Below are positions 1-64,000 of a stretch of DNA of 64,000 nt, piece by piece. Source of the DNA: Haloferax denitrificans ATCC 35960 (GTDB lineage: Archaea > Halobacteriota > Halobacteria > Halobacteriales > Haloferacaceae); NCBI RefSeq assembly GCF_000337795.1, contig NZ_AOLP01000012.1:62001-126000 (forward strand). The letters run 5' to 3'. A program made the position numbers and the translations under genes. The first letter of the stretch is position 1, and each line of letters begins with the position of its first letter. The notes below the pieces were generated by a model, which was not told the origin of the DNA, searched no databases, and saw only the letters and a list, made by a program, of their open reading frames with translations.

Positions 1-230
1 TACATCGTCATGACGGCGCGCGTGAGTTCGTCGCCTTCGAGGGTCGCGATGTCGAGGGTGCCCTCGGTGCGTTCTTCTTCCGAGCGGGGCGTCAAGAACA
101 GCGAGTCGCCCTCCGGGTAGAACTCGACTTCGCTCCCCGCCGAGACGCCGTTGTCCGTCGCCCAGTCCTTGGGAATCGAGACGGTGTAGGTGGAACCGCC
201 CGTCACCTGCACCTTTCGGGTTTCGACCAT
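1..230 (-). CDS. PhoU-family phosphate regulator with N-terminal AbrB domain (partial)
   Basis: This is the N-terminal part of a minus-strand gene that runs off the left edge; ATG at 230-228. The first 50 or so residues form a SpoVT/AbrB-type swapped-hairpin DNA-binding domain: the start MVETRKVQVTGGSTYTVSIP leads into PKDWATDNGVSAGSEVEFYP. Haloarchaeal proteins that begin this way usually continue into PhoU repeats and act as phosphate-uptake regulators, but the PhoU part is outside the window, so that portion is inferred. It is divergent from the pst operon, with 346 bases between them, which fits a role in controlling phosphate transport. The stretch read here ends after TRAVMTM, still in frame at the edge. 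Confidence 0.75.
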   Translation of the reverse strand, partial: MVETRKVQVTGGSTYTVSIPKDWATDNGVSAGSEVEFYPEGDSLFLTPRSEEERTEGTLDIATLEGDELTRAVMTM

Positions 231-576
231 GTCCGTGGGTGGTTCTCAATACACAATAAAACTGTCTATCTCTATATATCGAACTCCGTTTTTATGTGGT
301 GGACGTGACCGAACGCGACTCGTGACGGTTCGGACGCGAAACGACGCTCACTCAGTAGTCATCTCGCGCCGTGTCCGTCGGCCCGCGAGCCCCGAATTTC
401 CTGACATATCGGAGAAAGTTCGCACACGAAACGGCCTATGACAGGGGAATCGTCTGTTTTCGTCGGTTTCACCCCGTTCTTGTCACACGTTACCATTCAT
501 TGGGGACATACCGGAACGTACCACTATATAGTCGTCATAGCAGGGTATTTACGCAAAAATCGGCTCCTCAAAATCG
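231..576. promoter_or_regulatory. Divergent regulatory region between the AbrB/PhoU gene and pstS
   Basis: A gene-free stretch, locally richer in A+T than its flanks. Toward pstS there is a TATA-like CTATATA at 524-530, about 50 bases before the ATG, giving a predicted leader of roughly 25 bases. Just upstream sit two near-identical direct repeats, ACGTTACCA (487-495) and ACGTACCA (516-523), 29 bases apart; the second abuts the TATA box. Toward the left gene, an AT-rich segment around 247-290 may hold its promoter. The repeats could be a phosphate-responsive element, but this is inference from position only. Confidence 0.5.
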
Positions 577-1632
577 ATGACGCGTAACTCGGACAGCGTT
601 CTTTCGCGGCGTAAGTTCCTGATTGCCTCGGGCGCGACCGGTCTCGCTGGACTCGCCGGGTGTACGGAGAACAACACCGGCGACTCCGGTGGAGACTCCG
701 GCGGCGATTCCGGCGGCGACTCCGAGGGAACTGACTCGTCGGGCGACGGGAGCAACGAGCTCTCGGGAACCATCGACATCGCCGGCTCCTCGACGGTGTT
801 CCCGCTCGCGACCGCGATGGGCGAGCGCTTCCAGAGTGAGCACTCCGAGGTCAACATCAACCTCCAGTCCACCGGCTCCGGTGGCGGCTTCGCGAACTAC
901 TTCTGTACGGGCCAGACCGACTTCAACAACGCCTCGCGACCGATTCAGCCCGACGAGGAAGAACAGTGTGCGAGCAACGACGTGACGCCCGTCGAACTCA
1001 AGGTCGCCACCGACGCCCTGACGGTCGTCGTCAACAACGACAACGAGTTCATCGGCGAGGGCCTCACCACCGAACAGCTTCAGACCATCTTCTCGGCCGA
1101 GTCGGCCCCGACGACGTGGGCGGACGTCAACTCCGAGTGGCCCGACGAGGAAATCGAAATCTACGGCCCCACCGACGCCTCCGGTACGTACGACTACTTC
1201 ATCGAGGCCATCATCGGCGAGGAGGGTCCGGGTCACCGCCAGGACTACTCCGCGACCGAGCAGGACCGCACCATCATCCAGGGCGTCCAGGGCTCGGAGT
1301 ACGCGATTGGCTATCTCGGCTTCGCGTACTACAGCGAGAGCACCGACTCCGTGCAGGCGGTCCCCATCGAGAACGACGCCGGCGAGTTCGTCGAACCGTC
1401 GCTCGACACGGCGCTGTCCGGCGAGTACAACCCGCTTTCCCGCCCGCTTTTCACCTACCCCGCCCGCGAGTCGCTCGCGGAGGACCACGTCGCCGAGTTC
1501 GCCCGCTACTGGATGGAGAACTCCACCAGCCGCGAAATCGTCGCCGACGAGGTCGGCTACGTCCCGCTCGGCGAGGACGAGCAACAGGAGATGCTCGACA
1601 CCCTCAACGCCGCCATCGAGGAAGCTAACTAG
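577..1632 (+). CDS. pstS: Phosphate ABC transporter substrate-binding lipoprotein PstS
   Basis: Binds phosphate outside the cell and delivers it to the PstCA channel. The N-terminus has a twin-arginine motif (SRRKFLIASG, residues about 10-19) and a lipobox LAGC near residue 28, so it is a Tat-exported, lipid-anchored protein. A Gly/Ser/Asp linker follows (four SGGD-like repeats, residues about 36-56), then the binding domain starting at GTIDIAGSSTVFPLA, the typical PstS phosphate-binding loop. At 351 residues it is a normal size. It is the first gene of the pstSCAB-phoU cluster and lies 63 bases before pstC. The ATG at 577 puts the Tat motif at the usual distance from the start. Confidence 0.95.
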   Translation: MTRNSDSVLSRRKFLIASGATGLAGLAGCTENNTGDSGGDSGGDSGGDSEGTDSSGDGSNELSGTIDIAGSSTVFPLATAMGERFQSEHSEVNINLQSTGSGGGFANYFCTGQTDFNNASRPIQPDEEEQCASNDVTPVELKVATDALTVVVNNDNEFIGEGLTTEQLQTIFSAESAPTTWADVNSEWPDEEIEIYGPTDASGTYDYFIEAIIGEEGPGHRQDYSATEQDRTIIQGVQGSEYAIGYLGFAYYSESTDSVQAVPIENDAGEFVEPSLDTALSGEYNPLSRPLFTYPARESLAEDHVAEFARYWMENSTSREIVADEVGYVPLGEDEQQEMLDTLNAAIEEAN

Positions 1633-1695
1633 CCGCTTTCTCGACAGAATCAGCTAACGAAGCGCTTTTTCATACACCACGATTCAATCCAACCA

Positions 1696-2655
1696 ATGAG
1701 CACAGATGACCTCGAAACCGACCTCACGCGGAACACGGAGAACGCGCCGCGTGAGCTACTGACGCGGTCGTTCTTCTTCCTGTGCGCGGCGTTGTCCGTC
1801 GTGACGACCCTCAGTATCGTCGGGCTCCTCATCACGGAGGCGTCCAAGTTCTTCACGCTGACAGCCTCGCTGATGGGAGTGACGGGAGAGACGGCGTCTA
1901 TCGTCGACTTCCTCACCGGAACCACGTGGCAGATACACAGCCAAGAGTTCGGCGTGCTGGCGCTCGTGTCGGCGACGCTGATGGTCACTATCGGGTCGGC
2001 CGTCATCGCGCTCCCGCTCGGCGTCGCGACCGCCATCTACCTCAGCGAGTACGCGAGCGCGCAGGCTCGGTCGGTTCTCAAGCCCGCGCTCGAAATCCTC
2101 GCCGGCGTCCCGACCGTCGTCTACGGCTTCTTCGCGCTCATCTACATCACGCCGGCGCTGGAAGTCGTCTTCCCCGACATCGGGACGTTCAACATGCTGT
2201 CTGCGAGCATCGTCGTCGGCATCATGATTATCCCGATGGTCGCCTCCATCAGCGAAGACGCGATGTCCGCCGTCCCCGACGAACTCCGGCAGGCGGGCTA
2301 CGGCATGGGCGCGACGAAGTTCGACGTGTCGACCGGCATCGTCGTTCCCGCCGCGCTGTCCGGCATCTTCTCTTCGTTCATCCTCGCAATCTCGCGCGCC
2401 ATCGGCGAGACGATGGCCGTCACCGTCGCCGCGGGCGCGCAGGCGAAGTTCCTCAACCCGCTGAACCCCGCGTCGTACCTCGAAGGCGCGCTCCCGATGA
2501 CCGCCGCGATGGTCCAGCTTCTCACCGGTGACATCACCGGCGGCGGGCTGGCCTACCGCAGTCTGTTCGCCATCGGCCTCGTGCTCTTCGTCATCACACT
2601 CATCATGAACGTTATCAGCGACTACGTCTCGCGGCGCTACCGGGAGGCCTACTGA
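1696..2655 (+). CDS. pstC: Phosphate ABC transporter permease PstC
   Basis: Inner-membrane half of the phosphate channel, 319 residues, with about six hydrophobic segments. The permease (BPD transporter-1) domain occupies roughly residues 90-315. The EAA-type loop that contacts the ATPase is visible as DELRQAGYGMGATKFD followed by the conserved AISRAIGETMAV segment, both typical of PstC/PstA. It lies between pstS and pstA and its stop codon is one base from the pstA start, so the two permeases are almost certainly co-translated. The N-terminal 30 residues are polar and probably cytoplasmic. Confidence 0.95.
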   Translation: MSTDDLETDLTRNTENAPRELLTRSFFFLCAALSVVTTLSIVGLLITEASKFFTLTASLMGVTGETASIVDFLTGTTWQIHSQEFGVLALVSATLMVTIGSAVIALPLGVATAIYLSEYASAQARSVLKPALEILAGVPTVVYGFFALIYITPALEVVFPDIGTFNMLSASIVVGIMIIPMVASISEDAMSAVPDELRQAGYGMGATKFDVSTGIVVPAALSGIFSSFILAISRAIGETMAVTVAAGAQAKFLNPLNPASYLEGALPMTAAMVQLLTGDITGGGLAYRSLFAIGLVLFVITLIMNVISDYVSRRYREAY

Positions 2656-2656
2656 G

Positions 2657-4285
2657 ATGGCGACCGACACCGACTCCGGCTACATCGACGGCTTCGGACA
2701 GGTCAGTCGAACCACCGGAACCATCTTCCGGTACCTGCTTTTGGCCGCGACGATGTTCGGCATCGTCACGCTCGCCGTCCTCCTCGTCTACGTCGCAAAC
2801 GACGCGATTCGCCCGCTCACCGCCGACCTCGGCTGGCATCTCACCTTCTTCCTGACGCTCGTCGTCCCCACGGCGGTCGTCGGCGGCTACCTCGCCCGGC
2901 GCAACGTGCCGGCGCTCAAACTCGGCGGCATGGTCGTCGGGATGCTCGCCGTCTCCCTGCTGTTCAGCGGCGGCGTGGCAATCGTCTTCGTCGACATCAT
3001 CCCGCCGCTGACCGGTCTGTCGTACGTCGTCGGCCTCCTCGTGCCGGCGGCGCTCGTCGTCGTCCTGACGAAGTACGAACAGCAGATTCCGTTCACCCTC
3101 CGCGTCGCCGCGACCGGGGCCGCGTTCGTCCTCTCGCTCGTCGGCGTTCCGGGCTACTTCCACAGCATCCCCGAAATCGTCCGCCAACTTCCCGTGGTCC
3201 CCGCCGACTGGATGATTCTGACGCTCGTCCTCGGCGGCGTGGCCGCGGTCGTCGTCGGCCAGTACGTCGCTCGAATCCGCGAAGACACCACGGCCGGCCT
3301 CGCGGCGGGCGCGTCCGCGCTCCTCCTGACCGGCCTCGCGGCCGTCGTCGGCCCGGCGCTGGGCGTCGACGCGAACGCCGCCGCCGTCGTCACGTCGGTC
3401 GCGTTCGTTCCCACGGTGGCCTACGCCGGGGGCGCGGCGGTCACCCGCGAGCGGGAGCGAATCGGCCTCCTGCTCGCGGCCGTCGTCATCGGCGGTTCGC
3501 TCGTCGGCGCGGCCGCGGTCGACGCGCTCGGCTTCGCCGGCCCGCAGTCGTGGGTCGACTGGCAGTTCCTCACGAGCGCCCACAGCGGGTCCGCGGAGAA
3601 CGCCGGTCTCTACCCGGCCATCGGCGGCTCCATCCTGCTGATGGCGACGGTCGCCGCCCTCTCGTTCCCGCTCGGCGTCGGCGCGGCGGTGTACCTCGAA
3701 GAGTACGCCCCCGACAACGCCTTCACCCGGTTTATCGACGTGAACATCTCGAACCTCGCCGGCGTCCCCTCGGTCGTCTACGGCCTGCTCGGGCTCGGCG
3801 TGTTCGTCACCTACCTCGGCCAGCCCACGGGAACGGTCATCATCGGCGGCGCGACGCTCGCGCTCCTCATCCTGCCCATCGTCATCATCTCCTCGCGCGA
3901 GGCGATTCGCTCGGTCCCCAGCGATATGCGGCAGGCGTCCTACGGCATGGGCGCGACGCGCTGGCAGACCGTGAAGAACGTCGTCCTCCCGGAGGCGTTC
4001 CCCGGAATCCTGACCGGGACCATCCTCGCGCTCGGCCGCGCCATCGGCGAGACCGCGCCGCTCATCATGATCGGCGCGCCGAACGTCCTTTTCACCCTGC
4101 CGACCGAGCTCACCTCGAAGGTGAGCGCGATGCCCCTGCAGGTGTACGCGTGGTCCAGCCTGTTCGCCAGCGAGGACTTCTACACGAAGGCCGTCCCGGC
4201 GGGCGTCGTCGTCCTCCTGGCGGTCCTCCTCGCGATGAACTCCATCGCCATCGTCCTGCGCAACAAGTTCGAAAGTGGAAACTGA
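2657..4285 (+). CDS. pstA: Phosphate ABC transporter permease PstA with long N-terminal membrane extension
   Basis: The second phosphate channel subunit. The conserved permease domain is confined to roughly residues 320-540, with the coupling-loop signature DMRQASYGMGATRWQTVKNV and the ALGRAIGETAPLIMIGAPN segment. Ahead of it is an extra region of nearly 300 residues with about seven or eight further hydrophobic segments, so the protein is 542 residues against roughly 280-300 for bacterial PstA. I see no frameshift or internal domain repeat; the extension looks like a genuine multi-pass module of unknown role. ATG at 2657 is one base after the pstC stop, and pstB follows after 9 bases. Confidence 0.92.
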   Translation: MATDTDSGYIDGFGQVSRTTGTIFRYLLLAATMFGIVTLAVLLVYVANDAIRPLTADLGWHLTFFLTLVVPTAVVGGYLARRNVPALKLGGMVVGMLAVSLLFSGGVAIVFVDIIPPLTGLSYVVGLLVPAALVVVLTKYEQQIPFTLRVAATGAAFVLSLVGVPGYFHSIPEIVRQLPVVPADWMILTLVLGGVAAVVVGQYVARIREDTTAGLAAGASALLLTGLAAVVGPALGVDANAAAVVTSVAFVPTVAYAGGAAVTRERERIGLLLAAVVIGGSLVGAAAVDALGFAGPQSWVDWQFLTSAHSGSAENAGLYPAIGGSILLMATVAALSFPLGVGAAVYLEEYAPDNAFTRFIDVNISNLAGVPSVVYGLLGLGVFVTYLGQPTGTVIIGGATLALLILPIVIISSREAIRSVPSDMRQASYGMGATRWQTVKNVVLPEAFPGILTGTILALGRAIGETAPLIMIGAPNVLFTLPTELTSKVSAMPLQVYAWSSLFASEDFYTKAVPAGVVVLLAVLLAMNSIAIVLRNKFESGN

Positions 4286-4294
4286 ACGTTACCA

Positions 4295-5185
4295 ATGAGC
4301 CAAAGAGACAAAACACCCGAGGGAGAACAGCAAGCCATGAACGGAACAGAGGACCCGACGAACGACGAGATGCTCGTCGAAACCGACGTGAGCGACGGGC
4401 TCTCTGCGTCGGCGAACTCGGTGAGTCGGGACGCCGAGACCGTCATCAGCTCGGAGAACATCAACGTCTGGTACGGTGACGACCACGCGCTCACCGACAT
4501 CACGATGGATATCCCCGAAAACAGCGTGACCGCCATGATCGGTCCCTCCGGCTGTGGGAAGTCCACGTTCCTTCGCTGTATCAACCGCATGAACGACCTC
4601 ATCGACGTCGCCCGCGTCGAGGGTCGGCTCACGCTCCGCGGCAAGAACGTCTACGACGACGACGTCGACCCCGTCGCTCTCCGCCGCCGCGTCGGCATGG
4701 TGTTCCAGAAGCCGAACCCGTTCCCGAAGAGCATCTACGAGAACGTCGTCTACGGCCTGAAGATTCAGGGCATCGACGCCGACTACGACGAGGTCGTCGA
4801 GGAGTCGCTCAAGCGCGCCGCCCTCTGGGACGAGGTGAAAGACCGCCTCCACGAGTCCGGACTCGACCTCTCCGGCGGCCAACAACAGCGCCTCTGTATC
4901 GCCCGCGCCATCGCCACCGACCCCGAGGTGCTCCTCATGGACGAGCCCGCGTCGGCGCTCGACCCCGTGGCGACCTCCCAGATCGAAGACCTCGTCGAAG
5001 AGCTCGCCGAGGACTACACGGTCGTCATCGTCACGCACAACATGCAACAGGCGGCGCGCATCTCCGACAAGACCGCCGTCTTCCTCACCGGCGGCGAACT
5101 CGTCGAGTTCGACGACACCCAGAAAATCTTCGAGAACCCCGACAGCCAGCGCGTCGAAGACTACATCACCGGCAAGTTCGGATAG
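4295..5185 (+). CDS. pstB: Phosphate ABC transporter ATPase PstB
   Basis: Cytoplasmic ATPase that powers phosphate import. It shows Walker A (GPSGCGKST), the PstB-typical [11 protein letters not shown] after it, a Q-loop [15 protein letters not shown], the signature [16 protein letters not shown] and Walker [15 protein letters not shown]. The first 50 residues are polar, variable and not part of the ABC fold, so an internal ATG at 4338 is a possible alternative start; I kept 4295 because it lies 9 bases after pstA and gives a haloarchaeal-type acidic N-terminus. Length 296 residues. It is followed by 176 bases and then phoU. Confidence 0.95.
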
Positions 5186-5361
5186 TCCTCGTCCCCGCTC
5201 GCGCGCTCTCGGGTCGCTTCTGCGAGCCGTTCGATTCGCGCCCCCGGAGCGACGCCCGCGCCCCGCCGTCGCACATTCGACACGGTCGTTCGGGACGTAT
5301 CGCCGACTCGACCACCGGAACCATCACAAGGAATTTCACTTCGCCTGTCGGAACGTCACGT

Positions 5362-6042
5362 ATGGCCAGAAACACGTACCAGTCTCGCCTCAATCAGCTC
5401 GAAGAGGACGTGTTGTATCTCAGCGAACTCGCCGCCGAACGGGTCCGGTTCGCCCTCGACGCGCTCGAAGACAAAGACGAGCGGAAGGCACAGGAAGTCA
5501 TCGAGGGAGACCACGAGATCAACCGCATCTACCTCGACTTAGAACAGGACTGCATCGACCTGCTGGCGCTCCAACAGCCGGTCGCTGGCGACCTGCGGTT
5601 CATCGCGGCGTCGTTCAAGATTATCACCGACCTCGAACGCATCGGCGACCTCGCGACCAACCTCGCGCAGTACGCCATCGACGCCGAAAACGACGTGTAC
5701 GCGGAAGTCGACATCCGCCGCATCGGCGACGCCGCCCTCGACATGGTCGACCAGGCGATGGACGCCTACGAGACCGAAGACACCGATCTCTGTCGCTCCG
5801 TGGCCGAGCGCGACGACGACCTCGACGCGATGTGCGACAGCGCCTCGGAGAGCATCGTCCGCGACCTCATGACCGGCGACGACTTCGAGGGCGACGGCGA
5901 CCTCGACCCCGAGACCGCCCTCGTCGACGTGCGCCGACTCCTGCTCACGGTGCGCGACCTCGAACGCATCGGCGACCACGCCGTCAACGTCGCGGCGCGG
6001 ACGCTCTACATGATAGACAACGACGACTCACTGCTGTTCTGA
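5362..6042 (+). CDS. phoU: Phosphate transport regulator PhoU
   Basis: A 226-residue all-helical protein with two PhoU repeats. The signature segment ERIGDLATNLAQYA (about residues 93-106) recurs near the C-terminus as ERIGDHAVNVAARTLYM, each carrying the acidic cluster that binds metal ions in the family. PhoU proteins modulate Pst transporter activity in response to phosphate. It is downstream of pstB in the same direction with a 176-base gap, so it may be read through from the operon or have its own promoter. A separate AbrB-PhoU-type protein lies at the other end of the operon. Confidence 0.93.
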   Translation: MARNTYQSRLNQLEEDVLYLSELAAERVRFALDALEDKDERKAQEVIEGDHEINRIYLDLEQDCIDLLALQQPVAGDLRFIAASFKIITDLERIGDLATNLAQYAIDAENDVYAEVDIRRIGDAALDMVDQAMDAYETEDTDLCRSVAERDDDLDAMCDSASESIVRDLMTGDDFEGDGDLDPETALVDVRRLLLTVRDLERIGDHAVNVAARTLYMIDNDDSLLF

Positions 6043-6141
6043 GCGGGCGTCTCGACCCGACGCGTCGCTGACGCGTCGCTGTCCCCTTCGAAAATCGAAA
6101 ATTAAGAGAAAGACACGACCGCAGAGCGCCGACCGTCGGGC

Positions 6142-8373
6142 TTACTGGAAGCCGATGCGGCCGCCGTCGCGGGTGTCGGGCGACAGCCCCTCGCGGGCGC
6201 CGCCTTTGAACTGGTCTTGGATGTCCTCGTAGTAGCGCATCAGTTCCTCGGTGATGGTCGGGCGGACCGACTCCATCGCCTTGCGGAAGTGGCGCATCTC
6301 GATTTCCTCGGCGTCGGAGTCCTCGCGGAGCGCCTCGATGGCCGCCTCGCGGCAGATGGATTCGAGGTCGGAGCCGACGTAGCCGTCGGTTATCTCCGCG
6401 ATTTCGCGGAGGCTCACGTCGGGGGCGAGCGGGCTCTGCTGGGTGTGGATGTCGAGAATCTGCTCGCGGCCCTCCTCTGCGGGCTGGCCGATGAGCACGA
6501 GGCGGTCGAACCGGCCCGAGCGGATGAGCGCGGGGTCGATCATGTCCGGGCGGTTGGTCGCCGCGATGACCATGACGTTGCCCGCGTCTTCGAGGCCGTC
6601 TAACTCCGTCAGGAGTTGGTTGACGACGCGCTCGGAGACGTTGTTGCCCATGTCGTTGCCGCGGGCCGGGGCGAGCGCGTCGAGCTCGTCGAAGAAGATG
6701 ATGGTCGGCGAGACCTGCCGCGCCTTGCGGAACGTCTGCCGAATCGCCTTCTCCGACTCGCCGACCCACTTCGACAGCAGTTGCGGGCCGCGCACCGAGA
6801 TGAAGTTCGCGTTCGTCTCGTTGGCGACGGCCTTCGCTATCAGGGTCTTGCCCGTGCCGGGCGGCCCGTAGAGGAGCACGCCCTTCGGGGCCTCGATGCC
6901 CATCCGCTGGAACTTCTCGGGCGTGGTCAGCGGCCACTCGACGCTCTCTTGGACCTTCTGTTTGGGCCCTTCGAGACCGCCCACGTCCTCCCACGTGACC
7001 TTCGGAATCTCGACGAGCACCTCGCGCATCGCCGAGGGTTCGACCTCGCCGAGCGCCCCGCCGAAGTCGTCGTTCTTGACGACCATGCGGTCGATGAGGC
7101 TCGGCGGGATGTCCTCCCTGTCGAGGTCGATTTCGGGGAGGTAGCGCCGGAGCGCCTTCATCGCGGCCTCCTTCGTCAGCGCCTCGATGTCCGCGCCGAC
7201 GAAGCCGTGGGTGTCGTCGGCGAGGTCGTCGAGGTCCACGTCGTCCGAAAGCGGCATGCCGCGGGTGTGAATCTGGAGGATTTCCTTGCGGCCCTCCTCG
7301 TCAGGCACGCCGATTTCGATTTCGCGGTCGAACCGACCGGGCCGGCGGAGCGCGGGGTCCACCGAGTCGACGCGGTTCGTCGCCGCGATGACGATGACCT
7401 GACCGCGGGCTTCGAGCCCGTCCATCATCGTCAAGAGTTGGGCGACGACCCGGCGTTCGACCTCGCCGGTCACGTCCTCGCGCTTGGGCGCGATGGAGTC
7501 GAGCTCGTCGATGAAGATGATGCTCGGCGACTCCTCTTTGGCGTCCTCGAATATCTCGCGGAGCTGTTGTTCGGACTCGCCGTAGTACTTCGAGATGATT
7601 TCCGGCCCTGCGATAGAGAAGAAACTCGCGGAGGTCTCGTTGGCGACCGCGCGGGCGAGAAGCGTCTTCCCGGTGCCCGGCGGCCCGTGGAGCAACACCC
7701 CCTGCGGGGGCTCGATGCCCAGTTTCTTGAATATCTGGGGGTGTTTCATCGGCAGTTCGACCATCTCGCGGACGCGCTGAATCTCGTTGGTCAGGCCGCC
7801 GATGTCCTCGTAGGTGATGCCGCCGCCGGCCTTCTCGAAGCCGGAGATGGGCTCCTCACGGAGCTCGACGTCGGTGTCCTCTGTGACGAGGACGACGCCG
7901 TCGGGCTTCGTCTCGACGGCGATGAGCGGAATCGCCTGTCCGGGCGACCGCATAAACGGGTGGTTCGTACTCGACATCACCGGGACGATGTCGCGTTCGA
8001 CCACGGGCCGCTTGAGAATCTGCCGTTTGACCATGCCGGCCGCGTCGGACCCGAACTGCACGCTCGCCTCCTCCGGCGGCGCAAGCACGAGTTTGTCGGC
8101 CTTCGTGGCCTCTGCCTTGCGGATGGTGACCCGCTCTCCGATACCCACGTCGGCGTTCTGCCGCGTGAACCCGTCGATGCGGACCGTATCCGTGTTCCAG
8201 TCCTGCCGGTCTGCCCGCCACACCTTCGCGGCGGTCGTTTTTCCTCCCTCTATCTCGATGATGTCTCCCGGCGAGAGCTTGAGATGGAGCAAGGTGTCCG
8301 GATCAAGACGGGCGATGCCGCGCCCCGAGTCGTTCGGGTACGCTTTCGCCACTTCGAGTTGGACTTCGTTCAT
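6142..8373 (-). CDS. cdc48: Cdc48/p97-type AAA ATPase
   Basis: A 743-residue unfoldase of the Cdc48/VAT family. The N-terminal substrate-recognition domain (about residues 1-180, starting [20 protein letters not shown]) is followed by D1 with Walker A GPPGTGKT at 230-237 and Walker B IIFIDE at 285-290, and D2 with GPPGTGKT at 503-510 and [12 protein letters not shown]. Arginine-finger segments RRPGRFDR and RSGRFDR are both present. The frame is open for another 80 codons upstream, but ATG at 8373 gives the canonical N-terminus. The C-terminus ends RDGGRIGFQ, without an obvious HbYX proteasome motif. It acts in the cytoplasm in protein quality control. Divergent from larC. Confidence 0.96.
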
Positions 8374-8537
8374 GATTACCTCGCGGGGATGCTGATACCT
8401 GTGAGAGGCCATCGGATAAGTCCTTCCCCGGTCTGCCCGAGGCGACGTCCTCTCGTGGTTACAGCCTAGCACACCGTAGGGCGGGCGGCTACTAATCCCT
8501 ACCGACTGGACAGGGGACGGCGCGTCGATGGCTGGCG

Positions 8538-8545
8538 TTTTTAGG
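8538..8545 (+). promoter_or_regulatory. TATA-like box of larC
   Basis: TTTTTAGG, centred about 26 bases before the ATG at 8567. This spacing predicts a leaderless transcript and supports choosing 8567 over the in-frame upstream ATG at 8528. Confidence 0.55.
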
Positions 8546-8566
8546 CTCGGACACGACGGTTCACGC

Positions 8567-10078
8567 ATGCGACTCCTCGCGTTCGACGGCCGGATGGGTG
8601 CCAGCGGCGACATGCTCCTCGGCGCGCTCGTCGCCGCCGGTGCCGACCCGTCCGTCCTCTCGCCCGTCGAAGACGCCCTCGACGTGACCTACCGCGTCCA
8701 CGAGGTCGACAAAAACGGCATCCTCGCGACCAAGGTGGACGTGCTCCTCGCGGAGGCCGACGGGGGCGACCCCCGCGGCGAGGGCCACGGCGACGACCAC
8801 CGACACCAGCCCGAACCCGAGGACGGAACCGGTGACGAGCGCGACGAGGGCGACCGAGACGACGGGGATGACGTCGACGCCGGCCACAGCCACCAGCACC
8901 AGTACCGCCGTCACGACCGCGCCCGCGGCGAGAGCGCGCCCGACCACACGCACTCCCACGACGACTCCCACGCCGAGGGACACGACCATTCGCACGACCA
9001 CGACCACGACCATTCGCACGACCACGACCACGACCATTCGCACGACCACGACCACGACCACACCCACGCCGAGGGCCACGGCCCGCATCGGACCTATCCC
9101 GAGGTCGTCGACCTCGTCGAGTCGATGGACCTGCCCGCGGGCGTCGTCGCGGACGCGACGGCCATCTTCCGCGTGCTCGGCGAGGCCGAGGCCGAGGTTC
9201 ACGGCACCGACCTCGACGCGACGCACTTCCACGAGGTCGGCGCGGACGACGCCATCGCCGACGTGGTCGGGGTCTGTCTCCTCCTCGACGACCTCGACGT
9301 GGACCGCGTCGTCACCGCCCCGGTCGCCGTCGGCGGCGGCGAGGCGGAGATGAGCCACGGAACCTACCCGGTCCCCGCGCCCGCCGTGGTCAACATCACC
9401 GCGGCGGCCGACTGGTCGGTCCGCGGCGGTCCCGTCGAATCCGAACTGCTCACCCCCACGGGCGCGGCCATCCTCGCGCACCTCGCCGAGGGCGTCGAGT
9501 CGCTCCCGTCGATGTCGGTCGAGTCGTCCGGCTACGGGGCCGGCGGTCGGGACTTTTCGGACCACCCGAACGTCCTCCGCGCGGTCGTCGGCGACGGCGG
9601 CTCACGGCTCGTCCGCGACGATATCTCCGTCCTCGAAACGAACCTCGACGACGCGACGCCCGAGGTCCTCGGCGGGCTTCAGGAGACCCTGAAGGACGCC
9701 GGCGCGCGCGACGTGACCATCGTCCCGACGACGATGAAGAAGTCCCGCCCCGGCCACCTCGTCAAGGTCGTCGTCAGGCCGGAAGACGCCGAGCGCGTCG
9801 CCTACCGCCTCGCGGTCGAAACGGGCACGCTCGGCATCCGCGAGCACGGCGCGGGCCACCGCTGGACCGCCCGCCGCGAGTTCGAGACGGCGACGCTCGA
9901 CGTCGACGGCGACGACTACGAGGTGAGCGTGAAGGTCGGAAGCGACGCCGACGGCGTCGTCTACGACCGGAGCGCCGAGTACGACGACGCGTTGGCGGTG
10001 GCGAACGAGACGGGGCTTCCGGTCCGCGAGGTCATGCGCCGCGCCGTCAACGCGGTGGCGTCGGAAGCCAGCGACTGA
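8567..10078 (+). CDS. larC: LarC-type nickel-pincer cofactor biosynthesis protein
   Basis: A 503-residue member of the LarC (UPF0272/DUF111) family, which inserts nickel into the pyridinium-dithiocarboxylate cofactor used by lactate racemase and related enzymes. The start [20 protein letters not shown] is typical of the family, and family motifs such as [29 protein letters not shown] and [15 protein letters not shown] are intact. Between the N-terminal segment and the main domain, residues about 65-180 form a His/Asp-rich insert ([16 protein letters not shown]-type) that could bind or store nickel. No larB or larE is visible here. The gene stands alone, divergent from cdc48. Confidence 0.9.
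8987..9058 (+). repeat. 24-bp minisatellite, three perfect copies, inside larC
   Basis: The 24-base unit begins CATTCGCACGACC and is repeated at 8987-9010, 9011-9034 and 9035-9058 without a mismatch. It encodes HSHDHDHD three times within the metal-binding-like insert of LarC. The unit length is a multiple of three, so copy-number change would keep the reading frame. Confidence 0.9.
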
Positions 10079-10144
10079 GCGGTTCGCGGGGCTCTTCGCC
10101 CGGGACGCTTCGCCGAAAAAACCGTTCGCGGCCGCCCCGTCAGG

Positions 10145-10684
10145 TCACTTCTCGTTGAACTGCGGCCGGGAGTTGAACGGCGCGAACGTCCCCGCGGGGT
10201 TGTTCACGTGGACCCACGCGTGGAGGCCCCAGTGGCCCGCCGCGAAGCCCCACATGCCGTCGTCGCTATCGCCGTGGAACAGGTCCGGGAACGGGCCGGC
10301 GTACGTCTCTATCTCGTCGAACAGGTACTCGGCCGCGCCGAGGACGAGCGTTTCCCTGCCGTTGCCCTCGTTTTTCCCGTAGACGAGCGCGGCGGGTTTC
10401 GTGAGGTCGACCTCGTCGTCGTAGTTCTCGATGACGTAGTCGTGGTTCACGTAGTGGTAGCCCATGCCCGGGATAAACGGACTTTCGAGGACGTATCCGT
10501 CTTCGATGGCCTTCCGAACGTCGGCGTACTTCGACGTGGCCGCCCGGACCGACGCGAGTTCGCGCTGGAGCGCCCCGCGGTGCGCCGCCGCGGGCGCGGC
10601 GAACGCGCCGACCGAGAGCGCACCGACGCCGAGTGCCTTCAGATACGTTCGTCGCCCGACCGGAGGGGTGCGTGATGTGCTCAT
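10145..10684 (-). CDS. Tat-exported hypothetical protein with His/Trp-rich C-terminus
   Basis: A 179-residue protein whose N-terminus has a twin-arginine signal (GRRTYLKALGVGALSVG, then an AAPAAAHR cleavage region), so it is probably secreted folded. The mature part has conserved-looking aromatic and His residues: GMGYHYVNHDYVIENYDD mid-protein and HWGLHAWVHVNNPAGTFAPF near the end. A similar C-terminal pattern occurs in bacterial periplasmic proteins of unknown function. No lipobox is present. I chose ATG at 10684, six codons inside the longest frame, because it sits closest to the Tat motif. Function unknown; a metal or heme role is possible but not shown. Confidence 0.75.
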   Translation of the reverse strand: MSTSRTPPVGRRTYLKALGVGALSVGAFAAPAAAHRGALQRELASVRAATSKYADVRKAIEDGYVLESPFIPGMGYHYVNHDYVIENYDDEVDLTKPAALVYGKNEGNGRETLVLGAAEYLFDEIETYAGPFPDLFHGDSDDGMWGFAAGHWGLHAWVHVNNPAGTFAPFNSRPQFNEK

Positions 10685-10877
10685 GCGACACACAATACGC
10701 ACCGGGAGAAGGTAGGTATGAATCGGGCACGGCGCGTCTCATAAACTGAGAGTCGCGTTACGAGCGTTCTTTTCGGTCCGACCACTCGACGCGCGGGCAC
10801 CCTCCGCCGGTCGCGGAGCGCCACGTTAGGCGGCCGTTAACGGCGTCGAAACCGTCGCCGCGGGCCGCCGCGGACAC

Positions 10878-11618
10878 TCACTCCTCGCGCGAGCGGTGTT
10901 CGTCCAGCGCCTCGTCGATGCTCAGCTCGCCGCCGGCGACGCGCCGGGCGAGCGCCTCGTCGATGGTGCGGTTGTCCTCGGACGCCTCCCGCGAGCGCGC
11001 CTTGATGCGCGTGAGCTCGCCCTCGGTCGGCTCTATCTCGCGGGACTCGATGCGCTCGCCGTCCCGGCGGGCGATGTTCACCGCGGCGAGCACGTCGCCC
11101 ATGCCGCGCGCGCCGCTTCCGAGGTACGGCGTCGTCCCGGTCTCGTCGACGAGTTCGACCGCGACGCCGTCGAGTTCGTTGATGAGCTTCGCGCCCTGTA
11201 AGCGCGCGCCGTCGCCGATGCGGACCACGGGGTCGACCGCGTCGTCGGTCTCTTCTCGGATGACCTCGACGGCGTCCGAAAGCGGGACGTGGAACGCGGC
11301 GACGACCGTCTCGCCCGAGAGGACCGCGATACCCGGTCTGGTTCCGGGGTCGACGCCGACGACGGTCTGTCCGCCGTCGCCGCGGAGGCTCGCGAGCGCC
11401 TCGTCGACGGCGCGGCGCACGTCGTCGCCCGTGGCGGTCACGCGGGTCACGTCGGCGTCGACGCCGCCAACATCGTCGTCGGGGCCGGTGAGGAGGACCT
11501 CCGCCCGTTCGGGCAGGGGGTCGCCCGGCTCGACGGTCGTGAACGCGACTCCTCGGCTCCGCAGTTCGGACACGGCCTCGTGGTAGAGGTCGAAGTCCGC
11601 GGTGGCGACGACTATCAC
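10878..11618 (-). CDS. RNase H-fold (RuvC/YqgF-like) hypothetical protein beside radB
   Basis: A 246-residue protein with two parts. Residues 1-80 look like a small alpha/beta domain; residues about 85-190 have the RNase H-fold nucleotide signature VVGVDPGTRPGIAVLSGETV followed by VVRIGDGARLQGAKLINEL and a later acidic strand (VELVDETGTTPYLG), like RuvC/YqgF and DUF460-type proteins. The catalytic carboxylates of true resolvases cannot be confirmed by eye. The last 50 residues are charged and probably helical. It is divergent from radB with 84 bases between, a context that fits DNA repair or recombination, but the activity is unproven. Confidence 0.75.
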   Translation of the reverse strand: MIVVATADFDLYHEAVSELRSRGVAFTTVEPGDPLPERAEVLLTGPDDDVGGVDADVTRVTATGDDVRRAVDEALASLRGDGGQTVVGVDPGTRPGIAVLSGETVVAAFHVPLSDAVEVIREETDDAVDPVVRIGDGARLQGAKLINELDGVAVELVDETGTTPYLGSGARGMGDVLAAVNIARRDGERIESREIEPTEGELTRIKARSREASEDNRTIDEALARRVAGGELSIDEALDEHRSREE

Positions 11619-11702
11619 GGGCGGTCTTTGGCGGCGGCGACGAATAAAGCGTCGTGCGCGGCGACCGGGGTCTTTTTCGGCCGGTGGCTCGCACCACCAG
11701 AC

Positions 11703-12392
11703 GTGACAGAGTCAGTCTCCACCGGCTGTGACGCGCTCGACGACCTCCTCGACGGCGGGTTCGAACGCGGCACCGTCACGCAGGTGTACGGTCCCTCCGC
11801 GGCCGGCAAGACCAACGTCGCGCTCTCGGCGGCGGTCCGGGTCGCCGCCGCGGGCGGCACCGTCGTCTACATCGACACCGAGGGCCTGTCGGTCGACCGC
11901 TTCCAACAGCTCGCGGAGGCGGTCGCCCCCGAGGACGTGGAGTCTGTGACCTCGCGGCTGATGATAAGCGAGGCGTACGATTTCGAGGACCAAGAACAGG
12001 CCGTCCGCGACGCCGAGGAGTTCGCCGCCAGCGCCGACCTCATCGTCCTCGACTCCGCGACCGGGTTCTACCGGCTCGAACGGACCGCCGAGGGCGACGG
12101 CGGCGAGGCGCTTCGCCGGGTGGCACGGCAGGTCACGCACCTGCTGTCGCTCGCGCGCAAACACGACCTCGCGGTCGTCCTGACGAACCAGGTGTACTCT
12201 GACCCAGACACCGACCGGACGCGCGCGCTCGGCGGCCACACTCTCGAACACTGGACCGGGACCGTCGTCCGTCTCGACCGCTTCCGCGGCGGCAACCGCC
12301 GGGCGACGCTGGAGAAACACCGCGCGAAACCCGCCGGGGAGACGGCGACGTTCAAGATAACGGACCGCGGGCTCTCCGCGGCGGACGTGTAG
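11703..12392 (+). CDS. radB: RadB, RadA/RecA-family recombination mediator
   Basis: A 229-residue RecA-superfamily ATPase. Walker A is GPSAAGKT at residues 30-37 and Walker B is LIVLDSATG; the L2-side segment LTNQVYSD is also present. It consists of the ATPase core only, without the N-terminal helix-hairpin-helix domain of RadA, which is the definition of RadB. The family assists RadA-dependent homologous recombination. The frame stays open far upstream, but the core domain begins directly after a GTG at 11703 (VTESVSTGCDALDDLL), which I take as the start. Divergent from the RNase H-fold gene. Confidence 0.92.
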   Translation: MTESVSTGCDALDDLLDGGFERGTVTQVYGPSAAGKTNVALSAAVRVAAAGGTVVYIDTEGLSVDRFQQLAEAVAPEDVESVTSRLMISEAYDFEDQEQAVRDAEEFAASADLIVLDSATGFYRLERTAEGDGGEALRRVARQVTHLLSLARKHDLAVVLTNQVYSDPDTDRTRALGGHTLEHWTGTVVRLDRFRGGNRRATLEKHRAKPAGETATFKITDRGLSAADV

Positions 12393-12493
12393 AAAAAGGT
12401 CGACGCGGCCGGGCGGACGACCCGGCCGAATCCCGCTCCTGTCTTCAGTTTCTGCTTCGTCTCGGGCGCGCCGATGAGCGCCGGGCGACTGCG

Positions 12494-13636
12494 TTACAGG
12501 TCGTTGAGCTTGCGGAGCAGTTGGCCGCGGTAGCGCTCGTCGGCCTCGAAGCCCTTGACTTCGAGCACGTTGCGTTCGAGTTTGTCGAGCGCGACGTGGA
12601 ACGCGTGTTCGGCGCCGTAGCCCTCGCCGCTACCGGCCAGTTGGCCGTGGCTCGTGCGGAGCCGAATCTGGCACTGGATGAGCGGCGTGCCGCGGAGCTT
12701 CTCTTTGTGCTCGTGGAAGCGGACGTGGGCGTGGAGCACGCTCATCCGCTGGTACTTGTCCGCGACCTCGGTGATAGCCGAGTTGATGTCGGCGCGGCTC
12801 AGCGTTTCGAGGAGGCCGATGTTCGTGACCTGCACGTCCATCTGCTCTTCTTCGGTGTAGGTGAGCGCGCGGAGCACGTCGGTCTTGGTCACCACGCCGA
12901 GGACCTCGCCGTCGTCGGCGGCGGGCGTGACGACCAGCCCGGCGATGTTGTGTTCCAGCATGCGCGCGACCGCGTCGCGGACGCTCTCTTCGGGCGTCGC
13001 CGTGCGCGCCGGGCTGGTCATCAGGTCGTAGACCGGGAGGTCGAGCATCCGGTCGGTGTCGCCGCGGCGGTCCTGTTTGCCCTGCCGACCCTCGTCGCGC
13101 ACCATGAACTCGACGAGGTCGTAGGTGGTCAGGATACCTTCGAGGCGGCCCTCGTCGTTGACGACCGGCAACCGCGAGACGCCGTGTTCGCGGAGGCGGT
13201 TGATGGCCTGCCCGAGGTGGTCGCGCTCGCCGACGGTGACCACGTCGTCGGTGTAAATCTGCTCGACGGTCAGCGCGTCGAGGTTGTCGAGGACGGCTTC
13301 GAGGATGGCGTCCTGCGTGATGATGCCGTACTGTTTTTCGCCCTCGTAGACCGGCGCGACCTTCGTGTCGCCCTCGACGAGCATGCGCGCGACCTCGCGC
13401 ACGTTCTCGTGACGGTCTATCTTGGGGACGGCCTTCGTCAGCGCGGCCGCTTTGGTGTTGTCCTCGACGTGCGAGTTGATGAGCTGTTTCTCACCGATGA
13501 CGCCCGCGTACTCGCCGTCGTCCTGAACGATGATGCCCTTAGGGTTTTCCCGCTCGAAGATGGAGCGGACTTTGCCTAATCGCTCGTCAACGTCGACCTC
13601 GATGAAATCAGGAGTGGCGATATCAGCAATATCCAT
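12494..13636 (-). CDS. Four-CBS-domain protein fused to an HPF/RaiA-like ribosome-binding domain
   Basis: A 380-residue protein. Residues about 1-260 contain four CBS motifs in two Bateman pairs, recognisable by repeats such as GVIGEKQLI, GIITQDAILEAV, GILTTYDLVEFMV and GVVTKTDVLRAL. Residues about 267-375 resemble the hibernation-promoting factor/RaiA/sigma-54-modulation fold: DINSAITEVADKYQRMSVLH, then QCQIRLRTSHGQLAGSGEG and HVALDKLERNVLEVKG, which match the family pattern of a beta strand followed by a helix with the D-KLE motif. CBS pairs usually bind adenine nucleotides, so an energy-sensing ribosome-inactivating role is a reasonable inference. It is a single gene with no operon partner. 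Confidence 0.85.
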   Translation of the reverse strand: MDIADIATPDFIEVDVDERLGKVRSIFERENPKGIIVQDDGEYAGVIGEKQLINSHVEDNTKAAALTKAVPKIDRHENVREVARMLVEGDTKVAPVYEGEKQYGIITQDAILEAVLDNLDALTVEQIYTDDVVTVGERDHLGQAINRLREHGVSRLPVVNDEGRLEGILTTYDLVEFMVRDEGRQGKQDRRGDTDRMLDLPVYDLMTSPARTATPEESVRDAVARMLEHNIAGLVVTPAADDGEVLGVVTKTDVLRALTYTEEEQMDVQVTNIGLLETLSRADINSAITEVADKYQRMSVLHAHVRFHEHKEKLRGTPLIQCQIRLRTSHGQLAGSGEGYGAEHAFHVALDKLERNVLEVKGFEADERYRGQLLRKLNDL

Positions 13637-14026
13637 AATACATCCTTACATACAACGCCTCGTCTCTTGAAGGTTCGTCCCGTTTCCACCCGCTAGGAAG
13701 GACCGAAATCGCAAGGCCACGACGGGGCTGAAGGGGCGAATTCCGCCGGCAGACGGCCTATGTCTATTGTTAACACTCCAATTCCGCTGAATGTCGCCGT
13801 TTCTCGCCGACGCGCCGGCCGGGGACGCCGGCCGCGAGGGGCAGTACTCTCAGTCGGTTGTCAGCCCTCGCCGGGTCATTTCGGGGGCGTTCCGGTCTAA
13901 CTCCCCCGCCGAACGCGGCCCAGTTATATCCCTGAATTCGGCGGTAGTCCCGGCCTAACCTGCCGAATTCGGACATCTAGTCGCTCCATACTTACAGTAG
14001 TTCCTACCGTTCAGTATTTCCAGAGA
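13637..14026. other. Intergenic region with repeated GAATTC-centred motifs
   Basis: 390 bases between two genes transcribed away from each other (CBS gene leftward, pilB-like gene rightward). AATTCCGC occurs at 13739-13746 and 13780-13787, and its inverted counterpart GAATTCGGC at 13935-13943; GCCGAATTCGG at 13962-13972 contains a perfect 10-base palindrome. AT-rich patches near 13763-13782 and 13923-13930 may be promoter elements. A 68-codon minus-strand frame at 13770-13976 has no coding character. No RNA gene seen. Confidence 0.5.
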
Positions 14027-16303
14027 ATGGCGTCTCCTGACAAGAATTCCCAGACTGACCGCCGCGATGGCGAAGAATCGTTCCGAGCAGACGGTGGCAC
14101 CGCCGAACTGGTCCCCACGACCGGTCCGGAGGCGATGGCCGCCCGCGCGAGTGAACTCCCGGTCCCCGCGTCGGACCGCATCGAGTACGGCCCCGCCGAC
14201 CCCGTCGAAGACGAGGCGGAAGACGAAGACCGCCCGGAAACGCTCCGGGAGGCCGTCCTCCGCGAGGTGAAGGCGTTCTTCGCCGCCATCGACGACGAGA
14301 CGGCGTTCGCGCCCGCGCCCTCCGAGGCGTTCATCGAAGACAAGTTCTTCGACTTCGCGTTCCTCGACGGCGTCGAGGCCATCGAACACTACTGGGTGAA
14401 CAAGCCCTTCGCGTTCGTCTCCATCCTGTACGACCACGAGAAGCGCGAACACCGGTACCACGTGAGCGAGCCGCTCCTCGACCCCTTCGAGGACTTCGTG
14501 CGCGAGGACCTGACGAAGATTCTGCGCAACAGCCTGCTGTACCGCGACCTCGACGCCGACGGCGACCGCGAGGACGTCTTCGACGAGGAGGCCCGCGAGA
14601 TAATCTCCGAACACGCCGCGACGGTCGAAGAGGGGTCGCTCTGGAAGCTGTTTTACTTCCTGCTTCGGGACTTCATCCACTTCGGCCGCATCGACCCCGT
14701 GATGCGCGACCCCGGCATCGAAGACATCTCCTGTGACGGCGACGACGTGCCCGTCTACGTCTTCCACAGCGTCTACCGGGACGTGCCGACGAACGTCGTC
14801 TTCGACGACGGCGACCTCTCGTCGTTCACCATCCGCCTCGCGCAACGCGCGGGCAAGCAAGTGACGGTCTCCGACCCGCTCGTGGACGCGAGCCTCCCGG
14901 ACGGCTCGCGCGTCCAGTTGACCCTCGGCTCCGACATCGCCACCCGCGGGTCGAACTTCACCATCCGGAAGTTCTCGGACGTGCCGCTGTCGCCGGTCGA
15001 CCTCGTGCGCTGGAACACCTTCAGCGTCGAGCAGATGGCGTACTTCTGGCTCGCCATCGAGAACAACCGCTCGCTCATCTTCGCGGGCGGCACGGGCTCC
15101 GGGAAGACCACCTCGATGAACGCGGTGTCCTTCTTCGTCCCCGGCCACGCGAAGGTCGTCTCCATCGAGGACACCCGCGAAATCACCCTCCCGCACGACA
15201 ACTGGATTCAGTCGGTCACCCGCGACACGTTCACTGCCGACGGCCGCGGCGAGGTGTCGATGTACGCGCTCCTGCAGGCCGCGCTCCGACAGCGCCCCGA
15301 GTACCTGCTGGTCGGCGAGATTCGCACGGAAGAGCGCGTCGCCCTGACGTTCTTCCACTCCATCGCCACGGGCCACACCGCGTACACGACGTTCCACGCA
15401 GACTCCTCGGAGGGCGTGGTCCACCGCATGCGCAACGAGCCCCTCGGCGTGCCCGCCCAGATGCTCTCGGACCTCGACATCATCTCGGTCCAAAAGCAGA
15501 TTCACCTCGACGGCGACCGGACCCGCCGGAACATCGCCGTCACCGAAATCGCCGGCGTCGACGACGACGGCGAGGTCGAACTCCGCGACGTGTTCAAGCG
15601 CAACCCCGAAAACGACGCCCACGAGCGCGTCGGCGACTCCGTCGTCCTCGACGAAATCGCCGCCGAGCGCGGCTGGACGAAGGCCGACCTCAAGTACGAA
15701 CTCGACATCCGCGCCGACGTGCTCCGGTACATCGCCGCCTCGGGCGTCGACGACTACCTGACGGTGTCGGCGATGATTCGCCGCTTCGAGCGCGACCGCG
15801 AGGGCCTCCTCGCGCACGTCTACGCCGAGACCTCGCTGGTCTCCGTCGACGACGAGGCCGACGAACACGGCGACGACGCGGCCGACGAGGCTGACGCCCC
15901 GGCCGACGACCTCGACGACGACGAAATCGAGGTCTCGCCCGAGACCGAGCGGCTCCTCGCGGACCTGTTCGACATCGAGTTAGACGACGACGCTGACGGC
16001 GACGAAACGCCCGACGCCGCCGAGGCGGAGGCCGCCCCCGAACCCGCGCCCGCCGCCGAAAGCGACGACGCTGATGTCGGCGCAGACGACGCGGAAGCCG
16101 ATTCCGCTGTCGTCGCAGACGCCGTCGAGTTCGACGATATCGCGGAGGCCGGCCCCGCGCCGGCCGATGACGCCTCGGACGCTTCGGACGCTTCCGACGC
16201 TTCGGACGCTTCCGACGCCTCAGATGGCTCGGTCGCCGACGAACCCGACGACGCCGAAACCGTGACCGACGACGACGACCGGGAGGCCGACGATGCCCGC
16301 TGA
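14027..16303 (+). CDS. Type IV pilus/TadA-like secretion ATPase with Asp-rich repeat tail
   Basis: A 758-residue ATPase of the VirB11/PilB/TadA superfamily, which powers assembly of pilin-like subunits. Core motifs are the Walker A GGTGSGKT (about residues 353-360), SIEDTREITLPHDNWIQSVT (Asp box) and LLQAALRQRPEYLLVGEIRT (Walker B region), then ATGHTAYTTFHADS (His box). Residues about 605-758 are an acidic, low-complexity tail that includes six near-identical DAS triplets around 16179-16225; this tail is not part of the family. ATG at 14027 follows a non-coding upstream region, and the stop overlaps the next gene by 11 bases. Start of a four-gene operon. Confidence 0.93.
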   Translation: MASPDKNSQTDRRDGEESFRADGGTAELVPTTGPEAMAARASELPVPASDRIEYGPADPVEDEAEDEDRPETLREAVLREVKAFFAAIDDETAFAPAPSEAFIEDKFFDFAFLDGVEAIEHYWVNKPFAFVSILYDHEKREHRYHVSEPLLDPFEDFVREDLTKILRNSLLYRDLDADGDREDVFDEEAREIISEHAATVEEGSLWKLFYFLLRDFIHFGRIDPVMRDPGIEDISCDGDDVPVYVFHSVYRDVPTNVVFDDGDLSSFTIRLAQRAGKQVTVSDPLVDASLPDGSRVQLTLGSDIATRGSNFTIRKFSDVPLSPVDLVRWNTFSVEQMAYFWLAIENNRSLIFAGGTGSGKTTSMNAVSFFVPGHAKVVSIEDTREITLPHDNWIQSVTRDTFTADGRGEVSMYALLQAALRQRPEYLLVGEIRTEERVALTFFHSIATGHTAYTTFHADSSEGVVHRMRNEPLGVPAQMLSDLDIISVQKQIHLDGDRTRRNIAVTEIAGVDDDGEVELRDVFKRNPENDAHERVGDSVVLDEIAAERGWTKADLKYELDIRADVLRYIAASGVDDYLTVSAMIRRFERDREGLLAHVYAETSLVSVDDEADEHGDDAADEADAPADDLDDDEIEVSPETERLLADLFDIELDDDADGDETPDAAEAEAAPEPAPAAESDDADVGADDAEADSAVVADAVEFDDIAEAGPAPADDASDASDASDASDASDASDGSVADEPDDAETVTDDDDREADDAR

Positions 16304-18419
16304 CTCGTCGGCGTCGGTTCCCCTGCCCGACTACGAGGTCGAGCAGTACTTCCCGCGCGAACACTTCGACGAGTCGCCCGAGGAGGTCGAGCGACTCCGC
16401 CAGCGCTACGGCTACGTCCGCACGTACTTCAAGCGCCACCCGGCGGGCCACCGCGACCTCCAGCGCTGGCTGAACCAGACCCGCGTGGGCACGACCTACG
16501 ACCTGTATCTCACCCAGTCGATTAAGCTGGCGGTCGTCACCGCGGCGTTCGGCTCGCTCGTCGGGCTCGCGCTCACGTTCGTCCTCGCCCGCACGGGCGT
16601 GCTGGCGAACGCGTCGAGCCCCGTGAGCCTCGGCATCGCGGCGCGATACGTCGCCCCGCTTTCCCCCTACAAGGTGCCCATCCTCGGCGTGGTCCTCGTC
16701 GGCCTCGTCGGCGGGTTGGCGGCCGCCGGGACCTACTACGCCCGGTACTACCTCCCCAAGAGCCGCGCCGAGATGCGCGGCCGGAGCATCGACATCCTGC
16801 TCCCGCACGCCATCGTCTACATGTACGCGCTCAGCCACGGCGGGATGAGCTTCCTCGAAGTCATCCGCTCCGTCGCCGACGCGCCCGACTACGGCGAGGT
16901 GTCCCGCGAGTTCGAGATGATCGCCCGCGACATGGACCTGTTCGGTAACGACCTGTTCACGGCGCTCCGCAACTCCCGGAACCTGACGCCCTCGATCAAC
17001 TTCGAGCAGTTCCTCGACGACTTGCTGTCGGTCCTCGACTCCGGCGGCGACGTGACCGCCTTCCTCGACCGCGAGTCCGCGACGTACCTCGAAGAGGCCC
17101 GCGACGAACAGGAGGACTTCATCGAGACGCTGTCGATGCTCTCGGAGGTGTTCGTCGCCGCGTTCGTCGCCGCGCCGCTCCTGCTCATCGTCACCCTGAT
17201 GGTCATCAGCTTCCTCGGCGGCGACACGCTCGTCCAGCTGTACGCGCTGAACTACCTCATCTTCCCGCTCGGGATGGGGCTGTTCTTGCTCCTCGTGGAC
17301 GTGCTCTCCTCGCCGTACACCCAGGACACGGTCCGGACGAAACACGACGTGACCGTCCTCGAAGAGATTCGGACGGTCGTGGTCGACTTCCTCGGCGCGA
17401 TGCGCCGCGAGGTCCAGCGCGCCCGCGAGGCCCGCTGGGGGAGCGACGGAATCGCCTCCGACGGCGGCTTCGTCGACGAGCGACTCGACGACTACCGCCT
17501 CGAAAACGCGGTGTACGAGCTTCGGACGCTCATCGGCGACCCGCTCGACATCATGCGCCGCCAGCCGTACCTCTCGGCGGCCTTCACGGTGCCCGTCGCG
17601 CTCCTGTCGGTCGTCGCCGTCTACGTGCTCGGCCTCGCGACGCCGAGCCTCGACGCCATGCTCACGAACCCGTACAACACGACGGTCTGGTACGTCGTCC
17701 TCCCGTTCGCCATCGTGGCGGTCCCGCTGACGGTGTTCCACGAGCTTCGGACCCGCCGCGAGCGCACCCTCGAACGGCGCTTCCCCGACACGCTGAACCT
17801 GCTGTCGAGCGCCAACCAGATGGGCATCTCGCTGGTCGAGTCGCTCGCGCTCGTCTCCCGCTGGTCGAACGGCGCGCTCGCGGACGAACTCCGCGCGCTC
17901 CGCAACGACATCCGCTGGAACCACGACGCCCACGCGGCGCTCATGGCGTTCGCCACCCGGCTCAACGTCCCGCAACTCTCGCGGGTCATCCGGCTCATCG
18001 CCAGCGGCGGCCGCACCAGCGGCGACCTCTCGCGCGTCCTCAGCGTCGCCGCGGAGGACACCCGCAACCGCTACAAACTGGAGAAGTCCCGCCGTCGCGC
18101 GATGGGTTCGTACATCGCCATCGTCGTCATCGGGTACTTCGTCTACCTGTTCGTCATCCTGATGCTCGGTGCGAGCTACCTCGCCCCGCTCGCCGAGATG
18201 ACCGCGCCCACGACGGCGTCGAACGGGCAGGCGCTCCCCATCGGTATCGGCTCCGTCCCGCTGGCGAACTTCCACGTGGTGTTCTTCCACTCCGCGCTGA
18301 TTCAGGCGGTCGGAAGCGGGCTCCTCGCCGGCAAACTCGCCGACAACAGCGCCCTCAGCGGGTTGAAGTACGCCCTCGGACTGTCCGCGCTGGCGCTCGT
18401 CGCCTTCGCACTGGTGTAA
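16293..18419 (+). CDS. Archaeal TadC/PilC-like pilus assembly membrane protein
   Basis: A 708-residue membrane platform protein with two type II secretion F (T2SF) domains: one around residues 150-320 (AIVYMYALSHGGMSFLEVIR) and one around 490-640 (NLLSSANQMGISLVESLALV). About eight or nine hydrophobic segments lie around and between them. It overlaps the ATPase gene by 11 bases, as expected for an ATPase-platform pair. The family anchors the ATPase and guides pilin insertion in archaella and archaeal pili. No prepilin peptidase gene is visible nearby, so processing would depend on one encoded elsewhere. Confidence 0.92.
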   Translation: MPADSSASVPLPDYEVEQYFPREHFDESPEEVERLRQRYGYVRTYFKRHPAGHRDLQRWLNQTRVGTTYDLYLTQSIKLAVVTAAFGSLVGLALTFVLARTGVLANASSPVSLGIAARYVAPLSPYKVPILGVVLVGLVGGLAAAGTYYARYYLPKSRAEMRGRSIDILLPHAIVYMYALSHGGMSFLEVIRSVADAPDYGEVSREFEMIARDMDLFGNDLFTALRNSRNLTPSINFEQFLDDLLSVLDSGGDVTAFLDRESATYLEEARDEQEDFIETLSMLSEVFVAAFVAAPLLLIVTLMVISFLGGDTLVQLYALNYLIFPLGMGLFLLLVDVLSSPYTQDTVRTKHDVTVLEEIRTVVVDFLGAMRREVQRAREARWGSDGIASDGGFVDERLDDYRLENAVYELRTLIGDPLDIMRRQPYLSAAFTVPVALLSVVAVYVLGLATPSLDAMLTNPYNTTVWYVVLPFAIVAVPLTVFHELRTRRERTLERRFPDTLNLLSSANQMGISLVESLALVSRWSNGALADELRALRNDIRWNHDAHAALMAFATRLNVPQLSRVIRLIASGGRTSGDLSRVLSVAAEDTRNRYKLEKSRRRAMGSYIAIVVIGYFVYLFVILMLGASYLAPLAEMTAPTTASNGQALPIGIGSVPLANFHVVFFHSALIQAVGSGLLAGKLADNSALSGLKYALGLSALALVAFALV

Positions 18420-18423
18420 GGCC

Positions 18424-20601
18424 ATGACTCACAACACTCCCAACAACACCCAATACACACAATCGCCCCTCAGGCACGTACTGCGCGGGCTCGTCGCGGG
18501 CGAAGCCCGCCGCGGCTCGCACCTCCGCGGTGACCGCCGCGGGGCCTCGGCCATCCTCGGCACGATGCTCGCGTTCGCGCTCGTCGTCTCGCTCGTCGCG
18601 ATGGTGCAGGTCTCGGCGGTCCCCGCGTGGAACCAACAGACCGAGTTCGAACACCTCACGGCCGCCGAGACCGACTTCGCCGCGTTCGACGAGAGCGTCG
18701 CGAAGGCCGTCGACGGCCGGCAGACCCGCGCGACCCTCGACGCCGGCGTCGACTACCCGACCCGCGCGCTGTTCGTCTCGCCCGCCGCCGGCTCCGGAAG
18801 CCTCCGGACGACCGACCCCGCGACGGCCCGCATCTCCGGGGCGGTCGCGACCGGCGAGACCGGCACCTACTGGGACGGCTCCGAACACGCGTTCGACACC
18901 CAGCAGTTCGTCTACCGCCCCGACTACCGGTACCTCCAGAGCGAGCCCTCGCTCGTCCACGAGGGGACCGCACAGTACACCGCCTACGCGGGGAGCGAGG
19001 TCGGCGCGACCCAGTCGCTCGTCGACGGAACCAAGGTCTCTCTCGTCTTCCTCGAAGGCGACATCGACACCGCGACGAGCGAGGCGACCACCTTCGGCGT
19101 CGTGCCCCTGAGCGCCGGCACCGACTACATCACGGTCACCGACGCGGGCACGCCAATCACCATCTCGGTCCCCACTCAGCTCTCCGAAGACGCGTGGCGC
19201 GACCTGCTGGCCGACGAGCCGAACGTCCGCTCTATCGCCTACGCGACCGGCACCGACTCCAACACCCTGACGGTCGAACTCGAACCCGGCAAGACCTACG
19301 ACCTGCGGCTCTCGCGGGTCGGCATCGACACACCCGGCGCGCTCCAAGCGCCCGCCTACATCGTCGACGTCGAGGGCGACAACGCCGTCGTCCCGCCGGG
19401 CGCGAGCCACCGGGCCGTCGTCGAGGTCCGCGACGCGCAGAACAACCCCGTCCCCAACGCGGTCGTCAGGGCCAGCCCCGGCCTGACCGCCGAAAGCGGC
19501 CGGGTCGTCGCGCGCGACACCGGCACCGTCTCGACCGTCACCGATTCGGACGGCCGCGCGACGTTCGTCTACACCGCGACCGGGAGCATCGACGGCGTCG
19601 TCAACGACGAGTTCGACGTGGTCGTCAAGAACGCCGCGGGCGCGACCGTCGACCGCGTGACCTTCGACGTACAGCTCCGCGAGGGCGGCGTCACCGACCC
19701 GCTCCGCGGGCTCGTGGCCGCCGTCGACGACCCCGGCTTCGTCTACGCCGACGTCGACGGCAACGGCGAGTTCGACGGCGCGGACTACCGCGTCAACAAC
19801 ACCGGCACGGGCGGCGACGTGAAATACGACGCCGGCACCGACCGGCTCGTCGTCCCGCCGAGCACCGGAACCATCGTCTCCGACCGCGACGTCACCCTCG
19901 CGGGCGACGGCGTCTCGCTCCACGTCGACGTCGTCGCCACCGGCTCGAACAGCAAAATCGACGTCGACGCCGGAAGCGGCTCGCTGGCCGCGGTCGGCGT
20001 CAGCGTCACCTCGGTGTCGGGCAAGGACATCACCGTGACCGCGGGCGACGAAATCGACCTCTCCGGCGCGTCAGTCACGCAGGGAAGCAAAGCCAGCCTC
20101 TCTATCGAGGCCGGCGGCGACATCGACCTCGACAACGCCGGGGTGACGGTCGCACAGGACAGCAACAGCCTCCGCGTCGTCTCGACGAACGGCTTCGTCA
20201 GCGCCCGGAGCGCCGACATCAGCGGGAAGGGCGACATCCGCATCGACGGCACGGACGGCGTCGACCTCGCCGGAGCCGGCCTCTCGGGGGTCAAGGACAA
20301 CGGCGCGCTCGACGTCGTCTCCGCGCGCGGCGGGGTCAACCTCAACGGGGTGGTCATGCTCGGCGACGGCGACATCGTCGTCGACGCCGAGGGCAACGTC
20401 TTCGTCGTCGGCGCGAACATCGCCTCGACCAAGACGGACGTGGTGATAACCTCCGACAGCGGGATGGTCAGCGGCCGCGAGGCCGCCATCTCCGCCGAGG
20501 ACGACGTGACCATCACCGCGGCGGTCCGCATCTACCTGCCCGACTCCTCTATCGAAGACGAGGACGCGCCCGAACTGAACGCGCCCGAAAAGGAGGTCTG
20601 A
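18424..20601 (+). CDS. Large pilin-like surface protein with Ig-like and beta-helix regions
   Basis: A 725-residue protein. Residues about 38-70 hold a type IV pilin-like segment: a short charged stretch (RGDRRGASAILGTM) followed by a hydrophobic helix AFALVVSLVAMVQVSAVPAW. A core of about 250 residues shared with the next gene follows (YWDGSEHAFDTQQFVYRPDY, SLVFLEGDID, ISVPTQLSEDAWRDLLADE). Next comes a Big_1-like Ig domain (RDAQNNPVPNAVV, DGRATFVYTA). The last 230 residues are short strand repeats (GGDIDLDNAGVTVAQ, KGDIRIDGTDGVDLAGAGL) like a right-handed beta-helix. It starts 4 bases after the membrane platform gene, so it is probably a substrate or partner of that machine. Confidence 0.85.
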   Translation: MTHNTPNNTQYTQSPLRHVLRGLVAGEARRGSHLRGDRRGASAILGTMLAFALVVSLVAMVQVSAVPAWNQQTEFEHLTAAETDFAAFDESVAKAVDGRQTRATLDAGVDYPTRALFVSPAAGSGSLRTTDPATARISGAVATGETGTYWDGSEHAFDTQQFVYRPDYRYLQSEPSLVHEGTAQYTAYAGSEVGATQSLVDGTKVSLVFLEGDIDTATSEATTFGVVPLSAGTDYITVTDAGTPITISVPTQLSEDAWRDLLADEPNVRSIAYATGTDSNTLTVELEPGKTYDLRLSRVGIDTPGALQAPAYIVDVEGDNAVVPPGASHRAVVEVRDAQNNPVPNAVVRASPGLTAESGRVVARDTGTVSTVTDSDGRATFVYTATGSIDGVVNDEFDVVVKNAAGATVDRVTFDVQLREGGVTDPLRGLVAAVDDPGFVYADVDGNGEFDGADYRVNNTGTGGDVKYDAGTDRLVVPPSTGTIVSDRDVTLAGDGVSLHVDVVATGSNSKIDVDAGSGSLAAVGVSVTSVSGKDITVTAGDEIDLSGASVTQGSKASLSIEAGGDIDLDNAGVTVAQDSNSLRVVSTNGFVSARSADISGKGDIRIDGTDGVDLAGAGLSGVKDNGALDVVSARGGVNLNGVVMLGDGDIVVDAEGNVFVVGANIASTKTDVVITSDSGMVSGREAAISAEDDVTITAAVRIYLPDSSIEDEDAPELNAPEKEV
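20591..20598 (+). promoter_or_regulatory. Shine-Dalgarno sequence for the GTG-start gene at 20605
   Basis: AGGAGGTC lies seven bases before a GTG start and overlaps the end of the preceding gene. A strong ribosome binding site is notable in a window where most first genes look leaderless, and it decides the start of the downstream gene. Confidence 0.75.
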
Positions 20602-20604
20602 GCC

Positions 20605-22332
20605 GTGTCTCGCCTCTCTCTCGACTCCCGCGGCGTCTCGGAAATCCTCGGGCTGGTCTTCGCGTTCGGGCTGGTCGTGTCGGTCATCGCGGTGGTCCAA
20701 CTCGCGGGCACGCCCGTCTGGACCGCCGGCGACGAGGCCGACCACAGCGCCAGCGTCTCGACCGACCTCGCGTCGCTCGACTCGCAGGTGTTCCGCGTCT
20801 CCGGCGACGAGTCCGGCAGTCGCGTCGCGGTCGACTCGGACGTGTCGTACCCCGAGCGGTACCTCGTGGTCTCGCCGCCCGACAGCGTCGGGACCTTCCG
20901 GGTCGACGGCGCGGACACCGTGACGGTCACGGGCGTCTCCGCGGTCGGTCCCGAAGCGGTGTTCTGGGACGGCACGACCCGCACCTACGAGACCGGTGCC
21001 ATCGTCTACGAGGCCAACTACGCCGAGCGCGACGAGGCGCGGATGGTGCTCGAAAGCGGCGTCTCGTACCTCGACACCGACGGCACCCCCGTCGTCCACC
21101 GCCAGTCGCTCGTCCGCGGCACGACCGTCACGCTCGTGTTCTTCGAGGGCGACCTCGACGGCCACACGACCGCCGGCGACACCGTGGCGCTCGCGCCCGT
21201 CTCCGTGCGCTCCGAGTCGTTGCCGGTGTACAACGCCACCGACCCGGTCCGCATCTCCGTGCCGACCTACCTCTCGGAGGACGCGTGGGTCGACCTCATG
21301 GCCGAGGAACCCCACGCGCAGGTCGTCTCCCACGTCGCCAGCGGCGACCACGCGGTCGTCACTATCGAACTCGACGCGGGCGTCCGCTACGACTTCCGCG
21401 TCGCCCGCCTCGGCGTCGGCGAGGCCGTCGAACCCGACCCCGCCGCCTACGCCATCGCGGTCGAAGGCGAGGACGCCGCGGTCCCCTCGGGCGGCCGCGA
21501 GACGCTCGCCGTCCGCGCGTTCGACCGCTACGGCGCGCCCGCCGCGGGCGCGACGCTGACCGTCAGCCCGTCGACCCCGCTCGGCGGCACCGTCGCCCCG
21601 ACCGCCGGGGCGACCGCCGTCACCGACGAGTCCGGCCGCGCGAGCTTCACGTACACCGCGCCCGACGACGTGACCGATATCGAACACGACTCCGTCACCG
21701 TCACCCTCGACGGGGCGTCCGGCCCCGGTGCGACGGTCACCCTCCCGCTGGAAGTCCGCGGGACGGGCGAGACCTACGAGGTCAGAAACACCACCCCGGC
21801 GACGCCGGAGCCCGAAGACGACTTCGACATCGACGACGGCGAGGTCGTCCCGTCGGACGACTTCACGGGCGAGTTCAAACTGCTCGGGAGCGCCATCTCG
21901 GACGGGTGGCGCGACGTCCCCGTCTCCGTCACCTTCGTCGTCGACGGCGAGCCGCACCACTCCGCGGACTGGGACAACGTGAACGACCGCCGGTCCCACT
22001 CGTTCAGCGTGACTGGCGACTCCGGTGACACGCTCGCCATCGTCGCCGCCACCGACGGCTACGTCACGGCCGACTCGTCGGTCGACCACAGACAGGTCGC
22101 GGTCCTCCGCGACGGCGACCGGGTCCCGAGGATACGGGGCTACAACGGACAGGACGACGCCGCCGAGTTCGTCGCCCCCTACATCAGCGACGACGGGCGC
22201 ACCATGGACCTCGCCGACAACCAGGCCATCTTCCTGTTCGAACTCGGAACGACCGACACGGACAGTCCGGCCTTCGACATGCAGGACGTGGTCATCCTCG
22301 TGACCCTCTGGGAAGACGGAGGTGAGCGCTGA
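20605..22332 (+). CDS. Large pilin-like surface protein, paralogue of the preceding gene
   Basis: A 575-residue protein with the same layout as its upstream neighbour: pilin-like N-terminus (SRGVSEILGLVFAFGLVVSV, hydrophobic helix to about residue 40), a shared core (VFWDGTTRTYETGAIVYEAN, TVTLVFFEGDLDG, ISVPTYLSEDAWVDLMAEE), then a Big_1-like Ig domain (FDRYGAPAAGATLTV, TDESGRASFTYTAPDD). The C-terminal 190 residues differ, with an acidic linker and a beta-rich domain ending DMQDVVILVTLWEDGGER. The GTG start is supported by the SD sequence three bases upstream of the previous stop. Last gene of the pilus-like operon. Two such paralogues in a row suggest a heteromeric structure or minor pilins. 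Confidence 0.85.
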   Translation: MSRLSLDSRGVSEILGLVFAFGLVVSVIAVVQLAGTPVWTAGDEADHSASVSTDLASLDSQVFRVSGDESGSRVAVDSDVSYPERYLVVSPPDSVGTFRVDGADTVTVTGVSAVGPEAVFWDGTTRTYETGAIVYEANYAERDEARMVLESGVSYLDTDGTPVVHRQSLVRGTTVTLVFFEGDLDGHTTAGDTVALAPVSVRSESLPVYNATDPVRISVPTYLSEDAWVDLMAEEPHAQVVSHVASGDHAVVTIELDAGVRYDFRVARLGVGEAVEPDPAAYAIAVEGEDAAVPSGGRETLAVRAFDRYGAPAAGATLTVSPSTPLGGTVAPTAGATAVTDESGRASFTYTAPDDVTDIEHDSVTVTLDGASGPGATVTLPLEVRGTGETYEVRNTTPATPEPEDDFDIDDGEVVPSDDFTGEFKLLGSAISDGWRDVPVSVTFVVDGEPHHSADWDNVNDRRSHSFSVTGDSGDTLAIVAATDGYVTADSSVDHRQVAVLRDGDRVPRIRGYNGQDDAAEFVAPYISDDGRTMDLADNQAIFLFELGTTDTDSPAFDMQDVVILVTLWEDGGER

Positions 22333-22452
22333 GGACGCCGACCCACCGCCGCCGCGCTCGTCAGGAGCGCCGACCCATTCTTTCGGTCTTTTTTCCCGTC
22401 GCGTCCGCGCGACCGCCGTATCGTTAACACCCGCGCCGCCGTAGGGCCGCGT

Positions 22453-23157
22453 ATGTCGTTCGACTCCGACCGCGTCTCGACGGTCACGTTCGACTCGTAC
22501 AGCACCCTCGTCGACGTCGACGCCGCCGAGAAGGCGCTCGCCGCGCGCGTCGCCGACCCCGAACCCGTCTCGAAGCTGTGGCGGTCGCGGTCGCTCGAAT
22601 ACACGTTCGTCGGCAACCACGTCGACGAGTACGAACCCTTCTACGAGGTCAACCGCGCGGCGCTCCAGTACGCGCTGGACGCCCACGACGTGTCGGTCTC
22701 GGCGGGCGAGCGCGACGAGATTCTCTCGGTCTATCACGAACTCGACGTGTTCGACGACGTGCGCGACGCGGTCGGCCGCCTCCGCGACGCCGGCTACGAC
22801 TGCTACGTCGTCTCGAACGGGAACCCCGAGATGCTCGACTCGATGGTCGACCACGCCGACATCCGCGACCTCCTCGACGGCGTCGTCAGCGCCGACGAGG
22901 TCGGGGTGTTCAAACCCGACGCGGAGCTCTACCGCCACGCGGCCGCCCGAACCGGGACGCCCATCGACGAAATCGCCCACGCGACCGCCGGCTGGTTCGA
23001 CGTGATGGGGGCGCAACACGCCGGGATGCAGGGCGTCTGGGTCGACCGCAAGGACTCGCCGTGGGAACCGTTCGGGCCGGAACCCGACCTCGCCGTTTCC
23101 GACCTCACGACGCTCGTCGACACGCTCGTCGGCGACGACCGCGAGACGACGGACTGA
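22453..23157 (+). CDS. HAD-superfamily hydrolase (haloacid dehalogenase type II-like)
   Basis: A 234-residue cytoplasmic hydrolase. HAD motif I appears as VTFDSYSTLVDVD (nucleophile Asp), motif II as CYVVSNGNPEML, motif III as GVFKPDAELYRHAA, and the final motif as HATAGWFDVMGAQHAGMQG. The order and the SNG motif match the type II 2-haloacid dehalogenase subfamily, although many haloarchaeal members are phosphatases with unknown substrates. The motif I second Asp is replaced by Ser/Tyr (DSYST), typical for this dehalogenase-like subgroup. It has no operon partner; a 120-base gap follows the pilus-like operon. Confidence 0.88.
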   Translation: MSFDSDRVSTVTFDSYSTLVDVDAAEKALAARVADPEPVSKLWRSRSLEYTFVGNHVDEYEPFYEVNRAALQYALDAHDVSVSAGERDEILSVYHELDVFDDVRDAVGRLRDAGYDCYVVSNGNPEMLDSMVDHADIRDLLDGVVSADEVGVFKPDAELYRHAAARTGTPIDEIAHATAGWFDVMGAQHAGMQGVWVDRKDSPWEPFGPEPDLAVSDLTTLVDTLVGDDRETTD

Positions 23158-23187
23158 CGCCGCGTCCCCGCCCGCGCTCGGCGTTCA

Positions 23188-23607
23188 ATGCCATCTGTTC
23201 ACAATACTGATGTTACTGGCGAGCCATCTGTCTGGATGGAACGGCGGCGCGTGAAAGGCGGGATTCTGGCCGCCATCGGGTTCATTCTGTCTCCGCTTTC
23301 GTGGTGGAACGACCTCGTGGTCAACCTCCCGCTGGCCTACGCGTTCGGCGTCGCGGTGAGCCTCATCTCCCGAAGCTGGTTTCTCCCGGGCGTCGTCGCG
23401 GGCTACTGGCTGACGAACGTGGTCGGGTTCGTGTTGCTCCACAAGGGCGCGGTCGACGCGGTATCGGCCGAATCACACCCGTACACTCGCCGGCGATTCG
23501 CCAAGGACTTCGCCATCTCCATCGGGTACACCGCGCTCGTGGTGCTTTTGATATGGTTCGGCTTCCTCAGCGTTCCCGACGGCCTGCTCGCGGCGCTCGG
23601 TCGCTGA
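23188..23607 (+). CDS. Small multi-pass membrane protein, function unknown
   Basis: A 139-residue protein with three or four hydrophobic segments (GILAAIGFILSPLSWW, LAYAFGVAVSLI, VVAGYWLTNVVGFVLLH, YTALVVLLIWFGFLSV). I do not recognise a characterised family. An internal ATG at 23236 (MERRRVKGG) gives a more membrane-protein-like start and is a good alternative; the first 16 residues are polar. It lies 30 bases after the HAD gene in the same direction and converges with the surface-protein gene at 23698. Confidence 0.75.
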   Translation: MPSVHNTDVTGEPSVWMERRRVKGGILAAIGFILSPLSWWNDLVVNLPLAYAFGVAVSLISRSWFLPGVVAGYWLTNVVGFVLLHKGAVDAVSAESHPYTRRRFAKDFAISIGYTALVVLLIWFGFLSVPDGLLAALGR

Positions 23608-23697
23608 GTTCGGTCGGCCGGTCGGGCCGGCGCTCGCCGTCAAAAATAGCTCCGAGCCGACCCGGTGGTGGGTCCGAGTCGGCCGGTAGTCGGCGGT

Positions 23698-24861
23698 TCA
23701 GTTCTCCGTTTCGTTGTGGATGGGCGTCTCCGTCGGTGGCGGAGTCTCACTCATCGGTTCGTCAGTAGTCGTTTCGTCGTCGGTGGTCGTTGTCTCGTCG
23801 TCGGTGGTCGTTGTCTCGTCGTCAGTAGTCGTGGTCTCTGATTCTTCAGTAGTCGTCGTCTCTGGTTCTTCAGTAGTCGTGGTCTCTGGCTCGTCAGTCG
23901 TCGTCTCTGGTTCTTCAGTCGTCGTCTCTGGTTCTTCAGTTGTCGTCTCTGGCTCGTCGGTCGTCGTGGTCTCTGGCTCGTCAGTCGTCGTTGTCTCCGG
24001 TTCGTCAGTAGTCGGTTCCTCCGTAGTCGGTTCCTCACCGACAGTCACGACTGCGTCGTCGGTGACGGGCGTCCCGTTCACCGTGTACGGACCGTCCTCA
24101 GTCCCGTTGGAGGTGAGGAAGTCGAGCGTCTGGTTGTCGTTAGTGTCGAGGTGCGCCTGCGCGGTCAGATTGGCGCTCTCGTTCAGCGGTTCGAGGAGCG
24201 GCACGCTGACGTTCTCCTGCTCACCGGGTTCGAGGTAGTCGGTCGCGCCGATGACCGAGCCGTTCTCGTCGAGGATGGCGATGTAGCCACCTTCGGAGAG
24301 GTTCGCGCTCGCGACGGTCACGTTACTGCCGTCGGACTCCTGGTCGTCGAACTGGAGCGTCGCGTTCGGCTCCTCGGGTTCGGGCTGTTCGCCCACGGTG
24401 AGCGTCGTCAGCTCGCCGAAGTCGCGCGTCTCGATACCGTGGATGTACGTCCCGTCTTCGAGACCCGTCGTGTTGACGTCGAACGCGATGGTCTCCGTCT
24501 CGTTCGGGTTCAGCGCCCAGCCGGTTCGGACGACCACGTCGCCTTCGAGTCGGAACTCGACGCACTGAATCATCGGCACGTCGTTCGGGTTGGTGATGTC
24601 CGCCGACACCGTCACCTCCTCGCCGGGTTCGACGTCGGACGGCGCGGAGAGGTTGCTCACCCCGAACGATTCGTAGGTCCCGTTGCTCGGATACGTACAG
24701 TACTGCGTCTGTGTCTGCGTCTGCGTTTGTGTCTGTGTCTGGGTCGGTTGTTCTACCTGTGCCTGCTGTGTGTCGACCGCCGCCAGTCCGGTCCCCGTCG
24801 CCGCCGCCGCGACGAGAGCGACGACGACGAGGACGCCGGCGATACGTGTTCGTGTGCTCAT
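23698..24861 (-). CDS. Secreted Thr-rich surface protein with CARDB-like and DUF7282-like domains
   Basis: A 387-residue exported protein. Residues 1-30 are a Sec-type signal (RTRIAGVLVVVALVAAAATG), followed by a QTQTQTQ low-complexity stretch, a CARDB-like beta domain (SAPSDVEPGEEVTVSADITN) and a second domain of the kind called DUF7282 in haloarchaea (VTVASANLSEGGYIAILDEN, HLDTNDNQTLDFLTSN). The last 110 residues are EPETTT/DDETTT repeats, a likely O-glycosylated stalk. It ends ETPIHNETEN with no visible PGF-type sorting signal or membrane helix, so anchoring is unclear. Start chosen at 24861; 19 further upstream codons in frame are unlikely to be translated. Confidence 0.82.
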   Translation of the reverse strand: MSTRTRIAGVLVVVALVAAAATGTGLAAVDTQQAQVEQPTQTQTQTQTQTQTQYCTYPSNGTYESFGVSNLSAPSDVEPGEEVTVSADITNPNDVPMIQCVEFRLEGDVVVRTGWALNPNETETIAFDVNTTGLEDGTYIHGIETRDFGELTTLTVGEQPEPEEPNATLQFDDQESDGSNVTVASANLSEGGYIAILDENGSVIGATDYLEPGEQENVSVPLLEPLNESANLTAQAHLDTNDNQTLDFLTSNGTEDGPYTVNGTPVTDDAVVTVGEEPTTEEPTTDEPETTTTDEPETTTTDEPETTTEEPETTTEEPETTTDEPETTTTEEPETTTTEESETTTTDDETTTTDDETTTTDDETTTDEPMSETPPPTETPIHNETEN

Positions 24862-25361
24862 GTGTCTGCAATGACAATCTACCGACGCCGCCGGCAAAAG
24901 GTGACGAGATAGTTTCAATAGTTTCGCGCGCGGGCTGTCAGTTTACCTGACGGTGTAGACGGTTAGTCTGTCTCTGATTCCGATACTGGTGGCCTCTTGA
25001 CCGATTTTCTCGCAACAGTTCACGACACACGACATTTCACGCGAGACGCTATTCCTTAACTGTCAGAAAAGCGAGTAAGTCGCCGAAGCTAACGGGGTAG
25101 TCTCTCGTTTATTCGAACGTCTTGACAGTTTGAGTGACGGGAGCGACTGAGCGTTTCGAAACCGGGACGGTGTCCCGTCGGCGACGGTCTCGGGAACCGT
25201 CCCGAACCGCCGTTCCAGACTTCCCACTCGGGTATCGATTTGCGCCTGACGTTGCGTAGTTCGAACTACAATCGGTGTTGACGTGACATTCGGGGTCGAA
25301 TACGAGAAAACACACTCACAATATCCAAAACTTCTTGTACCCGTGTCGTATTTGGTCGTGT
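24862..25361. other. Intergenic region between surface protein and small zinc-finger gene
   Basis: 500 bases, less G+C-rich than the flanks. An inverted repeat GGGACGGT (about 25163) with ACCGTCCC (about 25195) can form a hairpin. AATATCC near 25320 could serve as a promoter element for the gene at 25362. Frames on both strands here are broken or lack coding bias; no RNA gene recognised. Confidence 0.45.
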
Positions 25362-25511
25362 ATGAGCGAATCCAACGAGAATTCGCGGATCGCACCGTAC
25401 ACGGAGTACTCGCGCACCCGTTCTCGGTGCCCTCGATGCGGGACCTCGGTCCCGACGGAGGCGGTCGGCGACGCGCTGTGTGCGAGTTGCAAGACGGACG
25501 TATCCATCTGA
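25362..25511 (+). CDS. 49-residue zinc-finger microprotein (CxxC-CxxC)
   Basis: A short gene of 49 codons plus TGA. The product begins MSESNENSRIAPYTEYSR and has the pattern SRCPRCGTSVP then ALCASCKTDVSI, two CxxC knuckles 14 residues apart that would bind one zinc ion. Its TGA (25509-25511) overlaps the ATG of the next small gene (25511-25513) by one base, a strong sign of translational coupling. Small zinc-finger proteins of this kind are common in haloarchaea and mostly uncharacterised. It is too short for usual gene finders. Confidence 0.8.
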   Translation: MSESNENSRIAPYTEYSRTRSRCPRCGTSVPTEAVGDALCASCKTDVSI

Positions 25512-25699
25512 TGAGTACGGCCGCACCCCACAGTTCCGGCGAACTGGCGGACGCACCCGTGTTCGACCTCGAATGCATCTACGACGACCCGGAGAACCCG
25601 ACCGAACTGACGGTCTTCTCCCCGAAGTCGGAGGAGTTGACCACCTCGTGGATTACGGTCGACCGCGGGAGCGCCGTCTCGCTGGACGATATCGCGTAG
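25511..25699 (+). CDS. 62-residue haloarchaeal protein coupled to the zinc-finger gene
   Basis: The product starts MSTAAPHSSGELADAPVFDL and continues ECIYDDPENPTELTVFSPKS, ending ITVDRGSAVSLDDIA. It is acidic, with several predicted strands, and resembles the small haloarchaeal family I know as DUF7511. Its ATG overlaps the stop of the zinc-finger gene, so the pair is probably co-translated. Function unknown; the constant pairing suggests a two-part regulatory or adaptor unit. Confidence 0.8.
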   Translation: MSTAAPHSSGELADAPVFDLECIYDDPENPTELTVFSPKSEELTTSWITVDRGSAVSLDDIA

Positions 25700-25768
25700 G
25701 TGTTCGGCGGGCGACGTTTTTGTTTTTTATTGTTCAACTGATAGTTTCGGATTCGGCTCCATAGATGC

Positions 25769-25826
25769 CTTGCTGTCGCTCGGCGTTGTGAGGTATCAGA
25801 ACGTGGATTGGGGCGGATTCGAGACC
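25769..25826. repeat. Distal att-like copy of the tRNA-Val 3' end and its downstream flank
   Basis: Aligns with 27354-27411 at a constant offset of 1585 bases with only a handful of mismatches. The shared core includes TTGGGGCGGATTCGA (tRNA T-arm and acceptor, complementary strand) and the flank TGCTGTCGCTCG. The match extends about 30 bases past the tRNA end, so it is a duplicated attachment site rather than chance. Confidence 0.75.
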
Positions 25827-25853
25827 TTGGCAAGTCAGCGAGTGCACACCCAT

Positions 25854-26020
25854 ATGAGCGAACTCGAACACTCGCGCCAGAAGAAGCCGTAGAACAGTAC
25901 CTCGATTCGAGAGGGTCAGACGCTTCGACCAGCACCATTCAAAACCACAGATACAGACTCAAGCATTCGGAAGTGGTGTGCTGAGCATGGACTGAGAAAG
26001 CACGAGTGCTCTTCAAAGGA
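25854..26020 (+). pseudogene. Truncated, frameshifted tyrosine recombinase (integrase) N-terminus
   Basis: Reading from ATG 25854 gives MSELE, then a one-base loss near 25867-25870 shifts the frame to PEEAVEQYLDSRGSDASTST followed by IQNHRYRLKH. A second shift near 25965 gives RKWCAEHGL. Restoring one C in the first shift yields MSELEPLAPEEAVEQYLDSR, the usual start of haloarchaeal XerC/D-like integrases (SAM-like core-binding domain). Homology fades after about 26000 and the catalytic domain (R..HxxR..Y) is absent. It lies directly beside the distal att-like repeat, as expected for an integrase gene at the edge of its element. Not functional. Confidence 0.8.
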
Positions 26021-26032
26021 GCACGTGAATAT

Positions 26033-26995
26033 TCATCTGTTGTCTGTTCTTATCCACTTCTCCGAATCTTCTGAGAAGGGATTCTCTTCCGCCACTTCTC
26101 GGAGTATGTCTGACATATTGAGGTGTGCAACGCCAGAGGCACCGTGAATCCCTTTGAGCGTGTATAGCGAATCCAATGAGCCACCGTTCGCAAACACCTT
26201 TTCACCACCAATATTCCCTCCCATATCACGATATATCAGTGACACCTGCACAATCGCCCTATCAATACCTGCTTCATGGAGTAAGAGCATGGCGTCTTGA
26301 ACGCCAATACCTTTTGTTCGTTGAAGCTCTCCATCATCGTTCTCTTCTAAGAGATACAGCCAAACCTCCGCCTCAAGCTCTTTTGACTCTTCCCCTGCAT
26401 GAATATAACCGCCACTCGTCTGTTTAGAATATGGTTGGAAAGGAACTTTGTTCGCTTGCCCCAATGGTCTGAGCCACCCAAAATGCGGCTTAATTCCAAA
26501 GCGGTCCCCATCTATCTCGAACTCGGCATTTTGCACTGGTTCAGAGCTTAATTCATTGCCTGATACCCGAACGTCACATCTGAGATAAAGGTCCTTGGCT
26601 ACCCCATTACCAAGATTTTCGACCGCTAGACGAACTTTCTCTCTTGCTTGTGTGACTGTATCCTCTATTTCATAGCTCGTGATGAGTATGTCTGGCCGAT
26701 GCTGTACCTCCATCCATTCCCTCTGTTGAACCATTGCCTTCACCTGCTGTCCTTGCGTTTGCGACATAAGGACATAGACTGTCAGAAGCGACCCTGAGAG
26801 GATGAGTGAACCTACTGCTCCATAGATTCTTGCCCAGTCTGTGACTGAGATAGGTGGGTTGAAGCTTGCTACATTTAGCAACCCGTAGTATTCTCCGATG
26901 TAGAGCGCGAGGGGAGTAGTGAGGAGTGCGGCAAAAATGGTAGCAACTGCCTTCCAAATATGCTCACGGAACGAATCTGCTAATCCCATTCTCAT
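26033..26995 (-). CDS. AT-rich membrane protein of the tRNA-Val element, function unknown
   Basis: A 320-residue protein with two membrane helices near the N-terminus (AVATIFAALLTTPLALYIG, about residues 16-35, and AVGSLILSGSLLTVYVLM, about 59-76). A cytoplasmic domain of about 240 residues follows, rich in beta strands (LAVENLGNGVAKDLYLRCDV, FEIDGDRFGIKPHFGWLRPL). This layout occurs in stand-alone hypothetical proteins of mobile regions; I do not recognise a family. Codon use and base composition are clearly more A+T-rich than neighbours, which supports horizontal transfer. An alternative ATG lies at 26989. It is the only intact gene of the element. Confidence 0.75.
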   Translation of the reverse strand: MRMGLADSFREHIWKAVATIFAALLTTPLALYIGEYYGLLNVASFNPPISVTDWARIYGAVGSLILSGSLLTVYVLMSQTQGQQVKAMVQQREWMEVQHRPDILITSYEIEDTVTQAREKVRLAVENLGNGVAKDLYLRCDVRVSGNELSSEPVQNAEFEIDGDRFGIKPHFGWLRPLGQANKVPFQPYSKQTSGGYIHAGEESKELEAEVWLYLLEENDDGELQRTKGIGVQDAMLLLHEAGIDRAIVQVSLIYRDMGGNIGGEKVFANGGSLDSLYTLKGIHGASGVAHLNMSDILREVAEENPFSEDSEKWIRTDNR

Positions 26996-27264
26996 AGTGA
27001 TTATATACTAACCGTATCAGTTTTTCTCGGTCAAACGTGCAGAAACGAGGTTGGTACTATAGTTCCTCGTGGCGTCCGCATCACACCGTCACACCGATGT
27101 TGTCAGGAGAGTCGATGCCCGTTTTAGATCCAATCCTTGCGCTCGCTTTCGCGGTGGGCGTGTGGTCTTCCCCATTCACAGTTCTGTGAAAGGCGCAGAC
27201 GCACGAACCGTCGATTCAGACTATGAGGTTGTAATATCGATTTTGAAGTGAGCCAGTGAGAGAA
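26996..27264. other. Non-coding part of the tRNA-Val element
   Basis: AT-rich near 27000-27030, otherwise mixed composition. No intact gene. Short broken frames with tRNA-flank-like and coding-like fragments suggest decayed sequence. Confidence 0.45.
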
Positions 27265-27287
27265 GTGGGTTGGGGCGGATTCGAACC
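27265..27287. repeat. 23-bp perfect copy of the tRNA-Val 3' end
   Basis: GTGGGTTGGGGCGGATTCGA plus three bases (27265-27287) is identical to 27388-27410 within tRNA-Val. Bases 27274-27285 (GGCGGATTCGAA) are also inverted at 27316-27327 (TTCGAATCCGCC), so the copy can form a hairpin with a 30-base loop. A likely attachment-site remnant. Confidence 0.8.
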
Positions 27288-27388
27288 TCGGTCGCTCACT
27301 CCGTTCGCTCCCTGCTTCGAATCCGCCGTCACCACTTTCGATTCCACGGACTCCTCGCTGTCGCTCGTCGTTGCGAGGAATCAGAAAG

Positions 27389-27463
27389 TGGGTTGGGGCG
27401 GATTCGAACCGCCGGCCTGCTCCGTGTGAAGGAGCCGTCATAACCTGGCTAGACCACCAACCC
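27389..27463 (-). tRNA. tRNA-Val (anticodon CAC)
   Basis: On the minus strand the acceptor stem GGGTTGG (27463-27457) pairs with CCAACCC (27396-27390), with discriminator A at 27389. The anticodon stem GCTCC/GGAGC encloses the loop TTCACAC, anticodon CAC (reads GTG, valine). The T-arm is GGCGG-TTCGAAT-CCGCC. It has 75 bases, no intron and no encoded CCA. The 3' end is the integration target of the adjacent element. Confidence 0.95.
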
Positions 27464-27536
27464 GGCTACGATTTCGATTTCCCGCGCCGCCAATTAAGAC
27501 TTACGTTGTGCCCCGATTCGGGGGGCGCGAACGCGC

Positions 27537-27788
27537 CTACTCGGGTCGCCGCACGCGACGGCGAACCCGCCCGGCGGCCCGGCGACTCCGCGTCGCCGCC
27601 CGGCGCGCCCCGTACTCGACGCGCTCCCGTCGCGTCTGCGGCGTCGGCTCCGGTTCGTCCTCGACCTCGCGCCCGAGCGCCGCCATGAGGCGGCGACGGA
27701 GCGGTGCCGTCTCCTCGTCGAGTCCCGCGTACAGGTGCTCGAACCCCCGTCGGAAGTAGTACCGCGCGTCGGTGAAATGTCGGTTCAT
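27537..27788 (-). CDS. Small haloarchaeal protein with basic tail
   Basis: An 83-residue protein. The first 50 residues (MNRHFTDARYYFRRGFEHLY, then GLDEETAPLRRRLMAALGRE) match a small haloarchaeal family that begins MNRHFTDARYYL (I recall it as DUF7553). The C-terminal 30 residues are very Arg-rich (RRAATRSRRAAGRVRRRVRR), unusual for an acidic haloarchaeal proteome and suggestive of nucleic-acid binding. Function unknown. It lies upstream of tRNA-Val on the same strand. Confidence 0.75.
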   Translation of the reverse strand: MNRHFTDARYYFRRGFEHLYAGLDEETAPLRRRLMAALGREVEDEPEPTPQTRRERVEYGARRAATRSRRAAGRVRRRVRRPE

Positions 27789-27880
27789 ACCTCTGGATAG
27801 TCCCGGCGACGAGAAAACGGTTATGTCGCGCGGTACCGAGTATCACATGTCTGAGAAAGAGCGATACACTTTAGTGATTC

Positions 27881-27894
27881 TTAGGCATACCTAA
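27881..27894. promoter_or_regulatory. DtxR/IdeR-like palindrome TTAGGCATACCTAA
   Basis: Five-base arms TTAGG/CCTAA are perfect and the next pair is C/A, spaced as in the DtxR-family operators of haloarchaea and actinobacteria (TTAGG..CCTAA). It lies in a 262-base gap, 93 bases upstream of the 83-residue gene on the minus strand and upstream of a hairpin-rich segment on the plus strand. The regulated transcript is not clear. Confidence 0.55.
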
Positions 27895-27897
27895 AAC

Positions 27898-28046
27898 TGG
27901 GAACGCAGGCCACACTTGGTGGTCGGTCCCAGCGTCTGGCCCCATCCGGGACGGCGATACCGTGGGCACGATTCGTCCGTCCTGGTCCCACTATCCTCGT
28001 GAGCGCCCGCTTCGCCCGCCGGCGTCGGCGGGCGAAGCGGGCGCTC
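27898..28046 (+). other. Structured non-coding segment (candidate ncRNA) ending in a long hairpin
   Basis: 27898-27931 can fold into a stem-loop (TGGGA..TCCCA outside, GGCCAC..GTGGTC inside). 28001-28021 and 28026-28046 form a perfect 21-base-pair stem with the four-base loop GCGT. No open frame with coding character spans the interval. It starts four bases after the DtxR-like box. Expression and boundaries are unknown. Confidence 0.35.
28001..28046. terminator. Perfect 21-bp hairpin
   Basis: The left arm starts GAGCGCCCGCTTCGCCCGCC and the right arm is its exact reverse complement. It sits five bases beyond the stop of the cobalamin adenosyltransferase gene (minus strand), where it may end that transcript. 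No T-run follows on the minus strand, so classical intrinsic termination is not certain. Confidence 0.55.
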
Positions 28047-28050
28047 GGAC

Positions 28051-28584
28051 TCAGTACGTCGGCGACTCCTCGGGGACGCCGTCGCGCTTGTTGACCAGTC
28101 GCGCGAAGACGAAAAGCGCGTCCGAGAGGCGGTTGAGGTAGGCGACGACCTCCTCGTTGACGGGCTCTTCGGCCGCGAGCGAGACTACGCGGCGCTCGGC
28201 CCGCCGGGACACCGCGCGGGCGTGGTGGAGTTTGGCCCCCGTCTCGCTCCCGCCGGGGAGGATAAACGACGTGAGCGGGTCGAGTTCCTCGTCGGCCTCG
28301 TCTATCCACGCTTCGAGTTCGTCCACGTGGTCGGCGGCTATCTGCGGGTCGTCCTCGTCGGGGTCGGGGTTGGCGAGGTCGGCCTGCACGATGTGGAGGT
28401 GGTTCTGGACGGCTTCGAGCACGTCGTCCACGTCGTCGTGGCCCGTCGGGCGCACGGTGCCGACGAGCGCGTTCACCTCGTCGACCGTCCCGTAGGCCTC
28501 GATGCGGTGGCTCGTCTTCGACACGCGGGTCATGTCCCGCAGGTCGGTCATCCCCTCGTCGCCGCGCCCGGTGTATATCTTCAT
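28051..28584 (-). CDS. pduO: Cob(I)alamin adenosyltransferase, PduO type
   Basis: Transfers the adenosyl group of ATP to cob(I)alamin to make coenzyme B12; cytoplasmic. The 177-residue protein has the PduO-type ATP-binding start MKIYTGRGDEGMTDL and the family segments YGTVDEVNALVGTVR, HARAVSRRAERRVVSL and YLNRLSDALFVFARL, the last two typical of the ATP and corrinoid site. The frame extends 48 codons upstream, but ATG at 28584 gives the canonical N-terminus and overlaps the stop of the glutaredoxin-like gene (ATGA), which indicates coupling. A perfect hairpin follows its stop. Confidence 0.93.
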   Translation of the reverse strand: MKIYTGRGDEGMTDLRDMTRVSKTSHRIEAYGTVDEVNALVGTVRPTGHDDVDDVLEAVQNHLHIVQADLANPDPDEDDPQIAADHVDELEAWIDEADEELDPLTSFILPGGSETGAKLHHARAVSRRAERRVVSLAAEEPVNEEVVAYLNRLSDALFVFARLVNKRDGVPEESPTY

Positions 28585-28820
28585 GCCAGCGTCTGGTCGA
28601 CGTACCTGAGGATGTTCTCGCTCTCGGACATCGTCACGCCGCGGTCGCCGTCGACGAGGACCGGAACGCCGCGCTGGCCGCTCACGCGCTTGACCTCGTT
28701 TCGGTCCGAGTGGAGCGCGTCGACCCACTGCGTCTCGTAGTCGACGCCCGCCTCAGAGAGCGCGTCGTGGACCTTCTCGCAGTACGGACAGCCGTCGAGC
28801 GCGTAGAGTTCGATTCCCAT
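28581..28820 (-). CDS. Glutaredoxin-like protein
   Basis: A 79-residue thioredoxin-fold protein. Residues 2-20 (GIELYALDGCPYCEKVHDAL) hold the CPYC active site, and the cis-Pro region is GVPVLVDGD; the end SENILRYVDQTLA matches glutaredoxin and GST N-terminal folds. The frame is open for 39 more codons upstream, but those residues are not family-like, so ATG 28820 is the start. Its TGA overlaps the ATG of the adenosyltransferase gene. It may keep a partner thiol reduced, possibly linked to corrinoid reduction, but this is inference from the operon. Confidence 0.88.
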   Translation of the reverse strand: MGIELYALDGCPYCEKVHDALSEAGVDYETQWVDALHSDRNEVKRVSGQRGVPVLVDGDRGVTMSESENILRYVDQTLA

Positions 28821-28943
28821 GTCGGGCCGTTGGGCGCGCCGACCCAAAGAGATTTGCACGCCGGTGGGTCCGAGCGCCGCGCACTCCTGTTCAGCGGCAT
28901 CGTCGTCGGTGCCCCGTGAGCCGTTGCGGCTCGCCACCCGTTT

Positions 28944-28957
28944 TTAGACTCGTCTAA
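28944..28957. promoter_or_regulatory. Palindrome TTAGACTCGTCTAA upstream of the metal importer
   Basis: Perfect six-base arms TTAGAC/GTCTAA with a two-base centre, close in form to DtxR-family (SirR, MntR, IdeR) operators. It is 23 bases upstream of the TATA-containing inverted repeat in front of the ABC importer. A metal-responsive repressor or activator site is inferred. Confidence 0.55.
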
Positions 28958-28971
28958 TTTGAACCTTAGAG

Positions 28972-28994
28972 CAACACATCTATATAATGTGTTG
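28972..28994 (+). promoter_or_regulatory. TATA box embedded in a perfect inverted repeat (znuA-like promoter)
   Basis: CAACACAT (28972-28979) and ATGTGTTG (28987-28994) are exact inverted copies around CTATATA. The TATA element is centred 26 bases before 29010, close to the two possible ATG codons at 29007 and 29013, so the transcript is probably leaderless. A protein bound to the repeat would block TBP access: an operator of the repressor type. Confidence 0.65.
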
Positions 28995-29006
28995 TCTCTA
29001 TCTAGC

Positions 29007-30119
29007 ATGGTAATGAACGCGAATCCAGATTCGTCCGTCCCCAAACTCTCTCGGCGGTCGGTCGTCGCGGCCGGTTCCGGTCTGTTGACGGCCGGGCTCG
29101 CCGGTTGTCTCGGCGGTGGCGGCGGAGCGGGAGGCGGAACCGACGGCTCGAACACCGGCTCGAACGACGCCTCCGGCGGGTCCGAGTCGGAAGACGGCCC
29201 CGTCGTGGTCGCCTCGTTCTTCAGTTTCTACGACTTCGCGCGGGAGGTCGCGGCCGACACCCCGGTGACGCTGAAGAACCTCATCCCGACCGGGCTTCAC
29301 GGTCACGGCTGGGAACCGGACGCGAGCGTCACGCGCGACATCATCGAGGCCGACGCGTTCGTCCACGTCGGAAAGGACTTCCAGCCGTGGGCCGACCGCG
29401 CCATCCAGACGCTGAAGGACGACGGCGTGGACACCCAACTCATCAACGTCCGCGAGGGCGTCGAACTCGTGGAACTCGCCGCGAGCCTCGACCGCGACGA
29501 GGAGGGCGTCGGCCAGGGCCGTGGGAAGGACCCCCACTTCTGGCTCGACCCGCGGCGCGCCAAGACCGCCGTCGACAACATCACCGAGGGGCTGGTCGAA
29601 CTCGCACCCGAGCACGAGGAGACGTTCCGCGACAACGCCGACGCGTACAAGACCGACGTGCTCGACCGCATCGACCGGGACTATCAGGACATCTTCGACC
29701 GGGCGTCGCGCAAGGTCGTCCAGTTGGCGGCCCACAACGCCTTCCAGTACATCGGCGTCCGCTACGGCGTCGAGATGCGCCCGCTCGTCGTCAACCTCGC
29801 CGCCAGCGGCGACGTGAAGCCCTCGGACATCACCGAGGCCAAGCGCGTCATCGAGGACAACGACATCCGATACATCGGCGCGGGCGTCTTCGAGACGCGC
29901 CGCCCCGCGAAACAGCTCATCGCCGAGACGCCCGTCGAGGCGTACTTCCCCGTCACCCCGTACGCGGGCGTCCGCGAGGACTGGGTGGAAAACGACTGGG
30001 GCTACGAGGAAATCGCCGACAACATCAACATGCCGACGTTCGAGGTCGTCCTCGGCAACAAGTCGCCCGAGGAAGTCGGCTACGACGGCTGGGCCGACGA
30101 GTGGAGGAACTTCGAATGA
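29007..30119 (+). CDS. znuA: Metal (Zn/Mn) ABC transporter substrate-binding lipoprotein
   Basis: A cluster A-I metal-binding lipoprotein of about 370 residues. The N-terminus has SRRSVVAAGSGLLTAGLAGC, a twin-arginine signal with lipobox LAGC, then a Gly-rich linker. Family motifs include HGHGWEPDASVTRDI (His ligands), FVHVGKDFQPWA, GKDPHFWLDPRRA and AHNAFQYIGVRYGVE. The expected extended His-rich loop of zinc-specific ZnuA is absent; the DPHFWLDP region is compact, so manganese rather than zinc is possible. ATG at 29013 is an equally good start given the TATA position. Its TGA overlaps the ATPase start. Confidence 0.9.
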   Translation: MVMNANPDSSVPKLSRRSVVAAGSGLLTAGLAGCLGGGGGAGGGTDGSNTGSNDASGGSESEDGPVVVASFFSFYDFAREVAADTPVTLKNLIPTGLHGHGWEPDASVTRDIIEADAFVHVGKDFQPWADRAIQTLKDDGVDTQLINVREGVELVELAASLDRDEEGVGQGRGKDPHFWLDPRRAKTAVDNITEGLVELAPEHEETFRDNADAYKTDVLDRIDRDYQDIFDRASRKVVQLAAHNAFQYIGVRYGVEMRPLVVNLAASGDVKPSDITEAKRVIEDNDIRYIGAGVFETRRPAKQLIAETPVEAYFPVTPYAGVREDWVENDWGYEEIADNINMPTFEVVLGNKSPEEVGYDGWADEWRNFE

Positions 30120-30958
30120 GCGCCCTCCGCAACGGTGAATCCGCGGAGTCAGCTGAGTCCGCCGACACCGGTGTCGCCGACGCCGACGACGCCGATGGCC
30201 GCGGCTCGTCCGGCCCGCTCGTCGAACTCGCGGACGTCGAGTTCGGCTACACCGCGACGCCCGTCGTGGAGGACATCTCGCTCCGCATCGACCCCGGCGA
30301 GTACGTCGCCATCGTCGGGCCGAACGGCTCCGGCAAGTCGACGCTGATGAAGCTCATCCTCGGCTTGCTCCGTCCCGACGAGGGGTCTGCGCGGCTGTTC
30401 GGCGAGCCCTCCCACGCCTTCGACGACGGGGCGCGCATCGGCTACGTCGCCCAGCACGCCAGCGCCTCCAAGGAGATGCCCATCACCGTCCGCGAGGTCG
30501 TGAGGATGGGTCGGTTCCCCCACGTCGGCTTCGGCCGGCTCTCCGCCGAGGACCACCGCATCGTCGACGAGGCGCTCGCCACGGTCGGGATGTCCGAGTT
30601 CGCCGACCGCCGGGTGACGAAGCTCTCGGGCGGCCAGCGCCAGCGCGCCTTCATCGCCCGCGCGCTCGCCGGCGAGGCCGACCTGCTCGTCTTGGACGAG
30701 CCGACCGTCGGCGTCGACGCCGAGTCGGTCGACGCCTTCTACGACCTGCTCGAAGCGCTCAACGACGAGGGCATCACGGTTCTCCTCATCGAACACGACC
30801 TCGGTGCGGTCACCGACCACGCCCGGCGCGTCGTCTGTCTCAACCGCGAGGTCTACTTCGACGGCCCGACCGACGAGTTCGTCGAGAGCGACGCGCTCGC
30901 GCGGGCGTTCGGCACGGCGGCCTCCTTCGCGGGCGGTTCGGGCGGTGGCCGCGCGTGA
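30116..30958 (+). CDS. znuC: Metal (Zn/Mn) ABC transporter ATPase
   Basis: A 280-residue ATPase of the zinc/manganese importer family. Walker A is GPNGSGKST, the Q-loop YVAQHASASKEMPITVREVV is typical of Znu/Mnt ATPases, the signature is LSGGQRQRAFIARALA, and Walker B LLVLDEPTVGVD with the H-loop LIEHDLG. The first 35 residues are acidic and variable. The ATG (30116) overlaps the stop of the binding protein (ATGA), and its own TGA overlaps the permease start, so the three genes form a tight operon. Confidence 0.93.
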   Translation: MSALRNGESAESAESADTGVADADDADGRGSSGPLVELADVEFGYTATPVVEDISLRIDPGEYVAIVGPNGSGKSTLMKLILGLLRPDEGSARLFGEPSHAFDDGARIGYVAQHASASKEMPITVREVVRMGRFPHVGFGRLSAEDHRIVDEALATVGMSEFADRRVTKLSGGQRQRAFIARALAGEADLLVLDEPTVGVDAESVDAFYDLLEALNDEGITVLLIEHDLGAVTDHARRVVCLNREVYFDGPTDEFVESDALARAFGTAASFAGGSGGGRA

Positions 30959-31953
30959 TGGCCATCGAACTGTTCGCCGCGTTGCAGGCGGGGCCGTTAG
31001 ACGCCGTCCTCGCGCCGGTCTACTGGCTCCTCGCGCTGTGGTCCGACCTGCTTTTCGCCGTCGGCGACGCGACCGGCCTCGGCTTCCTCGACTACCGGTT
31101 CATGCATCGAGCCATCCTCGTCGGCCTCTGTATCGGCGTGATGGCCCCCCTCATCGGGACGTTCCTCGTCCACCGCCAGCTCGCGCTCATCGGCGACGCG
31201 CTCGCCCACACCGCCTTCGCCGGGGTCGCCGTCGGCCTCTTTCTCAACGGCGTGTTCAGCCTCGGCGTCTCGCCGTACCTGACCGCCGTCGTCGTCGCCG
31301 TCATCGCGGCGCTCCTCATCGAACTCATCTCCGAGGCGACCGACGCCTACAACGACGTGTCGATGGCAATCGTGCTCTCGACCGGGTTCGCGCTGGGGAC
31401 CGTCCTCATCAGCCTCAACGCGGGCGGCCTCGCGGTCGGCATCAACCAGTATCTCTTCGGCAACCTCTCGACCGTCTCGGCGGAGAACGCGGCCATCCTG
31501 CTCGTGCTGTTCGCCGTCATCGTCGGCACCGTCGCGCTCACGCGCAACCAACTGCTCTACGTGACGTTCGACGAGACGGCCGCCGCCGTCTCGGGCATCT
31601 CGGTCACGTGGTACAACCGCGTGATGGTCATGCTGACCGCGCTGGTCGTCGTCGGCGCGATGCAGATCATGGGCGTCATCCTCGTCGCCGCCATGCTCGT
31701 CGTCCCCGTCGCGGGCGCGGCGCAGGTCTCCCGAAGCTTCTCGGAGTCGCTTCTCGTCTCCGTCGTCCTCGCCGAACTCGCCGTGCTCCTCGGTATCGGC
31801 GCGTCCTACTACGGCGAGGCGACCGCGGGCGGTGTCATCGTCCTCGTCGCGGTCGGCATCTACGTCGTCGCCGTCGCTATCGGGAAGGTACAGGCGCGCG
31901 CCGGCGAGGACGCCGCCGCAGAACTGGGGAGCATCGACTCCCGCGAGGCGTAG
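30958..31953 (+). CDS. znuB: Metal (Zn/Mn) ABC transporter permease
   Basis: A 331-residue ABC-3 family permease with about eight hydrophobic segments. Family signatures include MHRAILVGLCIGVMAPLIGT, LVHRQLALIGDALAHTAFAG (the classic early motif) and GISVTWYNRVMVMLTALVVV. The C-terminal hydrophobic segments end with AVAIGKVQARAGED, and the last 20 residues are acidic. ATG at 30958 overlaps the ATPase stop (TGATG); a GTG one codon earlier is the only other option. It conducts the metal ion across the membrane for the ATPase and binding protein of this operon. Confidence 0.92.
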   Translation: MAIELFAALQAGPLDAVLAPVYWLLALWSDLLFAVGDATGLGFLDYRFMHRAILVGLCIGVMAPLIGTFLVHRQLALIGDALAHTAFAGVAVGLFLNGVFSLGVSPYLTAVVVAVIAALLIELISEATDAYNDVSMAIVLSTGFALGTVLISLNAGGLAVGINQYLFGNLSTVSAENAAILLVLFAVIVGTVALTRNQLLYVTFDETAAAVSGISVTWYNRVMVMLTALVVVGAMQIMGVILVAAMLVVPVAGAAQVSRSFSESLLVSVVLAELAVLLGIGASYYGEATAGGVIVLVAVGIYVVAVAIGKVQARAGEDAAAELGSIDSREA

Positions 31954-32059
31954 CCGGTGGCCGCGCTCCGACGTGCCGCGCACTCGCTCCGTACCGCATC
32001 CCCAACGGTCCGCCCCTCACGCCGACTGACGAAGCGTTCGGCGGCGAAAACCCGATTTC

Positions 32060-32080
32060 ATATCGCGATATTTAATTTAT
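32060..32080 (+). promoter_or_regulatory. Palindrome and TATA-like element before the small Zn-ribbon gene
   Basis: ATATCGCGATAT (32060-32071) is a perfect 12-base palindrome directly followed by the AT-rich TTTAATTTAT (32071-32080). The latter is about 65 bases before the ATG at 32143, so a leader of roughly 40 bases is predicted. Confidence 0.5.
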
Positions 32081-32142
32081 CGCGTCCGCCACAGCGTCCG
32101 CGAACCAATATCTTCAACAACGACTACCACGGATTCGACCCC

Positions 32143-32319
32143 ATGAGCGACCTCGAAATCCAGCGCGAATGCCCGGCTTGCGGCAACGACACGTTCTACC
32201 TCGCCGCCAGCATGGAGATTCACCTCGGCACGAAGACGAAGTGGCACTGCACGGAGTGCGACTACGGCTACATCCACATCACGGACGACATCGAGACGTA
32301 CGCGAAGGCCGAAGCGTAA
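32143..32319 (+). CDS. 58-residue zinc-ribbon protein
   Basis: A small protein beginning MSDLEIQRECPACGNDTFYL and ending HITDDIETYAKAEA. Two CxxC pairs (CPAC and CTEC, about 25 residues apart) form a zinc ribbon, and the stretch LGTKTKWHCTECDYGYIHI is the second half. Small proteins of this type are common in haloarchaea and may bind nucleic acid or proteins; no function is assigned. It converges with the glycine cleavage operon, whose last gene ends 22 bases away. Confidence 0.88.
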   Translation: MSDLEIQRECPACGNDTFYLAASMEIHLGTKTKWHCTECDYGYIHITDDIETYAKAEA

Positions 32320-32341
32320 CCGCGAAAAAGGATTTCTCTCG

Positions 32342-33763
32342 TTATTCGTCGTCGCCGAGCGCCCGCCACGAGAGCCGCGGGTTCCGAGCGGCGGACACCT
32401 GGTCGATGCGGCGGGCGCTGGTCTTCGAGGGCGCGGTTTCGAGCGCCTCGTCGGAGTCGGCGTACGCCGCGTTGAAGGCGTGTGCGAGGTCGTCGAGCGA
32501 CGCCTTGTCCTCGACTTCCGTCGGTTCCGTGAGCATCGCCTGCGAGACGAGTTCGGGCCACTTCGTCGTCGGCGGGTGGACGCCGTAGTCGAGCATGCGC
32601 TTCGCCACGTCGGCGGCGTCGCGCTCGCCCGAGGTGGCCGCGAACTCGTGGTGGAACGGCCCGTAGGGCACTTCGAGGTCTATCTGCGAGGCGAGGTAGT
32701 TGGCGTTGAGGACGGCCTTCGCGCTGGCGTCCGCGAGGCCCGCGTCGCCGAGGCGGGCGATGTAGGCGTACGCCTTCACGAGCACGAGCCAGTTGCCGGC
32801 GAAGCCGTGGACCTTGCCGATAGACGACTCGGGTTCGTACTGCTCGTAGCCGGCGGCCGTCTCGCGCACCATCGGACTCGGGAGGAACTCCGCGAGTTCG
32901 TCGACCACGCCGACCGGGCCGGCACCGGGACCGCCGCCGCCGTGGGGCGTGGCGAACGTCTTGTGGACGTTGTAGTGCATGATGTCGAAGCCCATGTCGC
33001 CGGGGCGAGCGCGGCCGAGGAGCGCGTTGAGGTTCGCGCCGTCGTAGTACAGCAGGCCACCCGCGTCGTGGACCAGTTCGGCGATATCGACGATATCGCG
33101 CTCGAACAGCCCCAGCGTGTTGGGGTTCGTGAGCATGAGCGCGGCCGTCTCCTCGGAGACGGCGGCGTCCAGCGCCTCCATGTCGACGCGGCCGTCGTCG
33201 TCCGAGGGGAGTTCGACCACGTCGTAGCCGGCCATCGCGGCCGACGCGAAGTTCGTCCCGTGGGCCGACGAGGGGATGATAATCTCCGAGCGGTCGTCGC
33301 CGCGGGACTCGTGGTAGGCCTTGGCGACGAGGATGCCCGTGAACTCGCCCGCGGCGCCCGCCGGGGGCTGGAGCGTCACGGCGTCCATGCCGCCGATGTC
33401 CGCGAGGTACTCCTGTAGACCGTGCAGGAGGCCGAGCGTCCCCTGAATCGTCCGGTCGGAGCGGTCGGGGTGGACCCCGGCGTTGGGGTCCGCGGCCACG
33501 TCCTCCGTGAACGAGGGGTTGTACTTCATCGTACACGACCCCAGCGGGTACGGCCCGAGTTCGACGCTGTAGTTCATCTGCGACAGGCGCGTGTAGTGGC
33601 GCGCCAGTTGCGGCTCCGACAGCGCCGGGAGCGTCAGTTCGTCGCGGGTCAGGTCGTCCGGGAGGACGCCCTCGGAATCGACTTCGACGGTCGTGCTGTC
33701 CTTTTCGGACAGGAGCGGTTCGTACTCGTCGTCGCGGCTGAATCGGGCTTGGTCGAAGTTCAT
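32342..33763 (-). CDS. gcvPB: Glycine dehydrogenase (decarboxylating) subunit 2, P-protein beta
   Basis: The catalytic PLP half of the two-subunit P-protein, which decarboxylates glycine and passes the aminomethyl group to the lipoyl arm of GcvH. Length 473. The PLP lysine is K268 in MHYNVHKTFATPHGGGGPGAG, and the segments GSCTMKYNP and TLQPPAGAAGEFTGI are characteristic. ATG at 33763 overlaps the gcvPA stop by one base (TGATG). It is the last gene of the gcvT-H-PA-PB operon. The C-terminal tail (KTSARRIDQVSAARNPRLSW) is an acid-basic extension. Confidence 0.95.
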   Translation of the reverse strand: MNFDQARFSRDDEYEPLLSEKDSTTVEVDSEGVLPDDLTRDELTLPALSEPQLARHYTRLSQMNYSVELGPYPLGSCTMKYNPSFTEDVAADPNAGVHPDRSDRTIQGTLGLLHGLQEYLADIGGMDAVTLQPPAGAAGEFTGILVAKAYHESRGDDRSEIIIPSSAHGTNFASAAMAGYDVVELPSDDDGRVDMEALDAAVSEETAALMLTNPNTLGLFERDIVDIAELVHDAGGLLYYDGANLNALLGRARPGDMGFDIMHYNVHKTFATPHGGGGPGAGPVGVVDELAEFLPSPMVRETAAGYEQYEPESSIGKVHGFAGNWLVLVKAYAYIARLGDAGLADASAKAVLNANYLASQIDLEVPYGPFHHEFAATSGERDAADVAKRMLDYGVHPPTTKWPELVSQAMLTEPTEVEDKASLDDLAHAFNAAYADSDEALETAPSKTSARRIDQVSAARNPRLSWRALGDDE

Positions 33764-35106
33764 CAGATGACCTCCTCGAAGGCCGCGACCAGTCCGTCCG
33801 CGGCGTCGGCGTTCGCGTCGGTGATACAGACCTGCAGGTGGTGGTCGGTGAGGGCGTGGACCGCGAAGCCGCGGCCCGCGAGGTCGTTCGTGATGGCGGG
33901 CGCGGGCTGGTCCGTCCGGACGACGAACTCGCGGAAGTGGTGGCGGTCGTACAGCGGCGCTTTGACGCCCGAAAGCTCGTCCAGTCGGGCGGCGAGGTCG
34001 CGGGCGTCGGTGACGGCCCGCTCGGCGAGGTCGACGAGGCGGTCGGGGCCGAGCCACGCCATGTGCATGGCGGTGCGGAGCGCGACCCACGCCTGATTCG
34101 TACAGATGTTCGAGGTCGCGCGCTCCTTGCGGATGTGCTGTTCGCGGGTCTGGAGCGTCAGCGTGAACGCCCGCATGTCCGCGCTGTCCTCGGAGACGCC
34201 GACGAGGCGGCCGGGGACCTGCCGGAGGTACTCCTCGCGGGTGGCGAAGATGCCGAGCCCCATGCCGTAGGCCGTTCCGAGGCCGAGCGCGCCGGCCTCG
34301 CCGACGACCACGTCGGCACCGACGCTCGCGGGCTCTTCGAGGAGCGCGAGCGCGACGAGGTCGCTTCCGAGACAGAACAGCGCGTCGTTGTCGTGGGCGA
34401 GGTCGCCGATGTCGGCGAGTCGCTCCTCGATGACGCCGCGGACCGTCGGGGTCTCGGCGTACACCATCACGGTCTCGTCGTCGACGAGGTCCGCGAGGGC
34501 GTCAACGTCGACCGCGCCGTCGGTCATCGGGTACTCGCCGATTTCCATCGCCGCGCCGTCGAGGTAGTTTTCGAGGACGCCGAGGCGACCCTCGTGGAGG
34601 TGTTCGGGGACGAGCACGCGGTGGCCGCTCGCGCCGCGCCGGAGGCGGTTCGCGAGAAGCGCGGCCTCGGCGAGCGCCGTCGCGGCGTCGTACATCGAGC
34701 AGTTGGCGACCGGGAGCCCGGTCAGTTCGACCAGCATCGACTGGTACTCGAACAGCACCTGCAGGAAGCCCTGCGCGATTTCGGGCTGGTACTGCGTGTA
34801 CGAGGTGAGGAACTCCGAGCGCCGCGAGAGGTCGTCGACCAACGCCGGCACGTAGTGGGCGTGGTGGCCGCGGCCGAGGAACTCCGTCAGCTCCTCGTTT
34901 CGCGAAAACAGGTCGGCCATGGCGTTCCTGAGTTCCTGTTCGTCGGCGCTGTCGACGCCGAACTCGCCGTCGAAGCGGACCTCGTCGGGGATGTCGAAGA
35001 GGTCTTCCGCGCTGTCGACGCCGACGGCGTCCAGCATCGCTTCCTCGTCGGCGTCGGTGTGTGGGGCGTACGGGCTTCCGACCCGCCGTCCGTTTCCAGC
35101 CGTCAT
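33763..35106 (-). CDS. gcvPA: Glycine dehydrogenase (decarboxylating) subunit 1, P-protein alpha
   Basis: The non-lysine half of the split P-protein, 447 residues. It has the expected start [20 protein letters not shown], then [18 protein letters not shown] and [20 protein letters not shown]-like (here [15 protein letters not shown]), [20 protein letters not shown] and the late [19 protein letters not shown]. These motifs hold the PLP phosphate and substrate pocket in the alpha-beta complex with GcvPB. It starts one base after the gcvH stop region (ATG at 35106, gcvH TGA at 35110-35108), so the two overlap or abut, and it ends overlapping gcvPB. Confidence 0.94.
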
Positions 35107-35107
35107 C

Positions 35108-35488
35108 TCACTCCGTCTGCTCGCGGTACTCCTCGGGGGAGAGGAGGTCGTCGAACTCGCTTTCGTCGGCCGGCTCGACTTCGAGCATCCAGCCGTCGCC
35201 GTAGGGGTCGTCGTTGAGGAGTTCTGGGGCGTCGAACAGCTCCTCGTTGACGGCCGTGACCGTGCCCGAGATGGGGGCGTACAGGTCCGACACGGCCTTG
35301 ATGCTCTCGACCACGCCGAACTCCTCGCCGGCGGCGAGTTCGTCGCCCTCGGCGGGGAGTTCGACGAAGACGACGTCGCCCAGTTCGTCCTGTGCGAAGT
35401 CGGAGATGCCGATGCGGACGGCGTCGCCCTCGGTGGTGGTCCATTCGTGCGATTCCAGATACTTCCGGTCGTCGGGAATTTCGAACAT
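35108..35488 (-). CDS. gcvH: Glycine cleavage system H protein
   Basis: The lipoyl-carrier protein that shuttles the aminomethyl group between the P- and T-proteins and is reoxidised by the L-protein. 126 residues, with the lipoylated Lys at position 64 in [20 protein letters not shown]. The start [16 protein letters not shown] is canonical; the longer open frame upstream is not coding. It lies 2 bases after gcvT and directly before gcvPA. The genes for the L-protein and lipoylation enzymes are not in this window. Confidence 0.96.
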
Positions 35489-35490
35489 TG

Positions 35491-36582
35491 TCAGTTGATG
35501 AAGGGGGGTGTCACGATTACTGCGCGCTTCTCGCGGCCGCGGACGAGCACCGAAATCTCGGTCTCGTCGTCGGCGTACTCGACGGGGACGTAGCCGAGGC
35601 CGATGGGCTCCGACAGGGTCGGGCTCATCGTCCCGCTCGTCACGACGCCGATGACCTCGCCGTCCGCGTCGGCGATGTCGTAGCCGTGTCGCGGGACGCC
35701 GCGGTCGAGGAGGGCGAAGCCGACGAACGTCTCTTCGACGCCGGCCTCGCGCTGTCGGTCGAGGGCGTCGCGGCCCACGAACTCGGTGTCGAGGTCGACG
35801 ACGAACCCGATGCCGGCCTCGTAGGGGGTCCGGGGCTCCGTCTCGGGGTCGAAGTCCTGTCCCGAGAGCAGGTAGCCCATCTCCAGTCGGAGCGTGTCGC
35901 GGGAGCCGAGTCCGCAGGGGGTCGCGTCGAGCGCCGCCCAGACGGTCTCGGCGTCGTCCCACGGGCAGAGGACCTCGAAGCCGTCCTCGCCGGTGTAGCC
36001 CGTCCGGGCCACCCAGCACTCGACGCCCGCCACGTCGGCGAACGTCGCCTGGAACTTCGAGAGGTCGCCGAGGGCGGCGTCGGGCGCGGCGGCGGTGACC
36101 GAGTCGAGGGCGTCGGGGCCCTGTACCGCGAACATCGCCCACTCCTCGGTCACGTCTTCGACGGTGGCGTCGAGGCCCCACTCGTCGCGGAACGAGGTCC
36201 ACCGGTCGTACATCTCCTCGTCGTGGCCCGCGTTCGGGATGAAGAGATAGACCCGCTCGTCGCGGTCGGGGAGTCGGTAGACGACGGTGTCGTCGACGAT
36301 GATGCCCTCGTCGTTCACGATGGCCGAGTACTGCGAGTCACCCGGTTCGAGGGCCGTCACGTCGTTCGTCGTCAGGCGTTGCATCAGCGCGGTCGCGTCC
36401 GGGCCGGACACCTCGAGTTCGCTCATGTGCGAAACGTCGAAGATGCCGACCGACTCGCGGACGGCCGCGTGTTCGGCCTTGATGGAGTCGTACTCCACAG
36501 GCATGTCCCATCCGCCGAACTCGGTGAACGTCGCCCCGGCGTCCGCGTGGACGTCGTACAACGGCGGCTTGCGAAGGCCCAT
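35491..36582 (-). CDS. gcvT: Aminomethyltransferase, glycine cleavage T protein
   Basis: Transfers the methylene unit from GcvH to tetrahydrofolate (or the archaeal pterin used here) and releases ammonia. 363 residues. Family motifs: [19 protein letters not shown] near the N-terminus, [28 protein letters not shown] and [16 protein letters not shown] (folate site). ATG at 36582 gives the standard start [16 protein letters not shown]; 20 extra in-frame codons upstream are unlikely. A TATA-like TTACTTATCG (36610-36601, minus strand) lies about 24 bases upstream, so the operon is probably leaderless. First gene of the gcv operon. Confidence 0.95.
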
Positions 36583-36600
36583 ACACGCCCCTGCGAACTG

Positions 36601-36610
36601 CGATAAGTAA
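36601..36610 (-). promoter_or_regulatory. TATA-like box of the gcv operon
   Basis: TTACTTATCG on the minus strand, centred about 24 bases before the gcvT ATG at 36582. I see no glycine riboswitch-like tandem structure in the 200 bases upstream. Confidence 0.45.
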
Positions 36611-36811
36611 TGCTTTGGTATCTGTTCGCTCGGTGTGACCACAATCTTGCATTAATTCGGGTTCCGGTCCGGGGTAAAACACCACGAACCCGCAACCTGT
36701 TGGCGAAATATGCCGTCTGAGTGCGGCACCGACCCGGACGGTTGCGAGAGTGATAAACCGATTATTGCGATACCGAATGCAAATACTGCGCGTGAGTCGG
36801 GGTACGCCTCG

Positions 36812-37612
36812 CTACCGCGTCTCGTCCAGCAGATGGGCTCGCGCGTCCGAGACGGTCAGCGGAACGTCGTCAGCGTCGAGTATCCCCTCGAACAACTGCA
36901 CCGTCGCCGGCGGCTGGAGACCGTTCTCCCTCAGCAGGGCGGTATCCGTCAGAACGTCTCGAACGGGGCCGTCCGCCGCTATCGACCCATCCTGCCCGAC
37001 GACGAGTACTCGGTCGACAACCTCGGGCACGACGTCCACAGACGGCGTGAACAGCACCACAGTCCCCTCGTGGTCGGTCACAAGCTCCAGAATGCGTTCT
37101 CGGTAGCCGGCGTCGACAGCGCCGAACGGCTCGTCGAGGAGGAGCACATCCGGCTCGAACGCGAGGACGCTCGCGACCGCCGCCCGCTGTTTCTCGCCCC
37201 CAGACAGACGGAACGGCGGGCGGTCCAGCAAGGACTCCAACCCGAGTTCGGCCGCGAGGTGCGCGACCCGCTGTGTCGCCGCCCGCCGTGACATCCCGAG
37301 CTGGGCCGGCCCGTATTCGATGTCCTCGCGGACGGTCGTATTGAACAGGTAGTCGTCGGGGTCTTGCAGGAGCACGCCGAGGCGGTCCCTGACGGCTTCG
37401 GCGTCCGCCGTCTCGCCGAAGTACTCGACCGCGCCGGCCGTCGGCTCGACGAGGCCGCCGAGCACGAGTTGCAGTGTGCTCTTTCCCGACCCGTTCGCAC
37501 CGATGACGGCGACTCGCTCACCCGCCTCGATTGCGACCGTCACGTCCCGGAGCGCCGTCGTTCCGTCCGGGTACTCGTGTGTCAGGCCCCGCGCTTCGAT
37601 TACAGGCCCCAT
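36812..37612 (-). CDS. nikO: ECF-type nickel/cobalt transporter ATPase (CbiO/NikO)
   Basis: A 266-residue ATPase of the energy-coupling-factor family. It has Walker A GANGSGKST, Q-loop LLQDPDDYLFNTTVREDIEY (the ECF-type Q-loop), signature LSGGEKQRAAVASVLA and Walker B DVLLLDEPFGAVD. ECF ATPases energise an S-component (here CbiM) through the CbiQ T-component. ATG at 37612 lies inside the end of cbiQ/nikQ, a 13-base overlap. Given the NikR regulator and CbiMNQO layout, nickel is the likely substrate. Confidence 0.9.
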   Translation of the reverse strand: MGPVIEARGLTHEYPDGTTALRDVTVAIEAGERVAVIGANGSGKSTLQLVLGGLVEPTAGAVEYFGETADAEAVRDRLGVLLQDPDDYLFNTTVREDIEYGPAQLGMSRRAATQRVAHLAAELGLESLLDRPPFRLSGGEKQRAAVASVLAFEPDVLLLDEPFGAVDAGYRERILELVTDHEGTVVLFTPSVDVVPEVVDRVLVVGQDGSIAADGPVRDVLTDTALLRENGLQPPATVQLFEGILDADDVPLTVSDARAHLLDETR

Positions 37613-38412
37613 CGAATCACCCCCGAGCCGACGACGGCGACGACGGCGAGCGCGACCAGCGCGTAGTCGCCCCCGTCGACGGCCCGCGACCGGCTGTACG
37701 GTGACGGCGGTCGGGAACCGCCGCGGGCCCGCATCCCGCGGCCGACCCGTTCGCCGCGGTCGAGCGTCCGCAACAGGAACGTCCCGACGAGCCGTTTCGC
37801 GTCGCGCCACCCGTCGCGAAGACTCGACTGGCCGGTCGTGCGACTGTTCCGCGCGAGAACGAGTCGCTGTAACTCGTCGAAAAACAGGAACAGGTAGCGA
37901 TAGGTGACGGCGACGACCCACACGAGCGCGACCGGGACGCGCAGTTCACGCATGGCCGCGACCACCGACGAGAACGGCGTCGTCATCACGATGAGCGACA
38001 GAAGCGCGACGCCGACGCCGACGCGGAGCGTGAACAGCACGACGTACGCGACGCCGCCGTCAGTGACGGCGAGCCCGAACGCCCGCACGAGCGCGTCCCC
38101 GGGGAGCAGTACGGCTTGGGGAACGACGATAACGGCGGAGACGAGCGGCACGACCGCCGAGCGTGCGAGCAACTGTCGGAGCGGAACGGCCGACAGCCTC
38201 GCCAGGAGGACGGTCACGACACCGAAACAGAGGGTGACCGCGACGGTTCGCGTGAGCATCACCGCCAGCGCGAGGCCGGCGACCGAACACAGGGAGACGC
38301 GAGGGTCCCGTCGCTGGAGAAATCCGTCGGCCGAGGCCACCTGTTCGGCCGTGAAGACGGTCCGAAGCGCTCCGGTGATGGATTCGACCGAGCGGCCGAC
38401 GACGCCGGTCAC
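37600..38412 (-). CDS. nikQ: ECF-type nickel/cobalt transporter T component (CbiQ/NikQ)
   Basis: A 270-residue membrane protein with about five or six hydrophobic segments. The ECF coupling helices are visible as VFTAEQVASADGFLQRRDPR near the N-terminus and, in the C-terminal half, LARNSRTTGQSSLRDGWRDA and RGERVGRGMRARGGSRPPSP (the two Ala-Arg-Gly-type coupling motifs that bind the ATPase; here ARN and ARG). The GTG at 38412 overlaps the previous stop as GTGA, and the downstream ATPase overlaps by 13 bases. Confidence 0.85.
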   Translation of the reverse strand: MTGVVGRSVESITGALRTVFTAEQVASADGFLQRRDPRVSLCSVAGLALAVMLTRTVAVTLCFGVVTVLLARLSAVPLRQLLARSAVVPLVSAVIVVPQAVLLPGDALVRAFGLAVTDGGVAYVVLFTLRVGVGVALLSLIVMTTPFSSVVAAMRELRVPVALVWVVAVTYRYLFLFFDELQRLVLARNSRTTGQSSLRDGWRDAKRLVGTFLLRTLDRGERVGRGMRARGGSRPPSPYSRSRAVDGGDYALVALAVVAVVGSGVIRWGL

Positions 38413-38708
38413 TGTTCGAGGAGGCGACCGACTCCGACCCCGACCGCGAGTGTGACTCCCGTCCCGACGACCGCCGAGACGAGCGTTCCGAGCGGCGAAC
38501 TGAGCCCCGGGACGGAGTAGTCCGGGAGCAGTCCGGGGGAGATGGGTTCGGCGGCGTCGGCCGCCCCGGTCTCTTCGGCGGCGTTTTCGAGCGGTTCGGC
38601 GTACCCGACGACGCCGGACGCCCAGCCGAACACGGGGGCCAAGACGACGAGCACGAGCAGTCCGAAGAGCGCCCGCCGACCCCACGAATCGGACACGAGC
38701 GCGTTCAC
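38409..38708 (-). CDS. nikN: Cobalt/nickel transport protein CbiN-like (PDGLE-type)
   Basis: A 99-residue protein with two hydrophobic helices (ALFGLLVLVVLAPVFGWASG and LGTLVSAVVGTGVTLAVGVG) joined by an extracellular-type loop that contains the conserved AEPLENAAEE and PDYSVPGLSSPLGTL stretches. This is the PDGLE-domain form that replaces CbiN in many archaea and is needed for metal uptake by the S-component. GTG start at 38708, overlapping the cbiM stop as GTGA; its own stop overlaps the next GTG start. The two GTGA junctions are identical in form. Confidence 0.83.
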   Translation of the reverse strand: MNALVSDSWGRRALFGLLVLVVLAPVFGWASGVVGYAEPLENAAEETGAADAAEPISPGLLPDYSVPGLSSPLGTLVSAVVGTGVTLAVGVGVGRLLEQ

Positions 38709-39361
38709 AGCCCCACCTCCGGGGAAAGCGAGTCGTCGTCGAATCGCCCGAGGACGAGGTCCGGCCGAGCGTCCGCGACGTAGCCGTAGACCGCGGCCGT
38801 AATCGCGCCCTCGACGAGACCCAAAAGCGCGTGGCCGACGACCATGATTACCACGGTCGTGCTCAGTTCGTAGGCGAACGCCGACGAGAGGCCGACGCCG
38901 ACGCCGACGACCAGCGCCGAGACGGTAATCGCTCCCCACCCGGCGACGAACGAACCGCCGGTTTCGTGAACCCCTCGGAGCGCTCGGAAGAGGGCGTAGC
39001 CGACGAGGACGTCGACGACGGCCATCGCAAAGAGGTTCGCACCGAGCGCGATGATGCCGCCGTCGCCGAAGACGAGCGCCTGTATCGTCACGACGGCGGT
39101 CATCGCGAGGACGCCGAGATACGGTCCGAGGAGGATACCGGCGAACGCCCCGCCGACGAAATGAGCGCTCGTCCCGCCCGGAATCGGCCAGTTCAGCATC
39201 TGCGCGGCGAAGATGCCCGCCGCGACGACGCCGAGAAGCGGCGTTCGCTCGTCGCCGAGTTCGCCGCGGGCGCGTCTGACCGCGAAACCGATTACGATGC
39301 CGGAGCCGAGCCAGAAGAGACCCGCCACCCAGGGGTCGAGAAAGCCGTCCGGAATGTGCAT
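38705..39361 (-). CDS. nikM: ECF-type nickel transporter S component (CbiM/NikM)
   Basis: A 218-residue membrane substrate-binding subunit with about seven hydrophobic segments. The mature N-terminus MHIPDGFLDPWVAG carries His2, the metal ligand of CbiM/NikM; because the protein must begin with MHIPDGFL, ATG at 39361 is certain although the frame is open 90 codons upstream. Other family segments are NWPIPGGTSAHFVGGAFAG (second His ligand region) and FGDGGIIALGANLFAMAVV. It starts the nikMNQO operon and is divergent from nikR. Confidence 0.93.
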   Translation of the reverse strand: MHIPDGFLDPWVAGLFWLGSGIVIGFAVRRARGELGDERTPLLGVVAAGIFAAQMLNWPIPGGTSAHFVGGAFAGILLGPYLGVLAMTAVVTIQALVFGDGGIIALGANLFAMAVVDVLVGYALFRALRGVHETGGSFVAGWGAITVSALVVGVGVGLSSAFAYELSTTVVIMVVGHALLGLVEGAITAAVYGYVADARPDLVLGRFDDDSLSPEVGL

Positions 39362-39365
39362 TCGT

Positions 39366-39379
39366 ATCACACGTGTGAT
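39366..39379. promoter_or_regulatory. Perfect palindrome ATCACACGTGTGAT, candidate NikR operator
   Basis: A 14-base perfect palindrome beginning 5 bases before the nikM ATG, exactly over its expected transcription start: a TATA-like AGTATTATTG (minus strand, about 39398-39389) lies 28 bases upstream of the start codon. Two TAATACT copies (39392-39398 and 39413-39419) are 21 bases apart. Position and the divergent nikR gene make a nickel-responsive operator likely. Confidence 0.6.
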
Positions 39380-39488
39380 TCGGTCGAGCAATAATACTTT
39401 TCTTCCAAATCGTAATACTGGGCGATATGTTGCCGATTCGGAAGCGCCACTGCCAACGACTAAACGGTTGCTGGGAAAAGGCGAGAGT

Positions 39489-39905
39489 ATGAGCCAGGAC
39501 GTCGACCGGATGAGCGTCACGCTCCCGCCGAGTCTGCTCGCCGAACTCGACGACGTGGTCGCCGACGGCGAGTACGACAGCCGCTCGGAGGCGACCAGAG
39601 ACGCGCTTCGCGCGTTCGTCACGGAGTTCAATCAACAGACGGGGCTCTCCGGGAGCCTCAGCGGGACCGTCGTCGTCCTCTACGAGCACGACCACAGCGG
39701 CGTGAGCGAGGAGATGACCGAACTGCAACACGACTTCACCGAGACCATCATCGCGGTCCATCACGTCCACCTCGGCGACCACCTCTGTCTGGAGTCTATC
39801 GCCGTCGACGGGACGGGCGAGCGAATCGAGGAGTTGCTCTCGCGGATTCGGCCGCTGAAGGGCGTCCATCAGGTCAAACTCACCGTCGTCGAAGCAGACC
39901 GGTAG
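39489..39905 (+). CDS. nikR: Nickel-responsive regulator NikR
   Basis: A 138-residue ribbon-helix-helix repressor with an ACT-like nickel-binding domain. The N-terminal RHH is VDRMSVTLPPSLLAELDDVV (residues 5-24). The square-planar nickel ligands of the family are present: H81, then H92-x-H94 in AVHHVHLGDH, and C100, with the same spacing as in E. coli NikR. It is divergent from the nikMNQO operon with about 130 bases between. It most likely represses nickel uptake when nickel is sufficient. The ATG at 39489 is the first good start; upstream frame is non-coding. Confidence 0.95.
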   Translation: MSQDVDRMSVTLPPSLLAELDDVVADGEYDSRSEATRDALRAFVTEFNQQTGLSGSLSGTVVVLYEHDHSGVSEEMTELQHDFTETIIAVHHVHLGDHLCLESIAVDGTGERIEELLSRIRPLKGVHQVKLTVVEADR

Positions 39906-40013
39906 CGGACGGGCCGTGAGCGGTTTTTGGCGGCCTTCCGGGGGGCTTCGGGTGACGCGCTCACCAGCCACCAGCGCTCGACCGAGAGCGCGTTCGGGAC
40001 GAGTGCGGAGCGC

Positions 40014-42434
40014 TTAGTCGTCCGCGACGGCGGTCGCGGCCGGCGTCTCCGGTTCCGGGCGCGCTTCGACTTGCTCGGACGCCGGCGTCCACGTCAGTGC
40101 TTCCTCGTAGTGGAACGCGCGGTGGTCCTGCGTCGGGTCGACGACCGTCAGCGAGAGCCAGTCGTTGTCGAGCAGTTCGGTCAGTTCCGCGTGGTCGGCC
40201 AGCACGTCGGTGACGCGGTCGACCGGCGCGTGGATAATCGTCGAGAGGCGGAGCGGCTGGTGGTACGGCCTGTCGTCGGCGGCCATCAGCGACTGGAGCG
40301 GGAGGCCGGTCATCAGGTCGCCGCCGTTGCCCTGATAGACGCCGACGTTGCCGACGGGGTTTTGGGTCACCTTCGACCCGCTCCCGTAGACGGCGTTGTC
40401 GACCGTCGAGAAGTAGTACTGCGCGTTAATCCACTGGGTGACGACCATCGGCCCCGTGAGAATCGCTTCGAGCGCGTCGCCGTCGGGGTCCGTCGAGTGG
40501 TCGTAGGAGTGGAGGAACGCGCGCCCGTCGAGGTCGAGGTCGCTCGTCAGTTCGCGCGGGCCGATGACGAAGCCGGCGTTGCCGGCCAGCCCCCACTCGG
40601 GGCGCGTCTCGGCCCAGTCGGCGGCGCGGCGCTCCGCCTCGCCGACGGCCGCAGAGCCGTCTGCGCCCGTCCGTTCGGCGGCCGCGTGCTCGCGGGCGAC
40701 CGCGAGGTCCGCGCGCAACTGGTCGAGGTCCTCGGCGTGGCTCTCGGGCACGTCGCCGTCGTACAGTTCGATTTCGTCGGTCGTCGTGTTGTGCTGGCCG
40801 GCGACGAACACCGTGTCCTCGGGGATGTCGAACCCGCGGTCGCGGAGTTCCGCCTTGACCGTCTCGTCGTTGCAGATAGCCGCGAGGACGCGGGCGTTCG
40901 GGCCGCCGGGGTTACCGGCGCAGGCCCCGCAGTCCAGACTCGAATCGTAGGGGTTGTTCGCCGTCTCGCTGGCGTGGCCGGCGAACACGACGAGCCGGCC
41001 GAACTCCTCCCAGCCCATCAGCCCGAAGGCGTTCGCGGCGTACTCGACTTTCTCCTCGTCGGTCAGCCCCACCGGGAGGTCGCCGGCGTAGGAGTGCTGG
41101 TGGTGGACGACTTGGTCGCAGAACTCGTGGTTGTCGGGGACCGCGTCGTCGGCGGTTCCGAGCAGGTCGGCGACGCGGCCGGGGACGAGCGTGCGGGCCG
41201 CGAGGGCCACCCCGTAGCCGCTCCCCGCGCTCTCGACGAAGCCGAAGGCGGTCGCGGGGTTGGTCTTCAGCGCCTCGATGGCCTCGCCCGCCGCCTCGCG
41301 GAGGCGCGACCAGCGGTCGTGGGTCGCCTCGGCCTCGCCGCCGGTCGGCACCTCGGAGACGCGGTGTTCCGGGTCGACAATCGGGGGGCAGGCGTCGACC
41401 GCCACCTCGGCGTCGTACCCGCGGTACTCCATCGGGACGCCGAAGAAGCCGGCGTAGCCGTGGGTCTCGTAGTCGCCGGTGTCCTCGATGTGCCGGCGGA
41501 TGACCTCCGAGCGCGTGTCGATACAGAAGACCAGTTGCGCGTCCGGGCGACCCGCGGTGTCTCCGTTTTCGAGCGCCTCGCTCTCGGCGGCGACGCGGTC
41601 GACCACCTCGTCGCGGTAGCTCGCCTCCCACGCGGTCAGGAACGCCTCGGCGAGTTCGTCGGCCGCCTCGGCCTCGTCGCTCTTCGACCCGGTCGACGGC
41701 GCGATGTCGACGCCGAACGCGTCGAGGAGCGCGAGGCGGGCCGCGAGGTAGCCGACGAGCGAAATCGGGTACGCGGACTGCCACTCGCCGCCGTCGGCGG
41801 CGCGTTGCTTGATGAAGCCGGTCCAGCCGGGGAGCGCGGCGAGTTGCTCTTCGAATATCGGCACCCACTGGCTCTCGGGGTACGACGCTACCGCGGCCTC
41901 GATGGCCTCGACCGGCGACTCGGGCAGGTCGGCGACGAGACCGTCGTCGGGAATCCGGCCGTCGTGAGGGGCCATCGACCGGAAGGCGCTGTAGAAGCCG
42001 TCCTCGCGGTCCGGCATCGGCCAGTGGGCTTGGCCCTCGTCGAGGAACGCCGACAGCCACTTCGTCAGCACGCGGTCGACCCGCGCGGCGTCCGCGTCGG
42101 CGTCGGTCTCGGCGTCCGCGCCCGCGGACTCGTCGCCGGCGGCCATGCGCTCAAGCAGGGCCTCGGGGTCGCCCTCGTAGCCGCGCTCGGCCAGTTCCGC
42201 GTCGAGCACCGCGGGGTCGATTTGGCCCCCTTCGAGGGCCGCTTCGAACGTCTCGGGGGTCGGGTAGCCGCGGCCGCCGACGAGGTCCGCGGCCTGCGTG
42301 ACCGCCTCGCTGAACGGCATATCTTCGAACCCCGAAAGCGGGTTGGCCGTCACGAACGAGTGGACCGGCCAGACCGAGCCGACGGTGGTCGCGGCTTTGT
42401 CGATGCTGTCTTCGATGCTGTGTTCAGTACTCAT
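40014..42434 (-). CDS. dabA: Inorganic carbon uptake protein DabA (DUF2309)
   Basis: An 806-residue cytoplasmic, carbonic-anhydrase-like subunit of the DAB system, which hydrates CO2 to bicarbonate using energy from its membrane partner. The zinc-site residues are readable: C304 and D306 in VFCIDTRSEVIRRHIE, and H487 and C502 in VFAGHASETANNP and SSLDCGACAGNPGG; the His-to-Cys spacing of 15 equals that of bacterial DabA. The start overlaps the end of dabB by 11 bases. The N-terminus (DKAATTVGSVWPVHSFVTAN, PLSGFEDMPF) is typical. Confidence 0.92.
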   Translation of the reverse strand: MSTEHSIEDSIDKAATTVGSVWPVHSFVTANPLSGFEDMPFSEAVTQAADLVGGRGYPTPETFEAALEGGQIDPAVLDAELAERGYEGDPEALLERMAAGDESAGADAETDADADAARVDRVLTKWLSAFLDEGQAHWPMPDREDGFYSAFRSMAPHDGRIPDDGLVADLPESPVEAIEAAVASYPESQWVPIFEEQLAALPGWTGFIKQRAADGGEWQSAYPISLVGYLAARLALLDAFGVDIAPSTGSKSDEAEAADELAEAFLTAWEASYRDEVVDRVAAESEALENGDTAGRPDAQLVFCIDTRSEVIRRHIEDTGDYETHGYAGFFGVPMEYRGYDAEVAVDACPPIVDPEHRVSEVPTGGEAEATHDRWSRLREAAGEAIEALKTNPATAFGFVESAGSGYGVALAARTLVPGRVADLLGTADDAVPDNHEFCDQVVHHQHSYAGDLPVGLTDEEKVEYAANAFGLMGWEEFGRLVVFAGHASETANNPYDSSLDCGACAGNPGGPNARVLAAICNDETVKAELRDRGFDIPEDTVFVAGQHNTTTDEIELYDGDVPESHAEDLDQLRADLAVAREHAAAERTGADGSAAVGEAERRAADWAETRPEWGLAGNAGFVIGPRELTSDLDLDGRAFLHSYDHSTDPDGDALEAILTGPMVVTQWINAQYYFSTVDNAVYGSGSKVTQNPVGNVGVYQGNGGDLMTGLPLQSLMAADDRPYHQPLRLSTIIHAPVDRVTDVLADHAELTELLDNDWLSLTVVDPTQDHRAFHYEEALTWTPASEQVEARPEPETPAATAVADD

Positions 42435-43908
42435 TGTAGTCCTCCGTGGCGGTCAGCATGGTGCTGGACGCGGGTTGGCTCGCGTTCAACAGCGCGACGT
42501 AGAGGCGGCGACTCCGCTCGTGGACGCCGAGTTCTATCGCGACGTAGACGACGAGGAAGACGCCGGCGACGAGCGCGTGGAACGCGCTCAGTTCGGCGGG
42601 TGCCTCGACGACCGGCAGTCCGGACAGCACGCTCGAAATCCCCTGATAGACGAGGGCGTACACGGCGATGGCGGGGAGAAAAACGAGCGGGACCGCGCCG
42701 TAGCGGACCGTCGAGGGGAGCGCGGCGCGCGCGACGACGTTGCGGGCCGCGTGGAGCGTGGTGAGCACGACGAACGCCACGAGCAGGAGCCCGCTGTCGA
42801 GGTGCGTGCCCTTCCCGGTGAGCGCCGCGAACAGCGCGCCGCCGGCCAGTCCGGTCGCCACGATGACCGCGGAACCAACGGCCCCGGTCTCGTGGTCCTC
42901 GTGATCGGTCGGGGCGGTCCGTTCGACCGCGCCGCCCGCGCTGAGGAAGTGGTACGCCTTGTAGAAGCCGTGCAGGATGAGGTGGGTAATCGCGGCTCCG
43001 AAGAAGCCGAGGCCGGCCTGCATAATCATGAATCCCATCTGCCCGATGGTCGAACAGCCGAGCTCGCTCTTGACGTCCGACTGGACGTTCTTGAGCAGTT
43101 TTCCGACGAGGGCGCTCGTCGCGCCGACCGCCACGATACCGAGCATGAGCGTGGCGTCGAGGGTCACGACCGGGGCGAACCGGAGCAGGAGGATGCCGCC
43201 GGCGTTGACGAACCCGGCGTGCATCAGCGCCGAGGCGGGCGTCGGCGCGGTCATCGACGAGAGGAGCCAGCCGTGGAACGGGACGAGCGCGGACTGAATC
43301 ATCGCCGCGAGCACGAGCGCGACGACGGCGACGAGCCACGCCGGGCCGCCGAGTCCGTCGGCGTTCGCGGCGACGCCCGAGACCGTCGTCGCGTCGGTCG
43401 CCCACCACAGCGCCGCGAGGGCGGCCCCGAGGAACGCGCTACTGGCGAGGAAGTACCTGCGGGCGACGCTCGCGGCGGCCTGCGCCTGCGGCCAGCCGTC
43501 GACGACGCCGATGAGGTTCGCCATCGCGAGTCCCATCGCGAGCCAGAACAGCCAGAACAGCGCGAGGTGGTCGGCCGCGACGAGGCCCATCACGGCCACC
43601 GTGAAGCCGAACACGGTCGCGAAGAACTCCGTCTCGTGGGCGGAACCGGCCATGTAGCGGCGCGAGTAGCTGTGGACGATGCCGCTGAAGAACGTCACGA
43701 CAACCCACAGAAGCACGGTCAGGCCGTCGACGGCGACGACGCCGGGGACCTCCCACGCGCCCCCGAGTCGGACTCGGGCGAAGAGCACGGCGACGCTCGC
43801 GGCGAACAGCGTCCACACGAGCCGCGTTAGTGCGACGGGCGCGAGCGGCGAGTCCGCCGCCGCGTCCGGGAGTGCTCCGACCGTCGGGTTCGAGCTGTGT
43901 CCTGACAT
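42424..43908 (-). CDS. dabB: DabB, NuoL-like proton-conducting partner of DabA
   Basis: A 494-residue membrane protein of the complex I proton-channel family (proton-conducting transporter), about thirteen hydrophobic segments. Key signatures: HSYSRRYMAG, LFWLFWLAMGLAMANLIGV, SALVPFHGWLLSSMTAPTPA and SALMHAGFVNAGGILLLRFA, with the conserved Lys/His regions KLLKNVQSDVKSELGCST and HLILHGFYKAYHFLSAG. Proteins this short paired with DUF2309 are DabB rather than a NADH dehydrogenase subunit; no other nuo/mrp genes are nearby. It couples ion flow to DabA. First gene of the pair; an Lrp gene precedes it on the same strand. Confidence 0.9.
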   Translation of the reverse strand: MSGHSSNPTVGALPDAAADSPLAPVALTRLVWTLFAASVAVLFARVRLGGAWEVPGVVAVDGLTVLLWVVVTFFSGIVHSYSRRYMAGSAHETEFFATVFGFTVAVMGLVAADHLALFWLFWLAMGLAMANLIGVVDGWPQAQAAASVARRYFLASSAFLGAALAALWWATDATTVSGVAANADGLGGPAWLVAVVALVLAAMIQSALVPFHGWLLSSMTAPTPASALMHAGFVNAGGILLLRFAPVVTLDATLMLGIVAVGATSALVGKLLKNVQSDVKSELGCSTIGQMGFMIMQAGLGFFGAAITHLILHGFYKAYHFLSAGGAVERTAPTDHEDHETGAVGSAVIVATGLAGGALFAALTGKGTHLDSGLLLVAFVVLTTLHAARNVVARAALPSTVRYGAVPLVFLPAIAVYALVYQGISSVLSGLPVVEAPAELSAFHALVAGVFLVVYVAIELGVHERSRRLYVALLNASQPASSTMLTATEDYNEY

Positions 43909-44303
43909 CGTTCGATTCGTCGTTGACCAGTTCGGTCACCGGGACGGCATCCCGGTCGGATACTGGTCGTCCTTACGCCCATCCGAGAACAGATTGTCTA
44001 TTAAATCTATCTACATTCACAAAACGTTCGCAAATTAGCCATTATAGAACATTATAGTCTCGCGGCATCGGGGCGGTGTCGACTCTCGACTCTCAGAGTC
44101 GATTCCGCGTAGAACAGCTCGTTCGCGGCCTGATACCCGGTGAATCGACGCGAGCGAACGAATCGGGTGCGCCGGCCCGGCGGCTGTCGCCCCGCCGCGG
44201 CGACCGGCGACCGCGGTCGCTCGCCTGTCTCGGTGCCCGATTCGTGAACGCTCCGTTCGTCTCGTGAACGCTCCGTTCGTCGATGAATATCGCGCGCGCC
44301 CGG
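43909..44303. promoter_or_regulatory. Region upstream of dabB with AT-rich promoter and tandem repeat
   Basis: 395 bases without a gene. AGATTTAATAG on the minus strand (about 44014-44004) is a TATA-like candidate for dabB with a leader near 70 bases. ATTATAG occurs twice with a 10-base period (44041-44047, 44051-44057), one helical turn, a possible regulator site. 44242-44261 and 44262-44281 are a perfect tandem duplication of a 20-base unit near the end of the Lrp gene. Confidence 0.5.
44242..44281. repeat. Perfect 20-bp tandem duplication
   Basis: TCGTGAACGCTCCGTTCGTC twice in a row, 22 bases beyond the Lrp stop. Within each unit GAACG and CGTTC form a short inverted repeat, so the copies can form hairpins and may act as a terminator or binding site. 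Confidence 0.85.
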
Positions 44304-44789
44304 TCAGGAGTCGTTCTCGGCGTGCCGCTCGGAATCGAACTTGCCGAACGGCGTCGTCTCGTGCGTGCGGACGAGGACTTCGTCGGCGACGGTGACGCCC
44401 ATGTCGAGAAGCTCCTGCGCGATGGACGTGATGTCGTCGTCCGTCTCGCAGACGGCGGTCACGAGGAGGTTCTGTTCGCCGGTGACCAGTTCCTGGACCG
44501 CCACGACGCCGTCCATCTCCAGAATCTCGGGGACGAGTTCGCCCCGCTTGGGAATCGAGGCGGTGCAGTACAGCAACATCCGGAGCGGATAGCCCGACTT
44601 CTGATAGTCGACGCTCGCGCTGTAGCCTTTGACCACGCCCTCGGATTCGAGCCGTTGGATGCGCTTGCGAACGGTGCTGTCCGAGGTTCCCGTTCGCTTT
44701 GCGATGTCCCCGGACGACATGTTCCGGGCGTCCTCCTGGAGTGCGTACAGAATCGCCCTGTCCACGTCGTCGATGTCCTCGCGGGCCAT
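44304..44789 (-). CDS. lrp: Lrp/AsnC-family transcription regulator
   Basis: A 161-residue regulator. The helix-turn-helix is at residues about 8-50 (DRAILYALQEDARNMSSGDI, TSDSTVRKRIQRLESEGVVK) and the C-terminal RAM ligand-binding domain at about 70-150 (RMLLYCTASIPKRGELVPEI, VQELVTGEQNLLVTAVCETD). It lies upstream of dabB on the same strand, with 395 bases between. Lrp-type proteins in haloarchaea respond to amino acids or central metabolites; regulation of dabBA is possible but not shown. Confidence 0.92.
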   Translation of the reverse strand: MAREDIDDVDRAILYALQEDARNMSSGDIAKRTGTSDSTVRKRIQRLESEGVVKGYSASVDYQKSGYPLRMLLYCTASIPKRGELVPEILEMDGVVAVQELVTGEQNLLVTAVCETDDDITSIAQELLDMGVTVADEVLVRTHETTPFGKFDSERHAENDS

Positions 44790-44867
44790 ACCACTACCTC
44801 CGCGAGGAGCACACTTTAGCCTTTGATATCGCGCGGACGCCCTCTCGCGTCTCGACCTCGGCGGTAG

Positions 44868-44875
44868 ATTTATTA
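44868..44875 (+). promoter_or_regulatory. TATA-like box of the 34-residue microprotein gene
   Basis: ATTTATTA, centred 27 bases before the ATG at 44899. This is the distance expected for a leaderless haloarchaeal transcript and supports the small gene as real. Confidence 0.6.
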
Positions 44876-44898
44876 CCCAAACGATAGAATTAGTTACT

Positions 44899-45003
44899 AT
44901 GATTGTTGTAAAGGATAACGCCGATACGTCTCACGCTCACGAGCAGTCCGTTCGCCGCACGGCCACCTTCGCCGACATGGCCGCCGCGATGCGTCAGTTC
45001 TGA
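44899..45003 (+). CDS. 34-residue leaderless microprotein
   Basis: ATG at 44899, TGA at 45001-45003. The product starts MIVVKDNADTSHAHEQSVRR and ends TATFADMAAAMRQF. It is too short for usual gene finders. Support: the TATA-like element at the exact leaderless distance, the codon pattern with third-position G/C in the second half, and the position between the divergent Lrp gene and EF-1A. The sequence shows no signal, membrane helix or metal motif. A coding role is probable but not proven. Confidence 0.6.
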   Translation: MIVVKDNADTSHAHEQSVRRTATFADMAAAMRQF

Positions 45004-45214
45004 CCCGTCGTCTCTCGCTTCGATTCCCCGCTCGACTCTCGCTCGGTTCGCCCGACGGCGTCGCAACGTGACGGCGTTCCTGAGTTTTCGCGTTTCCTGA
45101 TAACCCGTTTCCGCGACCCGTCTGAGCCGGCGCGAGACGCGCTTCGCCCCGGGAAAACGGATTTACCTTTGGGTGTCATATTTTACCAAACTGGGCGACA
45201 CCGCCCTGATACCC

Positions 45215-46477
45215 ATGGCAGACAAACCACACCAGAACCTGGCCATCATCGGACACGTCGACCACGGGAAGTCCACCCTCGTCGGCCGGCTTCTGTTCGA
45301 GACAGGTAGCGTCCCGGAACACATCATCGAACAGCACCGCGAGGAGGCGGCGTCCAAGGGGAAGTCGGGCTTCGAGTTCGCCTACGTCATGGACAACCTC
45401 GCCGAGGAGCGCGAGCGCGGCGTCACCATCGACATCGCCCACCAGCGCTTCGACACGGACAAGTACTACTTCACCATCGTCGACACGCCCGGTCACCGCG
45501 ACTTCGTCAAGAACATGATTACGGGCGCGTCGCAGGCCGACCACGCGATTCTCGTCGTCGCCGCCGACGACGGCGTCGCGCCGCAGACCCGCGAGCACGT
45601 CTTCCTCGCCCGAACCCTCGGCATCGAGGAACTCATCATCGCGGTCAACAAGATGGACGTCGTCGACTACAGCGAGGACTCCTACAAGCAGGTCAAAGAG
45701 GAGGTCCAACAGCTCCTGAACCAGGTACGGTTCAACTCCGACGACGCCGGCTTCATCCCCATCTCGGCGTTCGAGGGCGACAACATCGCCGAGCCCTCGG
45801 AGAACATGCCGTGGTTCGACGGGCCGACCGTCCTAGAGGCCCTGAACAACCTCCCCGAGCCGTCGCCGCCGACCGACGCCCCGCTTCGCGTCCCGATTCA
45901 GGACGTGTACACCATCTCCGGCATCGGGACGGTCCCGGTCGGCCGCGTCGAGACGGGCATCCTCAAAACCGGCGACAACGTCCGGTTCATGCCCTCTGAC
46001 GCCGGCGGCGAGGTGAAGACCATCGAGATGCACCACGAGGAGGTCCCGGAGGCCGGCCCCGGCGACAACGTCGGCTTCAACGTCCGCGGCGTCGGCAAAG
46101 ACGACATCCGCCGCGGCGACGTCTGCGGCCCGGCCGACGACCCGCCGTCGGTCGCCAAGACGTTCAAGGCGCAGATCGTCGTGATGCAACACCCCTCGGT
46201 CATCACCGCCGGCTACACGCCGGTCATCCACGCGCACACGGCGCAGGTGGCCTGCACGTTCGAGTCCATCGACCAGAAGCTCGACCCCGCGTCGGGTGAG
46301 GTCGCAGAGGAGAACCCGGACTTCATCAAGGCCGGCGACGCCGCCGTCGTCACGCTCCGGCCGCAGAAGCCGCTCAGCATCGAACCGTCGTCAGAAATCG
46401 CCGAACTCGGGAGCTTCGCCATCCGCGACATGGGACAGACCATCGCGGCCGGCAAAGTGCTCGAAGTCAACGAGTAG
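45215..46477 (+). CDS. tef1a: Translation elongation factor EF-1 alpha
   Basis: A 420-residue GTPase that delivers aminoacyl-tRNA to the ribosome. G1 is GHVDHGKST at residues 13-21, switch [18 protein letters not shown]4 NKMD, and domain 2 [19 protein letters not shown]; domain 3 ends [20 protein letters not shown]. The frame is open 14 codons upstream, but ATG at 45215 gives the family start [14 protein letters not shown]. Here it stands alone, not beside rps10 as usual for the main haloarchaeal copy, so a second copy in the genome is possible. Confidence 0.95.
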
Positions 46478-46597
46478 CGCCCGGTCCCGACCTCGGATTT
46501 TTTCGCGTCACCGCCGCGACAGCGACAGCGTCGCCCACGCGGACGGTCGGTGACCGATCGGTCACAAACGGCGCGCGAGCGTTCGTCGCGTCCGGCG

Positions 46598-46849
46598 TCA
46601 CTCGTCAGCGCCGGGGTAGAGCGCCGACACCTGCCAGACGTTCGCGCGGACGCCGGCCCTGACGATGTCCATCCGCACGCGGTCGCCGGCGTGGTGGTTC
46701 GCGAGGTAGTCGCGGAAGTTGCTGTTCTCGTAGGAGGTGACGTGGTACGTCGAGCCGTTGTCGCCGCGGAGCGTCGCCGCACCGTGGTCGTTAACCTCGT
46801 TTACGATTGTAAATGTATTCGGACTATTTCTGGACGCTGTCTCGGACAT
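46598..46849 (-). CDS. Small haloarchaeal protein, function unknown
   Basis: An 83-residue acidic protein: MSETASRNSPNTFTIVNEVN, then HGAATLRGDNGSTYHVTSYE and HHAGDRVRMDIVRAGVRANV, ending SALYPGADE. It looks like a single beta-barrel (OB- or SH3-like) domain; similar short proteins occur in many haloarchaea and lack a known role. A TATA-like TTTTATG on the minus strand about 28 bases upstream suggests a leaderless transcript. It converges with the EF-1A gene. Confidence 0.75.
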   Translation of the reverse strand: MSETASRNSPNTFTIVNEVNDHGAATLRGDNGSTYHVTSYENSNFRDYLANHHAGDRVRMDIVRAGVRANVWQVSALYPGADE

Positions 46850-47187
46850 ACACGACTATACGTTAATTAGGCACATAAAACCCGCCACTGCGTTTAGTAA
46901 ATCATTATAAACTATTCCATGATTGTCGCTCGGACGAGACTGTCCGCTCGCCGTCTGTCGGTTCTCCGAGAATGGCCCGCGTCCGGTGGTCGATTCGGCG
47001 GGCCGTGCGCCGGCTGTTGGGTCGTGACCGACGTGGGACGTGACGCGACACGGCCGCGCTGTCGAGCGCGGGCGGGTCGTCGAAACGAACTGTGTCGCGT
47101 AAGTACGGCTTCTCGAATCGGGGACGGGGCGCAGTCAACCTAGGGAGTAGAGCTAGTTAACCGAATGGCTTGATATATCCGGTCTCA
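46850..47187. other. Intergenic region between small protein and RimK-type gene
   Basis: 338 bases. ATTATAAAC near 46904 and GATATATCC near 47172 are AT-rich islands that could be promoters on either strand. A 74-codon plus-strand frame at 46919 has odd composition and is not supported as a gene. Confidence 0.4.
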
Positions 47188-48480
47188 TTAGTCACCCGCG
47201 TCGCCGCGGACCCCGCGACGAACGTCGACGTAGTAGTCGCGGAGCACGTTCCGACCGATTCGAAGCGGCGTCTCCGGTCCCATCTCCTCGTCGAGCACCG
47301 CGGTCACGGTCCGCCGCTCGCCCGCGAGTTCGACCACGATGTCCACCCGCGGGGGCGCGCCGTCTTCGACCGCGGCCGACGGCTCGGTGCCGAGGTCCGC
47401 CGCCAAGTCGGGAGCGATTCGAGTCACCGACGCCGCGGTGTCGATGCGGGCGAGCACCTCTTTCGACCCGCTGATTCCGGTGACGGTCACGCGCTCGGCG
47501 TGGCCGACGACCGGAACCCGCTCGTCGCGGACCCGCGAGGGAGCGTCCGCGGGCGGCGTTCCGTCGAGGTCGCGACCGAGGCGCTCGACGAGCGCCGAGT
47601 CGGCGCGCCCGCCGGCCCGCTCGATTGCGAGGCCGGCGATGGCCGCCGCGGGCGACCGGCCGGTGGCGCGGAACAGCCCGCGGAACCCCGCCGTCGGGTT
47701 GACTTCGAGGACGACCCAGCCGTCGTCGCTCTCGATGAGGTCGACGCCGGCGTAGTCGAGACCGAGCGTCCGCGTCGCCCGGAGCGCCGACCCCGCGGCC
47801 CCCTGCGGGAGGTCCTCGGACGCGTCCTCCACGTCGCCGCCGAGGGCGACGTTAGTCCGCCAGTCGCCCGCCGGGGCGTAGCGGTACATCGCGCCGACGA
47901 CCTCGTCGTCGACGACGTAGATTCGGAGGTCGCGGTGGCGCTCGCCCGCGTCGACGTACTGCTGGACGAACGCCCGGCGGCCGTCGACGGTCGCCGAGAC
48001 GGCCCGGTCGTGGTCGACCAGCCACGTCCCCCCGCCGTTGGTCCCGATTGCGGTCTTGTAGACGACCGGCGTCCCGAACCCGTCGCGCGCGGCGTTCAAC
48101 TTGGCGTCCGCCGTCGCCATGTACGTGTGTGGCACCGGGACGCCCGCGGCGGCCAGCCTGCTCGACGTCGCGTGTTTGTGGACGGCCACGAGGACGCTCC
48201 GCGGGTCGTTGAGCACGGGCCGAACCGCGGCGTAGCAACTGGCGATAGAGAGGTCTTCGAGCGGGCTCGTCGATTTCGACAGCAGGAGTCGGTTGACCAC
48301 CACGTCGACGTCGGGGTCCAGCGCGACGCCCGCCCGCGACACGTCGATGCCGACCGCCTCCTCGTGGAGCCAGACGGCCTCGTGACCGAGCGCCGTGACC
48401 GCGTTGCTGATGGCTTTCGTCTCCCTGCTGTCGTGGAACCCCAGAATCCCCACCGTGACCGTCTGTGCATCCCCACCCAT
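47188..48480 (-). CDS. RimK-type ATP-grasp ligase fused to a retropepsin-like domain
   Basis: A 430-residue protein of two parts. Residues about 5-290 are RimK-like: N-terminal domain TVGILGFHDSRETKAISNAV, then ATP-grasp motifs LVAVHKHATSSRLAAAGVPV, VVYKTAIGTNGGGTWLV, AFVQQYVDAGERHRDLRIYV and YAGVDLIESDDGWVVLEVNP. RimK ligases add glutamate to proteins or small molecules. Residues about 325-425 resemble the PF05618/RimB aspartic-protease-like fold: ARIDTAASVTRIAPDLAADL (Asp347) and ETPLRIGRNVLRDYYVDVRR. In bacteria these are separate proteins of one operon. The usual DTG is DTA here. A single gene with no operon partner. Confidence 0.85.
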   Translation of the reverse strand: MGGDAQTVTVGILGFHDSRETKAISNAVTALGHEAVWLHEEAVGIDVSRAGVALDPDVDVVVNRLLLSKSTSPLEDLSIASCYAAVRPVLNDPRSVLVAVHKHATSSRLAAAGVPVPHTYMATADAKLNAARDGFGTPVVYKTAIGTNGGGTWLVDHDRAVSATVDGRRAFVQQYVDAGERHRDLRIYVVDDEVVGAMYRYAPAGDWRTNVALGGDVEDASEDLPQGAAGSALRATRTLGLDYAGVDLIESDDGWVVLEVNPTAGFRGLFRATGRSPAAAIAGLAIERAGGRADSALVERLGRDLDGTPPADAPSRVRDERVPVVGHAERVTVTGISGSKEVLARIDTAASVTRIAPDLAADLGTEPSAAVEDGAPPRVDIVVELAGERRTVTAVLDEEMGPETPLRIGRNVLRDYYVDVRRGVRGDAGD

Positions 48481-48593
48481 GGGTGAGCTACGCGTCCCGG
48501 TCGTATCAGCGCATCGCGAGGACTCGGAAAACGAGACTGTGCGGCCGCGCGACGCGTCGCGGGCGAGGGGACCCCGGTGAGACTCCCTCGAAA

Positions 48594-48600
48594 TTTATAA
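48594..48600 (+). promoter_or_regulatory. TATA box of the NYN-domain gene
   Basis: TTTATAA centred 28 bases before the ATG at 48625, consistent with a leaderless transcript and with that start. Confidence 0.6.
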
Positions 48601-48624
48601 ACCCGAAACCGGGTGAGGTGGTGT

Positions 48625-49101
48625 ATGGACCTCCTGCGGCGGTTGGTCGGCCCCGACGGGCTTCCCTCGGGCCGAGTGGCGCTCTTCGTGGACGGGCCGA
48701 ACGTCCTCCGCGACGAGTTCGACGTGGACTTAGACGACATCCGAGCGGCGGCGCGCTCCCTCGGCGATCAGCTGAGCGCGGCGCGGCTCTACCTCGACGA
48801 GCACGCCACGCCGGGGCTGATTCAGGCCGCGGAGGCGCGCGGGTTCGAGGTCGTCGTCACGAGCGGCGACGTGGACGTGAAGCTCGCGGTCGACCTCACG
48901 CGCTACGCCGTCGAAGACCGCGCCGACGTTATCGCGGTCGCCTCGCGGGACACCGACTTCAAGCCCGCCTTGGAGACGGCCAACGCCTACGGCCTGCGGA
49001 CGGTCGCCATCGCGCCGGGGAGCTACGGCCGCTCGGACGCGCTCCAGAACGCGGCGACCCACGCGATGACGCTCGACGACCTCGACGACGGCGACGATTG
49101 A
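48625..49101 (+). CDS. NYN-domain (PIN-like) putative nuclease
   Basis: A 158-residue protein of the NYN/LabA (DUF88, TIGR00288) family, metal-dependent RNases with a PIN-like fold. Signature features: VALFVDGPNVLRDEFDVDLD (first acidic patch), GFEVVVTSGDVDVKLAVDLT and ADVIAVASRDTDFKPALETA (second and third acidic patches). The carboxylates D24, D90-D92 and D116-type positions are present by eye. It may act in RNA turnover. The gene is followed by a TatD-type hydrolase gene after 86 bases. Confidence 0.88.
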   Translation: MDLLRRLVGPDGLPSGRVALFVDGPNVLRDEFDVDLDDIRAAARSLGDQLSAARLYLDEHATPGLIQAAEARGFEVVVTSGDVDVKLAVDLTRYAVEDRADVIAVASRDTDFKPALETANAYGLRTVAIAPGSYGRSDALQNAATHAMTLDDLDDGDD

Positions 49102-49187
49102 GCCGGGCGACGACCCGACCCCGCTCGACCCAACCCGACCCGACCGCGAACGGTTCGCTTTTTCCTCCCCCGACCGACCACACGCCC

Positions 49188-50036
49188 ATGCAGGAGTTCG
49201 ACACGCCGGTCGTGGACAACCACCTCCACCTCGACCCGGACCACGGGCGCGGGCTGGAGGCGGTGAAGGATTTCGCCCGGAGCGGCGGCACGCACCTCCT
49301 CGTCGTCAACAAGCCCTCGTGGCTCCTCGGCCACGAGGTCGAGACCGGCGAGGACTTCCGCCCGGTCTTCGAGACGACGGTCGAGGTCGTCCGCGAGGCC
49401 ACCGAGATACTTCCCGGGCGCGCGTGGCCGGTCCTCGGCGTCCACCCCGGTCTCGTCTCGAAACTCGTCGACGACCGCGGCTACGACCCCGAGGCCGCCC
49501 GCGACCTGATGTGCGCCGGTCTCGACACCGCCGCCGAGTTCGTCCGCGAGGGCGACGCGCTCGCGCTCAAGTCCGGCCGCCCGCACTACGAGGTCACCGA
49601 CGCCGTCTGGGAGGCGTCGAACGCCGTCCTCAGACACGGTCTCGACCTCGCCGCGGACTGCGACTGCGCGCTCCAGCTCCACACGGAGTCGACCACCGAC
49701 CTCTCGGACGTGGCCGAGTGGGCCGACGAACGCGGCGTCCCCGGCGAGCGCGTGGTCAAACACTACGCGCAGGGCCACCTGACCGGCGGCACGCCGAGCG
49801 TCATGAGCGACAAGGACCGCCTCGAAGACGCCGCCGAGCGGGGCGACCCGTTCCTCATGGAGACCGACTTCATCGACGACCCCGACCGCCCCGGCGCGGT
49901 GATGGGCCCGAAGACCGTCCCCCGGCGCGTCGACTGGCTCCTCGACGAGGGCCGCGACGCCGCCGTCAGGAACGCCCACGTCGAGACGCCCGCGTCGGTC
50001 TACGGCGTCGACACCGAGGCGACGCTCGACCGATAG
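49188..50036 (+). CDS. TatD-related metal-dependent hydrolase
   Basis: A 282-residue TIM-barrel hydrolase. The HxH motif is VDNHLHLDPDHG (residues about 9-20), later ligands appear in GVHPGLVSKLVDD, LQLHTEST and the terminal ETDFIDDPDRPG with the Asp ligand. It belongs to an archaeal branch of TatD-like deoxyribonucleases/phosphodiesterases whose substrate is unknown. Start ATG at 49188 is preceded by a poly-T/C stretch rather than an SD. It follows the NYN nuclease gene, so a nucleic-acid-processing context is possible. Confidence 0.87.
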   Translation: MQEFDTPVVDNHLHLDPDHGRGLEAVKDFARSGGTHLLVVNKPSWLLGHEVETGEDFRPVFETTVEVVREATEILPGRAWPVLGVHPGLVSKLVDDRGYDPEAARDLMCAGLDTAAEFVREGDALALKSGRPHYEVTDAVWEASNAVLRHGLDLAADCDCALQLHTESTTDLSDVAEWADERGVPGERVVKHYAQGHLTGGTPSVMSDKDRLEDAAERGDPFLMETDFIDDPDRPGAVMGPKTVPRRVDWLLDEGRDAAVRNAHVETPASVYGVDTEATLDR

Positions 50037-50185
50037 GGGTCGAGAGGAACCGAGAGGCGGCGCGGCGACCCACCGCCGAGACCGGCGCACGAGCCGAATC
50101 GCGCCGTCTCCTCCCACGTCGTCGTCTCGCACGGTCACAAGCAGGATAAGAAAGGCATTTGAGTCCGGCACGGGAGGTTGTAGGT

Positions 50186-50776
50186 ATGACCGAGGCCGAG
50201 GAACGATACTACTCGCCGGAACGCTGGCAGAACTGGTTGACGCGCGTCGAAGAAGAGGACCTGGACCTCGAAAGCGAGGAGACCGGTCGTCTCCTGATGA
50301 ACATCCAGAACGACGCGGCCATCGCCATCGCCAAGATTCTGACCGCCTACGACGACGACACGCTGGGCGAAGAGGAGGCGCTCGACGAGCTGTCGACCGT
50401 CCACGACATCGTCATGGCCGAACCCGAGTTCGAGTCCGAAAACGAGGAGGAGGCCGAAATCCTCATCGGGAGCGTCCAGACGAGCCTCTCGTGTGCCTTC
50501 TTCGCCGCCGAGGAGTTCATCGTCGCCGGTCCCGCCGAACTCGAAGACGACATGGACGCCTACATCCGCGCCGCCGCTGACGCCGAGGCCGCAGACGACC
50601 TCGACAGCGCGCTCGGCTACATCGTCCAGGTCGGCACCCGCGTCATCGACGGCGAGGAACTCGACATCGAAGTTCTCGACGAACTCGAATTCGGACTCGT
50701 CACCGAGTGGGTCAACGGCCTCGACAGCCTCCAGAGCGGCCTCTCGGAGCCTGAGGTCGTCGAAGAAGAAGACTGA
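50186..50776 (+). CDS. DUF2150-family protein
   Basis: A 196-residue very acidic helical protein, starting MTEAEERYYSPERWQNWLTR and ending EPEVVEEED. The archaeal DUF2150 family has this start and the core LMNIQNDAAIAIAKILTAYD. No catalytic motif is visible. GGAGGT at about 50173-50178 lies 8 bases before the ATG and may act as a ribosome binding site, which favours 50186 over the GTG/ATG nine codons upstream. Function unknown. Confidence 0.85.
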   Translation: MTEAEERYYSPERWQNWLTRVEEEDLDLESEETGRLLMNIQNDAAIAIAKILTAYDDDTLGEEEALDELSTVHDIVMAEPEFESENEEEAEILIGSVQTSLSCAFFAAEEFIVAGPAELEDDMDAYIRAAADAEAADDLDSALGYIVQVGTRVIDGEELDIEVLDELEFGLVTEWVNGLDSLQSGLSEPEVVEEED

Positions 50777-50877
50777 GCTCGGCCTCTCTCACGCTGTTTT
50801 TCGTTTCGCTTTTCGACCGTCGAGAGCGCCGGGACCTCCCGGGCCCGCTCCGACCGTTTTCCGACGGCGGGAGCCGG

Positions 50878-52506
50878 CTACGGGACCGCGACGAAGTACG
50901 TCGCGAACTCGCCGTCGTCGAACTGGACGGTGAGGATGAAGAAGTCGCCGCGCGTGTCGAGGTTCTTGTTCGCCGCGAAGCCGACGGTGATGTCCGTCGT
51001 CGTGTCCGATGGAAGCGTGACTTGGTCCGGGCCGAGCGTGTACTGGTCTGCGCCTACGTTCTGTGCCGGAGAACCGTTGAACGACGCGGTCTCGGCGCCG
51101 TTCCCTCCTTGGTCGGGGTAATAAAACGAGACGCGGAAACTCGTTACGACCCGCTCCGTGCCCGTATTATTGAGCGAGATACGGGCGCCGTCGTTGCCAT
51201 TCACGGCAGTTGCTCCGGACAGGATAACGTCCTCATCTTCCTGTGGCGGGTTGATTTCTCCCGTCGACCCGTCGTCTCCCGCGCCCGTTCCACCGCCGCC
51301 GCTCCCGTTGACGAGCGGGATGGTGTAGGTCGTCTGCTCGATTGGCTCGACCGACCCGTCTTCGTCGAGGTCGCTCCCGGCACGGACGGTTATCGGCCCG
51401 TCCGCGTCGGCGTCAGGCGTGAAGGTGAACCCAGCCCGACCATCGTCGGCCGTGGTGATAGTCCGACTCGTCGGTGACGCGTCACCTTCGGTAACGGTGA
51501 AGTCGATTAGCTTGCCTTCGACGGGGTTGTTGTAGCCGTCACGCGCCTCAACGACGACCTCGGTCGCCTCGCCGGGCGCGGCGGCCGCTCCCGTCGTGAC
51601 GGGGACGAGATACTTCCCTTCGGGGCTAGCGACCGTCGACGCGGCGGACGAGGACGACAGTTCGACCTTGGCGAGCCGGAGTTCGTAGGTGTACGAGCCG
51701 TTCAGGGTGACGCGGACGAGACTGTTGGTCGGATCCTCGTCGTCGCCGAGGTCGGTGGTTGATAGCACGTGACGGTTCTCCTCTTCCATCTGTTCGGCAA
51801 TCACGGAACGATTCCACGCCGTCGCGTTCGACCCGACCGGGACGGTGAGGCTGATGTCGGTTCCATTTCCGGTGACAGTCACCGTCCGCGTCGCTGACGA
51901 TATCGGAGCGACGGTCAGTGACGTTCGAGTCGAAGTCTGACCGATTCGCCCATCGATGGAGACGACGGTAATTCGATTCCCTGAGATGAGCGTCTGACCA
52001 CTGATCGGGACCACGTTCGCGCCGGCCTCGCGCTGGGCCGACACGCCGGAGACCGTAATCGGCGTGCCGTCGAACTCGTTGTAGTCCGGCGAGTAGCGCA
52101 GGACCTTGCTCTCGTAAGTTTGCTCACTCCCGTCCCAGACCGTCTGGACGGCCTCGGGTTCGCTGTTAACTGCTTTTGCCCCGGTAATATTGATCTCTCT
52201 TGACTCGGTGAGTGACAGGCTCCCCGTCGGCGGACCGGGGTTGATGAAGACGGCGCGCGGACGGTACTGGACGCCGGTTTGGACCGTGGTCCCCGACTGC
52301 ACTCCCCTCGTCGCGGTCACCAGCACGTCGTTGTGGAGCGACACGAGGTCGTCCGAGGCGTCCAGATAGGCCCCGAACTCCGTCGCTTTCGTCTGCTGGG
52401 GAACGACCGTCGCCTGGTAGAGCGACAGGCCGATAACGAGGAAGCCGAACAGGAGGATAGCGCCGACCTGAACCGCCTGCCCCCGTTCGCTGTCGAGGAG
52501 TTCCAT
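50878..52506 (-). CDS. Large pilin-like surface protein, third family member
   Basis: A 542-residue protein. After MELLDSERGQAVQVG comes a hydrophobic helix (AILLFGFLVIGLSLYQATVV), as in type IV pilins. The core (VWDGSEQTYESKVLRYSPDY, ITVVSIDGRIG, SLTVPVGSNATAWN) matches the cores of the proteins at 18424-20601 and 20605-22332. A Big_1-like Ig domain follows (ARDGYNNPVEGKLIDFTVTE, TADDGRAGFTFTPD) and then an acidic Gly/Asp linker and a beta domain. TATA-like CCTTTATCAG (52537-52528) places a leaderless start at the ATG 52506. Divergent from the repeat adhesin; no ATPase gene here. Confidence 0.85.
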   Translation of the reverse strand: MELLDSERGQAVQVGAILLFGFLVIGLSLYQATVVPQQTKATEFGAYLDASDDLVSLHNDVLVTATRGVQSGTTVQTGVQYRPRAVFINPGPPTGSLSLTESREINITGAKAVNSEPEAVQTVWDGSEQTYESKVLRYSPDYNEFDGTPITVSGVSAQREAGANVVPISGQTLISGNRITVVSIDGRIGQTSTRTSLTVAPISSATRTVTVTGNGTDISLTVPVGSNATAWNRSVIAEQMEEENRHVLSTTDLGDDEDPTNSLVRVTLNGSYTYELRLAKVELSSSSAASTVASPEGKYLVPVTTGAAAAPGEATEVVVEARDGYNNPVEGKLIDFTVTEGDASPTSRTITTADDGRAGFTFTPDADADGPITVRAGSDLDEDGSVEPIEQTTYTIPLVNGSGGGGTGAGDDGSTGEINPPQEDEDVILSGATAVNGNDGARISLNNTGTERVVTSFRVSFYYPDQGGNGAETASFNGSPAQNVGADQYTLGPDQVTLPSDTTTDITVGFAANKNLDTRGDFFILTVQFDDGEFATYFVAVP

Positions 52507-52527
52507 TGGGGTGGTCAACTGGTCCGA

Positions 52528-52562
52528 CTGATAAAGGTCTGTTGCCGCGTACGTTTTTATAT
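52528..52562. promoter_or_regulatory. Bidirectional promoter between two pilin-like genes
   Basis: Minus-strand TATA-like CCTTTATCAG (52537-52528) is about 26 bases before the ATG at 52506. Plus-strand TTTTTATAT (52554-52562) is about 27 bases before the GTG at 52584. Both transcripts would be leaderless and are only 78 bases apart. Confidence 0.65.
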
Positions 52563-52583
52563 CGAACCCTCCTGCGTTCAGTC

Positions 52584-54455
52584 GTGCAGGTCGCTTCGCG
52601 TGCGCAGAGCGAGACGGTCGGGATGGTCCTCCTGTTAGGACTCGTCGTCGTGGTCGTCACGGTCGGCGGCGTCGCCGCGCTCGCCGCTGTCGACGACTAC
52701 CGAGACGACGCTCCGCTCGTGGAACTCGATGTGACTGTCGACGGGTCGAACCTGACGCTCACGCACCGCGCCGGCGACAGCCTCCGCGCCGGGGACGTGG
52801 CGGTCGTCACTCGGAGCGAGGACACGACGACCCGGTACTCGCTCGGGGCCGACGGCGACATCAACCGCCGAGCGACGACGAGCGAGTCGCAGTTCGGTCC
52901 GGGCGATAGCTGGCGACCGACTACCCCCGTCGGATTCGACGGGACCGACCCGTACCTCGTGTTGGTCGTTCACGAACCGAGCAACACCGTCATCCACCGC
53001 GCGGAGCGGACGCTCGGCGCGGTCACGGAGACGCCTGGGCCCGCGCCGACGCCGCGGCCGACGACGACCACCACGTCCACGGCGACGACAACTTCGACGA
53101 CCGCAACGACGACCGCGACCACTTCGACGCCCCCGGAATCGACCGCAATCAACGGGATGCACGTGGAAGACCGGACGACCGACGCCGGCGGTGCCGGCTA
53201 CCGGGTCGACTACGACGTGACCGCGGGGCCGGACTTCGACCGCGTCCGCGTGACCTTCGAGAACCGCGATTCGTCGTGGGCGACTCAGACGGTCACCGAG
53301 ACGAACGCCCGCGGCTACGCGACCTACGACATCGGCGCCGGCGTCGGCGACCGCTACCGAATCACGGTGGCGGCGCTGGACGCGGACGGCAACGTCCTCG
53401 ACTCACGGACTATCTCGGACGTTGCCGACGGCGACAACCCCGATGGGAATACGGGACTCCCCGAGTCGAACGACCCCGCGATTCGCGGTGCCGCGCTCAT
53501 CGACCTGACGCAGGAGGGCGCGGCGTACGAACTGAACTACAACGTGACGAACGCGTCGAACCTCTCGGAGATTCGCGTCGAGTTCGACAACCTCGACGCG
53601 CCGTCGACGACCGCGGAACTCAGCGGAACCGAACCCCGCGGGACCATCGCGGGCTACTCGGCGTACGACGGGACCGAAGGCGACGACTACGAGGCGACCA
53701 TCCGCGTCTTCGACGAGGACGGCGTGCTCGTCGACCGCCGGGTCATCTCGGACGTGGCCGACGGTGTCGACCCCGCCGGCAACGACGACCTGACGCGGGC
53801 GTCCAGCCCGTCGTTCGAGGGTACAATCATCGACGACCTGAGCATGACGCAGGCCGACTACGAGGCCTCGTACAACGTCACCGACCGCGCCGAGTTCGGC
53901 CGGGTCAGGCTATGGATTTCGAACGAGGACGCGTCGTACGCCGAGGGTATCTACGAGAGCACGGACCCGCGGAACACCATCGACGACTTCGCCGCCGAGG
54001 ACAACGGCGGGACGTTCGGGATGGCCTATCACATCCGGCTTCAGTTGCTCGACGCCGACGGCGTCGTCGTCGACGAGCGCATCGTGACCGACGACGCGGA
54101 CTGGACCGACCCGTCCGGAAACGACGGTCTCTCCCGTGCGGGAAGCCCCGCGCTCGACTCGGTGTCGGTTTCGGACAACTCGCAGACGAACCGGAATCGG
54201 GTTCGCTATCGAGTCGACTACGACGTCGTCGGTACGGGCGAGTTCGCCGAAGTGGAAGTGTACTTCCGCAACCGCCAGCAACCGCAGGCCAGCGGGGTCG
54301 TCCGAAGCACCGCGACGAGCGAGAACAACCTCGAATACACCGAGACCTACGGGACCGGGGACACCTACGACATCGAGGTCCGCGTCGTGGACGACGATGG
54401 CATCGTGGTCGACCGGTACGTCCTCTCGGATATTGCGGGCGACAAGAACGCCTGA
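52584..54455 (+). CDS. Pilin-like repeat adhesin
   Basis: A 623-residue protein. The start reads VQVASRAQSETVGMVLLLGL from GTG 52584, i.e. an archaeal prepilin signal (Q-x-S-E-type motif, hydrophobic helix LLLGLVVVVVTVGG) with likely cleavage before QSE. It is followed by DUF1628-like pilin sequence (DDYRDDAPLVELDVTVDGS) and a Thr-rich stalk (TTTTTSTATTTSTTATTTAT). Four repeats of roughly 110 residues come next, each with an R/D-rich beta domain and ending SDVADGDNPDGN, SDVADGVDPAGN, TDDADWTDPSGN or SDIAGDKNA. Divergent from the third large pilin-like protein. Probably a surface adhesin or minor pilin. Confidence 0.85.
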   Translation: MQVASRAQSETVGMVLLLGLVVVVVTVGGVAALAAVDDYRDDAPLVELDVTVDGSNLTLTHRAGDSLRAGDVAVVTRSEDTTTRYSLGADGDINRRATTSESQFGPGDSWRPTTPVGFDGTDPYLVLVVHEPSNTVIHRAERTLGAVTETPGPAPTPRPTTTTTSTATTTSTTATTTATTSTPPESTAINGMHVEDRTTDAGGAGYRVDYDVTAGPDFDRVRVTFENRDSSWATQTVTETNARGYATYDIGAGVGDRYRITVAALDADGNVLDSRTISDVADGDNPDGNTGLPESNDPAIRGAALIDLTQEGAAYELNYNVTNASNLSEIRVEFDNLDAPSTTAELSGTEPRGTIAGYSAYDGTEGDDYEATIRVFDEDGVLVDRRVISDVADGVDPAGNDDLTRASSPSFEGTIIDDLSMTQADYEASYNVTDRAEFGRVRLWISNEDASYAEGIYESTDPRNTIDDFAAEDNGGTFGMAYHIRLQLLDADGVVVDERIVTDDADWTDPSGNDGLSRAGSPALDSVSVSDNSQTNRNRVRYRVDYDVVGTGEFAEVEVYFRNRQQPQASGVVRSTATSENNLEYTETYGTGDTYDIEVRVVDDDGIVVDRYVLSDIAGDKNA

Positions 54456-54505
54456 CCGCTCTCATCCGATTCTTCGACAACCGACGTAACTCCCCATCGA
54501 CAAAA

Positions 54506-54513
54506 CCTTATCC
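54506..54513 (+). promoter_or_regulatory. TATA-like box of hmgB
   Basis: CCTTATCC centred 26 bases before the ATG at 54535, consistent with a leaderless transcript. Confidence 0.5.
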
Positions 54514-54534
54514 CTCGGTTCTGTAGCATCGACC

Positions 54535-55872
54535 ATGACTTCCGTCGGCATCGACGCCATGGAGATTTGGACGGGCAAACTCGTGTTAGACCTCCCCAAC
54601 ACCTTCGCGCCGGTGAAGGGCGAAGACCCGGAGAAGTACACGAAGGGTCTCGGTCTCCACACGTCGTCGTTCCCGGACGTGTACGAGGACATCGTCACGA
54701 TGGGGGCGAACGCCGCCAAGAAACTGATGGACCGAAAGGGCCTCACGCCCGCGGACATCGGCCGCATCGACGTGGCCACCGAGTCCGCGTTCGACAACTC
54801 CAAGCCGGTGTCGACGTACATCGCCGGCTGTCTCGAACAGGTGTACGACGGCGACTTCCGCCACGCCAACAAGGGCGAGCGCAAGTTCGCCTGCATCGCC
54901 GGCACCCAGAGCCTCGACGACGCCTACAACTGGATTAAGGCGGGTCGCAACCGCGGGCGCGCGGCGCTCGTCATCGCCACCGACACCGCCCTCTACGAGC
55001 GCGGCGACCCCGGCGAGGCGACGCAGGGCGCGGGCGCGGTCGCCATGCTCATCGACGAGGACCCGGACCTCGTCGAACTCTCGACCGAGCAGGGCTACGG
55101 CAGTATGGACGAGACGGACTTCCTCAAGCCGAACCAGCAGTTCCCCTCCGTGGACGGTAAGCGCTCCATGCAGGTGTATCTCGCTCGGATGCGCGAGGCG
55201 CTCGAAGACTACGAGAGCGTCGCGGGTCGCACCCACCCCGACCTGTTCGAGTACATCCCGTTCCACACGCCGTTCCCCGGCATGGTCCGGAAGGCGGCGC
55301 TTCTGGGCTTCCGGCACATGACCCGCGACACCGACATCGAAGACGACCTCGAAAGCGAAATCGGTCGCCAGCCCCGCGAGGCGGACTTCGAGACGTGGGA
55401 CGACTACGAGGAGGCCATCCGCGGCTACATGGACGAGCTGAAGACGACCGAGCAGTACCGCGACTGGTACGGCCGCGTCATCGAGCCGACGCTCGACATC
55501 TCCAGTCGCGTCGGCAACTGGTACACCGGCTCGGTTCACATCGCCCGGCTGTCGGCGCTCATCGCCGCCGCGGACGAAGGAAAGGAGATGACCGGCAAGC
55601 AACTGCTCGTCGGCTCCTACGGGTCCGGCGCGCAGGCGGAAATCCACGCCGAGACGGTCCAAGAGACGTGGCTCGACGAGATCGAGGCCGTGGACGTCGA
55701 CGACCAGCTCGCGGCCCGCACCGAGATATCCTTCGACGACTACGAGCTCATCCACGACGTGCACAACCACGAAAAGGAGATCGAGGTCGAGGAGTTCACC
55801 CAACCCGAAGCCGAGTTCGTCTTCACGGGCTGGGGCCGGATGAACGAGCGCCGCTACGAATACGTCGAATAA
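54535..55872 (+). CDS. hmgB: Hydroxymethylglutaryl-CoA synthase
   Basis: Condenses acetoacetyl-CoA with acetyl-CoA to HMG-CoA, the first committed step of the mevalonate route to archaeal lipids. 445 residues, a normal length. The catalytic Cys is C120 in GERKFACIAGTQSLDDA, the general base E83 in VATESAFDNSKP, and His H244 in YIPFHTPFPGM. The C-terminal half includes GNWYTGSVHIARLSALIAAA and LLVGSYGSGAQAEI. It is a separate gene without an upstream partner; a small DUF5789-type gene converges with it. Confidence 0.96.
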   Translation: MTSVGIDAMEIWTGKLVLDLPNTFAPVKGEDPEKYTKGLGLHTSSFPDVYEDIVTMGANAAKKLMDRKGLTPADIGRIDVATESAFDNSKPVSTYIAGCLEQVYDGDFRHANKGERKFACIAGTQSLDDAYNWIKAGRNRGRAALVIATDTALYERGDPGEATQGAGAVAMLIDEDPDLVELSTEQGYGSMDETDFLKPNQQFPSVDGKRSMQVYLARMREALEDYESVAGRTHPDLFEYIPFHTPFPGMVRKAALLGFRHMTRDTDIEDDLESEIGRQPREADFETWDDYEEAIRGYMDELKTTEQYRDWYGRVIEPTLDISSRVGNWYTGSVHIARLSALIAAADEGKEMTGKQLLVGSYGSGAQAEIHAETVQETWLDEIEAVDVDDQLAARTEISFDDYELIHDVHNHEKEIEVEEFTQPEAEFVFTGWGRMNERRYEYVE

Positions 55873-55926
55873 CAACCCGACTGCACGACCGGGCGACGTG
55901 TGAGCGCCCGCGTTCGCGCCGGGCCG

Positions 55927-56229
55927 TCAGAACGAACGGGCTTGGTCCGGCAGTATCGACCACGAGTCCGCCGGGTCAGCCCCTCGGTCGTCGTAGAACT
56001 TTCTGCCGATGTAGTCGTCGCTCACGCTCCCGAGTATCGTGTTGTACAGGTCGGTGGCCGACTCGTAGGTCTCGGCTCCGAGCGGGGCGAGGATGGTCTC
56101 GACGGTTTCCGCGTCGTCGACGTTCGGCGCGGCCACTTCGATGTCGCCGGCGCGTTCCAACACGCGCTCGGTCGTGACCGGGTACTCGAACGCCGTTTCG
56201 AGGTGTGAGTGGAGGGCGCGAATGTCCAT
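55927..56229 (-). CDS. DUF5789-type small protein
   Basis: A 100-residue protein: MDIRALHSHLETAFEYPVTT, then RVLERAGDIEVAAPNVDDAE, and YIGRKFYDDRGADPADSWSI. The pattern of a helical start with an EYP[VT]T segment and an acidic middle matches the haloarchaeal family DUF5789 as I know it; function unknown. The gene overlaps nothing and converges with hmgB. Confidence 0.78.
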   Translation of the reverse strand: MDIRALHSHLETAFEYPVTTERVLERAGDIEVAAPNVDDAETVETILAPLGAETYESATDLYNTILGSVSDDYIGRKFYDDRGADPADSWSILPDQARSF

Positions 56230-56355
56230 GGTCGGACATCGTCGCGGCCGCCCTTCGGCTTTTTTCGCCCTCTGGCGGACACTCTGGACATTCGAACCGA
56301 ACGAGCGGACAGTTCCGAATCGAGGGGTCCGAAAAAGCGGGAGACGGCGGCGAAC

Positions 56356-57063
56356 TCAGGGGAGCTTCCGCAGGTCTTCGAGCATCTCGTCTAAGTCGCG
56401 GTCGGTCACGGCGAGAGCGAAGCCGTCGATGGTGGCGAGCGCGGGCGCGTGCTCCCAGAGGTCGTCCTCCGTGAGCCCGTGGAGGACGACGGCGTTCGGC
56501 GTCGGCGTGACGACGCGCATGGCGACGAGCGGCGACTCGCCGCGGGTGACGCCGGTGAAGACGAGCGCCCGGCTCGTCGACTGCCCGTAGAGCCGGTAGA
56601 ACTCCTCCGAGGAGAGCCGCGTGATGGCCTGAATGCTGTTGATGACGGTGTGGCCGCTGATGCGGTCTTGGTCGCCGTCGACGATGGGGGTCGCGCCGAT
56701 GGCGTCGTAGAAGCTGTCCAGCGGAATCGACGTGGGGTACTCCCGGAGGTCCTGGACGATGTCGCTCTCGAAGCCGGCCGAGAGGACGCGGGCGTACTGC
56801 CGGATGCGACTGCCGCCGCGGGCCTCGTCGATGTCGAGGAGCGCCTCGACCATCCGGCGGATGACGCCGATGCCGGGGCTCTCGCGGCGGCCGCTCTCGT
56901 AGTCGGAGACGACCGACGACGACACGTCCAACTGCTCGGCGAGCGCCGTCTGGGAGATGTCGAAGTCGGTCCGCCACTTGCGGAGCGTCGCGCCGGGGTC
57001 GTCCGAGAGGGTAATCTCGCCCGCGATGCGGCGGGCGAGGTCGTCGCGCGGTGCCGCGGTCAT
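56356..57063 (-). CDS. XRE-type transcription regulator (COG1709-like)
   Basis: A 235-residue protein. Residues about 20-80 form a lambda-repressor-like HTH: GATLRKWRTDFDISQTALAE, then QLDVSSSVVSDYESGRRESP. The C-terminal 150 residues form an alpha/beta domain (SIPLDSFYDAIGATPIVDGD, GITRGESPLVAMRVVTPTPN-like with VVLHGLTEDDL) of the archaeal COG1709 regulators. The frame is open 49 codons upstream, but ATG 57063 gives a normal start. Not in an operon; it converges with nothing and diverges from the YdjM-like gene. Target genes are unknown. Confidence 0.85.
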   Translation of the reverse strand: MTAAPRDDLARRIAGEITLSDDPGATLRKWRTDFDISQTALAEQLDVSSSVVSDYESGRRESPGIGVIRRMVEALLDIDEARGGSRIRQYARVLSAGFESDIVQDLREYPTSIPLDSFYDAIGATPIVDGDQDRISGHTVINSIQAITRLSSEEFYRLYGQSTSRALVFTGVTRGESPLVAMRVVTPTPNAVVLHGLTEDDLWEHAPALATIDGFALAVTDRDLDEMLEDLRKLP

Positions 57064-57203
57064 CGCGAGCACCTCGGTCCGGCCGACGAGTGAATCATGG
57101 GACAATCTGCGCGAGTGTCCCGCAAAAGCGTGTCGAAAGTGGTAGTCGTCGCGTGACGAACCCCGTGGGAACCCTGAAGGTCGTCGGCCGACCACTACGC
57201 GGT

Positions 57204-57848
57204 ATGCCATCGACCCTCGTCCACGTCGCGGTCGGCGGACTCGTCGGTGCCGCCCTCCTCGGTCGCTGGTTCGACGCCCGGTCGGTCGGCGTCGCGCTCG
57301 TCGCCGCCGCGGTCCCCGACCTCGATTCGTTCACCAGCACGCTCCTGCCGGGGAGCCACCGCGCGCTCCTCCACACGCTGTTGCTCCCGCTCGCGCTCGC
57401 CGCGCTCGTGGTCTACGACACGCGGATTCGAGAGCCCGAGCGCTCCGCGATTCGCGGTCGCTGGGGGGCCCGTGGGGTCGCAGTCGCGTGGGTGGGCATC
57501 GCGGCGCTCCTCTGCGGCGGCGTCTTCCCCGACCTGTTCACCAACGGCGTCAACGCTTTCTACCCGATTCACGACGCGTTCTACTCGATTAGCGGGCGCG
57601 CCGAGTGGTCGAGCACGCGCGGGTTCGTCCAGACGTTCGTCGAGCTACGGCCCGCGTCGCCGCCGCCGACGACGGAGACGCTCCACTACAGCACCGTGGT
57701 CGACCCGTCGCCGGGCGCGGAACCCGAGAACGTCGAGCGAATCGCCCCGCTGGCCTCGTCGGGGACGGAGCTGATGCTCATCGTGCTCGGAGCGGGCGTG
57801 GTCGGCGGTCGACTCCTGTCGGAGCGGCTTCGCGGCTCGTCGGAGTGA
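57204..57848 (+). CDS. Membrane-bound metal-dependent hydrolase, YdjM/DUF457 type
   Basis: A 214-residue membrane protein of the LexA-binding inner-membrane hydrolase family. The conserved start MPSTLVHVAVGGLVGAALLG carries the first His, then AAVPDLDSFTSTLLPGSHRA and LLHTLLLPLALAALVVYDTR with the PDLD and HR motifs. About four hydrophobic segments. ATG at 57204 gives MPSTLVHVA, typical of the family; the frame is open further upstream. Substrate unknown. Confidence 0.85.
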   Translation: MPSTLVHVAVGGLVGAALLGRWFDARSVGVALVAAAVPDLDSFTSTLLPGSHRALLHTLLLPLALAALVVYDTRIREPERSAIRGRWGARGVAVAWVGIAALLCGGVFPDLFTNGVNAFYPIHDAFYSISGRAEWSSTRGFVQTFVELRPASPPPTTETLHYSTVVDPSPGAEPENVERIAPLASSGTELMLIVLGAGVVGGRLLSERLRGSSE

Positions 57849-57934
57849 GCCGGCGCGGTGAATCGGCGTGGAACGAGCCGAAAACGCGGCCGCGACTCCG
57901 AGCGTTCATAACGGATGGCGACGCATCCGCGTCC

Positions 57935-58456
57935 ATGAGCGAGACACCGGACGGCGTCGAGGTGCGGCCGTACGAACCGGGCGACGAGGCCGCGTTCTGG
58001 GAACTGAAACGCGGGTTCGAACTCGGCCTCGGCGCGGGGACCGGCGGCGACGACAAACTGTCGACCTACGAGGCCAAACTCACCGACGACTACCGCGAGC
58101 GATACCTCTCGTGGGTCGAGCGCTGTGCGACCGACGACCCCGGGTGCGTCGTCGTCGCGGAGGCGTCGTCGGGTGATGGCGACGCTAATCTGGTGGGCTA
58201 CGCTTTCGCGCTCCCCGAGGAGATGACGTTCATCTGGGACGCCGCCGTCCTCAACGAACTGTTCCTCGACGCCGACTACCGCGGCACGGGCGTCGCAGAC
58301 GAACTCATGGCGGCCGTGTTGGACCACGCGCGCTCTCAGGACCTCCCTCTGGACCGAATCGTCCTCGACGTGGACGAGGCGAACGGTCGGGCGCGGGCGT
58401 TCTACGAGCGCTACGGCTTCGACCACTGGGGCGAACTCGTCGCGCGCGACCTCTGA
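57935..58456 (+). CDS. GNAT-family N-acetyltransferase
   Basis: A 173-residue acetyltransferase. The start MSETPDGVEVRPYEPGDEAA is followed by the GNAT core: AAVLNELFLDADYRGTGVAD (acetyl-CoA loop, YRGTGVADELM) and VLDVDEANGRARAFYERYGF. This type acetylates amines or protein N-termini; the acceptor is unknown. It is alone on the plus strand between the hydrolase gene and a membrane protein on the opposite strand. Confidence 0.88.
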   Translation: MSETPDGVEVRPYEPGDEAAFWELKRGFELGLGAGTGGDDKLSTYEAKLTDDYRERYLSWVERCATDDPGCVVVAEASSGDGDANLVGYAFALPEEMTFIWDAAVLNELFLDADYRGTGVADELMAAVLDHARSQDLPLDRIVLDVDEANGRARAFYERYGFDHWGELVARDL

Positions 58457-58504
58457 GGTCGGGAAACCGAGGAACCGGAGAACCGAGCGAGCGGACGCCA
58501 GTGA

Positions 58505-59086
58505 CTACCGGAGCGCCGTGGCCGCGACGCCGCCGACGGTACCGAGAACGGCGGGGTAGGCGACGCCCGCGAGGAGCGCGGACGTGACCGGGTCGGGACT
58601 GATAGCCGCGTCGCCGACGGACACGGTGAACAGCGCGATACCGGCGAGTGCAAAGACGAAGTAGCCGACGGTCGTTCCCACGCCGGCCAGCGCGCCTTCC
58701 CGCGGCGAGGACGCGCCGCTGAGGACGGCCGCGAGCGCGCCCGCGGCGAGGAGCGCGACCACGGGCACGACGTAGAGCACCGGCGAGAACGCCTCGACGT
58801 TCTCGATGAGGTTCGCGCTGGAGGTCGTTCCGAACAGGCCGGGGAACCGCGTCGTCACGCCGTGGGCGCTCATGAACACCCAGCCGACGACCTTCCACGT
58901 CGAGATGTCGGAGCCGAAGGCTTCGAGCACTTGGCTGGCCGTCGAGTTCTCGATAGTCGAGGAGGACAGCAGATAGGTGACGAGGTAGCCGAACAGGGCC
59001 GCCCCGAGACCGGCGACGCCGCCGCCGCCGACCGACCGAAGCGTCGATGGTGTGGAACCGGGCGTCGATTCAGGTGTCGTTGACAT
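58505..59086 (-). CDS. Small haloarchaeal membrane protein
   Basis: A 193-residue protein with about four or five hydrophobic segments (GGVAGLGAALFGYLVTYLLS, VLYVVPVVALLAAGALAAVL, GTTVGYFVFALAGIALFTVS, SALLAGVAYPAVLGTVGGVA). The N-terminal 18 residues are Ser/Thr-rich. It resembles a haloarchaeal membrane family (I recall DUF7978) without known function. It is not in an operon. Confidence 0.78.
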   Translation of the reverse strand: MSTTPESTPGSTPSTLRSVGGGGVAGLGAALFGYLVTYLLSSSTIENSTASQVLEAFGSDISTWKVVGWVFMSAHGVTTRFPGLFGTTSSANLIENVEAFSPVLYVVPVVALLAAGALAAVLSGASSPREGALAGVGTTVGYFVFALAGIALFTVSVGDAAISPDPVTSALLAGVAYPAVLGTVGGVAATALR

Positions 59087-59269
59087 CGTGTCGGAAGCGA
59101 TTGTCGCTCTCCCCTAAATGTCTCGTGGCCGCCGTGCGTGGGTGTCTCGCGGTACGATGTGGCAGATGAGGCGTCCACATAGCCACCCACGTTCACGGCG
59201 GTCTGAAGGGCGGCCGCGTCGTCTCCGGCGCGGTCCCCGGTGCGGTCCCGGGTGGCGAATACGGGCGGC

Positions 59270-59917
59270 TCAGCGAACGCCGTCGGGGTCGGCGTCCCAG
59301 CGGAACTCGGCGTCGAAGTCGCCGCCGGTCGTCGCCAGCCAGTCCTCGCGGGAGACGCTGTAGCGGAGTTCGTCGGTCGGGTCGCCGTCGATGATGATGC
59401 TGTTTGGCTCGCGGCCGTCGAGGCCGCCGCCGAGCGCCGCCATGTACTTCTCTATCGCTCGCTTGGATTTCTCGTTCGTCGCGACGTGCGACACCGAGAC
59501 GACTTCGAGGTCCAGCGCGTCGAACGCGAGCGCCGCCAGCGCCGCGGCGCGCTCGCCCGAGTACCCGCGGCCCCAGTAGCGCGGGCGGAGCCACAGGCCG
59601 AGTTCTCCGACGCGGCGGTCCCAGTCGGTGTGGAGGCCGCCGAACCCCGCAATCTCGCCCGCGCCGTCTTCGCCCTCGCGCGGGATAATCGCGTAGTCGG
59701 CGCTCTCGGCGTCGGTCCAACTCGACTCCCCGCGGTCGAGGAACTCCTTCGTCACTTTCGGCGTCTCGTGGCGCGACCACGGCATGTACCGGGTCACGTC
59801 GTCCATCTCGGGGGCCGAACACAGGTCGTACGCCTCGTGGACGCCGACGTGCTTCGGGCGGCGGGAAACCAGTCGGAGCCGCGGCGTCTCGACGACGGCG
59901 GGGTAGAGGTCGCTCAC
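59270..59917 (-). CDS. GNAT-family acetyltransferase (RimJ/RimL type), second of a pair
   Basis: A 215-residue acetyltransferase. Motifs include ETPRLRLVSRRPKHVGVHEA (family start ETPRLxLR), GGLHTDWDRRVGELGLWLRP and YWGRGYSGERAAALAALAFD (acetyl-CoA loop), ending TNEKSKRAIEKYMAALGGGL. GTG at 59917 overlaps the stop of the upstream gene as GTGA and gives a proper start (SDLYPAVVETPRL). It is closely related to its neighbour (shared ESADYAIIPREGEDGAGEIA-like segment), so the two probably arose by tandem duplication. Acceptor unknown. Confidence 0.88.
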   Translation of the reverse strand: MSDLYPAVVETPRLRLVSRRPKHVGVHEAYDLCSAPEMDDVTRYMPWSRHETPKVTKEFLDRGESSWTDAESADYAIIPREGEDGAGEIAGFGGLHTDWDRRVGELGLWLRPRYWGRGYSGERAAALAALAFDALDLEVVSVSHVATNEKSKRAIEKYMAALGGGLDGREPNSIIIDGDPTDELRYSVSREDWLATTGGDFDAEFRWDADPDGVR

Positions 59918-60552
59918 TCGCGGCCCTCCCAGCGGAACTCGGCGTCGTAGTCGCCGCCGGTGGCGGCTTCCCACTGTTCGCGGGTCACGGACCAGCCGCG
60001 AACGTCGCGCGGCGTCCCGTCGGCGTCGACGGTCTCGTTGGGAAACAGACCGTCTTCCCGCCCGCCGAAGCGGTCGGTGTACTTCTCGATGGCGCGACAC
60101 GACGCCTCGTTTTCGGGCATGGCGTACGCGAGCGCGACGTCGAGGTCGAGCACGTCGAAGACGGCGGCGAAGAAGGCGGCCGCCCGCTCGCCCGAGTAAC
60201 CGCGGCCCCAGAACTCCGTGCGGAGCCACATGCCGAAAACCGCCCGGCGCTTGTCCCACTCGGGGTTGAAGCCGGCGGTGCCGGCGAACTCGCCCGCGCC
60301 GTCCTCGCCGTCACGGGGGAAGACGGCGTAAATGGCGTTTTCGGCCGATTCGTGGCCCTTTTCGGCCTGTTCGATGAACCCCAGCGTCTCCTTGGGCGTC
60401 TCGTGGGGGTTCCACGTGACGAACTCGGTCTCCTCCTCGATTGTGTCCGACCGCGAGGCGGCGAAGTGGTCGTAGGCGTCCAACGGGTCGACGACCGCCC
60501 GCGACAGGGCCCGGAGCCTGAGCCGCGGGGTCACGATTTCGTCGGGGAACAT
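59914..60552 (-). CDS. GNAT-family acetyltransferase (RimJ/RimL type), first of a pair
   Basis: A 212-residue acetyltransferase. Start MFPDEIVTPRLRLRALSRAV, then ENAIYAVFPRDGEDGAGEFA, GMWLRTEFWGRGYSGERAAA (CoA loop) and MPENEASCRAIEKYTDRFGG. A TATA-like ACTTATTAG on the minus strand near 60580 lies about 28 bases before the ATG, so the pair is probably transcribed from here as a leaderless message. The downstream gene overlaps by GTGA. High similarity to the next protein over the full length. Confidence 0.88.
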   Translation of the reverse strand: MFPDEIVTPRLRLRALSRAVVDPLDAYDHFAASRSDTIEEETEFVTWNPHETPKETLGFIEQAEKGHESAENAIYAVFPRDGEDGAGEFAGTAGFNPEWDKRRAVFGMWLRTEFWGRGYSGERAAAFFAAVFDVLDLDVALAYAMPENEASCRAIEKYTDRFGGREDGLFPNETVDADGTPRDVRGWSVTREQWEAATGGDYDAEFRWEGRE

Positions 60553-60634
60553 GGGACGGTGTCCACTCGGAGGGCGCTAATAAGTTTTCTGAGCATTGAC
60601 ACGTGTCAGCACGGAACGACCCGGGTCGCGCGGT

Positions 60635-61939
60635 TCAGTCGTCCGCCCGTGGACTGGCGCGCTGTTCGGTCGTCGAGGTCCGGTAGTCACCGAACTCGGG
60701 GTGCGTCTCGCGCATCCACGCGAGTGCGACGCCGCCGGAGAGGAACATCGCGGCGGCGGTCAGGTAGAACGCCGCCCGCACCGACACGAGGTCCGCCGCG
60801 AGTCCGATTGCGACTGCGCCGAAGCCGTAGCCTGCGTCGCGCCACATGCGGTAGACGCCGAGGCCGGTCGCACGCCACGTCGGATGGGCGGCGTCGCCGA
60901 CGACGGTAATGAGGTTCGGATACAAGAGCGCCATCCCGACGCCGGTCGCCGCGGCGGTGCCGACCCACCACCAGTAGCCCGACCCGAGCGCCGTCGCGAG
61001 GACGCCCGCGCCGGCGAGGAACATGCCGGCGACCACGGGCGGGCGGCGGCCGATGTCGTCCGCGAGCGGTCCGGTGTAGAGTTGGAGGACGCCCCAGACC
61101 CCGCCGTAGACGCCGACGACGACGCCCACCTCGGCGACCGAGAGTCCGGCCGAGGTGAGGTACAGCGGGTAGGCTATCCAGACGAGCGCGTCCACGAACT
61201 TCTCGACGCTCCCGGCTTGGGCGGCCGCGAACAGCGTCCGGTCTCCCCAGGTCGCGCGCCGGACGATTTCGCGAAACGGGAGGTCCGCATCGGCGTCGGC
61301 GCCGGCGTCGTCTGCGGCGGTCGCCTCCGCCTCCGCCTCGGCTTCGGCGTACGGGAGCGTCTCCTCGACGAACAGCGCGGAGACGATGAGCCCGAGAACG
61401 ACGACCGCGGCGAGGAAGACGAAGGGAGCGGGGCGGAGGCCGTAACCGCCGGCGATGACGCCGGTCACCCACGACCCGACCGCGACGCCGCCGTAACCGA
61501 ACGCCTCGTCCAGCCCCACCGCCAGACCGCGGCGGTCGCTCCCGGCGAGGTCGAGCTTCGCGTTGACGCTCATGCTCCAGGCGAGCCCCTGATTGACGCC
61601 GAGAAGGACGTTCCCGACCGTGACCCACCACCAGTTCGGCGCGAAGACGAGAATCAGCGGAATCGGAAGCGCGACGACCCACCCGGCGACGAGGATGGGT
61701 TTGCGCCCGTAGGTTTCGGCCCACTTACCGCCGTAGAGGTTGAGAATCGCCTTCACGAAGCCGAAGCTGACGACGAACGAGCCGATGACGAGCACAGATT
61801 CGACGCCGAGAACGTCCCGCCCGAGGAGCGGGACGACGTTCCTCTCCGACCCGATGGTCAATCCGACCGCGAACACCATCAGCAGTTGCAGGGCGAACTG
61901 CCGCCAGTTCTCGCGGATGCCCTGTTCGATGTGACCCAT
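60635..61939 (-). CDS. MFS transporter
   Basis: A 434-residue major facilitator with about twelve hydrophobic segments and a central loop rich in Glu/Asp/Ala (EAEAEAEATAADDAGADADA). The MFS motif A-type loop appears as GGKWAETYGRKPILVAGWVV between helices 2 and 3 and again as TGPLADDIGRRPPVVAGMFL. Substrate unknown; a drug or organic-anion efflux role is typical. Start MGHIEQGIRENWRQF at ATG 61939 is preferred over an ATG nine codons upstream, because a TATA-like ATTAATATT (61965-61973) is then about 30 bases away. Reads toward the acetyltransferase genes' 5' side. Confidence 0.88.
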   Translation of the reverse strand: MGHIEQGIRENWRQFALQLLMVFAVGLTIGSERNVVPLLGRDVLGVESVLVIGSFVVSFGFVKAILNLYGGKWAETYGRKPILVAGWVVALPIPLILVFAPNWWWVTVGNVLLGVNQGLAWSMSVNAKLDLAGSDRRGLAVGLDEAFGYGGVAVGSWVTGVIAGGYGLRPAPFVFLAAVVVLGLIVSALFVEETLPYAEAEAEAEATAADDAGADADADLPFREIVRRATWGDRTLFAAAQAGSVEKFVDALVWIAYPLYLTSAGLSVAEVGVVVGVYGGVWGVLQLYTGPLADDIGRRPPVVAGMFLAGAGVLATALGSGYWWWVGTAAATGVGMALLYPNLITVVGDAAHPTWRATGLGVYRMWRDAGYGFGAVAIGLAADLVSVRAAFYLTAAAMFLSGGVALAWMRETHPEFGDYRTSTTEQRASPRADD

Positions 61940-62152
61940 TCTGGTGGTGTTCCGGGCCGCCCACATTAATATTGTACGGTTATGGAATTACTCTGCAACA
62001 ATCTTTGATTCGACTTCGATCCGCCCGCACCGTGCGCGGCGTGTCGGACGCGACTACTGTCCGGTCTCGCATACACTCTCCGGCGCGAGAACCCGGAGAT
62101 GCGTATTTGTGGCGGGAGCGCGTCTAGCGAGGACGGAACGGAGTGCAACGAG

Positions 62153-62545
62153 ATGGACTGGGAGCGAACGGTGGGCGGCTACGCGCTCGTCATGGGAGCC
62201 GTGACGCTCGTCATCTGGGTGTTGACCGTCGACGGCGGCCCGGTGATGGAGCCGCGGGCCGACCCGTTTTCGCTGTTCGCGTCGCTCGTGTTGGGCGGGC
62301 TGACCGGCGTGTCGCTTCTGGCGGCGGGTGCGGGACTCGTCCGCCGGCAGTTGTGGGCGCGTCCGCTCAGTCTCGTCGCCTTCGGCCTGCTTTTCGCCGG
62401 CGTCATCGACAGCGCCGGCTACTACGCCGCGGTCGGGCGAGTCGGCGTCGTCGTGGCGCTGTTCGTCGTCTGCCTCACCACGCTCGCGGCGCTCGGGTGG
62501 TCGCTCGTCGACGCCCGGAACCGGGCGCGGCGGGCGGCGTGGTGA
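62153..62545 (+). CDS. Small multi-pass membrane protein
   Basis: A 130-residue protein with four hydrophobic segments (YALVMGAVTLVIWVLTV, LFASLVLGGLTGVSLLAA, ARPLSLVAFGLLFAGVI, VGVVVALFVVCLTTLAAL). ATG at 62153 (MDWERTVGGYALVM) fits better than an ATG 18 codons upstream, which would add an odd Cys/Gly-rich stretch. Family and function not recognised. It lies 125 bases before the RFC gene, same strand. Confidence 0.7.
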   Translation: MDWERTVGGYALVMGAVTLVIWVLTVDGGPVMEPRADPFSLFASLVLGGLTGVSLLAAGAGLVRRQLWARPLSLVAFGLLFAGVIDSAGYYAAVGRVGVVVALFVVCLTTLAALGWSLVDARNRARRAAW

Positions 62546-62669
62546 GTCAGCGTCTGCGTCGGCGTCTGCGTCGGTGAGCCGCCCGGAACTTCGAGCGGTT
62601 CCGGCGGCGCGTCCGGCCGGCGCGGGGCGCTCCGCAACCACTAAACGCGCCTCGGTCCTCCTTCCGGTA

Positions 62670-64000
62670 ATGGTAGACTGGACGGAGAAGTACCGCCCAT
62701 CGACGCTCTCCGAGGTCCGCGGCAACAACAAGGCCCGCGACGCCCTCGCGGAGTGGGCCAAGACGTGGGACGACCACCGGGAGGCGGTCGTCGTCCACGG
62801 GAGCCCGGGCATCGGAAAGACCTCCGCGGCCCACGCGCTCGCCGCCGACATGGGCTGGGAGACGGTCGAGTTGAACGCGTCGGACCAGCGGACCGGCGAC
62901 GTCATCGAGCGCTTCGCCGGCCGCGCCGCGAAGAACGCGACGCTCGCCGGCTCGTCGACGGGCACGTCCACCCGGCAGTTGGTCATCCTCGACGAGGCCG
63001 ACAACATCCACGGCAACTACGACCGCGGCGGGGCCAGCGCCGTCACCCGCCTCGTCAAGTCGTCGAGCCAGCCCATCGTCCTCATCGCCAACGAGTTCTA
63101 CGACATGAGCCGCGGGCTCCGGAACGCCTGTCAGGAAATCGAGTTCCGCGACGTGTCCGCCCGCTCTATCGTCCCCGTCCTCCGCGACATCTGCCGCAAG
63201 GAGGGACTGGAGTTCGAGTCCGACGCGCTCGACCGCATCGCCGAGATGAACAGCGGCGACCTTCGCTCGGCCGTCAACGACCTGCAGGCCGTCGCCGAGG
63301 GCCGCGAGAAAATCACCGAGGAGGACGTGGTCATGGGCGACCGCGACCGCTCTGTCGGCCTGTTCGAGTTCCTCGACGCCGTCCTCAAAGAGGAGTCCGC
63401 ACAGGACGCGCTGTACACCGCCTACGACGTGGACGAGACGCCCGACGACCTCACGAAGTGGGTCGAGGACAAGGTGTCGCTCGTCTACGAACCCGACGAA
63501 CTCGCCCGCGCCTACGACTTCCTCGCCAACGCCGACCGCTGGCTCGGCCGCGTGCGCGCCACGCAGAACTACTCTTACTGGCGCTACGCGACCGACAACC
63601 TCGCCGCCGGCGTCGCGGCCTCCCGCGACCGGACCCGCGGCGGGTGGACCCGCTACGGCGGCGCGCCCTACCGCTCGACCCGCGACAAGACCCGCGACAC
63701 CGTCGTCCGGAAAATCGCGCAGAACGGCGGCTTCAGCATGGCGACCGCCCGCCGCGAGGTCCTCCCGTACCTCTCGGCCATCACCCACCACTGCAAGCCC
63801 CGCGAACTGACCGTCGCCATGGCCGCCTACTACGAGTTCGACGAGTCGCACGTCTCCTTCGTCACCGGGAGCGGCGAGACGACGAACAAGGTCCAGTCCA
63901 TCGTCGAGGACGCCGGCGAACTCCGCGAGGAACTGGTCGAGGAACACGCCGGCGGCGCGTTCGCCGGCATGGAAGGCGTGTCTATCGAGGGCGACGACGC
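62670..64000 (+). CDS. rfcL: Replication factor C large subunit (partial)
   Basis: The clamp loader subunit that loads PCNA at primer-template junctions. The window holds 443 residues and the gene continues past its right edge. The AAA domain starts MVDWTEKYRPSTLSEVRGNN with Walker A HGSPGIGKTSAAHALAADMG, Walker B LVILDEADNIHGNYDRGG and sensor 1 PIVLIANEFYDMSRGLRN. The ISAMNSGDLRSAVNDLQAVA-like stretch (here RIAEMNSGDLRSAVNDLQ) follows the sensor 2 region. The C-terminal collar is partly present; in haloarchaea an acidic tail follows it. Upstream gene is a membrane protein; a TATA-like element was not obvious. Confidence 0.93.
   Translation, partial: MVDWTEKYRPSTLSEVRGNNKARDALAEWAKTWDDHREAVVVHGSPGIGKTSAAHALAADMGWETVELNASDQRTGDVIERFAGRAAKNATLAGSSTGTSTRQLVILDEADNIHGNYDRGGASAVTRLVKSSSQPIVLIANEFYDMSRGLRNACQEIEFRDVSARSIVPVLRDICRKEGLEFESDALDRIAEMNSGDLRSAVNDLQAVAEGREKITEEDVVMGDRDRSVGLFEFLDAVLKEESAQDALYTAYDVDETPDDLTKWVEDKVSLVYEPDELARAYDFLANADRWLGRVRATQNYSYWRYATDNLAAGVAASRDRTRGGWTRYGGAPYRSTRDKTRDTVVRKIAQNGGFSMATARREVLPYLSAITHHCKPRELTVAMAAYYEFDESHVSFVTGSGETTNKVQSIVEDAGELREELVEEHAGGAFAGMEGVSIEGDD

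Follow-up and report, generated by a model that had tools for sequence, protein, structure and literature searches.

An operon orthologous to the one studied here, zurM-zurA-ycdH, has been described in Halobacterium salinarum NRC-1 (Bonneau 2006, PMC1779511; Kaur 2006, via PMC3600143). The mRNAs of all three genes go up in a sirR deletion when manganese is present (PMC1779511; PMC3600143), and a review describes SirR as a Mn(II)-dependent autorepressor (PMC3600143). The sirR mRNA also correlates positively with those of zurM, zurA, and ycdH over 268 conditions, and a possible dual role has been raised (PMC1779511). As far as the available text of these accounts goes, neither the sequence of an operator nor a half-site or TATA-facing layout is described for Halobacterium SirR (PMC1779511, PMC3600143). 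Under denitrification, Haloferax mediterranei shows a joint rise of a SirR-type regulator and one of its two ZnuABC operons (PMC11218638).

The ortholog in Haloferax volcanii, znuA1C1B1, has a single transcription start site (TSS), 4 nt 5' of the znuA1 start codon, and lies in the gene order grx4, znuA1C1B1, HVO_2400, gcvP2 (PMC8155600). There, the second layer of control is a small RNA (s479) that acts on the znuC1 mRNA, not a second DNA-binding protein. That study is centred on control by the small RNA, and its main text does not use the words "DtxR" or "manganese" (PMC8155600).

Two other systems are relevant to the form of the operator. The 19-bp operator of IdeR and DtxR is made of five-base repeats, one per subunit; one dimer can take two CCTAA repeats, and four overlapping CCTAA repeats take two dimers (PMC8464063). 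SloR of Streptococcus mutans, a manganese-bound relative of DtxR, binds several palindromes cooperatively at sloABC and mntH and represses these manganese importers (PMC12096823).

The importer operon and its promoter

The window is a stretch of 64,000 nucleotides from a Haloferax genome (C12:62001-126000). It contains a three-gene metal ABC importer (29007-31953), and we discuss the following features:

28944-28957, no strand assigned: palindrome 1, TTAGACTCGTCTAA, the predicted site of one SirR dimer (from conservation in orthologs, rarity in the genome, and a copy in the sirR promoter)
28966-28970, + strand: half-site TTAGA, facing the TATA box, 22 bp after the first half-site (from conserved columns)
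28972-28994, no strand assigned: palindrome 2, CAACACAT-N7-ATGTGTTG (present; judged non-functional on arm pairing)
28980-28986, + strand: TATA box CTATATA; the BRE lies immediately upstream of it (from the fixed distance to palindrome 1)
29007-30119, + strand: binding protein, znuA1-like, PF01297 (domain match)
30116-30958, + strand: ABC ATPase, znuC1-like, PF00005 (domain match)
30958-31953, + strand: ABC-3 permease, znuB1-like, PF00950 (domain match)

A preliminary description, made from the letters of this stretch, had placed a metal ABC importer behind this promoter, and the three domain matches bear this out. The operon is the ortholog of H. volcanii znuA1C1B1 and of the Halobacterium operon that is reported to be repressed by SirR and manganese. 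Among named orthologs, the binding protein is closest to those of H. massiliensis and H. sulfurifontis (98%). The flanking genes are glutaredoxin-like upstream and, as named from their translations, glycine-cleavage-like downstream, and the gene order of H. volcanii matches this neighbourhood (PMC8155600).

The codon at 29007 is ATG in the window and ATA in six close relatives (L019-L024), so the ATG at 29013 is the likelier start codon of znuA1. Given this start codon and the position of the TSS in H. volcanii, the TSS in the window is likely to be at about 29009, which is 26 bp past the centre of the TATA box.

A conserved palindrome with a third half-site

Palindrome 1 has the form TTAGAnnnnTCTAA, with inverted TTAGR-like half-sites around a 4-nt centre, and its earlier description as DtxR-like is supported. 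None of 5000 dinucleotide shuffles of the surrounding 121 bp produced it. The 3.83-Mb genome holds three exact copies of the palindrome (and one of a control pattern): in the znuA1 promoter, at the beginning of a gene of the DtxR family (C19:384466), and on contig C2. The copy on C2 (C2:38931-38944, also seen at about 4932 of L011) is an exact TTAGAnnnnTCTAA in a replicon region that is Orc/Cdc6-like. We saw no metal gene close to this copy and rejected it as a second metal locus.

Across the orthologous upstream regions (the window and 58 other loci, with one 31% paralog left out), the palindrome is present in 59 of 59, exactly in 46 and with one mismatch in 13. When these regions are anchored on the palindrome, a third half-site, TTAGA, is found at a fixed spacing, which the preliminary description overlooked: columns +22 to +26 are T, T, A, G, and A in 56, 58, 37, 55, and 50 of the 59 regions. 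The A of the BRE is at +32 in 52 of the 59, and the TATA box corresponds to the T/A-rich columns +37 to +41. A strict search for the full element, with TTnGA as the half-site, gave 45 copies in only 38 of 195 Halobacteriales genomes, compared to 2 copies for the reversed control; a znuA1 ortholog is present in 53 genomes. The genes behind these elements are 28 znuA1 orthologs (including the window's), 8 members of PF11449, 6 Haloarcula leaders, and 1 sirR, with 2 elements unassigned.

The promoter of the binding-protein gene on pNRC200 of Halobacterium salinarum reads TTTGATACATCTAA-N8-TTAGA (one mismatch, with the half-site exact), and its product is 71.6% identical to the window's binding protein. 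From its place on pNRC200, we infer that this gene (VNG_RS11470) is ycdH (VNG6265G), in which case zurM-zurA-ycdH carries the same three-half-site element.

In Haloarcula-like genomes, the full SirR-type element precedes a conserved stretch (L124, L126, L146, L148, and L149; L123 and L159 are the same locus with the downstream part altered). At the beginning of this stretch, close to the expected TSS, is a hairpin, GCGUUCCGU...ACGGAACGC. The fold z-scores are −2.6, −3.2, and −0.7 in three genomes, there was no match in Rfam, and the stretch is possibly a metal-controlled small RNA or leader. Ahead of the importers of two genomes from one family (f6; L170 and L190), two palindrome-like TTAGA...TCTAA repeats flank a TATA-like region, one on each side.

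Palindrome 2 is not conserved

The preliminary description also noted that CAACACAT-CTATATA-ATGTGTTG encloses the TATA box, and suggested control by two regulators. The letters are as described, and the repeat is weakly unusual: a repeat with 8-bp arms arises in 1.15% of 2000 local shuffles. The window as a whole holds 8 perfect repeats with the arm and spacer length of palindrome 2 (mean of 3.6 in 12 shuffles) and 67 perfect repeats with spacers of 0-12 (47.8 in shuffles, sd 8.4). The arms pair at 8 of 8 positions in the window only. Of these 8 positions, 7 and 6 pair in the two nearest species, 1-4 in the nine remaining Haloferax, and on average 2.2 (maximum 6) in 72 further promoters, where about 2 is expected by chance. 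The alignment columns of the right arm hold just 0.03-0.5 bits. Because the pairing is lost even within Haloferax, we do not accept palindrome 2 as another operator, and it looks like an accident of one species with no role in regulation. As it is perfect in the window only, the suggestion of two regulators is not supported: conservation extends to a single element of three half-sites and the TATA box. A match to palindrome 2 at C2:40417 lies inside a gene of the Orc/Cdc6-like replicon region and was also rejected as a second metal locus.

The half-site faces the TATA box in most promoters

To compare layouts, we removed identical promoters and required a palindrome with 0-1 mismatch. The half-site on the TATA side has 0-1 mismatch in 80 of the 84 znuA1 promoters (68 are exact matches to TTNGA), and an exact NCTAA on the far side is found in none. 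Promoters of the PF11449 family come in two forms. Of 67 promoters, 21 have the palindrome over 100 bp ahead of the start codon, 45 have it 25-100 bp ahead, and 1 fits neither class. The 21 distant promoters have the znuA1 layout, with a right-hand half-site on the TATA side (0-1 mismatch) in 17 and on the far side in 0. In the 45 near promoters, the TATA box is upstream of the palindrome, and a left-hand NCTAA is found on the TATA side in 39 (0-1 mismatch; 32 exact) and on the far side in 4. The distance between the centres of the palindrome and the TATA box is 32.5 bp if the palindrome is upstream and 32 bp if it is downstream (TATA columns −28 to −23), and in both cases the half-site sits about 15 bp away from the centre of the TATA box. 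We also considered that the half-site might be part of the BRE, but this was rejected because the mirrored copy is downstream of the TATA box in most PF11449 promoters.

That the half-site is on the TATA side in most promoters, and is mirrored when the operator is downstream of the TATA box, appears to be new here. We read the arrangement as a site that holds a first dimer strongly, plus a second, weaker contact, which would face the TATA box and the region of TFB and TBP. More speculatively, with somewhat less than even confidence, we suggest that the SirR operator is directional, that its half-site must face the TATA box at an equal distance on either side, and that SirR also represses PF11449, which in haloarchaea would be a metal-repressed Mn(II) importer rather than an exporter.

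The kind of operator is already known, and what is new among the literature that we surveyed is the half-site and the TATA-facing rule. The spacing of TTAGA-N4-TCTAA, as compared here, is that of one dimer of the IdeR/DtxR type (PMC8464063). The four overlapping CCTAA-type repeats of IdeR/DtxR are not found in the znuA1 promoter, which has three half-sites: the third repeat is 8 nt off and faces the TATA box, and the repeats are TCTAA instead of CCTAA (PMC8464063). SloR uses three full palindromes at a bacterial promoter, whereas the element before znuA1 has one palindrome and a half-site at an archaeal TATA promoter (PMC12096823). We found no title or abstract on the three-half-site geometry or on control of PF11449, in a survey that did not extend to Leyn and Rodionov 2015 or Martinez Pastor 2024. 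The former reportedly predicts metal regulons of DtxR proteins in archaea together with their palindromic motifs, and palindrome 1 may be among these already; the latter reportedly covers the TroR/SirR/Idr network of H. volcanii.

The PF11449 family

PF11449 is named "10TM heavy-metal exporter" in Pfam and "arsenic efflux protein" in NCBIfam. We examined 73 upstream regions of PF11449 genes (71 distinct genes; L226-L255, L257-L291, and 8 others) and found the palindrome with 0-1 mismatch in 69 of them (54 exact), compared to 1 of 73 for the reversed control. Most of these palindromes are inverted and downstream of the TATA box. An operator over the TSS implies repression by metal-loaded SirR, which would suit an importer, so the position of the operator hints that the haloarchaeal members of PF11449 are importers. 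Eight genomes (G097, G105, G085, G053, G069, G099, G005, and G034) have a SirR-type gene no more than about 3 kb from a PF11449 gene. The window's genome does not encode a PF11449 member.

We also considered whether ZnuA1 and PF11449 replace each other. Across 195 genomes, 11 have both, 42 have ZnuA1 only, 65 have PF11449 only, and 77 have neither (P = 0.0016, Fisher exact test; ZnuA1 was counted in 53 of 56 genomes, with three at about 41% identity set aside). However, the exclusion is weak: stratification by family gives an odds ratio of 0.36 (z = −2.3), and in two families (f7 and f17) most genomes with ZnuA1 have PF11449 too. The structure of PF11449 does not indicate the direction of transport, because the best match, ArsB, has Z = 12.3 (rmsd 4.5, 266 aligned), and about 13 is possible by chance for helical proteins. 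A sequence search found no solved relative of PF11449 (the only match was at E = 0.26).

The regulator is very probably SirR

The genome encodes three proteins with PF02742 (a protein search with SirR gives four matches, the fourth being a weaker relative). The regulator names TroR, SirR, and Idr are from PMC11349517, and the domain set that we used to call SirR is from PMC11218638. One of two published primers for HVO_0863 maps, with 1 mismatch, beside the gene for a 150-aa protein, which we therefore take as TroR; the second primer had no match in the stretch examined. By elimination, and from its domains (HTH, dimerisation, and FeoA), we take the 231-aa DtxR-family protein as SirR.

We compared the positions D8, H78, D101, E104, and H105 of SirR, which we take to be metal ligands from their roles in MntR and DtxR. 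All five are invariant in 30 of 30 orthologs; TroR retains E104 only, and Idr retains none. At the position of E11 in MntR, SirR has Lys in 30/30, unlike MntR of B. subtilis, and its score against the MntR family model is 214.5 bits, which is below the cut-off of 350.

Several observations connect this protein to palindrome 1. First of all, the exact palindrome at C19 is at the start of the 231-aa protein's own gene. Among the promoters of the 30 best-matching sirR orthologs, the palindrome lies between the TATA box and the ATG with 0-1 mismatch in 22 (16 exact), about 12.5 bp downstream of the TATA box; it has two mismatches in 2 others and is absent in 6. The sirR and znuA1 loci are apart in the window's genome, and elsewhere a SirR-type gene and a znuA gene are no more than about 3 kb apart in 13 genomes (G020, G083, G091, G055, G078, G004, G082, G108, G036, G025, G030, G037, and G048). 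The distance is at most 250 bp in the last five of these, and the linked gene is a 45% paralog in G004, G082, and G108. We read the palindrome at the importers of 11 of the 13 genomes (G055 and G078 were left out): it has 0-1 mismatch in G020, G083, G091, G004, G082, G108, G025, G030, G036, and G048 and two mismatches in G037. In G025, G030, G037, and G048, it is 22-30 bp before the assumed start and lacks the half-site. On pNVE500 of Natrinema versiforme, a DtxR gene is behind znuACB on the same strand. From this pattern of sites and gene neighbours, the regulator that acts at palindrome 1 is very probably SirR, an MntR-like protein of the DtxR family.

The joint rise of a SirR-type regulator and a ZnuABC operon in H. 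mediterranei is what a shared, self-repressed switch would predict; here, the identity of the operon is taken from locus-tag numbers. The copy of the importer on pHME505 of H. mediterranei has different locus-tag numbers from the operon that rises.

Manganese or zinc

The preliminary description stated that the binding protein lacks a long His loop, which is correct (the 60 residues that precede DPH include 1 His), and it left open whether the substrate is manganese, zinc, or both. The genome encodes a paralogous importer (C4:47271) that has a His-rich loop (6 His) and no palindrome. Among 119 haloarchaeal binding proteins (from loci with similarity to either importer, near-duplicates included), 95 have the palindrome without the loop, 0 have both, 20 have the loop only, 3 have neither, and 1 has no call. 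On a tree of 60 rows, each label needs two changes, so this split rests on few independent events.

In its three His, the binding protein resembles zinc-type proteins. H100, H177, and H243 are invariant in 20 of 20 binding proteins, and these are presumably the metal ligands of zinc-type binding proteins. Manganese-type binding proteins (PsaA/MntC) have Glu at the third ligand. The third ligand is His in 91 of 92 ZnuA1-type proteins, which is the same His as in YcdH/AdcA, and the Glu pattern is found in 0. The NCBIfam scores (90.7 bits for AztC, then 71.5 bits for MntC of Deinococcus) are both far below the cut-off. In the fold comparison, zinc and manganese proteins are intermixed: YfeA (Z = 30.2, rmsd 2.2, 271 aligned), MntC (29.8, 2.3, 271), Lmb (28.5, 1.9, 259), AztC (28.4, 2.4, 269), and AdcA (28.0, 2.9, 266).

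These comparisons narrow the choice of metal. The SirR-type site, the report from Halobacterium, and the His-loop paralog favour manganese as the regulatory signal, which we hold with moderate confidence. The transporter may nonetheless be specific for zinc or of mixed specificity, because the three invariant His are of the zinc type. An AT-rich inverted repeat, AATAATAAAA...TTATTATCT, precedes the gene for the Haloferax His-loop importer (znuA2 type; L162, about 1295-1340) and is conserved in three species (L162, L077, and L165); it is a candidate zinc operator.

A model for repression by SirR, and its alternatives

We propose, with good confidence, that 28944-28970 is an operator of SirR in Haloferax and that the importer is repressed by metal-loaded SirR, with Mn(II) as the likely metal. 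In this model, metal-loaded SirR would bind TTAGACTCGTCTAA as a dimer, and a second dimer, or one subunit, would be helped onto the TATA-facing TTAGA two helical turns off. SirR placed against the BRE and TATA box would keep TFB and TBP off, and znuA1C1B1 would thus be silent at high levels of the metal and expressed at low levels.

The most serious alternative, although an unlikely one, is that this is a zinc importer under zinc control, via SirR or another DtxR-family protein, and that the name znuA1 is right. The three invariant His, including the third one shared with YcdH/AdcA, point this way, as does the ranking of AztC over MntC, both far below the cut-off. However, the Halobacterium operon is reported to behave in a manganese-dependent way (PMC1779511, PMC3600143), and the genome encodes a separate importer that has a His loop and no SirR site. 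Also, the alignment shows SirR to be acidic where iron-type DtxR/IdeR carry Met and Cys, which we take to be metal ligands. It is a little less likely still that SirR is an activator or a dual regulator, activating at low manganese and repressing at high manganese from its site upstream of the BRE. An activator could use this site, which is upstream of the BRE and TATA box and not downstream as in the sirR promoter; the fixed distance to the TATA box suggests contact with TFB or TBP; and the positive correlation and possible dual role in Halobacterium fit (PMC1779511). In contrast, zurM, zurA, and ycdH rise in the sirR deletion with manganese (PMC1779511, PMC3600143), and most PF11449 promoters hold the inverted element past the TATA box and over the likely TSS, which is the position of a repressor.

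We consider it improbable that the site belongs to the iron network and is bound by one of its regulators, TroR or Idr. They belong to the same family, and the half-sites are one base apart (TTAGG vs. TTAGA), but the iron-type palindrome TTAGGnnnnCCTAA is a separate and commoner motif (25 places vs. 3, with 0 for a control), and TroR and Idr lack most of the canonical ligands. (The window has one copy of the iron-type palindrome, TTAGGCATACCTAA at 27881-27894, for which no target gene is apparent. A second iron-type copy with 0-1 mismatch is exactly 36 bp off at 7 loci; the loci named are the window, L013, L299, L300, L301, L303, L311, and L313.) Finally, the original proposal that a DtxR-family protein acts on palindrome 1 and a second repressor acts on the TATA-enclosing palindrome now seems very improbable. 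The perfect 8-bp arms around the TATA box are matched by few local shuffles, but the right arm is conserved in no other species, the pairing is at the level of chance outside Haloferax, and the one other place in the genome that fits palindrome 2 (with two mismatches) is inside the Orc/Cdc6-like gene.

Repression by SirR would thus replace a puzzle of two regulators with a single operator. It would tie an importer that is in print as "putative zinc", for its control by a small RNA in H. volcanii, to the manganese regulator of Halobacterium, and it would set apart two importers in one genome both by their regulation and by the loop. If PF11449 does belong to the SirR regulon, then the exporter annotation that this family has in many haloarchaea may be wrong. 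And should the TATA-facing rule prove general, the sequence of an archaeal promoter could reveal on which side a repressor acts.
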